A stretch of 64,000 nt of DNA from Patiria pectinifera. Lineage: Eukaryota; Echinodermata; Asteroidea; Valvatida; Asterinidae. Under the pieces are notes generated by a model, which saw only the letters and a program-made list of their open reading frames with translations, was not told the origin of the DNA and did not search any database. Of this stretch, positions 1-64,000 are shown one piece after another. Position 1 is the stretch's first letter. Each line of letters starts with the position of its first letter. Made by a program: the position numbers and the translations under genes. The DNA lies in contig CM057142.1 in assembly GCA_029964075.1 (NCBI GenBank), forward strand, positions 39,310,392 through 39,374,391. The letters run 5' to 3'.

Positions 1-2
1 AG

Positions 3-1691
3 ACTGAAGAAGCCATTGATGTACTATCCATGGGTAAAGCAGCTGGTTCCGACTCAATTCCCGCCGAGATATACAAAGCAGGAGATGCTTCGTTCGTGCA
101 ACGCCTCACAGAGCTATTCCAACTGATGTGGATCAAAGGAGTGCTTCCTCAAGAGTTCAAGGATGCCTTCATTGTCCACATTTATAAGAAGAAAGGCAAC
201 CGTTTCATTTGTGACAACCACAGAGGAATCTCCCTGCTGGTCATTGCTGGTAAGATCCTCGCCAGAATCATGCTTAATCGCTTCACAACACACATTGCCA
301 ACACATTTCTACCCGACAGCCAGTGTGGTTTCAGAAAAGGAAGAGGTACAGGCGACATGATCTTTGCAGCCCGGCAGCTACAAGAGAAATGCAGAGAGCA
401 GAATACCGACCTCTACTGTGTCTTCGTCGACTTGACAAAGGCATTTGACACCGTCTGTAGAAAAGGACTCTGGAAACTCCTGTCCAAAATTGGCTGCCCT
501 GAAAAGTATATCGAGATGGTTAAGCAGTTTCATGATGGTATGATGGCGCGAGTAACGGACGATGGGGAGTCTTCAAAACCCTTCCCAGTATCAAATGGAG
601 TTAAACAAGGCTGTGTCCTTGCCCCAACGCTCTTCAGTGTCGTGTTTGCTAGCATGCTCCTTGATGCTTTCCGTGACATCAGCATCGGCGTGAAGATGAG
701 ATTCAGGACTGATGGTAAACTCTTCAATCTGAGAAGACTTCAAGCAAAAACAAAGGTATTCGATGAATTAGTTCGTGAACTCCTATATGCCGATGACTGT
801 GCTCTTGTCGCCCACACCCAGGAAGACTTACAACTCATCATGGACTGCTTCGCAACGGCTTGCTCACGCTTTGGACTTTCAATCAGTCTGAAAAAGACAG
901 AAGTGATGTTTCAACCTGCTCCAAGTAAGCCATATGTTCCACCCGTTATCACCATTGGAGATCACATCCTTCATTCTGTTGACAAGTTTACATACTTGGG
1001 CAGCACCCTGTCAAGAGAAGTCAACATAGACCAGGAAATCACAAATCGGATATCCAAAGCCAGCTCAGCTTTCGGAAGATTTCGTGAGCGTCTGTGGAAT
1101 AGGAGAGGCATAAGCTTGAAAACAAAGCTGCGTGTGTATCAAGCTGCAGTCCTGACTTCCCTGCTGTATGCCTGTGAAACTTGGACTACCTACAGCCGCC
1201 ACATCAGAAAGCTGAACCACTTCCACCTTTCCTGCATGCGTAAGATCTTGCGCATCAGATGGCAAGACAAGGTCCCAGACACTGAAGTCCTCAAGCGAGC
1301 GGAATTGCCCAGTGTAGGTGCTTTGATCATGAGAGCTCAACTTCGCTGGTCAGGTCATGTAGTACGGATGCCTGATGATCGACTCCCCAAAAAGATCTTC
1401 TACGGTGAACTAACAACAGGCAAAAGATCGGCTGGTGGTCAATTCAAGAGATACAAGGATTGCCTTAAAGCAACCATGAAGCAATGCAACTTCAATGTGA
1501 GCAGCTGGGAAGAACTTGCCCATGATCGAACGGCATGGAGAAGATTATCACACGAAGGTGCATCAAGCTTCGAAGCCCGTCGCATCAGGGAGGCTGAGCT
1601 GAAACGACAGCAACGAAAATCTCGTCAGCTAGATGCTTCCCTACGTGTCCACCCCCACCCCCAACCTAGTGTGTCCAGTGTAGGACTGTAG
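3..1691 (+). CDS. Non-LTR retrotransposon (LINE) reverse transcriptase, 5'-truncated by window edge
   Basis: Reverse transcriptase of a LINE, copying element RNA at a nicked target. The frame is open to the window edge; the first Met is at 30, but the preceding codons (TEEAIDVLS) belong to the family, so the start lies outside, where an endonuclease domain would be expected. Numbering from Met30: motif A FVDLTKAFD with catalytic D134; motif B NGVKQGCVLAPTLF; motif C YADD at 253-256 (786-797); motif D GLSISLKKTEVM; then YLGSTLS. The C-terminal part has the family-typical LRWSGHVVRMPDDRLPKK and YGEL blocks. No internal stop, so it is a fairly young copy. The last coding block is damaged: a finger-like tail (DCSFLARIGLISHLRTH, 1684-1734) lies in another frame after a C-rich run at 1650-1664. 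Clade not assigned. Confidence 0.93.
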   Translation, partial: TEEAIDVLSMGKAAGSDSIPAEIYKAGDASFVQRLTELFQLMWIKGVLPQEFKDAFIVHIYKKKGNRFICDNHRGISLLVIAGKILARIMLNRFTTHIANTFLPDSQCGFRKGRGTGDMIFAARQLQEKCREQNTDLYCVFVDLTKAFDTVCRKGLWKLLSKIGCPEKYIEMVKQFHDGMMARVTDDGESSKPFPVSNGVKQGCVLAPTLFSVVFASMLLDAFRDISIGVKMRFRTDGKLFNLRRLQAKTKVFDELVRELLYADDCALVAHTQEDLQLIMDCFATACSRFGLSISLKKTEVMFQPAPSKPYVPPVITIGDHILHSVDKFTYLGSTLSREVNIDQEITNRISKASSAFGRFRERLWNRRGISLKTKLRVYQAAVLTSLLYACETWTTYSRHIRKLNHFHLSCMRKILRIRWQDKVPDTEVLKRAELPSVGALIMRAQLRWSGHVVRMPDDRLPKKIFYGELTTGKRSAGGQFKRYKDCLKATMKQCNFNVSSWEELAHDRTAWRRLSHEGASSFEARRIREAELKRQQRKSRQLDASLRVHPHPQPSVSSVGL

Positions 1692-1800
1692 CTTCCTAGC
1701 TAGAATTGGACTTATTAGCCATCTGCGAACACACAACACCAACTAGTATGGAGATGTTGGCTGTCATCTTCGAATTTCGAAGGACGAACTATATATATAT
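1692..1800 (+). mobile_element. 3' tail of the LINE
   Basis: Continuation of the LINE after the stop. 1684-1734 still encodes, out of frame, the element's C-terminal finger-like peptide. The short non-coding tail ends in an AT dinucleotide run at about 1788-1800, a common 3' end for elements that prime on simple repeats. The exact end and any target-site duplication cannot be judged because the 5' end is outside the window. Confidence 0.6.
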
Positions 1801-1849
1801 ACAAGTGATCGTCATGCCGAAGAAATGCGCGTTTAATTTTTTGACCCTA

Positions 1850-2395
1850 TTCACGTGACCAATGGCAGCGTCCTGTCAAAACGCGCGTATCATACGCGCG
1901 TCCGATCTAGTTTTTTAAGTTCTATATCTATGACTTACGAACCGGATACCATTAACAACCAAAGTACTATTTCCACGGCGCGGTATTTGTGTGCAAATGC
2001 ATGCTGGTGTGCGCGTTGTGCGTTGCGCGCAACGCGTTTTGTTCAAAGAGAGCGCGCCACAGAGTTGGGTTCAAACATTTCGCGAAGGGGTAGTGTGGAA
2101 GAGAGAAATACATTTTCCATCAATTTTGTATTGAAATTGAAGTTTATTTCAACTGTGTTCAGATTTAAATAATTTAAAATATTATAACCAAGCAGAATCT
2201 GTGGGTGAAGTGTTATAAAACAAATATTGAATGCTTTACCTCGCGGTGAAGTAAAACTAGCCTCCCTCGGTGATCCATGGACCATTCTATTTTCCCTCAG
2301 CTTCGCCTCGGGAAAATAGAATGTCCATGGATCACCTCGGGATCGAGGCTAGTTTTACTACACCACTCGAAGCATTTAATATTTGTATATTACAA
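1850..2395 (+). repeat. Hairpin-bearing repeat element, copy 1
   Basis: Interspersed repeat with a second, inverted copy at 33571-34075. It holds a CG-rich part (about 1860-2080), an AT-rich part, the phrase CAGAATCTGTGGGTGAAGTG (2191-2210) and a terminal hairpin (2221-2385) that begins CAAATATTGAATGCTT and ends AAGCATTTAATATTTG. Arms of about 75 bp contain TCCATGGATCACCTCGG and GGCTAGTTTTAC. No protein of its own is supported. The phrase near CAGAATCTGTGG also recurs at 21530 and 34048. Confidence 0.7.
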
Positions 2396-3840
2396 AGATG
2401 TTACGCCTTTTATATTCAAACTCCAATAAAGGTAGAAAAACACCAATGATTGTGTGGGTGTGGGTGTGAGTTGTTTCTGCATTCAATATCGGACGTTGAT
2501 CAATAGAGGACAGAATATGGTCCCCAATTTCCGAAGGTCCCCAATTTGACGATCGTGTACAAAACATATGGGAGGTCTTCCTAAATAATTCGAGCACAAA
2601 CAAAAGAGGAACAAAAGGGGGTCCCCGACTGCTGGCAAATGGTGAGTATGTAAACGTCCGGCAATCGTGGACCTAGGACAAAAGGGCTAGGGCACAAACA
2701 AAGGGTCCACGATTGACCGAACGTCCACGATTGAAATTCGTGCACAAAACGAATTGTACCCTAACTTTTTAGGAAAACACGTGACGCATCCCGATGCTGG
2801 CCGAGAGGTTCGCCGCTCGTGCTATATAGCCTGTTTACGTGCCGTGTGTGTCACGTGTCCGGGTACCCGGAAGCCTCACAACTGCAGCTAAACGCTTTGG
2901 CTCGGAACGTAAACGCGGAAGCTTCGGCTGGCTTCGACTAGCGGCTCCACCCATTCGCGATACTTTGGCACAGTTCGTCGTTGCGCGTTGTGACATGGTC
3001 AGGCAATGAATGACAATGATCTTGATACTTAAACGCCAATAAATGGCTTTATTCGTGTCATTTCGATAAAAAAAAGCGGGCAAAAGTTGATATTTTGAGT
3101 CTGCCCTCTCTGGTGGGGAAAAATACGATGGGTACATCCAGACTTAGATTAACAAATTTGATTTTGTTTTCTATGAATGCATTTTCGACTGTATTTTTAT
3201 TCCAACCAAAAAACCTTCTCTTCCCCGATTTTTTTTTAAGTCTGTCATATTTTTGGGTACTTTTATCGATACTTATTGGGCGGGAACTAGCCTAGCCCAA
3301 GAGAATAGGAATTATTGTGTGAAGTCAATAATAAGACTTCAAAACAGTATATTTTTGAGCCCACTTGAGATTTTCGCTATCCGGCCGCCATATTTGTCCG
3401 TTTCTTGGAATGAACAACGCATGCGTGTGACGTATTTCCACCACTCGATCCACGAGCAGCTAGGGTCATGGTGGCTGATCCGGGTGAGCCCCGAGAATGA
3501 CGTCAGAGCTAATCGAAGGGCACGGGGCTGACCCGCGTCGACCCGGGTGAGCTAAACGAACGCAGGCAATCTTTTCAAAATGCGCATGCTTACACGGTTT
3601 CCTAGAAATGACGCTGCTTGTTTTTCTACAGCAGACGACGCTCGGCTGATTAGCAATTAGGCTGTGTAAAAAGGTTAAAAATTTGGTTACTTTAGTCCAT
3701 CTAGATAGCAGAGTGTAATAAGAACACGATAATGAATACTGCTTGACATTAAGTTTGTGCATATATTCCATTGCATTCCAGTCGCGGCATGTTGAGTCTG
3801 CCATTAATTTAAAAAAGAAAAGAAAATTGAGTTCAGAGGT
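2396..3840. other. Intergenic, no gene recognised
   Basis: No coding or RNA gene can be supported. There is a short GTGTGG simple repeat at about 2452-2470, a pair of similar phrases around 2520-2720 (ACAAACAAA, CCACGATTG), and a GC-rich stretch at 3470-3550 with a TGACGTCA palindrome at about 3498 and an inverted CCCGGGTGAGC motif, suggesting a decayed inverted-repeat element. Confidence 0.5.
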
Positions 3841-4230
3841 CACCTCAAAATTGTTTGTGCATGGGGTCTGAGTTCAATACATGACTATGGATAAATATGT
3901 TAGATATCGACAAATAAGGTATGCAAAGTTCATTGACCTCTCCACGGTATCAGACGTTAGATATGATGTCCTCACATCATGAACAAGGGGCATTTACCAG
4001 AGTTAATCTTATACATGTAAATATCTAAAGATGAGTCATGACTTCTCGAAAGGTCACCAGAAGTTAAATATGAATTGTCCTACACGCATATATGAATATT
4101 TTCTTTGCATAGCGTGAACACCTAAAATTTAGACTTAGATCGTGAAAAAGTAAACCTTACAAATAGCTATATAAGGTTTACGAGGGTCATTGGCCTGTCA
4201 AAGGTCACTAAAGGTCAGACATGAGTTGTT
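3841..4230. repeat. AGGTCA-rich dispersed repeat
   Basis: Several AGGTCA or TGACCT half-sites (near 3836, 3937, 4051, 4199 and 4212) lie in AT-rich sequence with no open frame. Similar text occurs at 11760-11970 and 45600-45920, so this is a dispersed repeat. The half-sites look like nuclear-receptor motifs, but no function is implied by sequence alone. Confidence 0.45.
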
Positions 4231-4779
4231 TCCAAATCTGATCATTAATTTCATTGCACTCTGGTAAAAATGCCCTCTTTTTAAAACTTAAATAGAAACA
4301 AACCGATTTTTAAATAATCAGAAACAGTTTTGTATAATGCAATTTGGTTTTGATGTCAGCGTATCAGCAAAATAAAATCTAGACCCGAACCCAAACCAAA
4401 TAACCTTTATAAGATCGAAGTTTCACTTCTTGTTAACTGTTAGTGATACAAATGACTTTTACTCTTGTCTTTGTTATGTATTTTTCAAATATTTGTAACT
4501 CGAATTGACTCGAGGTAAGCGTTTGACTTCACCCAATTCGACTCAAATTAAACTAATGACTCGCCTCGACTCACTTCTTACACCTCTGATTCGCACCAGT
4601 TTCTGTGCTATCAAGTGCCTAGTAAAGACGGTTGAACACAGCTTTAGGCCAAGTCTGCATGGGTTGCTTCTGATATGTACAGTCAGGTTAAAGTCAGTCC
4701 AATCATATCCAGCAGTCATTATGATCGTGTGTTGGTGCCCCTAGTATTGTTCCATGTGGTTCGAAACATTCTTCCCAGC
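4231..4779. other. Intergenic, nothing recognised
   Basis: AT-rich sequence without a supported gene, RNA or repeat. Confidence 0.5.
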
Positions 4780-5850
4780 GAAACCTGCCATCCATCGGGG
4801 TAACAATGTGTAGATTCCTTGGTATCAAATTTATGGGGTTTGCCACCATAATATCCAAGATAGCTGCTGCTATCCATTGGAAGTACTCCGTCAACAATGA
4901 TTTATTTGGGTTCCTAGGTATCAAAAATATGACGTTTGCCACCATAATGGACTTCGTACGGCATTCAGGTGCAACGTTAATATTTCGATGAAATCCAAGA
5001 TGGCGGCTATGTTGAAATATCCAAGATGGTTGCTGTCCATTGGGAGTACCCCCGTCCACAATAATTGACTTGGGTTCTTTGGTATAAAAAAACATGGGGT
5101 TTGCCACCAAAATGGACTTCATATGACAATCAGGTCCGAAGTTATGATACTTTAAGTCCGAAATGGCGGCCATTTTTAAATATCCAAGATGGCTGCCATC
5201 CATTCAAAATACCCCGTCAACAATGATTTACTGCGATTCCTTGGTATTAAAAATATAGGGTTTGCCACCAAAATGAACTTCATAAGACAATCAGGTCCGA
5301 AGTAATGATACAAATCAGGTCCGAAATGGTGGCCATTTTGAAATATCCAAGATGGCTGTAATCTATTGGGAGTACCCCGTCAACAATACCTTACTTGGGT
5401 TCCTTGGTATCAAAAACATAGGGTTTGCCACCAAAATGGCCTTCATATGACAATCAGGTCCGAAGTTATGATAATATAGGTCCTGGCGGCCATTTTGAAA
5501 TATCCAAGATGGCTGCCATCCATTGGGAGTACCCCGTCAACAATACCTTACTTGGGTTCCTTAGTATCAAAAACGTAGGGTTTGCCACCAAAATGGCCTT
5601 CATATGACAATCAGGTCCGAAGTTATGATAATATAGGTCCGAATTAAATGGCGGCCATTTTGAAATATCCAAGATGGCTGCCATCCATTGGGATTACCCC
5701 GTCAACAATACCTTACTTGGGTTCCTTAGTATCAAAAACGTAGGGTTTGCCACCAAAATGGACTTCTTGTAACAATCAGGTCTGAAGTTATGATACAAAT
5801 TAGGTCCGAAATGGACATTATGAAATCCAAGATGGCCGCCACATGGTAGA
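4780..5850 (+). repeat. Tandem satellite, unit about 160 bp, six to seven copies
   Basis: The phrase GTTTGCCACC starts at 4838, 4934, 5099, 5260, 5423, 5580 and 5745, giving a period of 157-165 bp apart from a shortened first unit. Each full unit carries GACAATCAGGTCCGAAGT, then TGGCGGCCATTTTGAAATAT, CCAAGATGGCTGCCAT and a GGGTTCCTTGGTATCAAAAA segment. Units differ by scattered substitutions. Short open frames inside are by-products of the repeat. Confidence 0.92.
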
Positions 5851-5999
5851 AGGAAAAAAAATGTTACCAATGGATTTCTGGCTTAGGAAGGTAAACTTAT
5901 AATAACCTATGTGACAAAAATTCCTTCTTTAGCAAAACAAAAATGCAAAGGTCAAAAATGCAACATAATAATATACTATACTAAATAATGAGCTAATAG

Positions 6000-6225
6000 C
6001 AGTGTTGGAGTACTCGTACTCGAGTTGTACTTGCGTGTACTCGAGTTGTACTCGAGTACACGCAAGTACTCGGCACGTACTCGTCTATCAGTACTCGAAA
6101 TTATTTGGACTCGGCCTGCACTTGATTCTTTGTACTCGGATTTTGGCACGGACTTGTTGGTTTGGACTCGGTACTTGACTCCAGTACTCGGGAGTACAAA
6201 TCGAGTACATTTTTAAAAAATCGAT
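6000..6225. mobile_element. Degenerate ACTCG-repeat element, hAT-like left end
   Basis: Begins CAGTGTTGGAGTACTCG (6002) and continues as degenerate GTACTCG / GACTTG hexamer-like repeats on both strands to about 6215. The CAGTG start and subterminal short repeats resemble non-autonomous hAT ends; a matching right end is not seen, so it is probably truncated. Compare 62797-63745. Confidence 0.5.
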
Positions 6226-6437
6226 TCTATATACAGTGTACATGTGGCTCATCCTGGAATGCAACGCGAGTGCGGCGGCGCGGTTGCAGTATGTATTACG
6301 GTCATAGATATAGAATAAAATGACTAAATCGGCAGAGCGTGCCGCGGTACGCCCCATTCACTGTGCGATAAATGTGCACCATTTTTGTGTTCTCTTGTGG
6401 ACGCGAAAACAATTAACATAAAGTCATACAGCTAAAA

Positions 6438-6614
6438 GTAGGACATAAAGTTCAAATTATAACAGTGCTCACCGAAAAATAACTTCCAAGCTTTCGGTGT
6501 GTACACCTTCTTCAGGGGGCTATGGCTTAATCCCCTGAAGAAGGTGTACGCACCAAAAGCCTTGGGAGTTATGTTCCCGTGAGCACTGCTATAATTTTAA
6601 CTAAGTTATGTCAT
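6438..6614. repeat. Near-perfect 175-bp palindrome (fold-back MITE)
   Basis: Left arm ATAACAGTGCTCACC...AGCTTTCGGTGTGTACACCT is mirrored by AGGTGTACGCACC...GTGAGCACTGCTATAA; the loop is about 11 bp (CTATGGCTTAA) between CTTCTTCAGGGGG and CCCCTGAAGAAG. Pairing continues outward into the GACATAA / TTATGTC flanks. Non-coding. Confidence 0.85.
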
Positions 6615-6669
6615 TATTATGCTCAACAGTGCTACGCAAAATCTCCACTTTTGTCAATCATTACAGCTA

Positions 6670-7135
6670 AATGTATCTGTCCTCCAGCACGTGACCTAGC
6701 TAGCTCAACGCGCGCGAAGCTAGAAATGCTCACCGAGCGCATACACTTGCCGCTTTCCGTTTCGGTTACGATAATTTTATTTTCTGCAAACTTAAAGGCC
6801 TAAACCTTTACATTGTGCAGGCCATTTACTCAAGAGCAAATGGTTTTCAGTAAAAGCCTTTGCTTAATTTTTATTCATGCAGATGGGAGTAAATGCTAAA
6901 AAATTGGTAGTATTCATACGAACTACCGTATAGTATTATTTGTACTTATTATGAACTTTGTTAATATTAATTTTTCGCGATTAACACTAATAAATGCAGT
7001 CATTTTTGGGCAAAATTATTTGCTTTATAATTTTAAGGTTGCCCCAACCCGGCCTTGTATTCAATGACCAGTAAACACTTGAAATCTGAAGCATTTACTC
7101 CTTTTTATTCATACGAAACGAAGTAAACGATAAAT
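6670..7135 (+). repeat. Repeated element copy 1 of 3
   Basis: Starts at CCTCCAGCACGTGAC and includes CCGCTTTCCGTTTCGGTTAC, GGTTTTCAGTAAAAGCC, GGTTGCCCCAACCC and ends at AGCATTTACTCCTTTTTATT plus CGAAACGAAGTAAACG. The same order of blocks recurs at 7395 and 7857. No coding capacity is supported. Confidence 0.8.
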
Positions 7136-7394
7136 ATTTTTTGTTATTTCTGGTAATGAAACCTCGACTGTAGCTCGCACCCCCCCCAAAAAAAAAAACC
7201 TATAAAGAGAAGACAATGAGAAGAAATTACAGTTTTAGAGGTGGGAGGAAAACCCCAGAAGAATTGTTTAGGGAAAACCCACGGAAACAGGTAGGGACTG
7301 AAAACCTAATCCACATGTAGACCACGGGTGCCGATGCACAGCGCATTGTTCGTGTAAACGGCATTGCGTTCGTCACGTTTGGCGCGCTTTTTTT
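7136..7394. other. Spacer between repeat copies, containing a SINE fragment
   Basis: Holds an A/C homopolymer run (7184-7198) and a minus-strand SINE body fragment at 7215-7320; nothing else recognised. Confidence 0.5.
7215..7320 (-). mobile_element. SINE body fragment
   Basis: Read on the minus strand it gives GGTTTTCAGTCCCTACCTG, TTCTTCTGGGGTTTTCCTCC and CCACCTCTAAAACTGTAATT, the same text as the body of the SINE at 21228-21502. The tRNA-derived head is missing, so this is a truncated copy. Confidence 0.75.
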
Positions 7395-7812
7395 GTATCT
7401 ATCCTCCAGCACGTGACCCTCCCCGGTGCCGCTTTCCGTTTCGGTTACGATAATTTTATTTTCTGCAAACTTATAAACGTGTAAAGCTTTACATTTTGCA
7501 GGCCATTTACTCATTGAGCAAATGGTTTTCAGTAAAAGCCTTTGATTAATTTCATACAGATGGGAGTAATGCAAATGCCAGTTTTTATTCATACGAACTA
7601 CCGTATGGTATTATTTGTACTTATTATGAACTTTGTAAATATTATTTTGTCGCGATTAATATTAACAAATGCAGTAATTCTTGCGCAGAATTATGTGCTT
7701 TTATATTTTCAAGGTAGCCCCAACCCAACCTTAAAATAGGAGAAGTAAACATTTGAAATCTGAAGCATTTACTCCTTTTTATTCAAAAGAAACGAAGTAA
7801 ACGCTTATAGTG
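7395..7812 (+). repeat. Repeated element copy 2 of 3
   Basis: Same block order as 6670-7135 but lacking about 50 bp after CAGCACGTGACC. Ends CTTTTTATTCAAAAGAAACG AAGTAAACG. Confidence 0.8.
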
Positions 7813-7856
7813 TAGCAAAAGCTTAAAGGTAAAAAGTAATTATTTTCAGATTTTAG

Positions 7857-8135
7857 CCAATGGTTTTTAGTAAAAGTTTTTGCTTAATTTTCATTCATAC
7901 AGATGCAAGTAATGCTTCAAAAGTGGCAGTAAAAGCAAGTGCCATGTTTTATTCATACGAACATGGTATCATTTGTACGATTTTTTTTATTAACGTTATA
8001 TATGCAGTAATGTTTGCGCAGAATTATTTTGCTTTATAATTTCAAGGTTGCCCCAACCGAGCCTTGTATATGACAAGTGCATATTTGAACTCTGAAGCAT
8101 TTACTCCTTTTTATTCATACGAAACGAAGTAAACG
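7857..8135 (+). repeat. Repeated element copy 3 of 3, 5'-truncated
   Basis: Starts within the GGTTTTTAGTAAAAG block and runs to AGCATTTACTCC...GAAACGAAGTAAACG, followed directly by the inverted-repeat element at 8140. Confidence 0.75.
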
Positions 8136-8139
8136 ATTT

Positions 8140-8410
8140 TTTAGGCCCAAAAAAAAACGGGTTCGGTTTCTGGTATGCGCGCGCGTCGCCATAGCCATGC
8201 GCGTCGGCAAATTAAAAAAAAAGTTGGGTTTTTTTTTTCATTGTAAGATGATGTCTCAAAACCACCAAACTCACTGGTTCGACTGAAATTCTGCTGCTGC
8301 ACAATTTTAGCGTGTTTTTAGATGGGGTTACGATCGAGGATAAGCTCTATATGTGGCCTCTCTGGGCTCCCATATATTTTGCACAGAATAGTCAGGCACC
8401 ATTTGCAGAC
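8140..8410 (+). mobile_element. Truncated MITE (TAGGCCAAAAAAAA family)
   Basis: Begins TTAGGCCC plus an A run and GGTTTCTGGTATGCGCGCGC, then continues through AAAACCACCAAACTCACTGG and CTCTATATGTGGCCTCTCTG. The same element is complete and inverted at 29567-29935, where both terminal repeats are visible. Here the far terminal repeat is absent. Confidence 0.75.
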
Positions 8411-8422
8411 GGTGTAAACCTG

Positions 8423-8436
8423 CCACTAGGGGGCGC
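8423..8436 (+). promoter_or_regulatory. CTCF-like motif upstream of XPO5
   Basis: CCACTAGGGGGCGC fits the vertebrate CTCF core consensus CCASYAGRKGGCRS at all 14 positions. It lies about 820 bp before the XPO5 start codon. Binding is inferred from motif identity only, and the species' CTCF specificity is unknown. Confidence 0.45.
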
Positions 8437-8448
8437 TCCAACATGTTA

Positions 8449-8456
8449 TGACGTCA
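8449..8456. promoter_or_regulatory. CRE palindrome TGACGTCA
   Basis: Perfect 8-bp CREB/ATF-type site 13 bp after the CTCF-like motif and about 795 bp before the XPO5 ATG. Confidence 0.4.
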
Positions 8457-8717
8457 CCGGATTTTTTTTTGTAAAGTACAACCTAGCCAAAGACTAACAT
8501 CGTTGCAAGCAAGTTCACATCTTTTTCCAATTTCAAAGTATAAAGCACTTCGAATTACTTCCGGTTAGGATCGGAAGGGAGGGTCACGTGATTTTGCTCA
8601 CACGAGATAAAATGAAGATCCTGGATTATTCTATCAATTCCCGCAAACGCCAAGTTCGGGTCTCTCACGGCTGATTTTATACTGATTCTCAAAGATTAAA
8701 TCTATTAATCTTGAAAG

Positions 8718-8756
8718 TGACGTCACGTGACCCATGATGACGTCATGATGACGTCA
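8718..8756. promoter_or_regulatory. Cluster of three CRE palindromes and an E-box
   Basis: TGACGTCA occurs at 8718-8725, 8738-8745 and 8749-8756; a CACGTG E-box (8724-8729) overlaps the first. Three exact 8-mers in 39 bp is far more than chance. The cluster is about 500 bp upstream of the XPO5 ATG, so it is a plausible promoter or enhancer part. The transcription start is not determined. Confidence 0.5.
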
Positions 8757-9250
8757 CTCTTCGGGACACATCTATGCTTTAAGGACTATGCCTATGCTGA
8801 CTTTGAATGATGACAAAGATATTCATGCAAACAGTGGCGTTGAGAATTAGAGAAGGCACAGTTTGTGGGGTTAAGGCGACAAAAAGAAGAAAGAAAAACA
8901 AGAGATCTATGGCCGTTTGAAAGCAGAATATAGGGCTTTTCCGCTTATCTTATTTTGTACCATTTTTTTCAGATTTGCTATGGTTTTCTGTCAACTAACC
9001 ATTTTGCAGAATTCTGCAAGAAATCTGCCCCCCAAAAAATTCATTCTGTCAAATTTTCTGTCAAACTCGTTTTTTAACAAAAAATCTGTCAAAGTTAGCC
9101 GAAAATCGGCTAAAACGGTCACCATATCATCAGTCTTGATAATAACGCCCTCTACTGACCGCATTGTATACGGCATGTACGGTAGTTTGATGTTCAATCA
9201 ATCAACAAGAAGCATTGATGATCCACGTTGCCACCTGCTCAAATGAAACC

Positions 9251-9352
9251 ATGGACGAAGAAGTGTCAAGGTGGTGCGCTAAGCTAACCGAGGCGGTCAG
9301 TGTTGCAATGAAGCCTGAAGTGGTACAAGAAAGGCGTCTGCAGGCTTATCAG
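9251..9352 (+). CDS. XPO5: XPO5 exon 1 (start)
   Basis: Residues 1-34; donor CAG|gtttgt, phase 0. ATG 9251 is chosen because AACCATGG is a strong context and MDEEVSRWCAKLTEAV aligns with the vertebrate N terminus at once. In-frame ATGs at 9215 and 9218 would add 12 or 11 residues without a counterpart. Confidence 0.9.
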
Positions 9353-12300
9353 GTTTGTTGTGCGAGAAGATTCCCATATCTGGCCATCGTCACTCTCTGT
9401 CATGTCTGTGCACAAACCGTACGACTACGAGACCGGTCTGAAAATTTATGTGGTGTTAGACGACTTAGTAAATATCGTCCGGTGCCCCAAATTCGCGCTG
9501 CCCAATATTCGCGCTGCCCAATACTCGCGCTGCTCAATATTCGCGCAACCAACTTTCTCGGCTTGTAAACGACTTGTAAAAGTTTATCAAACTAGAGACC
9601 AAAGTTGTGCACATAAACTTATCCTTTATTCAAGGCAGTGGATATTTTGCCGGAGACGGCAGACCTTTAGTAAACGTTAGTTTGCCGGATATGCACTGAA
9701 CATGCGCAGTTACTGTTTTTTGTACTTAAACATTTTCCGGTGACAAATGTTAGTCTGGCTCCATGCCAATATTATCGTTGTAACTTCGTATTCACAAGAT
9801 GGGAATCAGACCATTTTATAATTTCGGACTTTATTTCCCTTTAAAAAAATCCTCCAGAGCCACAAATCTGAAAAAGAAAATGTAATACTCTGCAATAAAA
9901 TGTTTGAGACATGTTAAAATAATAAAAGAAGAATATTCTTATTTATTTGGGGATGGGAAAAAAAACCTTAGAAATGTGGCGGGGATCGGGATCGAACCCG
10001 GGTCATGGGGTCATCCCGCTCAAAATATCCACTATTTTTATTCAACAAACATCAATCCACATTGTTTAAAGAAGTTGGACACAATGGAGACACCGTAGAA
10101 TGACGTTTTCCATTCGTGTGCGAATTATGGGCACGAAACTTTTGTTGCAGCCACTTTGACTCATCTGCAAACGACGATGTTCTTGGTGCTTCCTTGACGT
10201 TTATTGTTCAAATTATTTTTCCATGTAGTTTATTAGTCATTCCTTACAATATTAAAGTCCATAACTGTTTAGGATTTAGTTTTTGCAAGGTCAAAGTACA
10301 AAGTGCACAAAAAGTACTTCAATATTTTCATGATATTCCCTGCTATTTGTGCTAAATTTGACTTTTTAGGGCAAATTATCACTTTCTGATGGCTGATACG
10401 TTTACTAGTCACTGAAGGGAAAAATTAGTGATGGCCAGATATGGGAATCTTTCCGTAAATTCTAGGTTCGTTTTAGCCCCATAAATGTGGCCAATTTACT
10501 GGACTACCTCAGTAAATAAAGGCCACACATCCACAATGCACTAATACTGCTCGGACATGTTTGCAAAGTTATTTCCACATTCGGACTTCAGACCCAATTC
10601 ATTTATGCTTTGAAAATACATTCACCTTCTTAATAAAAAAGTCAGACCCTGCTTCCTGTGTCTGTTGCCCAGCTGCTGCGTAATTTACGATAATTTCTGG
10701 AAGCTTCTTGGCAACTTTTTGGTCCAACTGAACAATCACCTCCCGCAATACCTGACAGGATACGAAACAATATGCTGGGATCGTTCACCAGTCAATCACG
10801 CGTGCACGAGGCACGCCGCAGGCCCGGTGGCTGTTACCTGCCTTCTGTAAAATCCTTCATGAGGGCACACTATACATTTAGAGCCCCCTTGAAAAATTAA
10901 AGCACCCCCAGGTGCCCACCTCCTCCACCCCCCCCCAAAAAAAAAACCATACAAAAAAAATTGGGTTGCACTCACTGGTTCATACTGTACACGTACTACA
11001 TGTACTAAGAACAGAAAAGATTGAATTCATCTGATTGTGATCGGATTTTGTTTTGGTTTTAACATACAGCTTTGTGAAGAGTTTAAGGAAACTGCACCAT
11101 ACTCTCACTGCATGGCTTGTGGTCAACAACTTGCTTCTCTCAGAAACCCAACGGTCATCAGACATTTTGGCCTACAGCTTCTAGAGAATTGTGTTAAGTA
11201 AGTTTTATATGGAGGCAAACCACTGTGAGTTTCAGGAGTTTGGAGGATTGGGGCAGTGGGTATCCTTCGTTTAAACATAAAGTGTGCAATTTTTGAGGAT
11301 TTTGGAGCTTTGAGGATGGTTCTTAGAAAAAGGGCCTGGGATTAATGGTTAAGCCTTTGATACGCTTGCACAATAATGACAGAATCACATGTGTACTACT
11401 TATTATTCATTGTGGGGATAGGGATCACATTAGAAAACACTTTTGCCTCTGAAATAGCATTCATGTTCTGTCATTGTTACTGTTAAATCTTTATTCCTTA
11501 AAGCATCTTTATTGGGCCACTTTTTAATTACTTGAATCACAGATTTTCAGGTGTGGGCGACTATTGAATTTCAAAAGTTGCGACTAATTTCAATAGTCGT
11601 GACTAATCACGGCATAATGACTACAAATGTAGTCGACTATTTAGGAATTAATAGTCGGGACTACCAATGCTTTTTAGCATTGGCAACTAGTCGCACTAGT
11701 TGTACAGGTCTAACCGTAGCCCCATGTATAGATTAAGATTTTGAAAAAAAATGAATTAATCTTCTGCATGTTTTCATGAATTTTGATGATACTTGGATGA
11801 AGTGACCCTTGGGTAGGGAGACACAATTCTTCATCGGATTACTGAGGTCAAAGGTCATGTAGGGGTCATTTAGGTTGTTGCTGAAAAATGCACAAAATCT
11901 CACTTTTTTAAGAACACAAAATCTAAGGATTGACCACAGAAAAAGGTGACACACGTGGTTCACTTGTTTTTAAAGTTGCTTAAAAATGTCGTCCAAAGTG
12001 CTGTGATTGTCATTTAAAACCTGATTTGTTTTTAATTGTCTTGATGGTTTTTTTGGTCACCAGATGTAAAGGGTGAGTCAAAAGGGCAGAACCCAAACCT
12101 CCTTAAATGGGCAATTCTCCATGGGAGAGGGAAAAATGTCAAAAATAAATATTGACATATTAAACCTTTGTTGTACTTTTTCCAGACCTCACTTAAATGG
12201 GGAATTCAGTTCAAAAAAAGAAATTGAAAAAAAAACCCATATTTTGCAATTTATGATTAAAAACGTTCAGATTTGGAGTATGTATAGTCTCGGTTATATA

Positions 12301-15300
12301 ACAAACTCGCTCGACCTAGCCAAATTGTTTGTTATATCAGAATTTTGTATTAAGAAAAAAATCAATTTTTGTGTATGTATTATTTTCTGAATTATAGGGA
12401 AAAGGTTTGATATATTTTATAATGTTACAAGTTACTAACATTACTCAGGGTCATTAAAAAAAATTCTATAAATTTCATATTAAAAAAATATGTAGCGCCA
12501 AAAAGGGTCATGCATTTGCAAAGGGTCATTGCATTTATATGGTGATATTATTTGAACGGATTGAGCGATTTCGGTAATTTTTTCATCTAAAAGTAGTTTG
12601 TGAAATTGGCTTTCCAGTCATTATTATATTTTGGTGCTACATATTTTCCGATTTCATGACTCACGCTGTACTTGTACATTGTGTGCATTTCTCTCTGTTG
12701 TTAATGTAGATTTCAGTGGATCAATGCAGGTGCATCAGACAAGCAGGCCTTGAAGGAATATGTGTTGAGTTACTTTCAGAATGTGAGTTTACCTAATGTT
12801 TATAATATATTATTAAGCCGCGTTCGAATTGGACTAATACTTTGTAATACCGAGGCGATGTAAGAAATGGACTTTTGACTTGGGGACAATTTTACTGAGA
12901 CCATGTCAAAAGTGACCACGTTGGGCAAACATACGTGTTCACGCGATTGGCTGTCCTATGTCCTTGATCGTCATAGTGTATTGACATGATAGAGCCTTTG
13001 CCAATATCAGCTATATCAGTAAATGTACAACTTGTTCTGTTTTACAGCAATTTGTTTTCAAAAGTCAGGGATTTAACACACAAACAATTTTGCTTTCAGG
13101 GAACCCATGATCTGCTGGAGGAACAAATGTGCATCAAAGATGGTTTATCTCGCATCCTGGTAGAAATGATAAAAAGAGAATGGCCGCAGCACTGGCCAAC
13201 ATTGATGTCTGAATTCAACATGCTATGCTCCCATGGGGTAAGCTTAAGTATAATACGTTAACCTACTAGTCTTTGTACCGCCCAAAATTGCCGTGCCTAT
13301 TACTCCCAGTAATGCCCCAAACCACCCTGCCTGTTACTCTCAGTAACACTACAGACCACCCTGCTTATTACTCCCTGTACTGCCGCAAACCACCCTGCCT
13401 ATTACTCCCTGTATTGCCCCAAACTGCCCTGCCTATTACTCCCTATATCGCCCCAAACCACCGTGCCTATTACTCCCTGTACTGCCCCAAACCACCCTGC
13501 CTATTACTCCCTGCACTGCCCAAAATTGCCCTGCCTATTACTCCCTATATTGCCCCAAACCACCCTGCCTATTACTCCCTGTACTGCCCAAAAGTGCCCT
13601 GCCTAGTATTACTCCCGGTAATGCCCCAAACCACCCTGCCTATTACTCCCTGTACTGCCCAAAACTGCACTGCCTAGTATTACTCCCGGTAACGCCCCAA
13701 ACCACCCTGCCTAGACTACCCCAAACTGCCCTGCCTGTTACTTCCTGTAACTCCCCAAATCACCCTGCCTATTACTTTCTGTAGAGAACATTTGCCTTAC
13801 AACATTTGTATCCATTCCTCCGGTGTTCTATACCATAAGGATACCCAAACAGAACTGGTTCTTCTTGTGCTGCTCCGATTGGTGGAGGACGTTGTGGCCT
13901 TCCAGAACCTTCAGACAAGTCGGAGAAGAGATATCCTGCAAGCGCTGACGTCTCACATGGCCGAACTGTTCACATTCATGGTTCATCTGCTGACGCATCA
14001 CATCGAAAGATTAAAACAACTGGTAAGTATCTTTGCGAAAAGAAGGGAGGGCTATGCATGAAAACGAAAGCAGTGCCAGGCTTAATACGTTTGGCTAATA
14101 AGCTGCAAGAATGGGAGTTTTTCCTGATTTGTGAATGTAAAACCAAAGATCCTGAATGAACGTTAAAATATCTGTATTTTTGTTCTATGTAGGTCACTTT
14201 TACAGGAGTGCCTTTTTATAAAATGCACTGTAGTCAGACCCTGTGTTGCTTTGGGCCTTATTTTTTTTTTGGGTATTTTTGCTTGTGTGTGTGTGTATGT
14301 GTAAATTTTTGTTAACTTTTAACTGTGGCACCAGACTATTTATGCACCAGCAGTGCAGCCTTATTTTTTACTGTCATTTTGTTTTAAATATTGCTTTTAA
14401 ATATTAAACATTAGGAATGTTTAATTTAATTATTACATTATACAAGACTGGAATTTATTATTAATTAAATTTGCTTTCATTTTCTTACTTCCTTTCAAAA
14501 AAAAATTAAGATTTTACCTCACTTTCAATTCAATATGGCTGACTCATGAATAAGGCCCATGGGGCCCTGCCAAATGTTCCTCCAACTTCTTGCCTTGTGC
14601 AATACATGGATATTTCAGGTCAATCCGTTCAATGAGCTATTTGCAGCAGTTTATTCATTTTTCACTGGAATAATTTCTGATTTTATGTGCTATTCATCAA
14701 CAGCAAAATCAATTACCTGGTGCTGAGAAAGAGGTATGTTAAACTTGATCATTCTTTTCCAATATTACAGTGTCACATGATATTTAAAAACCATCTTTGT
14801 TGAATTTGTACCACACCTTGGACCATGATGGGATCACTGTAAAAGGCTTTTTGGAATACAAGAGAAATTCTCGAATACGTCATTATTTCTGTCATGTTCC
14901 TGACTTGCAACTTTTTCTTGGATCCGCTGATTTCATCTTAGTTACTTCCCATGCATGCCATTAACCCTAACAGAACTCAACCCATCAAACCCCAACAGCA
15001 TGTTTTGTTGGAATCTGTCAGGATGGGTACTGTACCCCTATATTGACAGTCTTTTACATTGGGTTGGCACACCTCCAGAATCAAAGTCAGAAATATGTGT
15101 TTGCAGTTTCCCATGGTGTTGGAATTTGCCAGGATGGGTATGGTTCCTAGTAATAATGCTTGGGAGTTAGGGTTTAACAACGGAAAACAATGCAGAGGAT
15201 CTTGTAAAGCTTGGAATTTCCTCCTTTTTTTGGTGGCTTCCCACTTGCATGCCTGAAATATACTTGTAAGTCAGTCAGTCTGTCAATTTTTGATGAACAA

Positions 15301-18300
15301 TCATGAATTCCACTGAATGAGTTCAACAAGGCATGCGCCTTGTTGAGGTAATTGAGAGAACCTGATAAATTGTAAGAACTTTAGAAGTGGGTTTTGCCCT
15401 TCACTGATATAATTTCATAACACGGTATGCTCAGTGTTGTCCAAGGCAGGCCCGTCCCACCCACCCCACCCCAAAAAAGTGGCCGCACTTTTTTCCTCAC
15501 GATTGACATACTAAAATATGTTTTTCCATGCGTAATCAACTGTTATTAGACATGAAAAGGTCCACCTAATAGTAATCCCGACCCTCGCCTTCCACCAATC
15601 TGGCTATAGCCCTGCAAGGAATTAACATCTACCTGAGACCAAAATTCCGTCATCTAGAAAGGTATTGGTTGCAATAATTACCAATGCTATTTCAGATTTG
15701 AACAGAACAGCCAAACTCAGCAAGCTCAGTGGTTGAGTGTTACGACGTCTGCACTAGCATGCACAAGGTTGTGGGTTCGAGTTCCACCCAATTAAGCTTG
15801 TGATTTTTGTCTCGTAAGCCCTTGGACAAAACTAAACAAACCCTCCCCCACAATTAAACTTACATCTCCCCAATGCCAAAATTCAATTATGTTGTGTTGT
15901 CTTTTAACAGCTAGCAAGCTCCATCCGAGTTTCTCAGGCAGTTCTACTGACACTGACTGGATATGTAGACTGGGTCGCAAGCCAACACATATTTGCTGAC
16001 AACAATGCCCTACTGTCAACGTTGTATTCTCTGCTCAACATACAAGAGTTGAAACGTCCTGCAGCAGAGGTGCTTCAGCTCATCGTCAACAGGAAGGTGA
16101 AATTCACAAAATACATGCACAGTCGACTCTCTTTAGTACAAACACTGTTAATAGAAATTCTAATGTTATAGCAAACATAAAGCCTTGGTCCCAACTGTGC
16201 ATTTGTGTGTACAGTGAATGGGACTGATGTTCCTCTTAATACAAAATTCTGATATAACAAACATTTTGGCAAGGTCCAACCAAGTTTGTGTTAACGAGAG
16301 TCGACTGTATTTTGTGTTAAGGCCGGTTTATGTTTCACGCGAATGCAATGCGAATTTTATGTCACAACTCATTCGCTGTGAAACTTACCAGAGTTGAAAT
16401 GTATTCAACTTTTGCCAATTCGCAGCGCGAAAAGATGCCCTGGCGTCACAAATTGGTGTTTCCGGTTGCTTTCACGCCGAGTATGAACCGGCCTTTATGT
16501 GTGTTTTTTGGTATTATTGATTCCATGCATAAATACCACCACTCATCAGTTGTTTGCAAGAAGGACATTGGGAGGGACCACAGGGAAGAACCCTTAATTA
16601 TGAACATCTGATCCCTTAAACTTTCATTAAAAGTCCATTTCTCCGTGAAAAGAATTTTAAGAGATGTTTCACGGACATTCACATGGGGCTTACAATGTAT
16701 ATAGGACTAATCCTGTAAGGGTATTTTCACGGTTTTTTTTAATGACCCTGGCCACTGGGAATTATCATTGGTTATACATAATGGTACACTGGTCCATCTT
16801 CATTGGTAACAAAGGACTTTCTTAAGGGTGTTTTGACGGATTCCTGATCTGGCTTAATATTTTGAAAAATCCGTGAAAATTTAGTTAACTGTAATTTCAA
16901 GGGAAAATGGCTCTTTAACGAATTTTTAAGGGGTGAAGATGTTCATAATAAATGCATTGCCAGCAGCGCCGGCTCGTGCATAGATGCCACTGGTTGTACA
17001 TTTTCATATTCACATCAGTCGTGCATACTTTGCGCCACATGCGCAGACCAGTGCGCACACGCAAGCTGTCTCTTAGCCTGGAGCTCTTGTGAGTGGTGAC
17101 AAAATACCATTTAATATTTGTTGACCCCTGTGATGTGGAATATGCGGTTTTTAACACCCAAGGGTGCATTCTCCTCAGGTGCTATGTCCTCGGAGGGGGT
17201 TCAAAAAGGTGAGTCCCCACATCACGGCAGTCAACAATTTCGTTACATCGTGCCAATATAAGTCAAAACGATAACTGGTTGTAACTTACTATGTAAGAAA
17301 TGAATGAAATCTGTGCGGTGTAACCCTTGATAACTGCATGCTTTTGTGCCTGATGTACATACTGAGACTGCAATGAGCGGTTGCACATTGCATGAAGTTC
17401 TCAATACAGTTGCGAGCGCGTTCCCCGGATGCAGGTTCTACACGCACGTTCAGGCTTTACGCGCCCTCGTGCAACGTTAATTTATGTGTTTTTACAGATT
17501 GGACACGTGGCCGTTCTTGACCAATGAAATTACAGTATCCAAGCACATGTACGGTATAACAAAAACTATTCACGCACGGAGTCCATAATAAAACAATTGT
17601 TGACTGCCGTGATGTGGAAAATGACGTTTTTAACCCCTTCAGGGCATATAGAAAAGAGTAACGAATGCTACCAAGTCAGAAACAATCAGATTCTTCTAAG
17701 ATCGTGTTTTAACTTAATAAAAATGTTTAGGACAACTTGACCAGATGGGTGCGTGTTTTTTTGGTTTTTTTTGTTGTTGAACAGCCTGTACATGTAGGCT
17801 ATTGTGAACACTTTACTTTGTTCATGGCAAATGTGGACACTCATATTTCAAGTCTATTATCTTGGCAAATGCATTGGCTGTGAAAAGTGTTCATTTTGAT
17901 TTGCTGTCAGTATCTTGATGACTATATACTTTTTAATTTCTTGCTTCTACGTGTCAAAACGCAGGGCAAACCAGAAGAGAGGTATCCCCTCCTTGTCTTG
18001 TTCAGTGCTGATGCGATCAAGACCATTCTTGCAGCTGCCCAGTGAGTACAAGTGTGAATTGTAGCCCCTTGCATAATATCAAGTTATCTTTGCATTCCAA
18101 AGGAATCCAACATGTTATATCCTTAAATTCCTTGGCATGCTGTGATGAGCACAAAAATGGCAATTTTCAAAGTGTAATTGTGTGAATTGTTATATTTAAC
18201 TTAAAGGGAATATACAACATTTGCAAACATCGACAAATAAAACTACCAAGTTTTTACGAAATACCTCACTAGGATGTTGGTTAATGACAGTCTAAAGCAT

Positions 18301-21300
18301 CCTGTAAAATTATGGCACTTGATGTGAAGTCATTTTCAAGAAAATTGTATATGTGTATAAATTTTCCAACGGTGATCGGCCGACCACCGTTGGAAAAACC
18401 TAAGTATTTTTCAACTACTGCTCCAAATTTACCATTTTGGTCAGTCAAAATTTTGTTTGCTATTGGTTACATGTTCATGAACAGGTGCAGGCCAGCTAGA
18501 CTGGTTCCCTGACCTAACAATTTTCCGGCATCTATAGATTGATCCATTTCATCTTTAGTGGAGTCTGGGAACCAGACTACTTGAACGTTTTTGTTTTTCT
18601 TGGCTTTTCCAGCATATTCGAACACAAAACTTCAAACATGACAGTTTAACAATATTTGATCTATTATACTAACCCCTCAAATAGTTCATTTTAAAAAAAA
18701 AAACAGCAAAAGCCAATGATGTACATTCCCTTTAAAAGCCTCTTTTAAAGATCTCTCAAACCTCCTGAAAAAAAATTGATTTTAAATCGTCTTGTCTCAC
18801 ATTTAGTCTCCAGTATTGTTATGTTCAAAATGGCGTGCATTATGACTTCAGGTTGTTCATCGTAAAATTTTTCTAACTTTACTTTTTTGAAAGTTGTCCT
18901 TTGGGTTGTTCAGTGTGGTTTTTAGTTCATCAACTCAGATTTAGATGAATTTTTTCCTTCATGTGTACATCATATACGTGTAACACACACACACAATGTA
19001 AGCAAATGTGGCCCCTTAGAATTCAGAGTTGTTCCTCTTGTATTAGATGAATCCAAAAGTGTTTCAAATTATGTACATTTGTATCTTGAACAGCGCCCTC
19101 TTGTGTAATGTAGTGTCCAGAAGAGTTTTTCTCTATTATAGATGAACCTGGGCACAAATGTATTAAATAGCGCTTTTAGGATTTTGGTGAAATCCCCCCC
19201 CCCCCCACTCCCACTTGCCCACACGGAATTACGCCACTGAGTTGCATCGTTGTGGGGCTATGCTTTAGGGGCCATTTTAGAAATGATCTGGAGGTGGGAG
19301 CTAAAGAGAAGATACAACATTTGCAAACATTACAAAACGAAATGCTCAAATTATCACAAAATACCTTACTGGATTGTTAGGGATTGACAGTCTAAAGCAT
19401 CCTGTAAAATCATGGCTCCTGGTGTGCTGACATTTTCAAGAAAAATGGTATTTTTCCGACGCTGGTCGGCCAACCAGCGTTGGAGAAAACTGGCTTTTTT
19501 TAAAAACTGCTCCTAATTTTTCATAATCTGTTATTCCGTGTTTTCTTTGCAATTGATTACACAACTGTGAAGGGGTGCAAGCCTGCTAGACTGACTCTCT
19601 GATCTTACAATTCCCTAAAGTCTATAAATTCTTTGTTTCATCTTAAGTGGGGTCAGGGAACCAGACTACAGTAACATGAATGGTTTTCTTGGTTTTTCCA
19701 ACATCTACAAGCCCAAAATGTTAAACAAGTCATTTTAACAATATTTGCTATAACATACTAATCCTCCAAATCCATTTATTTCTGAAAATTGCAGCAAAAG
19801 CAAATGTTGTACATTCCCTTTAAATTTGTTGTGTGTTCAGTATGTTGCCTTTTAATGTTTTTTTTGTTGCTTAACTTTTTTTTTGAAATTTGGGTCACTC
19901 AACATGGAATAGACTTTAATTTTTACATTTTCGTTTTCAATCAGCATCTTTACAAGTTCTCTTCGTACTTCAGTCATTAGTAAGCCAGTAATCTTGACAA
20001 TCTCAGTCTTTGCCTGTTTTTTGTTGTGATTCCAGAAATGCGTGCACAGCTGGGTTGGATGAGGAAAATTACATCTTTATGAAACGACTTTGTCAGGTTT
20101 TGACAGGGCTGGGCGCCCAGCTCTGCATCTTATGGGTATGTTCTTTCTCTCTGAAATCGATGAGATGAAAAGTCACGCTTACATGTACAATTTAATTTGT
20201 AAACACAAACACTGTTTGAAAGTTCTGTCCACGGATCACAAAAAGATTTTTTCAGATTCTTTCGCAATTCACATAGGGATGTACGAAAAACATGAAAACA
20301 TTGCAAAATTGGTCCTGACTTTTGGGATTCCTTTCTTTTTTACTCACCCTGTACTTTCCTTTTTCCATGTTTTCATGTTAACAGTATTGTGTATGGATGT
20401 CTTTCTTTTTCCATACTTAATAGGGCTCAGAGTTGAAGGATGTTGGTCGGCCTGAAAGCTTTCCCGATTTTCTGGAGACGTTGCTGGCTTTCTTGGGCCA
20501 TCCCAGCATGCATCTGTGCTCTGTGATTGTTCCTCTTCTGTCGGCATTTTTTCGCCATGATCAGATCTCTCTCGATGCAAGTCTTCAAGGAAAAGTGCCA
20601 CAGATCCTGCAGATACTGACTGCAAAACTGCAAAAGGTATTCATCATTTAGAATGGATCATTCATTTCCCCCATAGAGTTTGGGAGATGGTCAACTTTTT
20701 TTCCCCATTGGGATTGAAAATCTATTTTTTCAGCCAGTAGTTTATAAGTGTATGTTTTTTTTTTTTTTTGCCTTTTTCTTTTGTTTTGTTTGAGTTTGAG
20801 TATATGTTTGCCCTTTTCTCTTATCAATATCTTTTTGTTTTCAGCATAGTGTCCTTTGCCCCAATCATCCAAAACATGGGTCATCATGTTGACACTCAAC
20901 TAAACTGGAAAAAATGCACTCCATGGCAAAACTCTTGGTGGGCGCACTGCATGTGAAATCGCCCAAATAACATGCCTCATACATTCATGAGCGAGAGCTG
21001 AATTCTCACTGGTCCGTTCACCGTCACGTGTTAACTACTAGTTTTGCTGTTTACCAAGCGTACACGCGGGGATTCTCGCATTGGAATTTTTGTATTGGAA
21101 GTTGACAAACTAGTTCCCCCCCCCCTTACTATACGTACGGGTCAGAAGTGTAAAGTCTTCTTTAGTGTTAAGTCTTTTTAGGCGTGCGTGGTAAGATAAT
21201 AAGAAATAGCAAATACCATGTGAAGGGAATCAGGTTGGCATAAGAGGTACTTTCCTCGCCTTCCACCGCTGTGGCTTGTGTTCGAATCCCACCCGGGCCA

Positions 21301-24300
21301 ATGTGTGGATTTGGTTTTCAGTCCCTGCCTGATTCCAGGCAATTTCTCCAGAATATCTTTCTGGGGTTTTCGTCCCACCTCTAAAACTGTTATTTCCTTC
21401 TATTGCCTTTACCAAGGGATTCAAATGGAAATAAGTCAAAACATTTTTGTGGGCTACCCAGCCTGCTGCCGAAGAATTACAAACAAACAAACAAACAAAT
21501 GTGACGTATTTTCAGTCAATCAAAAGACAGAATCTGTAGGTGAGGTGTTACGAAACACTTTGTTGTAAATTAATTGTGAATAAATTGGTCTGTCCCTTAC
21601 GTGTAGGTTGGTTACCCATCGAGGGATGACTCTCCTACTTGTACCTACTCCTTGCTGGATTATGACAGTGATGAGGAATTCTCCTACAGTTTTTCCAGTA
21701 AGTAACAGCAAGGTTCAAGAGTTTGACTCGTAAAAGGGAAGGGACAATTCCCTTATAACACTTTATAAATATTATAACATACGCTGAAACAATTTTTGTT
21801 TTAACATGAGTTACAAAGGTATGTTACAGAATTGTTTACCTGTTTTCTGTTCTCATGGGGGTTTACACTGTGTTTTCAGTATTTGTACACTAGAAACCCG
21901 CTAACTTGAGTTGCATTTTCTGTGTTCAAAAGGATCCTTGGGGGTTGCCGCTTTATCAGTTGTCACAAACTTCACTTCTTACAAAGTCTGTGTTCTTGTC
22001 CATTTTTGTAGCAGTGTCTGTCTGCAACTTTATTTGCAAGTTTACAATTTATTTTCATGATAAATAAGAGTCTGAAAAAAAACCAATTCGCATCTTTCAT
22101 TTTTACGTCGTCAAACCTCAAACTTTAAAGGCCTTTCTCTCAGTATTTTACTCTTTTGACATGTCCATAAAATGCAAATTTTAAACAGCCATAACTTGTC
22201 AACGGAATGTCCGATTAAAGTGCAACAAACAGTATTGTCAGGAGTACTTTATTCTCTTTCCTACTACATGCAAACTCTTATTTCGACCACTGCCCAGTTC
22301 TGTCTCATTTTCCACAACACCTCACATTTGTGTGTAAAGTGTTCCATCATGACTGTAAACAGATTAGTGTTGACTACGGCAAGCAATTCAACACATGTTC
22401 CTTTTCCTCTCCTTAATTTGATCCTTTTAGTTCATCGTACTCATCAGACAGAGTTAGTACGTCTCGTCACAGATCACTGCCCGCTCTTGACCTTCCAAGT
22501 AGCTTGTGATTGGTTCAGGCAACTCATAGTCTCACCTATCGACGTTGAACCAGGTAGGTTAGGAGAAGTGAATCTTAGACCTGCAGCCGATTTCAACAAA
22601 CGCGGCAGATCTTGCCTCTAGGATTGGGCCCTCTCACGAACTGCTTACTGCATGCCGCGATGGAAAAAAAAGTTGCTTCAATTTAAGACACAGTGTCTAC
22701 TTGATGGCAACTAATGTCTGAGGATTACTTTTATTTTAAATTGCAAGGATACATGTAGCTCACTTCACATGAGATAACAATATCCCTTCTCATAAATCCT
22801 GAGTGAAGTGACCAATTTAGATATGACAAGTGAAATGTATTCAACACAATTTCCTGATTTTCCTTTATTTTGAGGTGTGAAGTGAAAGCGTAAAATGCAT
22901 AAACAGCAGAGAATATAAATGTTTGCCATCATTGGTGATGTGGAAGACAATAAGAAGTAGTTCATCATTAGTTTGCAGATAAAACTAAAAGAAAATGTCA
23001 CAGGTTAATTTGTGGGATCTTTATTATTTCAAAGGCAGAGAAAGAAAGTTTCTACTTCTGGTGCAGCCGCTGGTGTCAAGGGGCAATTGAAAAAAAGGAA
23101 AAGTTTTGACAGCGCATTTACAAGGGGAGTTAGCCTTTAATGTTGTCAACTCTCTTACATTTTTAACAATGTAATCTCTCATCCAGCAAGAACGGTCAAG
23201 TGATCTGAATTTGATAGGAATCAGTTTGACACATGTACATGTATACATTGTTGATGCAACTTAAACAGGTAAAGAGATGTGCACGCCACATTCACCGTCC
23301 TGCATAGGCTGGGATGCTCTGACCTGCTTTATGGAGAATGTACTCGCTAGGCTGTTTCAGAGTGATGTATTGACTGAAATTACTCCACAACTAGTGCAAC
23401 TTCTACAAATGACACTTTCATTTCAAACTGAGGTAATACAAATGCTCTGTTTTTTTACATTTTCTAGTCATAATAATCGGCCTGTAACCACAATGAATTC
23501 CTGGCTTTGAAGTCGGCCTGATCACTCAGCGCTGGCCCAATTGTAGCCCGCACTTTGGCAGTCCAGCCAGACCCAATTTCTGGCTCTTAGCAGTGGCCAT
23601 GTGATGAATGCACTGGAAACATTTTGAGAATACCTCAATTTTTTGTATCCATTCCCTTGAGATTTTGCTTAACAAGAGTTAACTGTCTATAATGCACCTG
23701 AAAATCCGTCAAACAGTGTTCTAGAAAGTAGAACTGATGACGCACAGGGATGTGTGTGAATTGTTTTCGTTTTGCTGAAAGAACGTACAACTTTTTTGTG
23801 ATCCGTGGACAGAACTTGAAAACGGTCATTGTGTTAAAAATTCCGTAACTTGAAAAGTACTGGGATGATTTGAATGATTCTTGTACTAAAACAAAGCTTA
23901 TGAATTGGGCTTTCATATCCTAGATTTTGAAAGTGCTACATGCAGAACTTCACTAAAACAGAAGTCCCGACATTTGGGTTTCGTTTTTTTACTCGCCCTG
24001 TAGTGTCAACATTATGAGCGTTTTCGAAATGACTGGCTTTGGCCCCTAACTTCTGGAACTCCAACCACATTTTGGTGCCTGTTATGCTTCAGGAACTTTC
24101 AATCGGTTGATATGAAGCCAAAAGTTGGAGTATTTTCATTTGGTTTGCCTCTCAGTGATTCGGGGTCAAAGCCAAAGCCGAAGACGAAGCAAAGGTTTCG
24201 AAAAAAACATTAGTCACTAATTACTGATGACTGATGGCATAGCACTGCAATGACACGACTCGTATGACGTGCCAGATAATGTCACATGTCACTAGTCATT

Positions 24301-27300
24301 GATAACATGTCATGGGCATACACCATGCATTAATGATGATTGATTGATGATCACTCCCAATGTTACAAGATTGTTATTTTTGTGTACTTCATGTTTTGGC
24401 AGGACCCCACCCTTCTTTCCTATGTGTTATCTACTATTTCAACATTGTTTCCAGTTGTCAAAGAGAAACCAGAACTCATGAATGCTTACCTTGATAAGGT
24501 AGGAATTAGTGTTAAGTGTGATGTCAAGTCACGTAGTCAGGTCATGTGTTAAGATAATATGTCAACACTCAATTTGAAATCTGAATAACAGCACACGTAT
24601 TTGTAAGTTTTACATATGCCCTTCAGTTTAATATTACAAAAAATGAAAACTTCAGTCTAGTTGAGATCAATATAAAAAACAAATGAATGTTGAACAAAAT
24701 CACAATCACCCTGTTAGCAGAAGTATCACATTCATTTAATATAGTTTTCCTCATCTCAAATGTTAGTCAGTCAAGCCAGGTAATACCATTGTAAATATGG
24801 AGGGGAAAGAATACTTTTAGATGACATTTTTGGTTGTGTGACATGTTGATACCGAAAATTCTAATTTTATTGCTTTACAGATTTTTTCAGCAGCTGTATT
24901 CTCACTGCCTGGACAAACGAAGGTACCGTTGATCATAAATCCAGTTGAATTTTGTTATTTGCCCTCATTTCAAACATTAATCCCTTGAGGTATCTTAGAT
25001 TAAACAAAGATGATAACGACAACAAAAGCTTTTCCGGAGGTCTTTCAGAAAATGCCCAAAAGTAGCACTTCAGAGCGGCATACGTATGTGCATCTCATGA
25101 ACTACTTGAGATGCTGATAAATGATTACTGCTAACTACTTATTATTCAGATTTAGTTCATTAAAAAAGTAAGTAAAGTCTGTCACGAGCTAATGTGGCCC
25201 GCATGAAACGACTGAGAATATTTCTATTCCCCTGGACGGGATCCTAGTCCATCGCAGGTTACTCCCCAGCTAATGCCGGTACCCATTTGTACTCCTGGGT
25301 GGAGAGAGGCAAGTGGGGATGAAGTGGCTTGCCCCAGGACACAACATATGGCCAGTGGCTGGATTCAAACCCATGACCCTCAGATCATGAGTCACAAACC
25401 CTAACCACTAGGCCACATTCCCACACATTCAAATTCATCCATTGTAAACCGTGATCTGAAGAGAACATCGTTGCAAGCACTTGCCTTATATACATTGTGC
25501 ACAATTTGCTACAGTTTTCCTTTTAGCTCGATAATAAAACTCTACCTCACCTATATTCTCAGAAGACGAGGACGCGACCTGTACAGAATGTCCGCAGACA
25601 TGCATGCTCCGCCTTGGTGAAGATATGCCGAGACAACTCAGAATTCATGGTGGTAATGCACAGAGTCAATCTCAATTTCTTCATTTTGTTTTCACCTTGT
25701 TAAAAATTGTGCAGCCTGTTGAAGCTACTTGCATAACTTTTTGACAGTTTGCCAACAGCTATAGCACAAAACAATATCGCACAGCGATTATGTCAAAAGA
25801 AAATGTGCAGGGGAAAGCGATTTTGGCCCCTGACACTTTCAGGGATAACACCTCTCGTGTAAGTTTGACTCTACATAATTAGTTAGAGATGCATTCCCCG
25901 TGCTTTTTTCAAGTTTCACTTTGAAAAATGGGTTTGCTTTTTTGATTGCTGTTTTCCTAGCAATCTAAAAGTTATTCACTTGTGGATGATAAAAATCCAC
26001 AGACGTTTAGTTATTGAATTACTTCTTCACAAAATTCAAATAATTGGCTGCCAGACAATAATTCGGCTGTCGCAGGGCGGGTTATTTGTGCACAAAATGA
26101 AAGCCCTGTTTCAGAGGGTTGTAGATGCCCAAAATTGGAATAAATTTGGGAGGGGGGGGGGGGTCCTTGATAAAACAATCCATTTTTTTTAAAGCTAGGA
26201 TATGCATATTTCTTGTTTACCTGTTTACCATTGATGTTTACCTTGAAACATCACACCGCTCAGCCTTTCATTTTTCCAACAAATTAAGGAATTTATTTAT
26301 TGATTGGATATCACTGACTCAGCCAGTTTTTCTGTTTGCTTAAATGTGTTTATCCATTACCCCTACAGCATTTCTTTGATGAACTTTACAGCCGTATCAA
26401 GCTGTTGAACGGAGATCAGGACCAACTCACACAATTGGAGAAAAGCACCCTGAATGAAGTCCTGATCTTGCTGAGCAACGAGTTCAACGATCTGGACAAG
26501 CAGAGTGCTCTCATCCAAGAGATCATGGAACCAGTCACGGGTGTCTGGATGGCAGATGCAATGAAAGAGTAATGAGTCATCTCGTTAACCTAACCCTCCC
26601 AAATCCTCCAAAATGAGGCTATATGGCAAAACTGTGTGGCTGATTTTGGAGGATGCACTGTCTCAAGGTCTTGGGCTGGACTTTATTTTGTTTATGCTCA
26701 GCCGTGCATAAATTTACGCCTAGATTATACTTGAAATCCTCCACACTGCTCCAGGATGTCACTGGCTCTGCCTCAACGTATTGACAGTGATTGCTGGAGG
26801 ATTTTGCAGGATTGAGGCAGTAGTCACCTCTCGAAGAACCGCATTCAAGAAATAATGGAGCATTTTGCAGGATTGAGGCTGTATGCTTCTTTTACATGGA
26901 GGCTGTTGGTGGATTTTGCAGAATTGAGGTTACATCCTAGCAAATATGCCTAGGGAGTTGGGGTTAAAGGCATATAGGATCAATTGAACATGATACATTT
27001 GCATGTGATGTTCGTTTCCAATATTAACACCACTCAAATTCCAAAGAAGAATGTTCAAAATCTAAAAAGACAAAGAAAAAGTGACAAGCCAGGCACAAAT
27101 TTTTGATCATGAAGCACTAATCAGTCAATTCAAATGACTGGTCGTTTGCGATTACCTACATTTCTTGATTTCTTCTTAATGACAGCAAGCCAGACGGAAT
27201 AATTAATTGTGATGTCTTGTACCAGTACAATCTTTAATCCAAGTATAAAGCTTTCTGATAATAATTTGGTGGGTTCCTTTTTGGAATAAAAGTTGTACAT

Positions 27301-30300
27301 TTTTTTCCTTTTCCAGAGTTTTTGAGAATGGAAATAGATTTCTTGAGCATATTGGACTCTGCAAGGCACAGACATGTCCACCACAGGATGACAAACAAGG
27401 AGCCAATAGGGCAACTATATTAGCTTGCATATCAACCATGATGGCAGTGATGAAAAGGAGTAAACGGCCTCATGACCCACAGGTATGCAAACATAAGGAA
27501 TTCTCATAGCATTGGCTTCGTCTCTGGGCTCATTTCCGGGCTTAAAATTGAAGTACTCTAGCCATTGACCTCATCACATTGGCCGCATCATATTGACCTC
27601 ATCATATTGACCTCATCATATAGACCTCATCATATAGACCTCATCATATAGACCTCGTCATATAGACCTCGTCATATTGACCTAATCATATTGACCTCAT
27701 CATATAGACCATATCATATTGTCCTCATCATATTGCCCTCATCATATTGCCTTCATCATATTGCCCTTATCATATTGCCCTTATCATATTGACCTCACCA
27801 TATTGACCTCACCATATAGACCTCACCATATTGACCTCATCATATAGACCTCATTATATTGACATCACCATATTGACCTCATATTGACCGCATCATATTG
27901 ACCTCATATTGATGAAGTTGATGAGAAACTTGGCTACAAATTATTCAGCCAATAGGAACATTTGTTGTGCATTGGGGACAAGAAATTTGGTTACGCGTCA
28001 CGCGTGCTAGACTCACATACCGAGTGCAATTGATCAAGCGTGTCTTTTCTGCATATACTTGGGGCGACCAGTAAATTTAATGCCAAGTGTACTGGTATTT
28101 GAGTCTCGGATCATTATGCATGTGCTGCATTGCATGCGCTGCTCCATCACAAGCACCATGCTAGCATGTTACACGTACGTTCATTGTCAACATAGGCCAA
28201 GTTCGGGCGAGGACCATTAGTCGACTAGTGGTTGATTTGTGACGTACCTTACGCCTGCACACTGATAGCAACGTGCGAACGTCTCTAGTCAAACGCTGGT
28301 CAAAATGTCATCGCAAAACTCTTGGATACTGGCTCCCTGCTGTACGTTATGAATGTGCGCGGCTATCGGTTACCAGCGTTGCAACCAGCCCCAGTAGGTT
28401 GGTTCCCAATAGTCGACTAGTGTAGTCAACCACCGTCGACTAGACAGAGTTCGGGCTAACTTTTAGTCGAACTATGGTTAACCAATGGTCAACAATAGTT
28501 CTTGCGCGAACTTGCCCATACATGACAACATACGTTCATTGTCAACAGACATGTATGTACATGTAACATGTATAGTATTGGGGACGTGAGTATGGTATAT
28601 TGCAGTCATGCCAAATAATTTTCGGACCCTGGTGCAAAAACACACTGGCACCCCTGAGTATGCTGAAAATAGTGTAATGTCAAATTTGTATCCATAGCAA
28701 ATTGTTCTTTAAAATATCATGCTGAATAAAAATGCTATGAAACGTTCTGCACAAAACCACTTTATATAGCCTGGTGTTCATATAGACTCTAAGCTTATGC
28801 AGTCTGCGTAGACAGTACGCAGAACAGTCGGCAAAGTTGAACCTTGTTCAGGAAGGTTGCGTCTGGCTGGGTTGTCGGCGACACCTCCGGATGAAATGTT
28901 TCCATATGTCTGCCTTCCAATTTGGGTCCTGTTTGCGTTTCACTTTGCGTTTCTTACGTCGATATGGAAACTAGGCTTAAGAGTCACCTGAGGGCCCTTC
29001 ATTCTTTATCTAAAAGTGTGTCAAAATATTACCAATATCTTTCTAATTTGATGGAATTACACAAATGTGCAATACGTCAGCCCTTACTTTACGTATTTGT
29101 TTTCAGAAATTGGCTGGTGATTTCCATGCTTCATCCGGTATCGTGAATCGAGATCCATGTTGCCTTCATATATTGCCATTATTGGATAATGTACTTGCTC
29201 TGATGAGGTAAGCATTTTCATGGGCCATTTGTGTAAAGAGGGCATCACGCTTGTTTCAAAATGTGTATGTGTACTTAGTGGCGTTGTTTCTTTCTTTCTT
29301 TTCATCCCATTCCATTTCTCCCCCCCCCCCTTTTTTCAATTTTCAGTCAGTAGCCAATCCCTAGCACCAATCCTTAACCCTCCCAAAGTAGAGGACCATG
29401 TCTGAGAAATACCATCACTCACTCTGTTTTGCACAAAATGCTTCAGGACCAAATCCGTTAAATTCCACCGCTGGTAATTTTGTAATTTGTCATTTTGTAA
29501 TTTGTCCTTCTTTTCATTTACGTGTTAAAATATAAAAGGCCAATGGAATTTCCCGTCAGGGATAATAAGGCCAAAAAAAAAAGTCTCCAGTTTCTGGTAT
29601 GGAGCTTGCCCAAAAAGTGGTGCGGCGACGCGGATTTTTTTTTTTTTACCTGATTTTTTTGCTTCAAATGTCGGCTGATGACTACAAATGGTGCCCGACT
29701 AAACTTAGTGCAAATATATGGGAGTCCAGAGAGGCCACATAAAGCTTATTCTCGACCATAACCCAATCTAAAAACACGTTAAAATTGTGCAGCAGCAGCA
29801 TTCCAGTCAAACCAGTGAGTTTGGCGGTTTTGAGACATCATCTTTCATTGAAAAAAACTTTTTCATTTTGCCGACGCGCATGGCTAGGGCGACGCGTGCG
29901 CATACCAGAAACCGGAGACTTTTTTTTTTTGCCTAAAGTCAAATTGAATTGAATTGAATTGGTACTGGTGGATTTTGATGGACTTGGTACACACGCATGG
30001 CTTATCTGCCAAAATCTCCCAAAATGAGGGATGGATTTTTATGGAGTTGGTGAGGTTATAGGGTTAATATTTTTTTTAAAAATGCTCCCCTTGCCCCTTC
30101 CCCTCATAAAGCATGCCAATGAACACTAGTGATTTTAAAATAATTATGTAAATATATGAATACTTAATATCTATTAAGATTCTATATTGTATTTTTTGTA
30201 TATAACAATAGAACAATGAATGCAATATGGTCTCCAGAAATCAGAGCAACAATTCCTGCGGAGTTTTCCAAAGTCTTTGATATTCCTGAGCATGACAAAA

Positions 30301-33300
30301 ATGCAGTGTTAGGTGAGTATTTGACTTAGCGGCTTTGTAGGGCCACATACCTGTTGAGCAATAGTTATTACGGGGATGCTGTGGGGACAGCAGAAAGTCC
30401 CCATAACTTGGTCCTAATTTCCTTAACAGTAGAAAAAAATCCTCATAACAAGGTGTCGGCTATGGCACTCAAGAATTACACTGTATGAAACCATATTTGC
30501 TCTATTTTAATTAGGTTTAACTCAGCCATCCGATAACTATGAGCTGTGGGGACAGCAGAAAGTCCCCATAACTTGGTCCTAATTTCCTTAACAGTAGAAA
30601 AAAAATCCCCATAACAAGGTGTCGGCTATGGCACACGAGAATTACACTGTATGAAACCATATTTGCTCTATTTTGATTAGGTTTAACTCAGCCATCCGAT
30701 AACTATGAGCTTCCAGCTAACAGGTCCACCGCAGAAAAAATACAGAGCTTCCTGTCAACTGCCCAGGAAAACTGGTGAGTTTATCCATCAGTTGACTACT
30801 AACGTGACTAATTGATTGTTTTAGAGTTCTTAGCCTTTGAAGAATGGGCATCTAATGGTTACAATTGGATTATGCAACCAGTACAGTACTTTGTTGTTTT
30901 GTCAAAATGGGAAAGTTGAAATTATGAAGAGTTGTTTTTCAGTGCAGCTGGTTTGGTTCAGAAATGTTTGAAGTGAGCACTTTTTCTGGATGACTACTTC
31001 TTTTTTAGTTGCCACGTCTTGGCCAGTGCATGTGACAGCCTGGGATATGAGTTGTACAGCTTTCATCCCTTCATTGCACAACTTGTCCAGTCTGCGCCTT
31101 TCTTGCTGAATCATGCGCCCGACTACAAACTGCGACCGGTTATCCATATCCTTTTTGCCACCCAGTTATCCCTTTTGGCTCAGTTATCCTTTATGCCACC
31201 CAGTTATCCCTTTTGGCTCGGTTATCGATATCCTTGTTGCCACCCAGTTTCCCTTTTGGCTCAATTATCCACATCCTTGTTGCCACCCAGTTACATGTAT
31301 CCCTTGAGGCTCAGTTATCCATATCCTTTTTGCCACCCAGTTATCTCTTGTGGCTTAGTTATCCTTTATGCCACCCAGTTATCCCTTTTGGCTCGGTTAT
31401 CCATATCCTTTTTGCCACCCAGTTTCCCTTTTGGCTCAGTTATCCACATCCTTGTTGCCACCCAGTTACATGTATCCCTTGAGGCTCAGTTATCCATATC
31501 CTTCTCTTGTGGCTTAGTTATCCTTTATGCCACCCAGTTTCCCTTTTGGCTCAGTTATCCATATCCTTGTTGCCACCCAGTTACATGTATCCCTTGAGGC
31601 TCAGTTATCCATATCCTTTTTGCCACCCAGTTTCCCTTTTGGCTCAGTTATCCATATCCTTTTTGCCACCCAGTTATCCCTTGTGGCTCAGTTATCCATA
31701 TCCTTTTTGCCACCCAGTTATCCCTTGTGGCTCAGTTATCCATATCCTTTATGCCACCCAGTTTCCCTTGTGGCTCAGTTATCCATATCCTTGTTGCCAC
31801 CCAGTTACATGTATCCCTTGAGGCTCAGTTATCCATATCCTTTTTGCCACCCAGTTTCCCTTTTGGCTCAGTTATCCACATCCTTGTTGCCACCAAGTTA
31901 CATGTATCCCTTGAGGCTCAGTTATCCATATCCTTTTTGCCACCCAGTTATCTCTTGTGGCTTAGTTATCCTTTATGCCACCCAGTTTCCCTTTTGGCTC
32001 GGTTATCCACATCCTTGTTGCCACCCAGTTACATGTATCCCTTGAGGCTCAGTTATCCATATCCTATTTGCCACCCAGTTATCCCATTGAACTTTGAGAG
32101 GAATTTCATGAAATATTAAAATACAATCAACAGTTCTGGCAATGAGTGCTGTTAATCATTGTTGTCGGCAGCAAAGACCCATTCAAACCTTAGTCAAGGC
32201 ACAGGAATTTCCTTAACCTGAGATCACGTGTTTTCATGAAGTCACTAGTCTTGCACTGTCCTGTAGATTGCCAAGACCAAGTCTTGCTGCCAGTTCTGAA
32301 CTGCCTGTGTGCTTTCATGCTCCAAAGGTTGAGTCTTGCGTGGGATGCCGTCAATAAACGAATTGGCATGGGGTATGTAATGACATGTCTTTTATCATGT
32401 CAATTTTATGAAAATCAGTCCATGTTAGTATGGGGGAACTGGTAGAATATACTCCAAGTATGATTGCTTAGAAACCAATTCCCATACCTCTACCCTTACC
32501 CAGGTACTTTCAGAGATTGGCTGAGAAAATCCCACAGCAACTTTTAGTACCTCACGAGTATAAGCCAGTTCGGTATTTCAATGACCCGACATGCCCGAGG
32601 TCATTCGGGATAACATCGCTAACGTAATGTTAGGCGATGTTACGCGCACACCCGTTCTGCTGGTAATTTACAGGCAAGCGTCCTGCGCCCGCGTTCATGC
32701 GCCTTCGAAATGTTTGATTATCCCGAATGACCCGTGACCCATATCATTGTGCACATGCGCAGTTGAAATACTGAACTGGCTTATTCTTCTGAATAAAGAA
32801 GGACAACAAACTTTCTGAAAACAATTTGTATTTACTCTGATGGGCCTTTCACACTGTCCAATTTCCAAAATCACCGTGTTGGACCTAGGTCCAACTTGGA
32901 GATTTTATGAACCTCTTTCACACTAGCTACTTATGTGTCAAAAAAAAATGTCCTACTTTTGATCCTAGATAACTCTGTTGTTTACCAATGGAATTCAACC
33001 AAAATTTCGGATCATGTAAACAAGGCATGACAAAATTTATAGAGCGAGTTTCATCAGCTTTGTGCAAGAGGGTGAGATTTAAACGCCGTATGAAGAAAAG
33101 GCTCATTTTCAGAATCTGCCACTTTTTACTTGGCATCCTCCATGTCGATGCAGCGCTGGAGACGGTGGCGGGAGGCGCGTGCTATGGCCAAAAGCTTCTG
33201 AAGGAATGCAGGATCACCCCTGATGTCATTGCACACCTCCTCGATCGTTAGGCACAACACACGATCGAGGAGGAGTTCAGTGACGTGATCCTGCATCATT

Positions 33301-36300
33301 TGTCATGCCTTGTTTACATGAGCTGCAATTTCGGGTTAATTCCATTGGTAAACAACAGAGTTATTTAGGATCAAAATTAGGACTTTTTGTTTTTGACACG
33401 TAGTAGAATCAGACACATCCACCATGAACACATTGATGGAAGTGTGAATGACATGCGTTGCCTACCCGTGTTTGATGCTATCCATGCCATTTGTACAGTC
33501 ATGACAGTAGACCCGTGTTGATTTTGACAAAGGCTAGACAAATCCATAGTGTGAAAATACCTATAGTATACAAATATTGAATGCTTCGGCGAAGCCGAGG
33601 GAAAATAGAATGCTCCATGGATCACCGAGGGAGGCTAGTTTTACTTTACCACGAGATAAAGCATTCAATATTTGTTTTATAACACTTCACCCACAGATTC
33701 TGCTTGATTTTAATATTTTAAATTATTTAAATCTGAACACAGTTGAAATAAACTTCAATTTAAATACAAAATTGGTGAAAAATGTTTTTCTCTCTTCCAA
33801 ACTACCCCTTCACGAAATGTATGAACCCAAGTCTGCGGCGCGCTCTCTTTGGAACAATACGCGCTACGCGCAACGCGCACACCAGCATCCATATGCACAC
33901 AAATACCGCGCCGTGGAAATAGTACTTTGGTTGCTAATGGTATAGTACTTTGGTTGCTACGGGTATAGTACTTTTGACCGTGCACAGAAAGATAGCAAAA
34001 TTAGAAAGTAGGCCTAACATGTGACTCGCTCTCGGCCAATAAAAACACAGAATCTGTGGTTGAGGTGTTATAATTCTTAATAGAAGAAATCCAAACTCAA
34101 ATGGCAGAATGACTTATGAAAATTCAACCTGAAACTGTGTGTGACCGATGCATTGACTCCAATAACTTTGGGTGTAAGGCATAAGGAATGCCTCCATCTT
34201 AACACTAACTCCCAAGCTTGATTTACTAGGAACCATACCCATCCTGGCAAAGTCCAACACCATATGGGAAACTGCACACACATATTTCCGACTTTGATTC
34301 TGCAGGTGTGCCAACCCAATGTAAAAGACTGTCAGTTTAGGGGTACTGTACCCATCCTGACAGATTCCAACAAAACATGCCGTTGGGGTTCGATGGGTTG
34401 AGTTCTGTTAGGGTTAATATACAAGTAACTGCATATACGGATTGTTCTGATGATGGTTTTAGTTTGCTCTTGATGGAAATAAATGTTATTGAAATTAAAA
34501 TGTTCTACAAAAAAGATGTAATAAAATGTTCATCAGATCTCCCTAAGGTAATTATTGTGATGCCCATTCTGAAAGCTAGCCAACGACAATTATTTGATAT
34601 TGAAACACACAGGGAGGAATCCGAGAGCAGAGAGGCTAACCAGGAATCACAGGAGATTATAGACGAGATGTTCCTGCGACTCATCACAAGAGATTACCTG
34701 GATCTCTTGAGTAAGGATGACATTGTTTTTATGCGTGCGTGTGTGAGCACTGATCGCAAATTTAGAATAATAGTTTCAAATGTCTCTCTCTTTATGAAGT
34801 TTAATGCAGCTGTGTCATACTTTGGACAGAATCAATATACTGATGCCTATTTTGAAAAGCCTCTTTTAAATATATTCAGAAGTTTACACACTTAAAACTA
34901 TGCTTTGAGCAAGTTAATTATTACATTTCAGCAAGTTGGCCTGTGTTTCCAAACTTTATGTAAAACAGAATTCTAGGTAAAAGGCAAGATTTCAAGAAGC
35001 ATTTTCGTAGGAATGCACCCCTGTGGGCTTTTAAGTGCTGGCATGTGAAATGTGACTATTTGTTTTTATTAAGGTAACGTGATGCTTGGTAAAAGGGGCC
35101 GGCCTCATTTGACACATTGAAGATCATTTTTTTAAAAGGTATTGCTCACACACAATGCCAAAACCACAATGCCAAAAGTGTGGGCTACAAACTTGGAAGA
35201 ACAGAAAGAAAGAAAGCTAAGACATAATGAAAGAAGATTCCTATTCACATTTCGCTTGAGTTGTAAAAGATTGAACATAGAAGGGAAGCATGATTAGAGA
35301 GTACCAAAAAGGGGCAATATGAGGGGAAAAAACTGAAAGAATATATTCCAGTACAAGCCTTAAAGCTACAGTCCATCATTTGCAGCTGTCAAAAAAGTAA
35401 CTGATGTAATTATTGTTCAAAAACATACTTGTTTGAAAGATAGTAAGGGGACTAAACTCCCTGTGACTTTATTCTTGACACGACGAACACGCGCACGTTG
35501 GTTGCTATAACTCGTGTGCTATAATTCAGTGCGCAACATCGTGAAGCTGCAATTGGCTCAGTGAGAATGTGTCCCGGGCGTTGAATTCAGGCCCAATTCA
35601 AAACATGATTCAGCAACTTTTGATTTGAAATCGACATCCTTGAATGTTGTTTTTTTCTCAAAATATGCAACTGAACCTGAGCCGAAAGTTCATCAGGTTA
35701 GTTGTTCAGCACCCTTCTTTAGATTTTGAGTACGTCTGTTGCTTCAAATGAACAAAATGCACTAATTGCAAATGATGGACTGTGCCTTTAAGAAATTTGA
35801 CATTGAAAGGATGTGAAAAGGCAGCAAAGCGCATGGTTTGCTCGAACGTACGGTCAGGGGAACAAGCTAGAGAGACCACTTCAACACATCCTATGGTATA
35901 GTTAGTATCTGTTAAAAAAAAACCCGAGAAGCTACAGATTGTCGGACAAGTGGAGGTTCAAGGGAAGATGTTGGGTCCTAACCAACCGGATTGTAGGTGT
36001 GTCCCTGAATGTTATCAAGAGGGATGGGTAAAATGCTGGAGCACCAGCCAAAATGTGGTTGCAATATTTCATCACGGGATGAAAAGTAATCTTGTTTTAT
36101 TCGTAAGATTAAATTCTCATCTGTGATTGTATTTTGTGCATATAGCAACAGGTAGATACACAAACAGATACAAGCAACATAGTCATGCATAATCGATTTA
36201 TTTTTTCATTTTTTATTATTTGTTTTATCCGATACGTGTTAGGTACTGTATTCAAGAAGAGAAGTGCAGGTACAGGCTTCAGTGGGAGTGATATCCAGAT

Positions 36301-39300
36301 GGAAACCATGGAATCTGAATCGGTAGCCTCCGCAGAGGGAGGGCATAAGGCCACAGAACCGGAACAACTTGGGGAGCTTGGCAAAAAGATACTACAACAT
36401 GAGGTTTGACACTTGTTTCATTGTGATCGGATCTTTAACCCTACTTGAAGTATGTGAATAGGTACTGTATTCAAGAAGAGTATATTCAAGAAGATGGTCT
36501 ACTTGGTATCTATAAAACAATTGAAGAGAAGCTACGGACCGTCGGACAACAAGAGGTTCCAAGGAATAGGTCAGGTCCTGACCCCCAGGGCGTCTCATGT
36601 TGTTGCAATGGTTTCAGTAAGGTCAGATTTTTAACCTTACATGGTGATAAGTGATTCTGTTGATTAACCTTAACTCCCTAGCGTCTTTTACTAGGAACTG
36701 GGCCAAGTCCATCAAAATCCATCAATTACTGTGCGTCCAATACAAAACAAAACATAATGGAATCCACCACTGAAGCACTGGTTGACATTCATGGACTTGC
36801 TAAACATGGCTTTTATCACAATAGCAGTACAGGAAGCTAGGCCAAATCAATCGGATACCCCTAGCACTGCTTCAGGCCATTAGGTCCAAGTCCATCATAC
36901 TCCATCAATATATAGTCATGCCAGGACTTCAGGACCAAGTCCCCCAAAATCCACCAAAATTGGGGGATGGATTTTGATGGACTCAGTTGTGGTGGTGAGG
37001 GTTAATCGAAAACTGAATATTCAATAATTACTGATCAAACCATGTTTCAGCACATGTACTGTCCTGTGGCACTTCTGAAGTGAAATGAATCAAACTCAGT
37101 TGTCAAGTTGGGCATATTCGGCAACATATTATAGTGCTGCATATTTCTGCCTTCTCAACAAAAGATAAAGTAATGGAAGTTTGCACCATAAAAGTATCGA
37201 AATTCTCCTGTTAATTAAACGAATACACTTCGAGTTACTAGCTACCACGTACCGGCAACGACAGTCAGAAGTGGCCATCGAATATTCAATAATTAATTTA
37301 AAGCATGCACGGCATGCTAGGGATAAAATTTAACAAATTGTAAGTGACTTTTGTAATGCTTTGATTTGCAATGCATTGTTATAAAGTGTAGACCAGATGT
37401 ACGTGTAACAGACAGCTTCACCAGCCATGGTCTGTGAGGGAAGTCAAGAAATTTGTCTTAATATAGGAGCGGATCTAGTGGGTGGACCCCCCCCCCCCCC
37501 CCCCATTTGGCCGCTGACTAATGTTATGAAACTAGTAAAATTGGGCAAAAAATAATCAATGGAATGCTAAAGTAGCTAAATTGATTCTCAAATTGCCTTC
37601 GAATGCTGGAGAAAGTATTGTAGATTTGGAAAAAAAACTGGGGGGGGGGGCATCCTAGCAAGGTGTACCGAAACCCCTTCCACCTTCATGTCAAACCCAA
37701 CCCCCCTTTCCTGAAAGCTAGATCCCCCTTGTAATACTTTGTCTTCTTTTTTTCAACAGTCTCTCTGTAAAAGTATGGTCATGTGCATCTATTCATCACT
37801 GTCGTGGAATGATACACAGACATGCACTAAGTCACTAAACATGTGCTGGCCAATATTTCAACAGGTGAGTGGATATTTAATCATGTTTATTTAAACACTT
37901 CTCTTTCCATGTTGCCAACAAAATACATGCAACAATGAGCAAATTAGATACATGTACAGTTAAAGACCAGTCACTTTGTATTTTTTTCAGGCACTTGTCC
38001 TTTATTTCACCTATGACAAAAAAAAAAGCCATCTAGATCTCTCCCCAAATATAAAAGTTGCATTTTCTGGTATGTGCAAGACTTGAAAATCATGTGTGAG
38101 GCTTTCTTTCAAATGAATCACGCTATCGATTTATATTGAAACTTGGTATGAACATCGACTGTGACCTCCAGATGTAACATACAAGTGTTATGTCATCATG
38201 ATTTCATCAGCTACCAATAACAAGCAATTTTAATTTTAAAATATAACCAGCTTTGTTCATTCTTAAGTCATGGACACATTTTTTTTTAAATTATCATTTT
38301 TGCAGAACAATGAACTTTGTTTTATTCCTCACCGACTTTTATCTTTAAATGGATTACTTTTCCCCAAGCATGCCAAGTACACGCATGTGAATGAAGTGTC
38401 TGACTTGATTTGATCCAAATTGAAATGTTTTGATTGAACAGATAGTTGATAGGCCTATTCTTCCTGGTGCTGTCAAGTATCTGTTCTCCTGTCTGCTACT
38501 TGGTCTTGAAGTCCATGGGCAACACGAAACCTGTACATCCTTGCTTGTTCAGAAGACCTTCCAACACTATGAAATTTTGGTGAGAATTTGGGATTTTTAT
38601 GGGTGGTTTTCATGTTTAACATCTAGATGTAGTTCCTTTTGCATGTCCTTTGGTGTTTTTTCCCTACTGTAGAGAGGATAATACTATTAATTGGCATTAA
38701 CAAAAATGAAGTGTATTTCAATAATTGAAATGAACAAAATTAAAGTGTATTTCAATTGAGTTTGTCTGAGACAAGTTGTTGTTGGGCTCCTTGTCTCGAG
38801 AGACAATGGGTATGCGCCATAGAGCTATATTAAATTACTCGAGCGCTAACTCCTCATTCTTACATGCGGAGACGTAACGCTTTGAAGCCGTCCTGGGCGC
38901 AGACATTTTGAATTCATGTGCGTGTTTGTAGAACATAGATGGATTGAATTTTGAAAGTGTACTCTACATGCAACGCGCAAGTAGAACTTAAGCGCGTCAA
39001 GACAGTTCAAAAAACGTCACGGCAAAAAGCATCTGCAGTGAATATGCGCTGTTGCGCTGTTTGCGTAGTGCTCATTTGCTGATCATGCGTTTCAGTTTTG
39101 GGCGTATCGGCTTCGATAACGCACCGGTATGGAATACAAACGCAGATATGCAAATAGCCGTACAAAAGCCGTACAATATTTCTAGTTCTCCATAGGTTTA
39201 TATAAAAACATGGATGCGCCCATCAGTGCTCTAGTAATATAATATAGCTCTATAGTATGCGCACAGTCTCACTGGTTGGGACAGCGTCTGCCGTGGCTAT

Positions 39301-42300
39301 ACAGACCTATTCTAGAGTGACAGTCACTGCCACAGGCACTGCATGTGCAGGCTGATGCTGGAGCAGTCGTTGCAGGCTCTTCTCTTCCGTCTCTCACGCT
39401 TATCCTGCCAGACGTTGTAACGCTTTTCCTCACTATTCATGACACCTTTACGTACTACAGCCCAGTTGTGAAGTAACAGAAAAAAAACATTTATTATTAT
39501 GTAAATGGAAAGACACCTGTTTGGGACAGAGCTCATATCAGGAGCTTGCGACACCGTCATTGTTGAGGCCCTCACGTGACCTGTCACGTGACCCTGCTTG
39601 GTCACATGACAGGATGCAGTCGTACAAGTAGGCCAGTTTGTATCCTCCATCTCTGTGTTACCATTTGGCAGGGTCACGTGACAGGTCACGTGAGGGCCTC
39701 AACAACGCAAGTTGATAAAGACACGGAGACAGTGTCACAAGCTCCTGATTTGAGCTCTGTGATTCATCTTTCCATTTACTTGATTTAGTAATGGGACTGG
39801 AAACAAACTTACATGCTCGATGTATTATTATGGCTATATTATATGTGACCTATGTACTCAATGCACAAGTACGCATATGACGCATAGACTGGACAACCAA
39901 CGGTTACAAAGGCAGAGTAACGGGGTTCCACTGGGAGGGGCAAGGGGGCATTCATATGAAATGGGGCATTCATACGAATGCATAGCCAATGGCGCCTGAT
40001 ACTCAACCGAAAACGTGACATTATATTATTATATGTGACCTATGGACTCCATCCACAAATACCCCTGCTCCCCCCCCCCCCAACAGTTACAAAGGCAGAG
40101 CAACGGGGTACCCCTGGGAGGGGCAATGGGGAATTCATTCAAATGCATAGCCAGTGGCGCCTGAATCTCACCCGAAAACGCGACAGGTTTGTGCACATAT
40201 AGCATGTTTAGAAATTAGTCGTCCAGGCTTTCCCTCATATGCGTACAAATCAGTACACGCATGCGCTGTGTCCCTACATTGTACCACTGGGGCTTTCGGA
40301 AGTGGTCACAACAAGCAATACAATCCTCCTTGTCCAATACCTGCAATCATTCCAAACAAACAGCCCTTCAATCTACGTTTATATGTAGGTTTTTACTATC
40401 CATATAAATATGTTTTTCTATTCATTTTCAATTTCAAAACATTTTGAACATTATCTTGTAACTTTCTATTTTAGAGGCCCAGATTTGATATCCTCCAAGA
40501 AGTCATGTTACAGATTCCGGGAGTCACACAAGAGATACTTCAGACATTTGACCATCGGTTTATCTTCAACGAGGAGCATAAGAAACCTATCAGCGAAAAA
40601 AGTAGACGAGACAACTTCAAAAAAATGATCAGTGGAATCATTGGTGTAAGTTCACAATTAAAGGGATTTTTAACTTCATCCTTTTAAAGTGGAACTTTTT
40701 TTTTAAATTTGAGTCACACAAGCAAAAGAAAAACAACAGTCAACAGTAAACAAATTTCCTTTTCTAGCTTTATTTGCTTTGGACATCTTTTTCACAGCAG
40801 GTGTCCCAGAAAAGTTTTGGAATTCCTTTTTTTTTAATTTGAAAGCTTTGTTTTTAGCGGGCAAATATGATTTGAGTGCTTGCATCAGTTTGAAGGGAAC
40901 TAACTATAACATTTGTGTAGAGTCTGGCAATATCAATACATTTCTGTTCAGGAAAGAGACCATGCAATCACCATGTCTGTACGTATGTCCGTCCGTTCGT
41001 TCTGACCATAACCCACATGTGGCCACTTGTGAAACCTATAGAAAAACATCACCCCGGATGTGAAATCTTTAGAAAAGTGATAAAAGGAACACAATGCCAT
41101 CGCCCCACATAGTCCCTGGGATAGGGCCATTTAATCGCAAAATTTCATGATTAATCTTAATATTATTTTCTGTTGTAGGGTACCTTGGGACATCTGAAAA
41201 TGGTGCTCTTAAGTTGCACAGCCGGTATTTTTGCCTTCCAGCTCCAAAAAACTGATATTTTGGGGGCTTATTTTTTGAGAAACGGCTAAAATCATATTTT
41301 GGGCCTCTGCTCTCTCCAAAATGGTCCCGTCGTGACCTGTTTGCACCTTTTACCATCCTGATAGGATGGGTAAACAAGAAAAAATATGGTTGGTCCCAAG
41401 TTTATCCGTATTCGTGTTCCCAGGGCATATATTGCTTTGCCGACACCCCCCAAATCCTACGACTTTGCCCTGTTTGGGGACAATAATGACTTTGAAACTC
41501 ACACTTATTCCAAAGATACACACTTTCTTTATAATTTAAAAACTGCCTGAGGCCACAAGCTTTAATTTAAGTGGTAGATAAGCTTTCTGTCTTGAAAATT
41601 AGGCTCGCCATGGCCATTTTTGCTTCCCCTACCCCTAAATCACTCAAAACGGCTGTATAGTGGTTGGCATAGCAAACTTATTGTGCATTTTATGATAACA
41701 GTGCCAAATTTGGTACAGAGATAGACCAATATCATATCAACAAATGTGGATGTTGGAGCATCGCAGATCTGGCCCTTGATGGCCGTGGGAGGCATCATTT
41801 TAAAAGTGCTGAGTCATGCTGAGTCAGCACTATTTTGTAATGCGTTTTCTCGTGCAATATGGAGGCTAACATGACTTTCTGCCTTTTTTTCTACACGCTT
41901 GGATGCGAAACAGGCATAAATAATTGATTTTCTTTCAATACTTCATTGAATTTTTTTTAATAATGCCTGCCAGGTGATGTCAGGCCTGGCTACATGCACC
42001 TGCAAGAATTGTGCTGCACTGTAATATAGAATACAGACGTATATGTTGTCCTACACAAAGTTAGTTGGGAATTCAAGTTCTGACTCGCCAAAAATGACGT
42101 CCTGACAATGTTTAAGACCATCCACTATCATAGCAGGAATGGGTCTGGCAAAAACCTTGCCCCACAAATAAAAATCAACTGATTTTAGTCACAAAAAATA
42201 CCGAATCAGCATTTTTTAAATGCAATTATGTTTCAAGCTTAGGTGAAAACAAAAGATTGCTAGGTGATTTTCATAAAATTAACCATAGTATCCGTTTGCA

Positions 42301-45300
42301 GACATGCTTGTAAAATGCAGTGATGGTGATTTGTGGGGTGTCGAAGGAAAAGGTGGTTAAAGGTTGTAGGGGGGGGGGGCAGGGGGCGGGGTTTGGACAA
42401 TTAACAATATCTATGCATATCGAATTCCTAGTACATGCGCACTTGTGGTCTAGTATGTACAAATGGGTGCAAATATGTCATGGGAACACCATTTAGGGAA
42501 AACACATTTAGGTATACCGGTACAATGTACATTTGCTAAATGATTAAGCCTATATACATACGCACTGGGATAGTTTTTTTCAGGGGGGAGGGGGGCGAAC
42601 ATGAACCCACCTCCCCTCACGGTCCTCCCTCCCCTGGGGCAATGCCCAACATTTCCGATCGTGTTCAATCTGTCCATAGAAAAATGGATTTGTTTGTACA
42701 TTTAATTAATTACACGTGTATTAGTGAAGCCCGGGCATGCACGGTAAACGGGTCCAACTTAACGAAGTCTTATATAGCTATAGAAACCTTTTTAAAATTG
42801 CTTCCACACAACAAAATAAGCAAAATGATACCAATGAATTAGAGATATGATATTTCTGTTGGTTTTGGAAAAAAAACGGATGACAAAAAGTGGCATAGTG
42901 GGGGTGAAGCCCCACAAACTGACCTCCCCCAATGGCGGATTAAAGGGGGAGGGCGGCTGGGGCAATGGGGCCACGCCCCTCTTTCGTTTTAGTAACGTCG
43001 CTTAAAAGGCAGCTATTGCATACATCACCCACAAAACTCAACAAAAACAATAAATGTGCACCTCCTCCCCATGTTTTTCTATTAAATTTGGGGCGGAAAT
43101 CTTTGGACACATTTTTTTCTTCAACTAGATCCCCCCCCCCCCAAAAAAAATTGTGTTTAATATGGAAAAAAGGGGAGTGGGTACAGATTTATTGTTTTTG
43201 TTGAGTTTTGTGGGCGGTGTACGCAATAGCTGCCTTTTTGAGCGCCGTAACTAAAAACAAAGGGGGGCGTGTTTCTCCCGCCCTCCTTTAATCCACCGTT
43301 GGAGGTCAGTTTGCAGGGGTCCCTACTATGCCACATTTTGTCATACGTTTTCCCAAACCAACTAAAATATCATAATCCATTGGTTGTATTTGTTTTGCTT
43401 ATTTCGTTGTGTGGAAGCAATTTTCTGTAGCTGTAAGACTTCGTTAAGTTGGACCTGTCACTGACCAACATGCCCGGGCTGCACTAAAAACGTGTAATCA
43501 ATTAAATACATTATACCAACCAATCCGAGAATTTTGGACATGGCCCCGGGGGAGGGAGGATCGTGGGGGAGGCAGGATCGTGTTCTGCCCCCCCCCCCCC
43601 AAACAATTATCCCAGTGCATGGTTGCAGACCAGTAAATCGGTCCGAAATTGCCTACGCCGGCCAAATCACAATCTGCAGTATTTGAGCATGCTGTGGGTC
43701 GTGAAATTGAGTGTTTGTAAAATATATGGGTGGAAGCCGTGCACAGGACTATGAGCTTGTAGTTCCGTTCAATTTGGATAAATTGGGGCAAAGCGCTCTA
43801 TTTTGCAATGGAGTGTAGGCATCGTTTTTCATAATGGCGATGGGCTTCAGGACTATTTTCAGGGGTGATCATCTTCGGATGGAAATTTCTCCTAGAAGTC
43901 ATTAGTTGACCCCCCCCCCAAAAAAAAAAACTAAATTGAAAAGAAAATGAAAGATAATGAAATAAGCTTTAATTTGATGTGTGTCTCGAACACCTTGGAG
44001 CGTTGTGAGTATTTTTCCCGAATTTCTGAAGTGGGAGCATTCACCATTGGGGTCTATGGAAGTTTATTTACTGGTCTTCAACCATACAGGCCTTTTCTTT
44101 CAGCAAATATATATTGCTATAAATGTGCTCCGTAAGTCTTCCCCAAATGGTGTTCCCATGACATATTTTCACTTATTTGTACATAATAGACAACAAATGC
44201 AACATATTAGGAATGTGCATAGATATTGTTGACAGTCCAAACCCCGCCCCCCCCCCACCCCCTCCAAGTTTTAGCCAGCTTGTCCCTCGACACCCCATAA
44301 ATAACAAAGAGTCACCATCGCTGCATTTTACAGGCATGTCTGTATACGGAAACTAAGGTTAACGGTGATAAAAATGACCTAGAAATGTTTTTTTTTTCAC
44401 CGAAGCTTGAAACAGAATTGCATTTAAAAAAATGCTGATTCAGCATTTTTTGCGACTAAAGTCAGTTGATTTTTATTTGTGTGGCAAGGTTTTTGCCAGA
44501 CCCATTCCTGCTATGATAGTGGATGGTCTTAAACATTGTCAGGACGTCATTTTTGGCGAGTCAGAACTTGAATTCCCAACTAACTTTGTGCAGGACAACA
44601 TATACGTCTGTATTCTACATTACAGTGCAGTACAATTCTTGCAGGTGTAGCCAGGCCTGACATCACCTGGCAGGCATTATTTAGTTTTTTTTCAATAAGG
44701 TATTGAAAGAAAATCAATTATTTATGCCTGTTTCGCATCCAAGCGTCTTGAAAAAAGGCAGAAAAACATATTAGCTTCCATATTGCACGAGAAAACACAT
44801 TACAAAATAGTGCTGACTCAGCATGACTCAGCACTTTTAAAATGATGCCTCCCACGGCCATCAAGGGCCAGATCTGTGATGCTTCAATATCCACATTTGT
44901 TGATATGATATTGGTCTATCTCTGTACCAAATTTGGCACTGTTATCATAACATGCACAATAGGTTTGCTATGCCAACCACTATACAGCCGTTTTGAGTGA
45001 TTTAGGGGTAGGGGAAGCAAAAATGGCCTTGGCGAGCCTAATTTTCAAGACAGAAAGCTTATCTACCACTTAATTTAAAGCTTGTGGCCTCAGGCAGTTT
45101 TTAAATTATAAAGAAAGTGTGTATCTTTGGAATAAGTGTGAGTTTCAAACTCATTTCTGTCCCCAAACAGGACAAAGTCACAGGATTTGGGGGGTGTCCG
45201 CAAAGCAATATATGCCCTGGGAACATGAAAATGGATAAACATGGGACCAACCATATTTTTTCTTGTTTACCCATCCTATCAGGATGGTAAAAAGTGCAAA

Positions 45301-46275
45301 CAGATCACGACGGGACCATTTTGGAGAGAGCAGAGGCCCAAAATATGATTTTAGCCGTTTCTCAAAAAATAAGCCCCCAAAATATCAGTTTTTTGGAGCT
45401 GGAAGGCAAAAATACCAGCTGCGCAACTTAAGAGCACCATTTTCAGATGTCCCAAGGTACCCTACAACAGAAAATAATATTAAGATTAATCATAAAATTT
45501 TGCGATTAAATGGCCCTATCCCAGGGACTAACATGTCTCATCCGTCTGGTCGTCCGTACATATGTATGTTTGTGGTATTTTGGTTGAAGTTTCAAAAAAT
45601 TTGACTCATTTGAAAAAGTTGAACTCCAATTGGAACCAAACTTGGGTCATAGATGCAACATGGCGACCTTCATATAATCATGATGTCAAAGGTCACATAC
45701 GAGGTCAAAAGTCATCCAAGGTCAAGTTGTAAAATAGGCTGAAACTGTAAAATTGGTGTCATTTCAAAGTTGAAATCCAATTGTAACCAAACTTGATTCA
45801 TGGATGCACTATGGGAACCTTCATAACATTATGTTGTCAAAGGTCACAAACCAAGGTCAAAGGTCACCTATCAAAAATTTCACAGAAAACAGGCGAGACG
45901 CGTGGTTCAAGAACCACCTTGTTTAATTAATTTTACAGCCTCAATTAAAATATGTCTGTTACTGAACTCAGAACACCCCAGTGTTCTATACCATTGGAAA
46001 ACTCATGTTCTGCAAAATGCAGAAATACAGCTATCTCTTAAAAAGTCTGACTTTAAGCTCATAAGAATTGAACGTAATTTTGCTGCGCAAATTTTACATT
46101 GAAAGTGTATTGTTTATATGTTTCTTTGCAGAGACATATCGGTCAGATGTTCAGGAGAGAGATTATAATCAAAGACTTGAAGCCTGTCAGAAAACCAGCG
46201 AAGCGTAGCACCACAGACTTCACAGAGAATGCAGATATTGGGCTTGTTGCCTTGTTTGCCCACGATGATTCCTGA
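9251..46275 (+). CDS. XPO5: Exportin-5 (whole gene span, 29 coding exons, 1198 aa)
   Basis: Karyopherin-beta family exportin that binds RanGTP and carries double-stranded RNA hairpins, mainly pre-miRNAs, from nucleus to cytoplasm. I assembled 29 exons whose phases agree throughout; they total 3597 nt, 1198 residues plus stop, against about 1204 in human. Landmarks: N-terminal RanGTP-binding HEAT repeats (residues 1-100), the Xpo1-type region with KREWPQHWP at 126-134, DYDSDEEF near 430, RTRPVQNVRRHACS near 585, APDYKLRP near 870, GQHETC near 1072, and a C-terminal SRRDNFKKMISGIIG block. No stop or frameshift is needed. Twenty-seven introns are GT-AG; intron 22 is AT-AC (U12-type). Introns 3, 5, 11, 12, 14, 16, 21 and 26 hold nothing I recognise beyond simple repeats; the others carry elements listed separately. 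Intron 28 (5.5 kb) holds a giant palindrome. Confidence 0.97.
9485..9548 (+). repeat. 16-bp minisatellite, four units, intron 1
   Basis: CCCAATATTCGCGCTG repeated four times with single-base changes, 133 bp after the first exon. Each unit has two CpGs. Confidence 0.85.
9960..10030 (-). mobile_element. tRNA-like SINE head fragment
   Basis: On the minus strand GGGTTCGATCCC is a good Pol III B box, preceded by CATGACCC. No convincing A box or cloverleaf, so probably a SINE remnant rather than a tRNA gene. Confidence 0.4.
11070..11197 (+). CDS. XPO5: XPO5 exon 2
   Basis: Residues 35-77 (last codon split after AA). Acceptor aacatacag, donor gtaagt. LCEEFKETAP and VIRHFGLQLLE match the second HEAT repeat of vertebrate XPO5. 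Confidence 0.95.
11550..11712. repeat. Degenerate AGTCGACT repeats, intron 2
   Basis: Irregular repeats of GACTA / TAGTCG on both strands, with a TGCTTTTTAGCA hairpin near 11668. Similar to the AGTCGACTAGT core of the element at 28190-28520. Confidence 0.5.
11760..11970. repeat. AGGTCA-bearing dispersed repeat, intron 2
   Basis: Contains GAGGTCAAAGGTCATGTAGG (direct AGGTCA half-sites spaced by one base) and ends ACACACGTGGTTCA. The same motifs close the repeat block at 45600-45920. Confidence 0.5.
12710..12782 (+). CDS. XPO5: XPO5 exon 3
   Basis: Residues 77-101. Acceptor gttaatgtag, donor gtgagt. Peptide FQWINAGASDKQALKEYVL corresponds to vertebrate KFRWNGMSRLEKVYLKNSV. Confidence 0.93.
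13100..13237 (+). CDS. XPO5: XPO5 exon 4
   Basis: Residues 102-147, both ends phase 0. Acceptor tgctttcag, donor gtaagc. Carries IKDGLSRILVEMIKREWPQH, the most conserved exportin-5 segment. Confidence 0.98.
13265..13785 (+). repeat. 34-bp minisatellite filling intron 4
   Basis: About 15 imperfect units of CAAACCACCCTGCC plus TATTACTCCCTGTACTGCCC. It occupies almost all of the 602-bp intron between exon 4 and exon 5 and is open in several frames only because the unit lacks stops. Confidence 0.93.
13840..14022 (+). CDS. XPO5: XPO5 exon 5
   Basis: Residues 148-208, phase 0 at both ends. Acceptor ataccataag is weak in pyrimidines, but the peptide DTQTELVLLVLLRLVEDVVA aligns directly with vertebrate ETQTELVMFILLRLAEDVVT. 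Donor gtaagt. Confidence 0.96.
14704..14733 (+). CDS. XPO5: XPO5 exon 6 (30-nt microexon)
   Basis: Ten residues, QNQLPGAEKE, 209-218. Acceptor catcaacag, donor gtatgt. It fills the linker that in vertebrates reads VKTDTSQESK. It is frame-neutral, so skipping would leave the protein intact; it is the least certain exon. Confidence 0.7.
14961..15177 (+). mobile_element. MITE with TTAACCCTAAC ends, copy A (intron 6)
   Basis: Ends are TTAACCCTAACAGAACTCAA and GGGAGTTAGGGTTTAA. An inverted copy of the same sequence is at 34199-34417. Contains two CAGGATGGGTA motifs. Non-coding. Confidence 0.8.
15705..15890 (+). mobile_element. tRNA-derived SINE (intron 6)
   Basis: Head has an A-box-like AGCTCAGTGGTTGAGTG (15723) and a B box GGTTCGAGTTCC (15775). 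The body follows with CCCTTGGACAAAACTAAACA and CCCACAATTAAAC. The head does not fold as a functional tRNA. Confidence 0.7.
15911..16096 (+). CDS. XPO5: XPO5 exon 7
   Basis: Residues 219-280. Acceptor cttttaacag, donor gtgaaa. LTLTGYVDWVASQHI aligns with vertebrate NTLAGYIDWVSMSHI. Confidence 0.96.
16120..16308. mobile_element. MITE with CAGTCGACTCTC termini (intron 7)
   Basis: CAGTCGACTCTCTTTAGTAC at the left is mirrored by TTAACGAGAGTCGACTG at the right, about 190 bp apart. No coding content. Confidence 0.75.
17216..17617. mobile_element. Inverted-repeat element with CCACATCACGGCAGTCAACA ends (intron 7)
   Basis: Left end CCACATCACGGCAGTCAACA, right end TTGTTGACTGCCGTGATGTG G. The right end continues into TTTTTAACCCC; a diverged relative of this end lies at 17112-17170 (TGTTGACCCCTGTGATGTGG). 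Confidence 0.75.
17965..18041 (+). CDS. XPO5: XPO5 exon 8
   Basis: Residues 281-306 (split after CA). Acceptor aaaacgcag, donor gtgagt. GKPEERYPLLVLFSADAI matches vertebrate GKLEDRKPLMVLFGDVAM. Confidence 0.95.
18201..18735 (+). mobile_element. MITE with TTAAAGGGAATATACAAC ends, copy 1 (intron 8)
   Basis: Terminal inverted repeats of about 24 bp (TTAAAGGGAATATACAACAT and its complement near 18715-18735). Inside is a hairpin at 18362-18397 with arms CCAACGGTG and CACCGTTGG. A second direct copy sits at 19301-19823 in the same intron. Confidence 0.88.
19301..19823 (+). mobile_element. MITE with TTAAAGGGAATATACAAC ends, copy 2 (intron 8)
   Basis: Aligns along its length with 18201-18735. The left terminus is decayed (CTAAAGAGAAGATACAACAT) while the right is intact. 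The internal hairpin (about 19452-19489) has arms CCGACGCTGG and CCAGCGTTGG. Confidence 0.86.
20036..20135 (+). CDS. XPO5: XPO5 exon 9
   Basis: Residues 306-339. Acceptor tgattccag, donor gtatgt. FMKRLCQVLTGLGAQLCILW matches vertebrate FLKRLCQVLCALGNQLCALL. Confidence 0.97.
20205..20360. repeat. Dispersed repeat fragment filling intron 9
   Basis: Shares, in opposite order and strand, GTTCTGTCCACGGATCAC AAAAA and TTTTTTACTCRCCCTGTA with 23780-24003 in intron 13. Most of this short intron is therefore repeat-derived. Confidence 0.55.
20424..20636 (+). CDS. XPO5: XPO5 exon 10
   Basis: Residues 340-410, phase 0 at both ends. Acceptor cttaatag, donor gtattc. Contains FPDFLETLLAFLGHPSMHLC and AFFRHDQIS, aligning with vertebrate FGKYLESFLAFTTHPSQFLR and ALFRHEILS. 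Confidence 0.95.
21228..21502 (+). mobile_element. tRNA-derived SINE with CAAA tail (intron 10)
   Basis: A-box-like TTGGCATAAGAGGTA, B box GTTCGAATCCC (21281), body GGTTTTCAGTCCCTGCCTG and GGGGTTTTCGTCCCACCTCT, and an (AAAC)n tail at 21481-21500. The body recurs at 7215-7320 (minus). Confidence 0.82.
21607..21697 (+). CDS. XPO5: XPO5 exon 11
   Basis: Residues 411-441 (split after A). Acceptor acgtgtag, donor gtaagt. VGYPSRDDSP and LLDYDSDEEF match vertebrate MGFPSKTDSP and RFDFDSDEDF. Confidence 0.96.
22431..22553 (+). CDS. XPO5: XPO5 exon 12
   Basis: Residues 441-482, split codons at both ends. Acceptor atccttttag, donor gtaggt. LTFQVACDWFRQLI aligns with vertebrate TSFQMAGEWLKYQL. Confidence 0.93.
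23269..23432 (+). CDS. XPO5: XPO5 exon 13
   Basis: Residues 482-536. Acceptor cttaaacag, donor gtaata. HSPSCIGWDALTCFMENVL and VQLLQMTLSFQTE align with vertebrate FSPSFVQWEAMTLFLESVI and IELLQMVLNFDTK. Confidence 0.96.
23780..24003. repeat. Dispersed repeat fragment (intron 13)
   Basis: Related to 20205-20360; ends GTTTTTTTACTCGCCCTGTA. No coding content. Confidence 0.5.
24403..24498 (+). CDS. XPO5: XPO5 exon 14
   Basis: Residues 537-568. Acceptor gttttggcag, donor gtagga. DPTLLSYVLSTISTLFPVV aligns with vertebrate DPLILSCVLTNVSALFPFV. Confidence 0.97.
24881..24922 (+). CDS. XPO5: XPO5 exon 15
   Basis: Residues 569-582, IFSAAVFSLPGQTK. Acceptor tgctttacag, donor gtaccg. Matches vertebrate VFSKLFSSVTFET; 42 nt, frame-neutral. 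Confidence 0.88.
25160..25432 (-). mobile_element. tRNA-derived SINE (intron 15)
   Basis: On the minus strand the head reads TGGCCTAGTGGTTAGGG (A box) then GGGTTTGAATCC (B box), followed by a body that on the plus strand reads GGACGGGATCCTAGTCCATC and ACTCCTGGGTGGAGAGAGGC. A full-length or nearly full-length copy. Confidence 0.85.
25563..25652 (+). CDS. XPO5: XPO5 exon 16
   Basis: Residues 583-612. Acceptor tatattctcag, donor gtaatg. RTRPVQNVRRHACSALVKIC aligns with vertebrate RTRAVRNVRRHACSSIIKMC. Confidence 0.98.
26369..26568 (+). CDS. XPO5: XPO5 exon 17
   Basis: Residues 613-679 (split after GA). Acceptor ccctacag, donor gtaatg. LEKSTLNEVLILLSNEFNDL and MEPVTGVWM align with vertebrate MEKCALMEALVLISNQFKNY and MAPVASIWL. 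Confidence 0.97.
26585..26967 (+). mobile_element. MITE with TTAACC ends (intron 17)
   Basis: Left TTAACCTAACCCTCCCAAAT, right AGGGAGTTGGGGTTAA. The interior repeats GGAGGATTTTGCAGGATTGA several times. Related by termini to the elements at 14961, 34199 and 36664. Confidence 0.7.
27317..27482 (+). CDS. XPO5: XPO5 exon 18
   Basis: Residues 679-734. Acceptor ccttttccag, donor gtatgc. FLEHIGLCKAQTCPP and DDKQGANRATILACISTMMA align with vertebrate FIAYVGTDQKSCDP and EDPCGLNRARMSFCVYSILG. Confidence 0.94.
27562..27915 (+). repeat. 15-bp minisatellite (intron 18)
   Basis: About 23 units of CATATTGACCTCATC with variants such as TAGACC and TTGCCC. On the minus strand most units contain AGGTCA. Confidence 0.95.
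28190..28520. mobile_element. MITE with GGCAAGTTCG-type ends (intron 18)
   Basis: Left GGCCAAGTTCGGGCGAGGAC, right TTCTTGCGCGAACTTGCCC, facing each other; interior carries several AGTCGACTAGT motifs and CAACCAC / GTGGTTGA. Confidence 0.65.
29107..29207 (+). CDS. XPO5: XPO5 exon 19
   Basis: Residues 735-768 (split after AG). Acceptor tttcag, donor gtaagc. CCLHILPLLDNVLALMR aligns with vertebrate CTEQILKLLDNLLALIR. Confidence 0.93.
29567..29935. mobile_element. Complete MITE with AGGCCAAAAAAAAAA ends (intron 19)
   Basis: Terminal inverted repeats of about 30 bp: left AAAAAAAGTCTCCAGTTTCT plus GGTATG, right CATACCAGAAACCGGAGACT plus a T run and GCCTA. The interior is the inverse of 8140-8410. 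A related element with different interior is at 50961-51342. Confidence 0.85.
29936..30070. repeat. Fragment of the CCAAAATC(T/C)CC repeat (intron 19)
   Basis: Contains GGTGGATTTTGATGGACTTG and CCCAAAATGAGGGATGGATT, ending GGGTTAA; a truncated relative of the TTAACC-ended elements at 26585 and 36664. Confidence 0.5.
30212..30312 (+). CDS. XPO5: XPO5 exon 20
   Basis: Residues 768-802, split codons at both ends. Acceptor ataacaatag, donor gtgagt. MNAIWSPEIRATIPAEFSKV corresponds to the vertebrate stretch around LYAPEMLAKMAEPFTKAL. Confidence 0.9.
30381..30711 (+). repeat. 165-bp tandem duplication spanning the exon 21 acceptor
   Basis: Copy 1 30381-30545, copy 2 30546-30711, almost identical. 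Each contains GTGGGGACAGCAG, TTCCTTAACAGTAG, CTCTATTTTRATTAG and the first 31 bases of exon 21. Only the second copy runs on into the rest of the exon. Confidence 0.95.
30681..30774 (+). CDS. XPO5: XPO5 exon 21
   Basis: Residues 802-833, split codons at both ends. Acceptor ttttgattag, donor gtgagt. Peptide LTQPSDNYELPANRSTAEKI, followed by QSFLSTAQEN, aligns loosely with vertebrate NDSPVFKTVLERMQRFFSTL. Its first 31 bases and acceptor are duplicated 166 bp upstream. Confidence 0.9.
31009..31145 (+). CDS. XPO5: XPO5 exon 22
   Basis: Residues 833-879 (split after one base). Acceptor ttttttag. HAPDYKLRPVI aligns with vertebrate NIPDYRLRPML. The exon ends GTTATCC and is followed by ATATCCTT, not GT. 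Joining C to GT of exon 23 restores the conserved R of RVFMK, which fixes this boundary. Confidence 0.9.
31140..32090 (+). repeat. 44-bp minisatellite carrying U12 donor copies (intron 22)
   Basis: Two alternating half-units, TTATCCATATCCTTTTTGCC plus ACCCAG and TTATCCCTTTTGGCTCAG, with variants (TTTCCC, TTACATGTATCCCTTGAGG). The array begins inside the last bases of exon 22. Exact ATATCCTT occurs at 31146, 31228, 31321, 31403, 31496, 31561, 31611, 31654, 31698, 31742, 31785, 31835 and 31928. The array has few stops, so long spurious frames cross it. Confidence 0.95.
31146..31153 (+). promoter_or_regulatory. U12-type 5' splice site ATATCCTT (XPO5 intron 22)
   Basis: Exact match to the AT-AC U12 5' splice consensus. 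Supported by exon phase (exon 22 ends phase 1) and by the conserved protein junction P-V-I-R-V-F against vertebrate P-M-L-R-V-F. Confidence 0.88.
32209..32227 (+). promoter_or_regulatory. U12 branch point and AC 3' splice site
   Basis: TTCCTTAAC at 32209-32217 is the exact U12 branch-site consensus; the intron ends ...GATCAC at 32227, 11-12 nt after the branch adenosine, inside the usual U12 spacing. Confidence 0.88.
32228..32372 (+). CDS. XPO5: XPO5 exon 23
   Basis: Residues 879-927, split codons at both ends. Starts GTGTTTTCATGAAG; donor gtatgt. RVFMKSLVLHCPVDCQDQVL aligns with vertebrate RVFVKPLVLFCPPEHYEALV, then FMLQRLSLAWDAVNKR with YLHMRLSQKWQVINQR. Confidence 0.95.
32558..32793. mobile_element. 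MITE with ATAAGCCAGTTC ends (intron 23)
   Basis: Left ATAAGCCAGTTCGGTATTTC, right TGAAATACTGAACTGGCTTA; inner second repeat GGTCATTCGGGATAA / TTATCCCGAATGACC. Confidence 0.75.
32841..33554. mobile_element. Fold-back transposon with CCTTTCACACT ends (intron 23)
   Basis: Outer ends GGGCCTTTCACACTGTCC and ATAGTGTGAAAATACC; inner, better conserved arms GTTGTTTACCAATGGAATTC / AATTCCATTGGTAAACAAC and AAACAAGGCATGACAAA / TTTGTCATGCCTTGTTTAC. Between them is an 87-codon open frame (32988-33251) rich in Lys and Arg with no recognised domain, and a hairpin CCTCCTCGATCG...CGATCGAGGAGG. Confidence 0.75.
33571..34075 (-). repeat. Hairpin-bearing repeat element, copy 2 (inverted)
   Basis: Reverse-oriented relative of 1850-2395. 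Hairpin part 33571-33674 (CAAATATTGAATGCTTCGGC...AAGCATTCAATATTTG) has lost most of one arm. The rest matches through CACTTCACCCACAGATTCTG and the CG-rich portion, ending near CACAGAATCTGTGGTTGAGG. Confidence 0.72.
34199..34417 (-). mobile_element. MITE with TTAACCCTAAC ends, copy B (intron 23)
   Basis: Inverted copy of 14961-15177. Ends TTAACACTAACTCCCAAGC and GAGTTCTGTTAGGGTTAA. Confidence 0.8.
34613..34710 (+). CDS. XPO5: XPO5 exon 24
   Basis: Residues 927-960, split codons at both ends. Acceptor gaaacacacag, donor gtaagg. NQESQEIIDEMFLRLITRDY aligns with vertebrate NPESQEMLEEQLVRMLTREV. Confidence 0.97.
35360..35791 (+). mobile_element. MITE with TTAAAGCTACAGTCCATCAT ends (intron 24)
   Basis: Left TTAAAGCTACAGTCCATCAT TTGCA, right TGCAAATGATGGACTGTGCC TTTAA. 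The same element, interrupted by another, is at 49710-50912. Confidence 0.88.
36243..36403 (+). CDS. XPO5: XPO5 exon 25
   Basis: Residues 960-1013. Acceptor acgtgttag, donor gtttga. Acidic Ser/Gly-rich linker (METMESESVASAEGG) then EQLGELGKKILQHE, matching vertebrate MAELTDLGKCLMKHE. First 19 bases recur at 36462. Confidence 0.92.
36462..36480 (+). repeat. Duplicate of the first 19 bases of exon 25
   Basis: GTACTGTATTCAAGAAGAG, preceded by a tag as in the true acceptor, lies 58 bp after exon 25 ends. It is followed by a further partial copy (ATATTCAAGAAGA). Confidence 0.8.
36664..37009 (+). mobile_element. MITE with TTAACC ends (intron 25)
   Basis: Left TTAACCTTAACTCCCTAGCG, right GTGGTGAGGGTTAA. 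Interior repeats CCAAGTCCATCAAAATCCAT and its complement. Confidence 0.7.
37760..37864 (+). CDS. XPO5: XPO5 exon 26
   Basis: Residues 1014-1048. Acceptor tttcaacag, donor gtgagt. YSSLSWNDTQTCTKSLNMCW aligns with vertebrate FNSLAWKDTLSCQRTTSQLCW. Confidence 0.96.
38442..38579 (+). CDS. XPO5: XPO5 exon 27
   Basis: Residues 1049-1094. Acceptor ttgaacag, donor gtgaga. LLLGLEVHGQHETCTSLLVQ aligns with vertebrate VLKGLQMHGQHDGCMASLVH. Confidence 0.97.
38818..39254. mobile_element. MITE with 8-bp target duplication (intron 27)
   Basis: Ends CATAGAGCTATATTAAATTA and TAATATAATATAGCTCTATA; flanked on both sides by GTATGCGC (38810-38817 and 39255-39262). 437 bp, no coding content. Confidence 0.82.
39490..39790. 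repeat. E-box-rich fold-back (intron 27)
   Basis: Arms of about 95 bp: GTAAATGGAAAGA...CAGGAGCTTGCGACACC, GTTGAGGCCCTCACGTGACC and its mirror image to CATCTTTCCATTTAC. Each arm has two CACGTG boxes (39573, 39585; 39675, 39687). Confidence 0.85.
39838..40200 (+). repeat. Tandem duplication, unit about 187 bp (intron 27)
   Basis: TATTATATGTGACCTATG starts both units; each includes GGTTACAAAGGCAGAG-type text, TGGGAGGGGCAA and AATGCATAGCCARTGGCGCC. Copies end in CCGAAAACGTGACA and CCGAAAACGCGACA. Confidence 0.88.
40475..40645 (+). CDS. XPO5: XPO5 exon 28
   Basis: Residues 1095-1151. Acceptor ctattttag, donor gtaagt. RPRFDILQEVMLQIPGV and SRRDNFKKMISGIIG align with vertebrate RPRYLEIRAVMEQIPEI and RRKDQFKRLIAGCIG. 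Confidence 0.98.
41110..45530. repeat. Giant 4.4-kb palindrome (XPO5 intron 28)
   Basis: Left arm from 41110 (TAGTCCCTGGGATAGGGCCA) is mirrored by the right arm ending at 45530 (TGGCCCTATCCCAGGGACTA); the centre is near 43085-43140. The outer 290 bp differ at only about five positions; the inner parts are less alike, and the right arm has about 600 bp more (43560-44160). No coding gene; a 90-codon open frame in the outer part of each arm differs by amino-acid-changing substitutions and is not supported. Poly-C/G runs lie around the centre. Confidence 0.93.
45535..45920 (+). repeat. AGGTCA-rich dispersed repeat (intron 28)
   Basis: Two rounds of TTGAACTCCAATTGGAACCA / TTGAAATCCAATTGTAACCA, each followed by a run of AGGTCA half-sites (CAAAGGTCACATACGAGGTC, CCAAGGTCAAAGGTCACC) and closing with the palindrome GTGGTTCAAGAACCAC (45903-45918). 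Confidence 0.65.
46132..46275 (+). CDS. XPO5: XPO5 exon 29 (stop)
   Basis: Residues 1152-1198 and TGA at 46273. Acceptor tttctttgcag. RHIGQMFRREIIIKDL and ENADIGLVALFAHDDS align with vertebrate KPLGEQFRKEVHIKNL and DNDGGGLATIFEP. Confidence 0.95.
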   Translation, partial: RHIGQMFRREIIIKDLKPVRKPAKRSTTDFTENADIGLVALFAHDDS

Positions 46276-46815
46276 GCATAATGTCGTGCAAGCTTGCCTT
46301 TCAATACACCAAAATAATCAGCCATTTTTGTAAAACAAATTGAATGATGCTTTAAAGCAGCGTTAATTTTACGAAAAGTATCGTTCAAATTCATGTAGGA
46401 GCATGCAAAAGTTCTCAATACATGTATGTGCACAGTATCAAAATTTCGATGTCAATTCGGCAAATTCGGCCAGGAAAACGGATATTTTAACTAAGCTTTG
46501 CCAATATCCCTTTTTCTCTTTTCTGTTGTTGGTGTTTTGTTTTTCCTTTTTCTTTTTATAGCTTTTTTGTTTTATTATATAGCTTTTTTGTTTTGTATAC
46601 TTTATCACAAGATTGACAAGTTGGCAGCAGTAAAAGTTCAATTTTTATGATCTGACAGAATTACAATTTATCCAATTTACAATATATGCTTTGAAGAATT
46701 GTCAAAATTGTGAAATTTTGTGAATATCAACGAAATAGAACTTGGAAGTATGCATTCCTTTCCAGGTACAGGCATACAGATCATACAATAGGTTCAAAGA
46801 AACTAAACTAATGCA
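46276..46815. other. XPO5 3' flank / probable 3' UTR
   Basis: No AATAAA lies close to the stop. The nearest candidates are ATTAAA at 47411 and AATAAA at 47745, so the 3' UTR end is unknown. Confidence 0.4.
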
Positions 46816-46823
46816 ACAGAGAT

Positions 46824-47143
46824 CAGTGGCGTAGCCACTGGGGGAGGGGGGGGGCACGTGCCCCCCCCCCCACCCACAAATTTTCCTTGCCCCCAGGTGC
46901 CCCCCACCAAAATACTGATAATGCCCCTTTTCCTTCCCCAACCAAAAAAGGTTTTTGTATGTTGTTTTTTTTTCAGTTAGCCAAAGGCTTACTGTTTACA
47001 ACTTCTTATGTCAATGGATATAGCGAGGCATTATGGGACCCAACTGGGGAAAACTGTAATAGGACGTTTGCGATATGTGCCCCCCATAATATTCTGATGC
47101 TCCTCCCCCGTGCCCCCACTAAAAAAAAATAGCTACGCCACTG
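46824..47143. mobile_element. Non-autonomous hAT-type element with 8-bp target duplication
   Basis: Termini CAGTGGCGTAGCCACTGGGG and TAGCTACGCCACTG; flanked on both sides by ACAGAGAT (46816-46823 and 47144-47151). 320 bp. CAGTG ends and an 8-bp duplication fit the hAT superfamily. Confidence 0.9.
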
Positions 47144-47151
47144 ACAGAGAT

Positions 47152-49709
47152 GTGTTGGATTGGGTATATAAGGACTACATTTAGACCAGTTGTTTGTGGG
47201 GTGGGAAGAAGTGACACATTGTTGTGCAAACTAGAACCTCAGCGGTCTAGAACCATTAACTGAGGTCAATGCATGAAACAGAATACATGCAGTTCAAGTG
47301 TGAACAAACTTTTCGAATTCGAGATTAGAGCACGCAAGAATAACAATTCTTGCAGTGTAGAATAATTAATATACTTTTATTTTGTTCTTAAACTGCCCAT
47401 GTCTTAACAGATTAAATTACACCGCCCCTACTCTTATATGACGAGGAAATTTAAAATATAAATGAATCGTTTGTTTTAACTTGCTCTAGGAACTTATGTT
47501 GTAAACATTGAATCACTTGTTTGTTTATTGTAGAACTTTGCAAAGTATCTGGCATAGCCCAGTCTGCAGTTAGTTATAAGTGTATCACATCCTGAGCTGC
47601 AGCAGTTGAAGCTGAGGCAATCGACAACTGTAGACAGTAAACAGTGGTACAGACAATTTGTATCTATCCCTGAAACACGAAGTATACAGTGTATTACCCG
47701 TCTTGCCAACTTAGTAGTGGTACTTTGTGTGGTTTTCTAGTGGAAATAAACTGAGTTTCCGGCTTTTCTGTGCTGCGATATTGGTATTGTTGTGTTTCTA
47801 TAAGTGGTAGCTTTCTCTATTACCACTATATAGTGATACTGAAAACTGTGAAACGGAGGTTTCTGGTTTTGGCTTCAGAGTACATGTAGTTCAAAAATTC
47901 GGCACTCTCAATACTGCGTATGAGAGTCCCAAAACTATAGTGAAAACATGCAATACAAGACAATAGACTGGCACATGAAACAGCCAGTCCAACACCCCTT
48001 TGGTACTGTGTAAACTTTGTCGAAAAGACACATCTGGTTAGTGGAACCTAATTGTCTGTTTCTACACATTCTCTCCATTGTCATGCCATCCGACTACTGA
48101 ATGGTCAATCTTTTCAAAAAAGTTGGATATGTACCAGTCTAGTCAAATTGAAATCACTTTGCAAGTTTGCATCACTCTAAAAGAAGTGCACTTTTCAATA
48201 AAATTAACCAAAAAGGGATGCCAACTATTTTTCATACATTTAAGGGGAGTAGGAAGTCGCACAAAATGTGTTCCTCAGAAAAATTAACTTCACGACCCTA
48301 GAAGCAGTTTATGAAGTTTACGCAAATCTAAAAATTAACAATAATTGCAAAACTGTCATTTTTAACAGTAGCAACATAATTATGTGACCTCGCGGCAAAA
48401 ACCTTGGATCTACTCTGTAAATGGCGTTGTTACAGCGACCTCGTTGCTCAAGGCCAATTACAAGTTGCCTCGGCTTCAGGCAATCGCTTTTTATTATAAT
48501 TATGCAAGTGATTCGAGAGAAATTCGTAAGTTAAAAAAAAGGGAAAAAGGATGCTTTCTGTTGCCTCTGGTGCTGCGCAGTACTCTCTCAGACTTTCCCA
48601 AGACGTCCAGAGCTATAGCTAGCTGTTTCTTCACATGTACCACATGCATTCTCACGTGATCTGGGCTCCTTCCCAAGCCATTTGATCAGGACATCGTATA
48701 CTTCTAGCTGCTGCATGCAAGCCATGGATCATTTGCGTTTTGGAAACCACGACTGTCGTATCTTTCGAGAAGGATCCTTATCAGCTCATGTCGAGTAAGT
48801 AGGCCCTACTTCGGAAAGTCATTATGGCAGGAGCATGACCGGGGTTTCCTGATAGTTTCCTGAAATGCAGTTCTGAGCTAGTGTGAGGTTCAGACGCACG
48901 TATGCAGAGCCACACTAACGTCTGATACATCCGTGCATGTACATTTAATGCGGCCATACCCGAGCGCTAGCCAGTCCGAGCCACAAAGTTGAGAAGTTGT
49001 GACGTCAACTAGAGCAGAAATTCGGCCGCTGTTTATTGGTCAACTCGCTGCCATGTTTGTTGTAATTAATACAACAACGGGTCACAGAACTGACGCGCTC
49101 GCTGAATGGTCAGAATCTGGAGGTCAATTAAGACGCAATGTTGTTTTGAATAATCTGCATGCATATCATAGACGCTTAATGCTGTCTATCCCATAGGCTA
49201 TTCTGAGCGAGGGCTAGCGCAGAACATCTCCAGCCAAGGGCAGTGCCACTAATAAAAGCTGACCTATCAGGTTTAGGTTCCAGTAGGATTTTCCTTCTGA
49301 AAATTTGTGAGCCGAAACACTAAAATAACCAGTGTAATAATATGGCGTTGCGGGTGATTCAGACTCGGCTCTTTTTGTTTTAATTTATAATTAATGCACA
49401 AGCCTATCCGTGGCGGTTCATTTGCCGACTGAATAGAAATTATACTGGTGGTCAACCACCCACCAAGCCAACACTGCCCCCGCCCTCCCTCACCAACACA
49501 TATCCCCATTTTCTCACGTCCCTGCATCCACAATCTCTCTATATCAACCTCTATAAGTTTGTTCGGTTTTCATCCCATAGGCCTATGCTTACCACATTTA
49601 TTTATTGAATGAATTGATTTTGTAATATGCATTAGCCTACTATTATAATTCTTATACTAGTACATGTGCCTAAATATAACTTTTTTTACGGAAGAAACTA
49701 TAGGCGTAA
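47152..49709. other. Intergenic, no gene recognised
   Basis: AT-rich sequence with candidate poly(A) signals (47411, 47745) for XPO5. The longest open frames have no recognisable protein, and no repeat family seen elsewhere in the window occurs here. Confidence 0.5.
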
Positions 49710-50912
49710 TTAAAGCTATAGTCCATCATTTGCAGCCATCCGAAAAAGTAACTGGCGTATTATTGTTGAAAAACATACTTGGTTGAAAGATAGTAAGTGG
49801 ACTAATAAACTCCCTGTGAAATTAATCTTTCTGGCAAGCTATCATTTTGAAGTAATCAACGAAAGAAGGCATTTCCAACGGTGCGTCTTAAGACGCACCG
49901 TAGGAAAATTTAAATTAGTAGTTCGTTTTGTTATTCGGCGCAGCGCGCGCAAGCATTGGCACGACAAACAGGCGCGCGCGGTTGCTATAATTCGTCGGAT
50001 CAGTGCGCGACATCGCGTATAGCCTTTCACCAAGGCCATCTTGGCTTAACTTGCCCGCATTCAAAGCAGCGAAAACGCGAAGCGACTGGAGATGGAGACC
50101 GCACATGCGAGTGGCAAAGCCATGCACGAGGGCCTTTTGCAACTTGTCGAGAAATTCTTATGTTTTTCTTTATAATCTCGATTTTTGCTACTCCAAAAGG
50201 GTAGCAAAATTCCAACCAATCACCAACCTTTTCGTGCGTGCGTGGCTACTACCCGGACGCGCGCGTCGACGCGACCGGATGCTTGCACACAATTTGAAAA
50301 CAAAAAATACGAATATAGTTTTCCACGAGATCATGACCGCGTAATTGTTCTTGCATTATCTTATTTTAACTTTACTTATAAAGGTATTTCAAGAAATTAT
50401 TTGAGGGTATGAACTTATTTTTTCATCTGAACTTACAGTAATTTGCTCTTACGTTTTCCTTACTCACCCTTCTTTTAAAAATGGAAGCGACTAGGCAATA
50501 TCCGCGTTGTGATTGGTTAACCTTCAGCACGCTTCTTATTAGCATAAAAACTATGAATAATTCAACAAGATCTAGTTGCAAAAGGCCTCGTGGCGTTGCC
50601 ACTCGTGCATGCTGACTTAATCTTTGCTCAAGTCGCTTCGGGTCTTCGCAACTCCGCCGCTCTAAGCCACGATGACCTGAGCGAAAGGCTACATCGCGTA
50701 TAGCTGCAATTCAAAACAATTCAAAACATGATTCAGCAACTTTTGATTTGAAATTGAGATCCTAGAATGCTGTTTTTCTCGGAATATACAGCTGAAGCTG
50801 AGCTGAAACTTCATCAGGTTAGTTGTTCAGTATCTTTCATTAGATTTTGATCACTTTTGTTGCTTCAAACGAAAAAAATGCACAAATTACAAATGAGTGA
50901 CTATATCTTTAA
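49710..50912 (+). mobile_element. MITE with TTAAAGCTA ends, split by a nested element
   Basis: Second copy of the element at 35360-35791. Ends TTAAAGCTATAGTCCATCAT and GTGACTATATCTTTAA. It is interrupted at 50011 by the element at 50020-50691. Confidence 0.87.
50020..50691. mobile_element. Nested long-inverted-repeat element with 9-bp target duplication
   Basis: Termini TAGCCTTTC and GAAAGGCTA, with inverted repeats of about 130 bp (GCGAAGCGACTGGAG, CATGCACGAGGGCC, CCTTTTGCAAC and their mirror). Flanked by CATCGCGTA at 50011-50019 and 50692-50700. Long terminal repeats plus a 9-bp duplication fit Mutator-like elements. No transposase. Confidence 0.88.
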
Positions 50913-50960
50913 GTTTAACCTAGAAGCTTGAACTACGTACGCCAACAGTACGTCAATTAT

Positions 50961-51342
50961 TAGGCCAAAAAAAAAAAATACTCGGTCTCTAGGCGCGCGC
51001 GTCGATTTTAATCATGCGTGTCAACCTTTTTTTTCCTTAAATTAACACGGAAGCTACAACAGCGCCCTCTATTGCCGCACCTCCTCAAATTTTTGTACCA
51101 AGGAGCACCAAGGAATGGGGAAATAATTGCACCGAGGCAAATGATAAAGGGCACCAAGGCAAATTATGGAGGACACCAATGTATAATGAGGAAACAAAAA
51201 GCAAAATAGTACCCACCTTGTCTGTACAATTCAAGCTTGAAAAAAAAACACACCAAAAAACAAGAACAAAAAAAAACGCGTCGCCGCATCAATTCTGGAA
51301 CTTCGGTCTGACCAGAGACCGACTATTTTTTTTTTGACCTTA
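50961..51342. mobile_element. MITE with TAGGCCAAAAAAA ends
   Basis: Left TAGGCC plus A run and ATACTCGGTCTCTAGG, right CCAGAGACCGACTA plus T run and GACCTTA. Related by termini to 29567-29935, with a different interior. Confidence 0.78.
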
Positions 51343-51639
51343 TCCAACATCATCAGGTCAGTCAACAATTTTTAAATTATCACAATGCTGATGTGATGGA
51401 TCGAAGAATCAGGATCGTGGATTCAAGTTTACATGAAGATAAAATGTCATGTTAGTGACTCCGGCAGCTATCTCTGTAAAAAACTTTTGTACCTGTACCA
51501 TTTTTTTCAGGCCCGTAGGAAGCTAAAATTTATTGGTCAGGCTCATCTCTGGGCAGGGAGCTTAGTTGATGCGAGCGCGTAGCGCGAAGCCCTAACGGCG
51601 TGGGGTTCGGGGCCCGCTTAAGGGCCCCGAAAAGTTTTG

Positions 51640-53135
51640 GATTCCAGACGCTCTGTGGTGCGATCTGAGGCAATTTCTGACCACTTTAACCTTTTTTTGA
51701 GCTATCATCATTTAAACATTATTTTCAAGTTTGGAGTCAATTATCTTTTTATATATATTTTTTTTGCGTGAGAAATCCCATGTCGGCGTTAAAGCATGAG
51801 AATAACCTGAAATGTGTGAGTCTTATACGCTCAATGTGTTAGAGTTGGCAGGCCTGCAGAGGCAGATCCAGGATTTGACCCAATCCCTCCCAAATGTAAC
51901 CAAAAGCCACCCCCAACACTATGCATGTATACAGGGAATTTTATTCTTCGTAATTTGTACAAGACACATTTTGGAGCACTGCACATCTGCAAGTTTAACC
52001 AGTATATGTCACTTGATGAACTTTACATAAAAACTGTAGCTTGACTCTCTTTCTAGATTTGTGCTCTTTAGCTTGATCCATGATTGTGTTTACAGGGAAA
52101 GGGCGTAATCATACATGTCGCCATGCACTACACGTTAAGTTAAATGGAATTTAACCATGAATTTTAGTTTTCTTAAAAAAGAAGTGGTTTTCTAGCTGAG
52201 AAAATAGCAAGGAAGAACCGGTATTGTGCAAGCAAAATTCAGGGAATAATCCGTTGATACTAATATCTTGTTGGAAAATTCCAAAATCATTTCAAGAAAG
52301 TTGCCGCCGTGAATCAGAGTTTATGAAGGGACGGAAAGTGGGATTTGCTATCAGCATCAACAGGGCCGTTCCTCATTATTTACCTTTTATGGGATGTGAA
52401 TCAAATTGGAGGACGAAAGGCTATGCGGGCTGATGTCTTTTTTAGAAATTTAATTCACCGGTATGGATACCAGTGTACGTACATGATTGAACTGCCGAGC
52501 GTATTTGTTAAGTTTTTTTTTCTAAAAAAAAATACATCAGCTCGCAGAGTCTCTCATCCTCCAATTGATTCACATCCCATCAGGTAAAGAATGACGAACG
52601 GTCTTGTTGATAGCAAATCCCACTTTCCGTCCCTTCATAAACTCTGATTCACAGCGGTAATTACTTTCTTTGAATGATTTTGGAATTTTCCAACAAGATA
52701 TTAACTTCAACGGATTATTCCCTGAATTTTGCTTGCACAAAACCGGTTCTTCCTTGCTATTTTCTCATTTAGAAAACCACTTCTTTTTAAGAAAACACAA
52801 GTACTAGTCTGAGGACAACTAAAATTCATGGTGGCGGCCAATCGCCATTACGTTTAACTTAACATGTAGGCCTAGTGGCGACATGTATGATTACGCCCTT
52901 TCCCTTTAAACACAAACACAAAAACAAAACAAAACACAAAAACAACACAAGAAAAATTTGGGGGAGGGCAACGGGGGCCATGCCTCCCCCCCCCCAAAAA
53001 AAATGGAACCCATTTTTTTTCCAGTGTCGTCGCAATAGAGGCAGGTACTGCATACACCACCATCTTTTCCTTTAAAAAAAATGGTTAAAGTGGTCAGAAA
53101 TTGCCTCAGATCGCACCACAGAGCATCTAGAAACC
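51640..53135. repeat. 1.5-kb composite inverted repeat
   Basis: Outer arms GGTGCGATCTGAGGCAATTT / AAATTGCCTCAGATCGCACC (51658 and 53098) and long inner arms from about 52095-52450 and 52530-52915 (GGGCGTAATCATACATGTCG, GTGGGATTTGCTATCA and mirrors); centre near 52490. No coding gene. Confidence 0.88.
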
Positions 53136-53470
53136 AAAAAAATAAAAAATACACCCTTGGGGCCATGCCAGGCCTTGTATACATTAAAAAAAAAAGAAGA
53201 TATGCCTGTTATTATTGGTACGGCCGTACCTGCCGTACCGCTTTCTACGGCCTTGATTTTTTTTCCAAGTGGCGGATTATAGAAACCACAAGGTCAGTGT
53301 ATGACCCCTAAGATTATACTAGTGGACCTAGCTATTTTGCAGCATTGAACTACGCGATATGGTTTGCGTGCAAGGCGACCATTATATTTTACCTGCGCAC
53401 TTCCCGTTCACTGTTCAGCAGTATATTATAGTCACGAGTTGCACTTGGATCTGCTACGCAGGCAAACACG
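53136..53470 (+). other. Upstream region of the LAMP-like gene
   Basis: Short region that should hold the promoter. TATATTATA at about 53421-53430 is a possible TATA-like element 45 bp before the ATG, but a 5' UTR that short is unusual and I place little weight on it. Confidence 0.3.
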
Positions 53471-53516
53471 ATGGACTGCATCGTGTTCATGTTCCTCGCC
53501 TTCTTAATGTACCCAG
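53471..53516 (+). CDS. LAMP-like exon 1 (signal peptide)
   Basis: Residues 1-16, MDCIVFMFLAFLMYP plus a split Gly: hydrophobic secretion signal. ATG in context ACACGATGG; donor gtaagc. Confidence 0.85.
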
Positions 53517-56500
53517 GTAAGCATAATTTTTGCCTCGTGTCTATTCAGCTTAGTGTTTGACATGATGGCAATTTAATACAATTTTTACAAAGTCAATGAG
53601 TACAATGGCACCGCCATGCAGGCGGAGGTCAATTTGTACATGAATATAATATCAAGCATGCACATTTAAAGTATGTGGTTCACATCCCTTCTCTGACGAT
53701 TCCATTTTCCCCATTCCAATTAAACATTTAGCCCTATGGTTATAACGTACATCGGGTCATATGATATGTGCCTTATTATTCGCTATCATGCACAAGTCAA
53801 TATTGCAGTCATGAGCGCCACTTCCGTGTTTACGAAAAGAAATATAAGAAATAAGCAGGTATAATGTACTTAGTGTTTTTGGAACCAAATATGTCTCAGG
53901 AGCTAGGGGACATTGGCTATCACTGTTTAAACGTAGGCCTATAAATAGCATTGAAGTTTATGAAATGGGCCGATGTGGGGATTGGAATAGCATAAAATGT
54001 TTTGAGTCCATTGGTGGTGGGAAAAACATAGTGCTGTTCGTTTTCAACAGCATGTAAAGTGCAGCTCGCTGTGTCGTGCATATTATGGAACCCACAGGTC
54101 AGAGGCTTGAGTGCCGGCTGCCAAAATATACACCTAAAGCGTAATCGAGCTTAATATGAACGAAGGCAATGGTTTTTGCTGGCTCACTCTTCGTACGTAG
54201 TACTAAAACGAAAGCCTTTTTCCCAAATTGGTCCCAAGCACCGTTGGGAAATTATGGTTAACCTTAATTCCCGGCTTTCTTGAAAGTGACAGCTTTCCAG
54301 GCGCAACTATTTCACATGCACAGGATGTTTGATAGGCTAATAAGATGAAGATTTACGGTAGCACAATGCGATAAATCTCTTTGCTTGATGCTATTATTTA
54401 TACATACAATCACTGAGTAGGCCGCATATCATAACATTTTGGCAGTTTCGATTTTAAATGTTTGCAAATAGTATATGCAATACCTATACTGGATACCTGT
54501 CTTCGTAAAAGTGAAGGACAGGCAACGGGTCACGCCAGCCTCATTGGTCGCGGCTCGTCATGATGACGATTCTTCTTTGTCTGTCTTGATTGCCTGCTGC
54601 AATGCAAGTCAATGTCTTACCTTGCGTCAGAGTTCATCGAGGCCAAATTTAACTCAATCCAAATTGTTGGCCTGGGCCGGTGGGATTCGAACCTAGGTCA
54701 CAGACATGGAAGCCGGGAAAAGTACCAAGTGCGCCAACCTGCACAACTATCCTACACACGAGGGGCCTACTATTAAACCACTGTTTCTTCATAGGTGGAG
54801 AAGTACAGTGCACGACCCCTGGTGCAAGTGTTACTACCAATGTTCCAACACAGCAGCCGTCTATAGTAACAAGCATAAGTACTACCGTCGGTATTACCTC
54901 AGGCTCTACCGCAGCGGACGGTAATACCTCAGGGAGCACTGCCTCAGGGAGCACTGCCTCACGGAGCACTGATGGTGTTACAGCTACCCAAGGTCCTGTT
55001 ATTCCCAGGTAAATCTAAGAATATTACCCATAGTCAGACAGGCAGAGCACATGCAGTCACCGCCCATCATAAGGAGTTTGGACTAATCACGTCATCTAAA
55101 TCAACCGGACCACGGGGCATGGTTTCATTGCTGGCTCTCTATAGACACGTCTTGTATGTAATTCATGACGGAGCTATAGATAACAATTGACACGAAAATA
55201 ATGTCGCAAAATGGCGGCGACCACCAACAGTGGCGACAAATGCAACCAACGGAAACCGTGATAGACGATCTGCAATTTCTCAACGATGGTTATTTTTATA
55301 GACGCATCCGCTATCATTGTGCATTCACTAGAGGTCCCCTTGAATGACGAAATAGCATTGTGCCATGTATTGTACAAAATCAACTGCCCCGTGGCGGATA
55401 TTATCTGAACAATAGCTGGCACAATGCTTTCGCCATTCAAGGGGGCCTCCGTGATGAGTGTACAGGCATACAATGATGATATAGCGTGCTCGAATTTCTG
55501 TAGGATATTAAAGCGGATCGACTGTTAGCTCGCATGAGCGTGACGTGTAACTCGAGAAGGAATAAACTTTTGTTCCCGGTAATATAACGTCCAATACATA
55601 TTTTGGAGGGTCGGTACGTGTCACCTTCAATAAAACCCAGTGCTTTTTTAAACGTTAATTGTGTGACAACAGCTAGGCGTTAAGTCATTTTGCCCGCCCA
55701 TCCCGACTTCGATTTAAATGGATGGTTGGTCTTTATTTTTGCTGCTGACGACATTGAGATATGAGTTTTAATTTCCGTTCACAGATTCCAAGTGAAGACA
55801 TCAGCAGGCGATGTTTGTATGTTACTGGTGTTCAATGCTACCATCGAACTCAGTTATCTAACTACGGATTTCGACGTACGTATTATATATACCGTTTCCC
55901 CTAAATTGGCCCCTAAAATAGGGGAAGGTCCCGGGCCTGGGCCGGGTATGCCCGTGCCTATAATCTGCGACTGCGATATGTAATGCGCCTTTGCACGTGG
56001 TGATTGTTTAAGTATACATTTTGTGTAGTGCGTTCGTACACAGAAACGTATCTATTGACTTTCCTATTTCGAAGATTTGAGCCCTCAGTATCGATTAATG
56101 TGAAGTAAGTTACTTGGTTTTCTTTTCCTTTTTGATTGTTTAGCGTCGATACAACACACTGCCGGTGACCGACGCTGCGGATTTTGAGGGCTCTTGCGAG
56201 GGTGATGGTCCGAGGAATTTCACTTTGTGGTATCCATCCAAGGATCGATACTGCGTCTCCTGGACCTTATCCTTCCCTGAAGCAACAGACACGACCTATT
56301 TCAATAACAACACGGTGATTTTTCACTATATTGAGCCTTGCTTTGAGCCAGATGCCGGCTTTTATAGTAAGTACCTTTCTGGACAAAAGGAAAAGTTTCC
56401 TCGACATACAATTTGTCATACAACTAAAATGAAAAACCCAGAGAAACATCATAACAAGAAAACTTAGGGCCTACTCTGAATATTGTAAGCTTGAAGTCAT

Positions 56501-57672
56501 AAAAGAGACAATATCCATTTCTCCGTCCCGACTCTGCAAGACCCCAGGTTTTAAATGTAAAGCATGTGTCATAGGTTCTGGAAACAAAATGAAATCAATT
56601 TAACAGTACACATGCAGTGCGGTAGTCATATTATGTGTTCATTGTTGCGGGTTTTTCACCTTAATTAAATCAGAGTGACATGTTGCGTCTTATTATAATA
56701 CCCATGATCTTTTGATACCTTTTAGATGAGACGCGTACAGCCAACACATGGAACCCCACATACGGTGCGTACTACGTTATTTTATCAATTTGTTGCTCCC
56801 CCCCCCCAAGAAAAAAAGCCTAGCCGACAAACGATTCAAAATGGTTCAACACTCATGACATTTATATAATATGTTTCTACCTGGAAACAAAATAGCAGGA
56901 CGTATGAGTGGCCTTTATTTGAAAGTTAACATTTCAAATTTAACATCGTAATAAAGAAGGATTTTTTGTACATTGCAGAGGGTACAATCGGCAAAACCTA
57001 TAAGTGTGATTCATTGAGAGTTCCAGCAGGTGCATCCACATCACAGTTCATCATGGAAAGCGTCATGTTCCAACCGTTTGCCGACAAATCGTCTGACAAG
57101 GGACATTTTGGCGAGGGTAAGTGGAGTCGTTAGTTTTGGTAATCAGAATGTCACGGGTTCAGGGGTACGACGAAGGGCCCGGGTGGCTCTTGTGCTGTCG
57201 CGTCCATCATCCATTATGTAAAGTTTAAAAAACAAATTAAGTGACGCCACCCATTCGTCATTCTCGTCAGCAAAATCGTGTGATCATGTATCGGCGAGAG
57301 GCCCCATGAAAAATGCCACCTAGTGTAAGGAAGTGTCCAGTTCTGTCCATTTTGAACAGCGCCCCCTAGTTTCAAAAAAGGTTCAGTCTCAGTTTATTGA
57401 ATCTGAGGTTTTAAAACTCTACGTTTTGTTTGTGTTCTTTGTTTATGTTTATTTTATGTTTAATTGAAGTGGAGACCTGTCCAGAGGCAACGGTTCCCCC
57501 GCCCACGACGACCAAGAAGCCCTTCCCAACACTGCCAAGTCCTTTCGACACAAACTGGATCATCGGAATAGTGATAGGGTGCTTGGGGGTCATCATCAGC
57601 GTCATCGCCCTAGTTGCTGTTATCATGACGAAGCGGAAGAGGTCACGGGTTCCGTATGCGAACATCCAATGA
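53471..57672 (+). CDS. LAMP/CD68-like lysosomal membrane glycoprotein (whole span, 7 exons, 317 aa)
   Basis: Type I membrane protein of the lysosome-associated membrane glycoprotein family, predicted for late endosomes and lysosomes. Seven exons total 954 nt with matching phases. Order: signal peptide (1-16), Thr/Ser-rich mucin-like stalk (about 22-85) with a short ASGST repeat, one LAMP domain (about 87-254), Pro/Thr linker, transmembrane helix (281-303), and tail KRKRSRVPYANIQ with a lysosomal YxxI sorting motif at 313-316. Cysteine pairs C98-C135 and C214-C254 have LAMP spacing; C154 and C183 are extra and may form a third bond. Five N-glycosylation sequons. A single domain with a mucin stalk is the CD68/LAMP3 layout rather than the two-domain LAMP1/2. 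The tail lacks the usual GY and has one residue after the motif. Orthology to a named vertebrate gene is not claimed. Confidence 0.92.
54640..54760 (-). mobile_element. tRNA-derived SINE head (intron 1 of the LAMP-like gene)
   Basis: On the minus strand GGTTCGAATCCC is a strong B box, preceded by TGTGACCTA and an A-box-like region near 54720-54735. Ends about 35-60 bp before exon 2. Confidence 0.6.
54795..55008 (+). CDS. LAMP-like exon 2 (mucin-like stalk)
   Basis: Residues 16-87. Acceptor ttcttcatag, donor gtaaat. Over one third Ser and Thr; contains a 15-bp repeat (GCCTCAGGGAGCACT) encoding ASGST units at about 54936-54972 and one sequon (NTS). Confidence 0.9.
55318..55462. repeat. Hairpin element (LAMP-like intron 2)
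   Basis: Arms GGTCCCCTTGAATGACGAAA / TTTCGCCATTCAAGGGGGCC and ATTGTGCCA / TGGCACAAT enclose about 50 bp. Non-coding. Confidence 0.7.
55785..55875 (+). CDS. LAMP-like exon 3
   Basis: Residues 87-117. Acceptor ccgttcacag, donor gtacgt. GDVCMLLVFNATIELSY is the start of a LAMP domain, with C98 and a sequon. Confidence 0.93.
56144..56366 (+). CDS. LAMP-like exon 4
   Basis: Residues 118-192. Acceptor gattgtttag, donor gtaagt. Holds C135 (pairing with C98), the extra C154 and C183, and sequons NFT and NNT. Confidence 0.93.
56726..56764 (+). CDS. LAMP-like exon 5 (39 nt)
   Basis: Residues 192-205, NETRTANTWNPTY with one sequon. Acceptor taccttttag, donor gtgcgt. Without it the frame between exons 4 and 6 stays open, so it could be skipped. 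Confidence 0.82.
56979..57116 (+). CDS. LAMP-like exon 6
   Basis: Residues 205-251. Acceptor acattgcag, donor gtaagt. GKTYKCDS and VMFQPF with HFGE are the conserved second half of a LAMP domain (GKxYxC ... LQAF ... F). Confidence 0.95.
57470..57672 (+). CDS. LAMP-like exon 7 (membrane anchor and tail, stop)
   Basis: Residues 251-317 and TGA. Acceptor ttaattgaag. C254 closes the domain; PPPTTTKK linker, 23-residue helix, basic stop-transfer KRKR, sorting motif YANI. Confidence 0.95.
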
Positions 57673-60600
57673 AATCACCACTCACGAAGTTCGTTGTCAC
57701 TAAATATGCAAATGACACCTAACACTCCAAGGCATAATGATAATCGGAAAGATTCTACTTATTCATGACTGCATATGAGACATTACATGATAGTGTTCTC
57801 GAATCAGCATTGATAGATTAACACTTTCATTAGGTGAAGCTTTTGCTATACGCCATAGAAGTGGTTGTGTCCTACTCCGCCGGGGTCACGCGTTGCTACA
57901 CAAACTAGCCCTACACAGCGATAGCACGGAGCCCACGTTTTCATCACTTTTTCATCCATTAGAAAAGAAAAATAAAATCCGTTCTGAATGATAACTACAG
58001 TCAGCTACGAAGCACCGAAGCACAATTTTCCAGTCTTATTTATTCTAAATGTCTGAGAAATTTCAGCTAGAAAATGTTCACCTAAATCTCCCATGCATTA
58101 TGGTAAAATTGGCGGCCGACGAGACATTGTTTGGGCACGTCACTATTGGAGACAATACCTCGTGACGTTACTCTTCTACGGCGTACTATTGACATGAACC
58201 CCTTGCACAGAATGCCCTTAGTTTCATGACAATGAAAGTGCACATTGACTACTCTTGCGTATCACAGAAGACCAAAGACCAGACCACAGTGAGGGCGCCC
58301 TGTGCGAGGGGTCTATATAGGCACATGTAAACGTGTAGCGGTGGGAGACCATTCTCAGTCGTAAGATCCGACTAGAGTGAGGATATGAACATTTTTAATT
58401 GCTTCCAGACGTCTGGAATGCCCTTAATAGTCGCCAGCAATATATCATGGCTGTTTACTAATAAGACTCAGAAGAAATCGAGTATCGTTTTGCCCTTGTT
58501 TACAAAATAACCAATTTATTTGGAGCAAAATGTTTATATATTGATATTCGGAGTCATGTAGGATTCTCAAAGAATATATTAAAGGAATCAGTAAATTCCC
58601 TTGAAATGGGATCATCATAGGATCAATTAGGGAACGTTCCTGTTCTGACGGAAAAATAACAGACGATTTCGAAGAGGCCGCTGTTATTTTGTGGGGTAAT
58701 CCCTTCTTCTTTTATAATTTTTTCTATTACTTTAACTGAAAACTGAAATTCGATTTTCAGCCAATCCATTCACAGTTTCGAGAAAAAAAAATCGAAATTT
58801 GTAAACATTGATTAATCTGAATGGCCCCTAAAATCTGTGAACATCCAAAAACAATATCAATTTGCAGATTGTGTTTAAAAATACTGTCTAAAATTAATTA
58901 TAGCAACAGAACTGAATTGTATTGTTCATATACCTTGGCTCAACAGAGATTGCATGTGGTGATTATCAAAAGAGGCTCTATATTTTGTGTCTTTTGTTTG
59001 CTTTCTCCATAATATAGCTGAACACACACCGGTGTCTATCCTTCAAACCGTGGTATAATTCTTAAGTCGACAACAATTAAGATTATTGTACAGTCAACAT
59101 CGAGACTATTTTTCTACGGTACACTGTTGACAGCGAATGTGCTACCGAACAAGCCGTTGAAGCGACTTCTATACCTCATCTGTTACTGACTTTTACGGTT
59201 CCAAGTTATTCTGCTGTTCCTTCTGTTCACTACGTCTGTAACAGTAGGCCTATTCTTATGCGGTTGGGTGCAAGTGTGTTTTCTTTTCGTCTTGACTGTT
59301 TTCTAAAGAAGTTGAGCACGGCTGAACGATAAAAGTGTTCATTTTCCTCCTCCCTTCCCTGCCTGCCGGTTGCATTCATGTTATTTCAGTTATTGAAGAT
59401 GTTACTATATTGGATATATATGAGTACAATTGGAGGTGTTTCACTAGAGGTATTACCATAAAAGATAAACATTTTTTGTAACATATAACAAAGTGAAAGA
59501 AGTATTTTCGGATAGAAAACCTTTCATCGCTAGTTTTAGTACAAGTACATGTAATCTACTACCGCAATGCCGAATCCACACTTTGCTAAATATTTGTTGT
59601 TCCAAATACATCAGACTTTTTGTCCGATATAAAAGATGCATATTAAGATGCATTACTTTATTAGAAAACTGAGCTGGAACGTCTTTACCCGGTACATGAA
59701 AGTGGTACTATAGTATACATGTGTATTGCGCCACAGATTATATGCATTGAAATTGGAATCTCTTCTAACTACAACCAAACATAATGAACAGCAGTATTCA
59801 ATGGAGATAATTATGAATGAGTCTATTAAGTCACGTCAACGAAGAACAAAAGGAGTTTGATATAATTATTTTATTCCAGCCAAAACTCTGACTAAATTAA
59901 CTATTTGTACACCGTACCATAAACCATCTCAAACGCTTTAGGTAACCAGCCCACTTAAAACACACACAAAAAAGGTAAACCCGGACCCAAGCCTGTAAAC
60001 AGTCCAAATAGAATCATGGGCCATAATAAGCTATTATGTTATTATGAGCAAAAGCCAAGTACATTGGCGTTAAAGAAAACACCATAATTTTACGATAACG
60101 AAATCATTTTTGTGGTTGTAAACTTGTAATGCATCCTTCTTTTTTGTACACATGATTCCCAGTGAAGATTTGGTGAAAATTTAAGGTGAAAAATGTATGG
60201 ATTACAATGCACTTTTGCAAATTTATTTTTTTCCTCGTAAATCTTGCCAAAATGCAATCTAAACAATTACACTGACACCACTATTATTATATATTTGAAA
60301 AGCAGACATGAAATATGAGCAATGTTCATTGTATTCACAAGATCTATGTTGGTTGGCCATGGCTGTCGGATGGTTCAATCCATGCAATGCATTCCGCAGA
60401 AAGTCATGCACCTGTCGATGTTTTTTTTTTTATTGTTTCCTGTTTGCTCCGAGGAAACCGCCTCAGTCTCTCCCTTATAGGTATTGCTTCGTGACCTGGT
60501 GGTATCCCTATTACGCGTGCATTTGTATATTTCCATTATATCACGAAACATAATAATTTGAAAGATAAAAAGTCATAGAGAATGCGTTACAAACATACTT

Positions 60601-61500
60601 CTAAAATATAGCTCTCAGGTTGAAAAATATACTCAAAGTTTAAAAAATTGGCCCAATTTTTATTTTCAAGCGACTTCTACTCAAGTACCCATTTCACGGT
60701 AATTCTTACAAAAGTTTTTTTTAAGAAATCAGAAATCCGAAATCATTTCAGGATTCCAAAGTTATCACACTATGTGTATAATTTACAGACATTATAAACT
60801 AATGAATCCTTTACAATTCATTCACATTAAAGAACATCATCTCAAAGTCTAAACCTTTCATAACAAATTTGCAGAGATTTCATGTGCGAACATATTTTAT
60901 TCAAAACATTTGTTTTAAAACCAATGATGGTTGGTGTCCCGATCAGCATTTTATGTTCTCCCCATGTCCAAGATTTTAATAGAAAGAAGATGAAGAAGTT
61001 GGAGGGGGAGGGCCCAGGAAAACAATATTCTGGATAAAACTCGTACAGTCAGCTGAGATAAGGATTATAACCAAAACCATGTATTTCAGGAATATAATTT
61101 AAACTATGTGTGCAGTTAAATAATAAAACAAAACCATGCAACCCCACCCTGAAACAAATAATAATTGAAATAATGTCATTTGTAATTTGATATCTGATGA
61201 CGTCATCATTACATCATCTTTAACAAAGAAATCAACAAAGAAGAATGTGTACCAAACACAAAGGGTGATCGGAATCTGCGCGATCATCAAACCTGTGTTG
61301 CAGTATCTTGGTTCATTGCTTTGGACCTTTGGGTTGTGTACAAACACCTCGGGAAGGCAACGCCTCTGCCACCCCACCCCCCTAAAAATACTTAATGTGC
61401 TATGGAAAACGTATTCTACCCACCCACAATCATAAACAAATTTATATATAATGTCGCCTTTCCTGATATTTTCAAGGAATCTGTTTTCAGACTTAAACAC
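57673..61500. other. LAMP-like 3' flank and AT-rich intergenic DNA
   Basis: AATAAA at 57971 is the nearest candidate poly(A) signal. Beyond it no gene, RNA or repeat is recognised. A 133-codon open frame on the minus strand (61099-61500) has no similarity I know and no codon or context support. Confidence 0.5.
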
Positions 61501-61566
61501 AATTCAAATGATCATTTGTCTTCAGCATTAAACAAAATTCAAATGATCATTTGTCTTCAGCATTTT
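61501..61566 (+). repeat. 35-bp tandem duplication
   Basis: AATTCAAATGATCATTTGTC TTCAGCATTAAACAA is followed at once by a second copy of its first 30 bases. Confidence 0.9.
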
Positions 61567-62157
61567 AAGTATGCCTATTGGAACGGAATGACGTGATCTG
61601 CCTTAGGCCAATTTGTTATTGTTAATAATGAATCACTACTGTACAAAATGATGTAAGGTTAAAATATATTTAAGGAACGTTTTGTTTCAAAAAGTGGTTA
61701 AGTTAAGTATAATTGTAATGTAGCAAATACATTTTCAACTCGGCATATCAGCAACTTAGATCTGTTCTAGTTCAGTTGAATCCACACTGATAGGGTGCCG
61801 AAGGTTAAAATCACCTTTGAAAGAAAGCAGAAGGAAAAATCACCTAGGCCTATATGAATAAAAACAAGATGTGCTTTGGCATTTCCACAGCAAAATTTGA
61901 AAACTCCATTCAAACGTTTTATAGTTTTCTTCAGCATCGTTCACCTGAGATAAGGCGGAAGAAAATTATTTTAAATTTGAAGCACACGCTAGACTGGCAC
62001 CATTCTATCCTTTTAAAAATGATGGTCTATTTGTATAGAATGTATGAAACCAAGACTTGCTAAAAAATTATTCAGTTGACACACTTTACTAATGTTCAAC
62101 ACTTGCATTCGATTGATTATTTCATGTAACAGTATATTTCTCGTATATTACCATTTG
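61567..62157. other. Intergenic, nothing recognised
   Basis: AT-rich; no supported feature. Confidence 0.5.
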
Positions 62158-62412
62158 CTGTCTATAAAAAATTAGACGACAAAAATTAGAGCTGCCAAAA
62201 AAAAAGTGCCCAAAAAAAACACCAAAAAACAAATTGAACACGGGCTAGCACAACATAACACACCACCCACCAACAACCACGTGACTGTAGCGGGACCACA
62301 TGTTACATAGCGGTAAAAAAATGATTAAAAAAAATTATATGAATGTCATTTATAGCTCCTTTTATTTCAGTATCCACATGTATACAGTGTCAAAACTAGA
62401 GTTATTATTGAA
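62158..62412 (+). repeat. Direct repeat copy 1 (partner at 63746)
   Basis: Starts CTGTCTATAAAAAATTAGAC and ends GTGTCAAAACTAGAG plus TTATTATTGAAA. The partner lies about 1588 bp downstream. The middle has drifted, but the last 54 bases (62359-62412), which begin with a splice-acceptor-like TTTTATTTCAG, are identical. Confidence 0.85.
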
Positions 62413-62796
62413 ATACATGTAATGCGCATGAATTCATTAACCTATTTAAAAAACAGGGCGGATGGACGATGGACGGGGGAGACGAGCCAGTGGTGTGTGT
62501 GGTGTCCCTATGTTGCTTGCTGTTTTTTCAGATTCTTTTTGCTTGCTTGTTATGCCAAACATACACAGTATCAGACGAAAAGACCAATTGAGAAAGAGAA
62601 TCTATTCGCTTTCGTTCTTCAAAGCAGCAGTGAATGCATGCAACGCGTAAAACGCGACCATGTACCACTGCCGTAACAGGTGAAAAAAAAATACGCCCCA
62701 TAACATTTCGGTTTTTTGAAAGGATCACCAAGGTCTCATCTTTACTCCGTAGTCGTTAAAAGGAAATCCGTGAGTTAAACATGACTGGGTGTTTTG

Positions 62797-63745
62797 CAGA
62801 GTTGCTGACTCGAGTCATGTGACTTGGACTCGAGTCGGACTCGAGTCGCTATTTTTGTGACTTGTGACTTGACTTGTAAATGCCAGCTTTGACTTGTGAC
62901 TTGACTTGGACTTGCAAACAATGACTTGTGACTTGACTTGGGATTGCAAAAAATGACTTGTTACCAACCCAAGTCAGACGCTACTCGACCCAATAAACTT
63001 TAATTAAAGCTATTATACTTTTATTAGCTTTTCATTCCAGAAAATAGACCTCAGTGACTGAATCCAGTAAAATGAATAGTTCCCACTAGTTTCAAAAGTT
63101 TTCGATAAGACTGTCACAACAAACTACACAGTTTTCAATGACCAAGTCTCTTGCTTAATGTAATGGTTGAACAAACTTTGAAAGGAACCTTTCATGAAAA
63201 GAAAGCAGGCCTTTGTCAATTGCATGTAAAATACCGGATAGCCTAATCCATTGGTAGGCGTTTAGTATACATGAAAATTGAACAATAAAGTGTTAGTATA
63301 CTACATGTAATCGAGTGAGTGAAGTCTTTTTTTCATGTCATCTCAACATTTATTTCTACAATGTAAAGTAAATTTATTAAAGTATACAAAGGGCTAATAT
63401 CCGACAGATATGTGATAAACTACAAGAATAGTAATTGCAACACATTGAAAAAGGGGAATTAAGGAGGCATGTTCAAAATAACTCGTAAGTTCACGCCAGG
63501 TTAATTCTTTTAGCTTTTTTACAGCTGCACAAAATAATGTGCAACTTGACGTGTTCTTGGACAAAGATACTTGTGACTTGACTTGTTTTTAGACCAAATG
63601 ACTTGTGACTTGACTTGTGACTGGACCTAATGACTTGTGACTTGACTTGTGACTGGACCTAATGACTTGTGACTTGACTTGGACTTGCAAACAATGACTT
63701 GTGACTTGACTTGGACTTGCAAAAAATGACTTGCTGCCACCTCTG
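62797..63745. mobile_element. hAT-like element with GACTTG subterminal arrays
   Basis: Left CAGAGTTGCTGACTCGAGTC, right TGACTTGCTGCCACCTCTG (complement CAGAGGTGGCAGCAAGTCA). Both ends carry arrays of TGACTTGTGACTTGACTTGG (62830-62960 and 63565-63730); the middle is AT-rich and non-coding. No clear 8-bp target duplication. Confidence 0.65.
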
Positions 63746-64000
63746 CTGTCTATAAAGTTTTAGACGTGACAAATTGTAGTACTGTCAAAATGGCTGCCTG
63801 CAGCAAAAAAAAAAAAAAAAATATAAACAGCACAAAAAAAAATTGAAAACACGGCACGCACAACACCCATAATAACTGACCAAAAAAACTGGGCTTAGCT
63901 TACATGTAATGAATGAATGAAAAAAAAAAATTATATATATTTTTCCTTTTATTTCAGTATCCACATGTATACAGTGTCAAAACTAGAGTTATTATTGAAA
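63746..64000 (+). repeat. Direct repeat copy 2 (runs to window edge)
   Basis: Begins CTGTCTATAAAGTTTTAGAC directly after the hAT-like right end, and ends at the window edge in the block identical to copy 1. A longer tandem array beyond the window is possible. Confidence 0.8.

Follow-up and report, generated by a model that had tools for sequence, protein, structure and literature searches.

A minisatellite across a putative minor-spliceosome donor in an exportin-5 gene

We describe a minisatellite in an exportin-5 gene that begins on the last bases of an exon and repeats the donor of an intron which, read from its sequence, is with high confidence U12-type and AT-AC. Minor-spliceosome introns make up fewer than 0.5% of introns, and their donors are strongly conserved. 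The array is a genuine and uncommon minisatellite at an exon-intron boundary, lies on a putative donor of the minor spliceosome and is most likely close to neutral. We infer that it grew by tandem duplication over the exportin-5 AT-AC donor as a nearly neutral mirage (a minisatellite lying over an exon-intron boundary), that its first donor is the one used and that the extra donors are tolerated, a reading to which we give a probability of about 0.72. The features are listed in Table 1; the window is the whole 64-kb stretch of DNA analysed.

Table 1. Features of the donor array and its surroundings, in window coordinates.
Feature	Position	Strand	Basis
Tandem duplication, two copies of 166 bp, over an acceptor (AG 30679-30680) and 31 nt at the start of the preceding exon	30378..30711	+	TRF; acceptor by eye
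Exportin-5 exon upstream of the putative U12 intron, 137 nt, 3' end ...CGACCGGTTATCC	31009..31145	+	Protein match, PF19273
Minisatellite across the donor junction, 947 bp	31139..32085	+	TRF; monomers divided by hand
AT-AC intron, 1082 nt, beginning after base 1 of an Arg codon	31146..32227	+	Protein fit to human exportin-5
Putative U12-type donor ATATCCTT, first copy, read as authentic	31146..31153	+	Motif match; predicted U11 pairing
Twelve additional exact ATATCCTT	31228, 31321, 31403, 31496, 31561, 31611, 31654, 31698, 31742, 31785, 31835, 31928 (span 31228..31935)	+	
Donor copy with one mismatch, ATATCCTA	32059..32066	+	
Putative U12-type branch site TTCCTTAAC	32209..32217	+	Motif match; predicted U12 snRNA pairing
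AC intron end	32226..32227	+	Protein fit
Exportin-5 exon downstream of the putative U12 intron	32228..32372	+	Protein match; right end is a GTATGT donor, by eye, unscored

The gene and the class of the intron

Translated-exon searches of the window matched human exportin-5 (PDB 3a6p) piecewise along 13840-38552 on the forward strand. The joined exons that flank the array score 45.2 bits against PF19273 (Exportin-5; cut-off 27), confirming with the human match that the array lies in the XPO5 gene, as the initial annotation had it. When joined by the AT-AC ends, the two exons align with human exportin-5 without a gap across the junction (E 1e-15).

The initial annotation held that only the AT-AC junction keeps the reading frame. 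Within the ranges tried, 108 donor-acceptor pairs (36 GT-AG, 34 GC-AG and 38 AT-AC) give an open joined frame, so frame alone cannot decide the class of the intron. What stands of that claim is the fit to human exportin-5, in which the AT-AC pair reaches 145, the best GT-AG pair 127 and the best GC-AG pair 120. Five control introns were listed, and the two that had no human anchor were left out; in each of the remaining three GT-AG came out first, with a lead of 9, 13 and 4 points on the top AT-AC pair. With margins this small, one of them only 4 points, protein fit alone is not overwhelming.

The intron also carries both elements that had been annotated as U12-type, the donor ATATCCTT and the branch site TTCCTTAAC, whose letters we take to be those of the U12 consensus. 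The branch-site adenosines lie 11 and 12 nt upstream of the last base of the intron, inside the optimum of 11-13 nt that the excerpted text of a 2012 review gives for U12-type introns (PMC3584512). Searches of the assembly (613.5 Mb, 1020 contigs) returned the cognate snRNA genes, each as one match over the cut-off: U11 with 108.1 bits, U6atac with 139.2 and U12 with 132.6. These three genes indicate that the minor spliceosome is present in the organism. The 5' end of this U11 is predicted to pair with the authentic donor over 9 bp (-7.7 kcal/mol), U6atac is predicted to pair with that donor too, and a pairing of -8.3 kcal/mol is predicted between the assembly's own U12 snRNA and the branch site. 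A PF05253 search for U11-48K gave two hits separated by about 790 bp (G000:C4:12855892-12856748), both CHHC zinc fingers that look GTSF1-like rather than like U11-48K.

It is highly improbable that the intron is U2-type and that its AT-AC ends are coincidental. Two of the frame-compatible GT-AG pairs lengthen the protein by only 8 or 9 residues relative to the AT-AC pair, but in both the added residues interrupt a conserved part of the protein, and no GT-AG pair comes closer than 18 points to the AT-AC pair. GTTATCC is, moreover, a poor U2 donor, and the four CAG/TAG sites that lie downstream of the array and ahead of the next exon follow only 41-59% pyrimidine. The U2 reading of 31146-32227 was set aside on the protein fit. 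Together the ungapped protein fit, the branch-site spacing, the cognate snRNA genes and a repeat unit confined to one locus give good support to the U12-type AT-AC reading proposed in the initial annotation, and likewise to the view that the array grew out of the donor junction.

A second boundary repeat is present in the same gene, the duplication at 30378-30711, which runs across a U2-type acceptor and has left a decoy copy of it some 166 bp upstream, with one base different just before the AG. Copies of TTCCTTAAC at 30419 and 30584 in the preceding intron were considered as part of a second U12 intron and rejected; the second copy is some 90 nt away from the acceptor, and the donor of that intron, judged by eye, is GTGAGT.

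Anatomy, uniqueness and likely origin of the array

Divided by hand, the array consists of 43 monomers in which donor-bearing halves alternate with donor-free halves. Two monomers, one of about 20-26 and one of about 17-24 bp, together make up the repeat unit, and the spacing of the donors is therefore variable. TRF reports several periods, from 43 to 224; the tandem array of the initial annotation thus stands, and its single 44-bp unit does not. Its donor count was recovered exactly on recounting, with twelve exact copies beyond the first and one with a single mismatch. All 13 exact copies of ATATCCTT are on the forward strand, at 31146-31935. TTTG follows eight of them, namely the site read as authentic and seven copies, and these eight show no difference over the 27 nt that run from GTTATCC to CACCCAG.

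Not every slot that should hold a donor still does. Among 22 donor-bearing slots, a number that includes the fusion monomer at 31487 which alignment placed in the other group, 13 hold the exact ATATCCTT, one holds the mismatch copy, four read ACATCC and four are without the six bases ATATCC. The donor has thus been lost from 8 of the 22, which is the expectation without selection for keeping donors. Against a neutral reading, an exact donor kept in 13 slots could also be read as retention.

The array starts on the last seven bases of the exon, GTTATCC, which stand for Val-Ile and the first base of the Arg codon, and a further GTTATCC closes it. Nine bases (CGGTTATCC) of the exon end recur in two of the units and eight in a third, so that the six exon bases first annotated were too few. 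These 7-9 shared exon bases and the single-locus unit give good support to the view that the satellite was seeded by the U12 donor junction, and tandem duplication out of the junction would be the simplest origin. The last 7-9 exon bases and the start of the intron may have been duplicated in tandem and then homogenised. A short intron, probably of some 150-170 nt, would in this way have been lengthened to 1082 nt, the donor being copied along.

That the assembly has the length or order of the array wrong is barely credible. One amphioxus mirage was aberrantly assembled in a genome draft, according to a legend in PMC3087553, but the units here carry private variants in an ordered shared pattern, and the locus is found once, in a contig of 54.9 Mb. 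A search of the 613-Mb assembly with the repeat unit, omitting very common words and scoring the best candidates only, returned 20 matches that all lie in the array, with the locus present once. A scan of viral contigs yielded no relatives. COX1 gave no match in the assembly, against matches in 8 of 14 control genomes, and the mitochondrial genome is probably absent from it.

Exact ATATCCTT occurs 14 times on the two strands of the window, once outside the array (18117), against 2.66 expected and a maximum of 6 in 100 shuffled windows. The idea that so high a count is remarkable in itself was rejected: a pattern of three RTATCCTT gave 11 matches at 5 places in the genome, a backward-read control pattern gave 42, and other arrays are rich in RTATCCTT. 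The special feature is the position of the array on a real splice junction, not the number of 8-mers. TTCCTTRAY was absent from the same strand in all four RTATCCTT loci inspected. Two unrelated tandem arrays lie in 3-kb loci that hold 7 (L012, G000:C2) and 18 (L016, G000:C9) copies of RTATCCTT.

The window contains 11 tandem arrays (period at least 10, at least 3 copies), the donor array included, which cover 5.1% of its 64 kb, and arrays are thus common here. A typical animal has a few hundred U12 introns. It is plausible, as a rough guess and not a computed rate, that a handful of such boundary coincidences arise per genome without selection.

Other features of the window were also noted. 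A 34-bp pyrimidine-rich array at 13294-13783 ends about 57 bp upstream of an exportin-5 exon, near its acceptor, and a 14-bp array of about 25 copies (ATTGACCTCATCAT) lies between exportin-5 exons at 27564-27907. A long open frame at 1-1688 has, by eye, the look of a LINE-type reverse transcriptase. Two opposed open frames, at 41072-41401 on the reverse strand and 45239-45601 on the forward strand, appear near-identical by eye and are probably mobile-element copies.

Predicted effects of the extra donors

The first donor, at the original end of the exon, is most likely still the one in use, since it is the sole exact copy that gives the conserved protein, defines a 137-nt exon and is transcribed first. 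Use of the first five extra donors would add 82, 175, 257, 350 or 415 nt, none divisible by three, and the exon frame runs open for about 450 nt into the array, to a stop at 31595-31597; on both points our figures agree with the initial annotation. Any of the 13 extra donors (12 exact and the mismatch copy) would, if used, lead to a premature stop. The first five would shift the frame and reach a stop in the next exon (32237 or 32355), and the other eight would meet the stop at 31595 inside the extension. Because any use would give a premature stop, the extra donors are probably tolerated decoys or a mild splicing load, drifting and being lost.

The same stops could be put to another use. If a real fraction of transcripts took the extra donors, stops and decay would lower exportin-5 according to the length of the array, and the fate of all 13 donors, together with seven decoys that match the true site over 27 nt, would suit such a system. 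We hold this to be unlikely. Premature stops are the default for most random donors and so are no sign of design, five offsets all escaping divisibility by three with a chance of about 13%, and even the nearest extra donor would take the exon from 137 to 219 nt. Mirages are, in addition, reported to leave splicing undisturbed in the excerpted descriptions (PMC3087553, PMC3902484).

As read from its sequence, the array would present the minor spliceosome with a ladder of near-identical donors. To this extent the ladder of identical donors in the initial annotation follows from the sequence; any consequence for splicing or for miRNA export is conjectural. According to the excerpted 2012 review, alternative splicing of minor-spliceosome introns is almost absent (PMC3584512); a review of 2021, likewise excerpted, gives some cases of competition and of cryptic sites at minor introns (PMC8329584).

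The extra donors are also predicted to pair with U11 and U6atac, some of them more weakly. We compared predicted U11 pairing in overlapping 12-nt windows of the array with a background made up of every second window of the flanks and the whole reverse strand. Pairing of -6 kcal/mol or stronger is predicted for 38% of array windows against 3.2% of background windows, and of -7 kcal/mol or stronger for 9.1% against 1.0%; at -9 there is no array window, against 0.05% of the background. The enrichment comes in part from donor-free monomers, whose CCCTTTT is predicted to pair with U11 more strongly than the donor does (-8.6 against -7.7).

This excess of U11 pairing would be expected of an oversized natural element resembling the USSEs of SNRNP48 and RNPC3, where, in the excerpted accounts, tandem U12 donors attract U11 and switch on a U2 3' splice site that lies upstream. 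The donors would bind U11/U12 di-snRNPs and stay mostly unspliced, and the array would either help to define the exon upstream of it or turn on U2-type acceptors of its own, tuning exportin-5 to the level of the minor spliceosome. As potential U2-type acceptors the array offers 37 CAG/TAG sites that follow 59-76% pyrimidine. Known USSEs, however, are short, conserved and located in minor-spliceosome genes, of which exportin-5 is not one; 8 of the 22 donor slots have been lost; and much of the pairing lies in donor-free monomers, with the array absent from the strongest class. That the array binds U11 in the manner of a USSE is conceivable, though unsupported, and we rate it as quite unlikely. 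It is less probable still that the array is a working landing strip for U11/U12 di-snRNPs whose copy number, variable between individuals, would set the efficiency of intron removal and the amount of exportin-5.

On the preferred reading of a nearly neutral mirage, the locus keeps its value for the study of splicing. With 13 exact donors, eight of which agree over 27 nt, it offers a natural and direct test of donor choice by the minor spliceosome, for which position, exon length and transcription order are the candidate determinants beyond donor sequence. It further suggests that minisatellites at exon-intron boundaries can involve the minor as well as the major spliceosome.

Comparison with known systems

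Intron gain by tandem duplication of sequence bearing a splice site, as described in excerpted sources, likewise multiplies splice signals within a gene. Here, in contrast, an existing intron has been lengthened and no new intron is evident.

USSEs have two donor copies, whereas this array has 13 exact and several degenerate ones, begins with the exon's own donor and lies in exportin-5. Excerpts of four papers present the USSE of SNRNP48 and RNPC3 as U12 donors repeated in tandem, to which U11 binds and which activate a U2 acceptor upstream (PMC8329584, PMC6865273, PMC5473595, PMC3584512), a short conserved repeat of sites unused as donors in autoregulated minor-spliceosome genes. In both it and our array, tandem U12-type donors occupy non-coding sequence that follows a U2-type 3' splice site, and in our array predicted U11 pairing accompanies the donors. 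We do not count the array as a USSE, since its first site is read, from the protein fit, as the donor of the exon, and exportin-5 does not belong to the minor-spliceosome genes.

The closest likeness is to the mirages of amphioxus. In the excerpted text these are minisatellites over exon-intron boundaries, in Adh3 and the globins BflGb6 and BflGb9 (PMC3087553) and also in PGBD5 and troponin C (PMC3902484), reported from lancelets with units of 10-72, 60, 108 and 150-160 bp (PMC3087553, PMC3902484). Like our array, they repeat exon bases and a splice site in tandem, at a donor or an acceptor, and contain extra splice signals; our array holds both the exon and the intron bases of its boundary. 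Lancelets have many GFP genes; a GFP-family search gave no match in the assembly, its control being silent in every genome as well. The splice signals of the amphioxus mirages are AG/GT, whereas the signal here is a putative AT-AC minor-spliceosome donor. Among the matches listed for XPO5 as a minor-intron gene in the open-licence literature, available as excerpts, nothing was usable; PMC9372748 names both terms, and in another paper XPO5 figures merely as an RNA-binding protein. The initial annotation knew of no satellite seeded by a U12 donor. Boundary minisatellites as such are established in amphioxus, and none on a U12 donor is described among the excerpted matches listed by our open-licence searches, which joined U12 or minor intron with minisatellite or tandem repeat. 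As far as these excerpts reach, the class of boundary minisatellites is already known, and a mirage on a minor-spliceosome AT-AC donor appears to be new.
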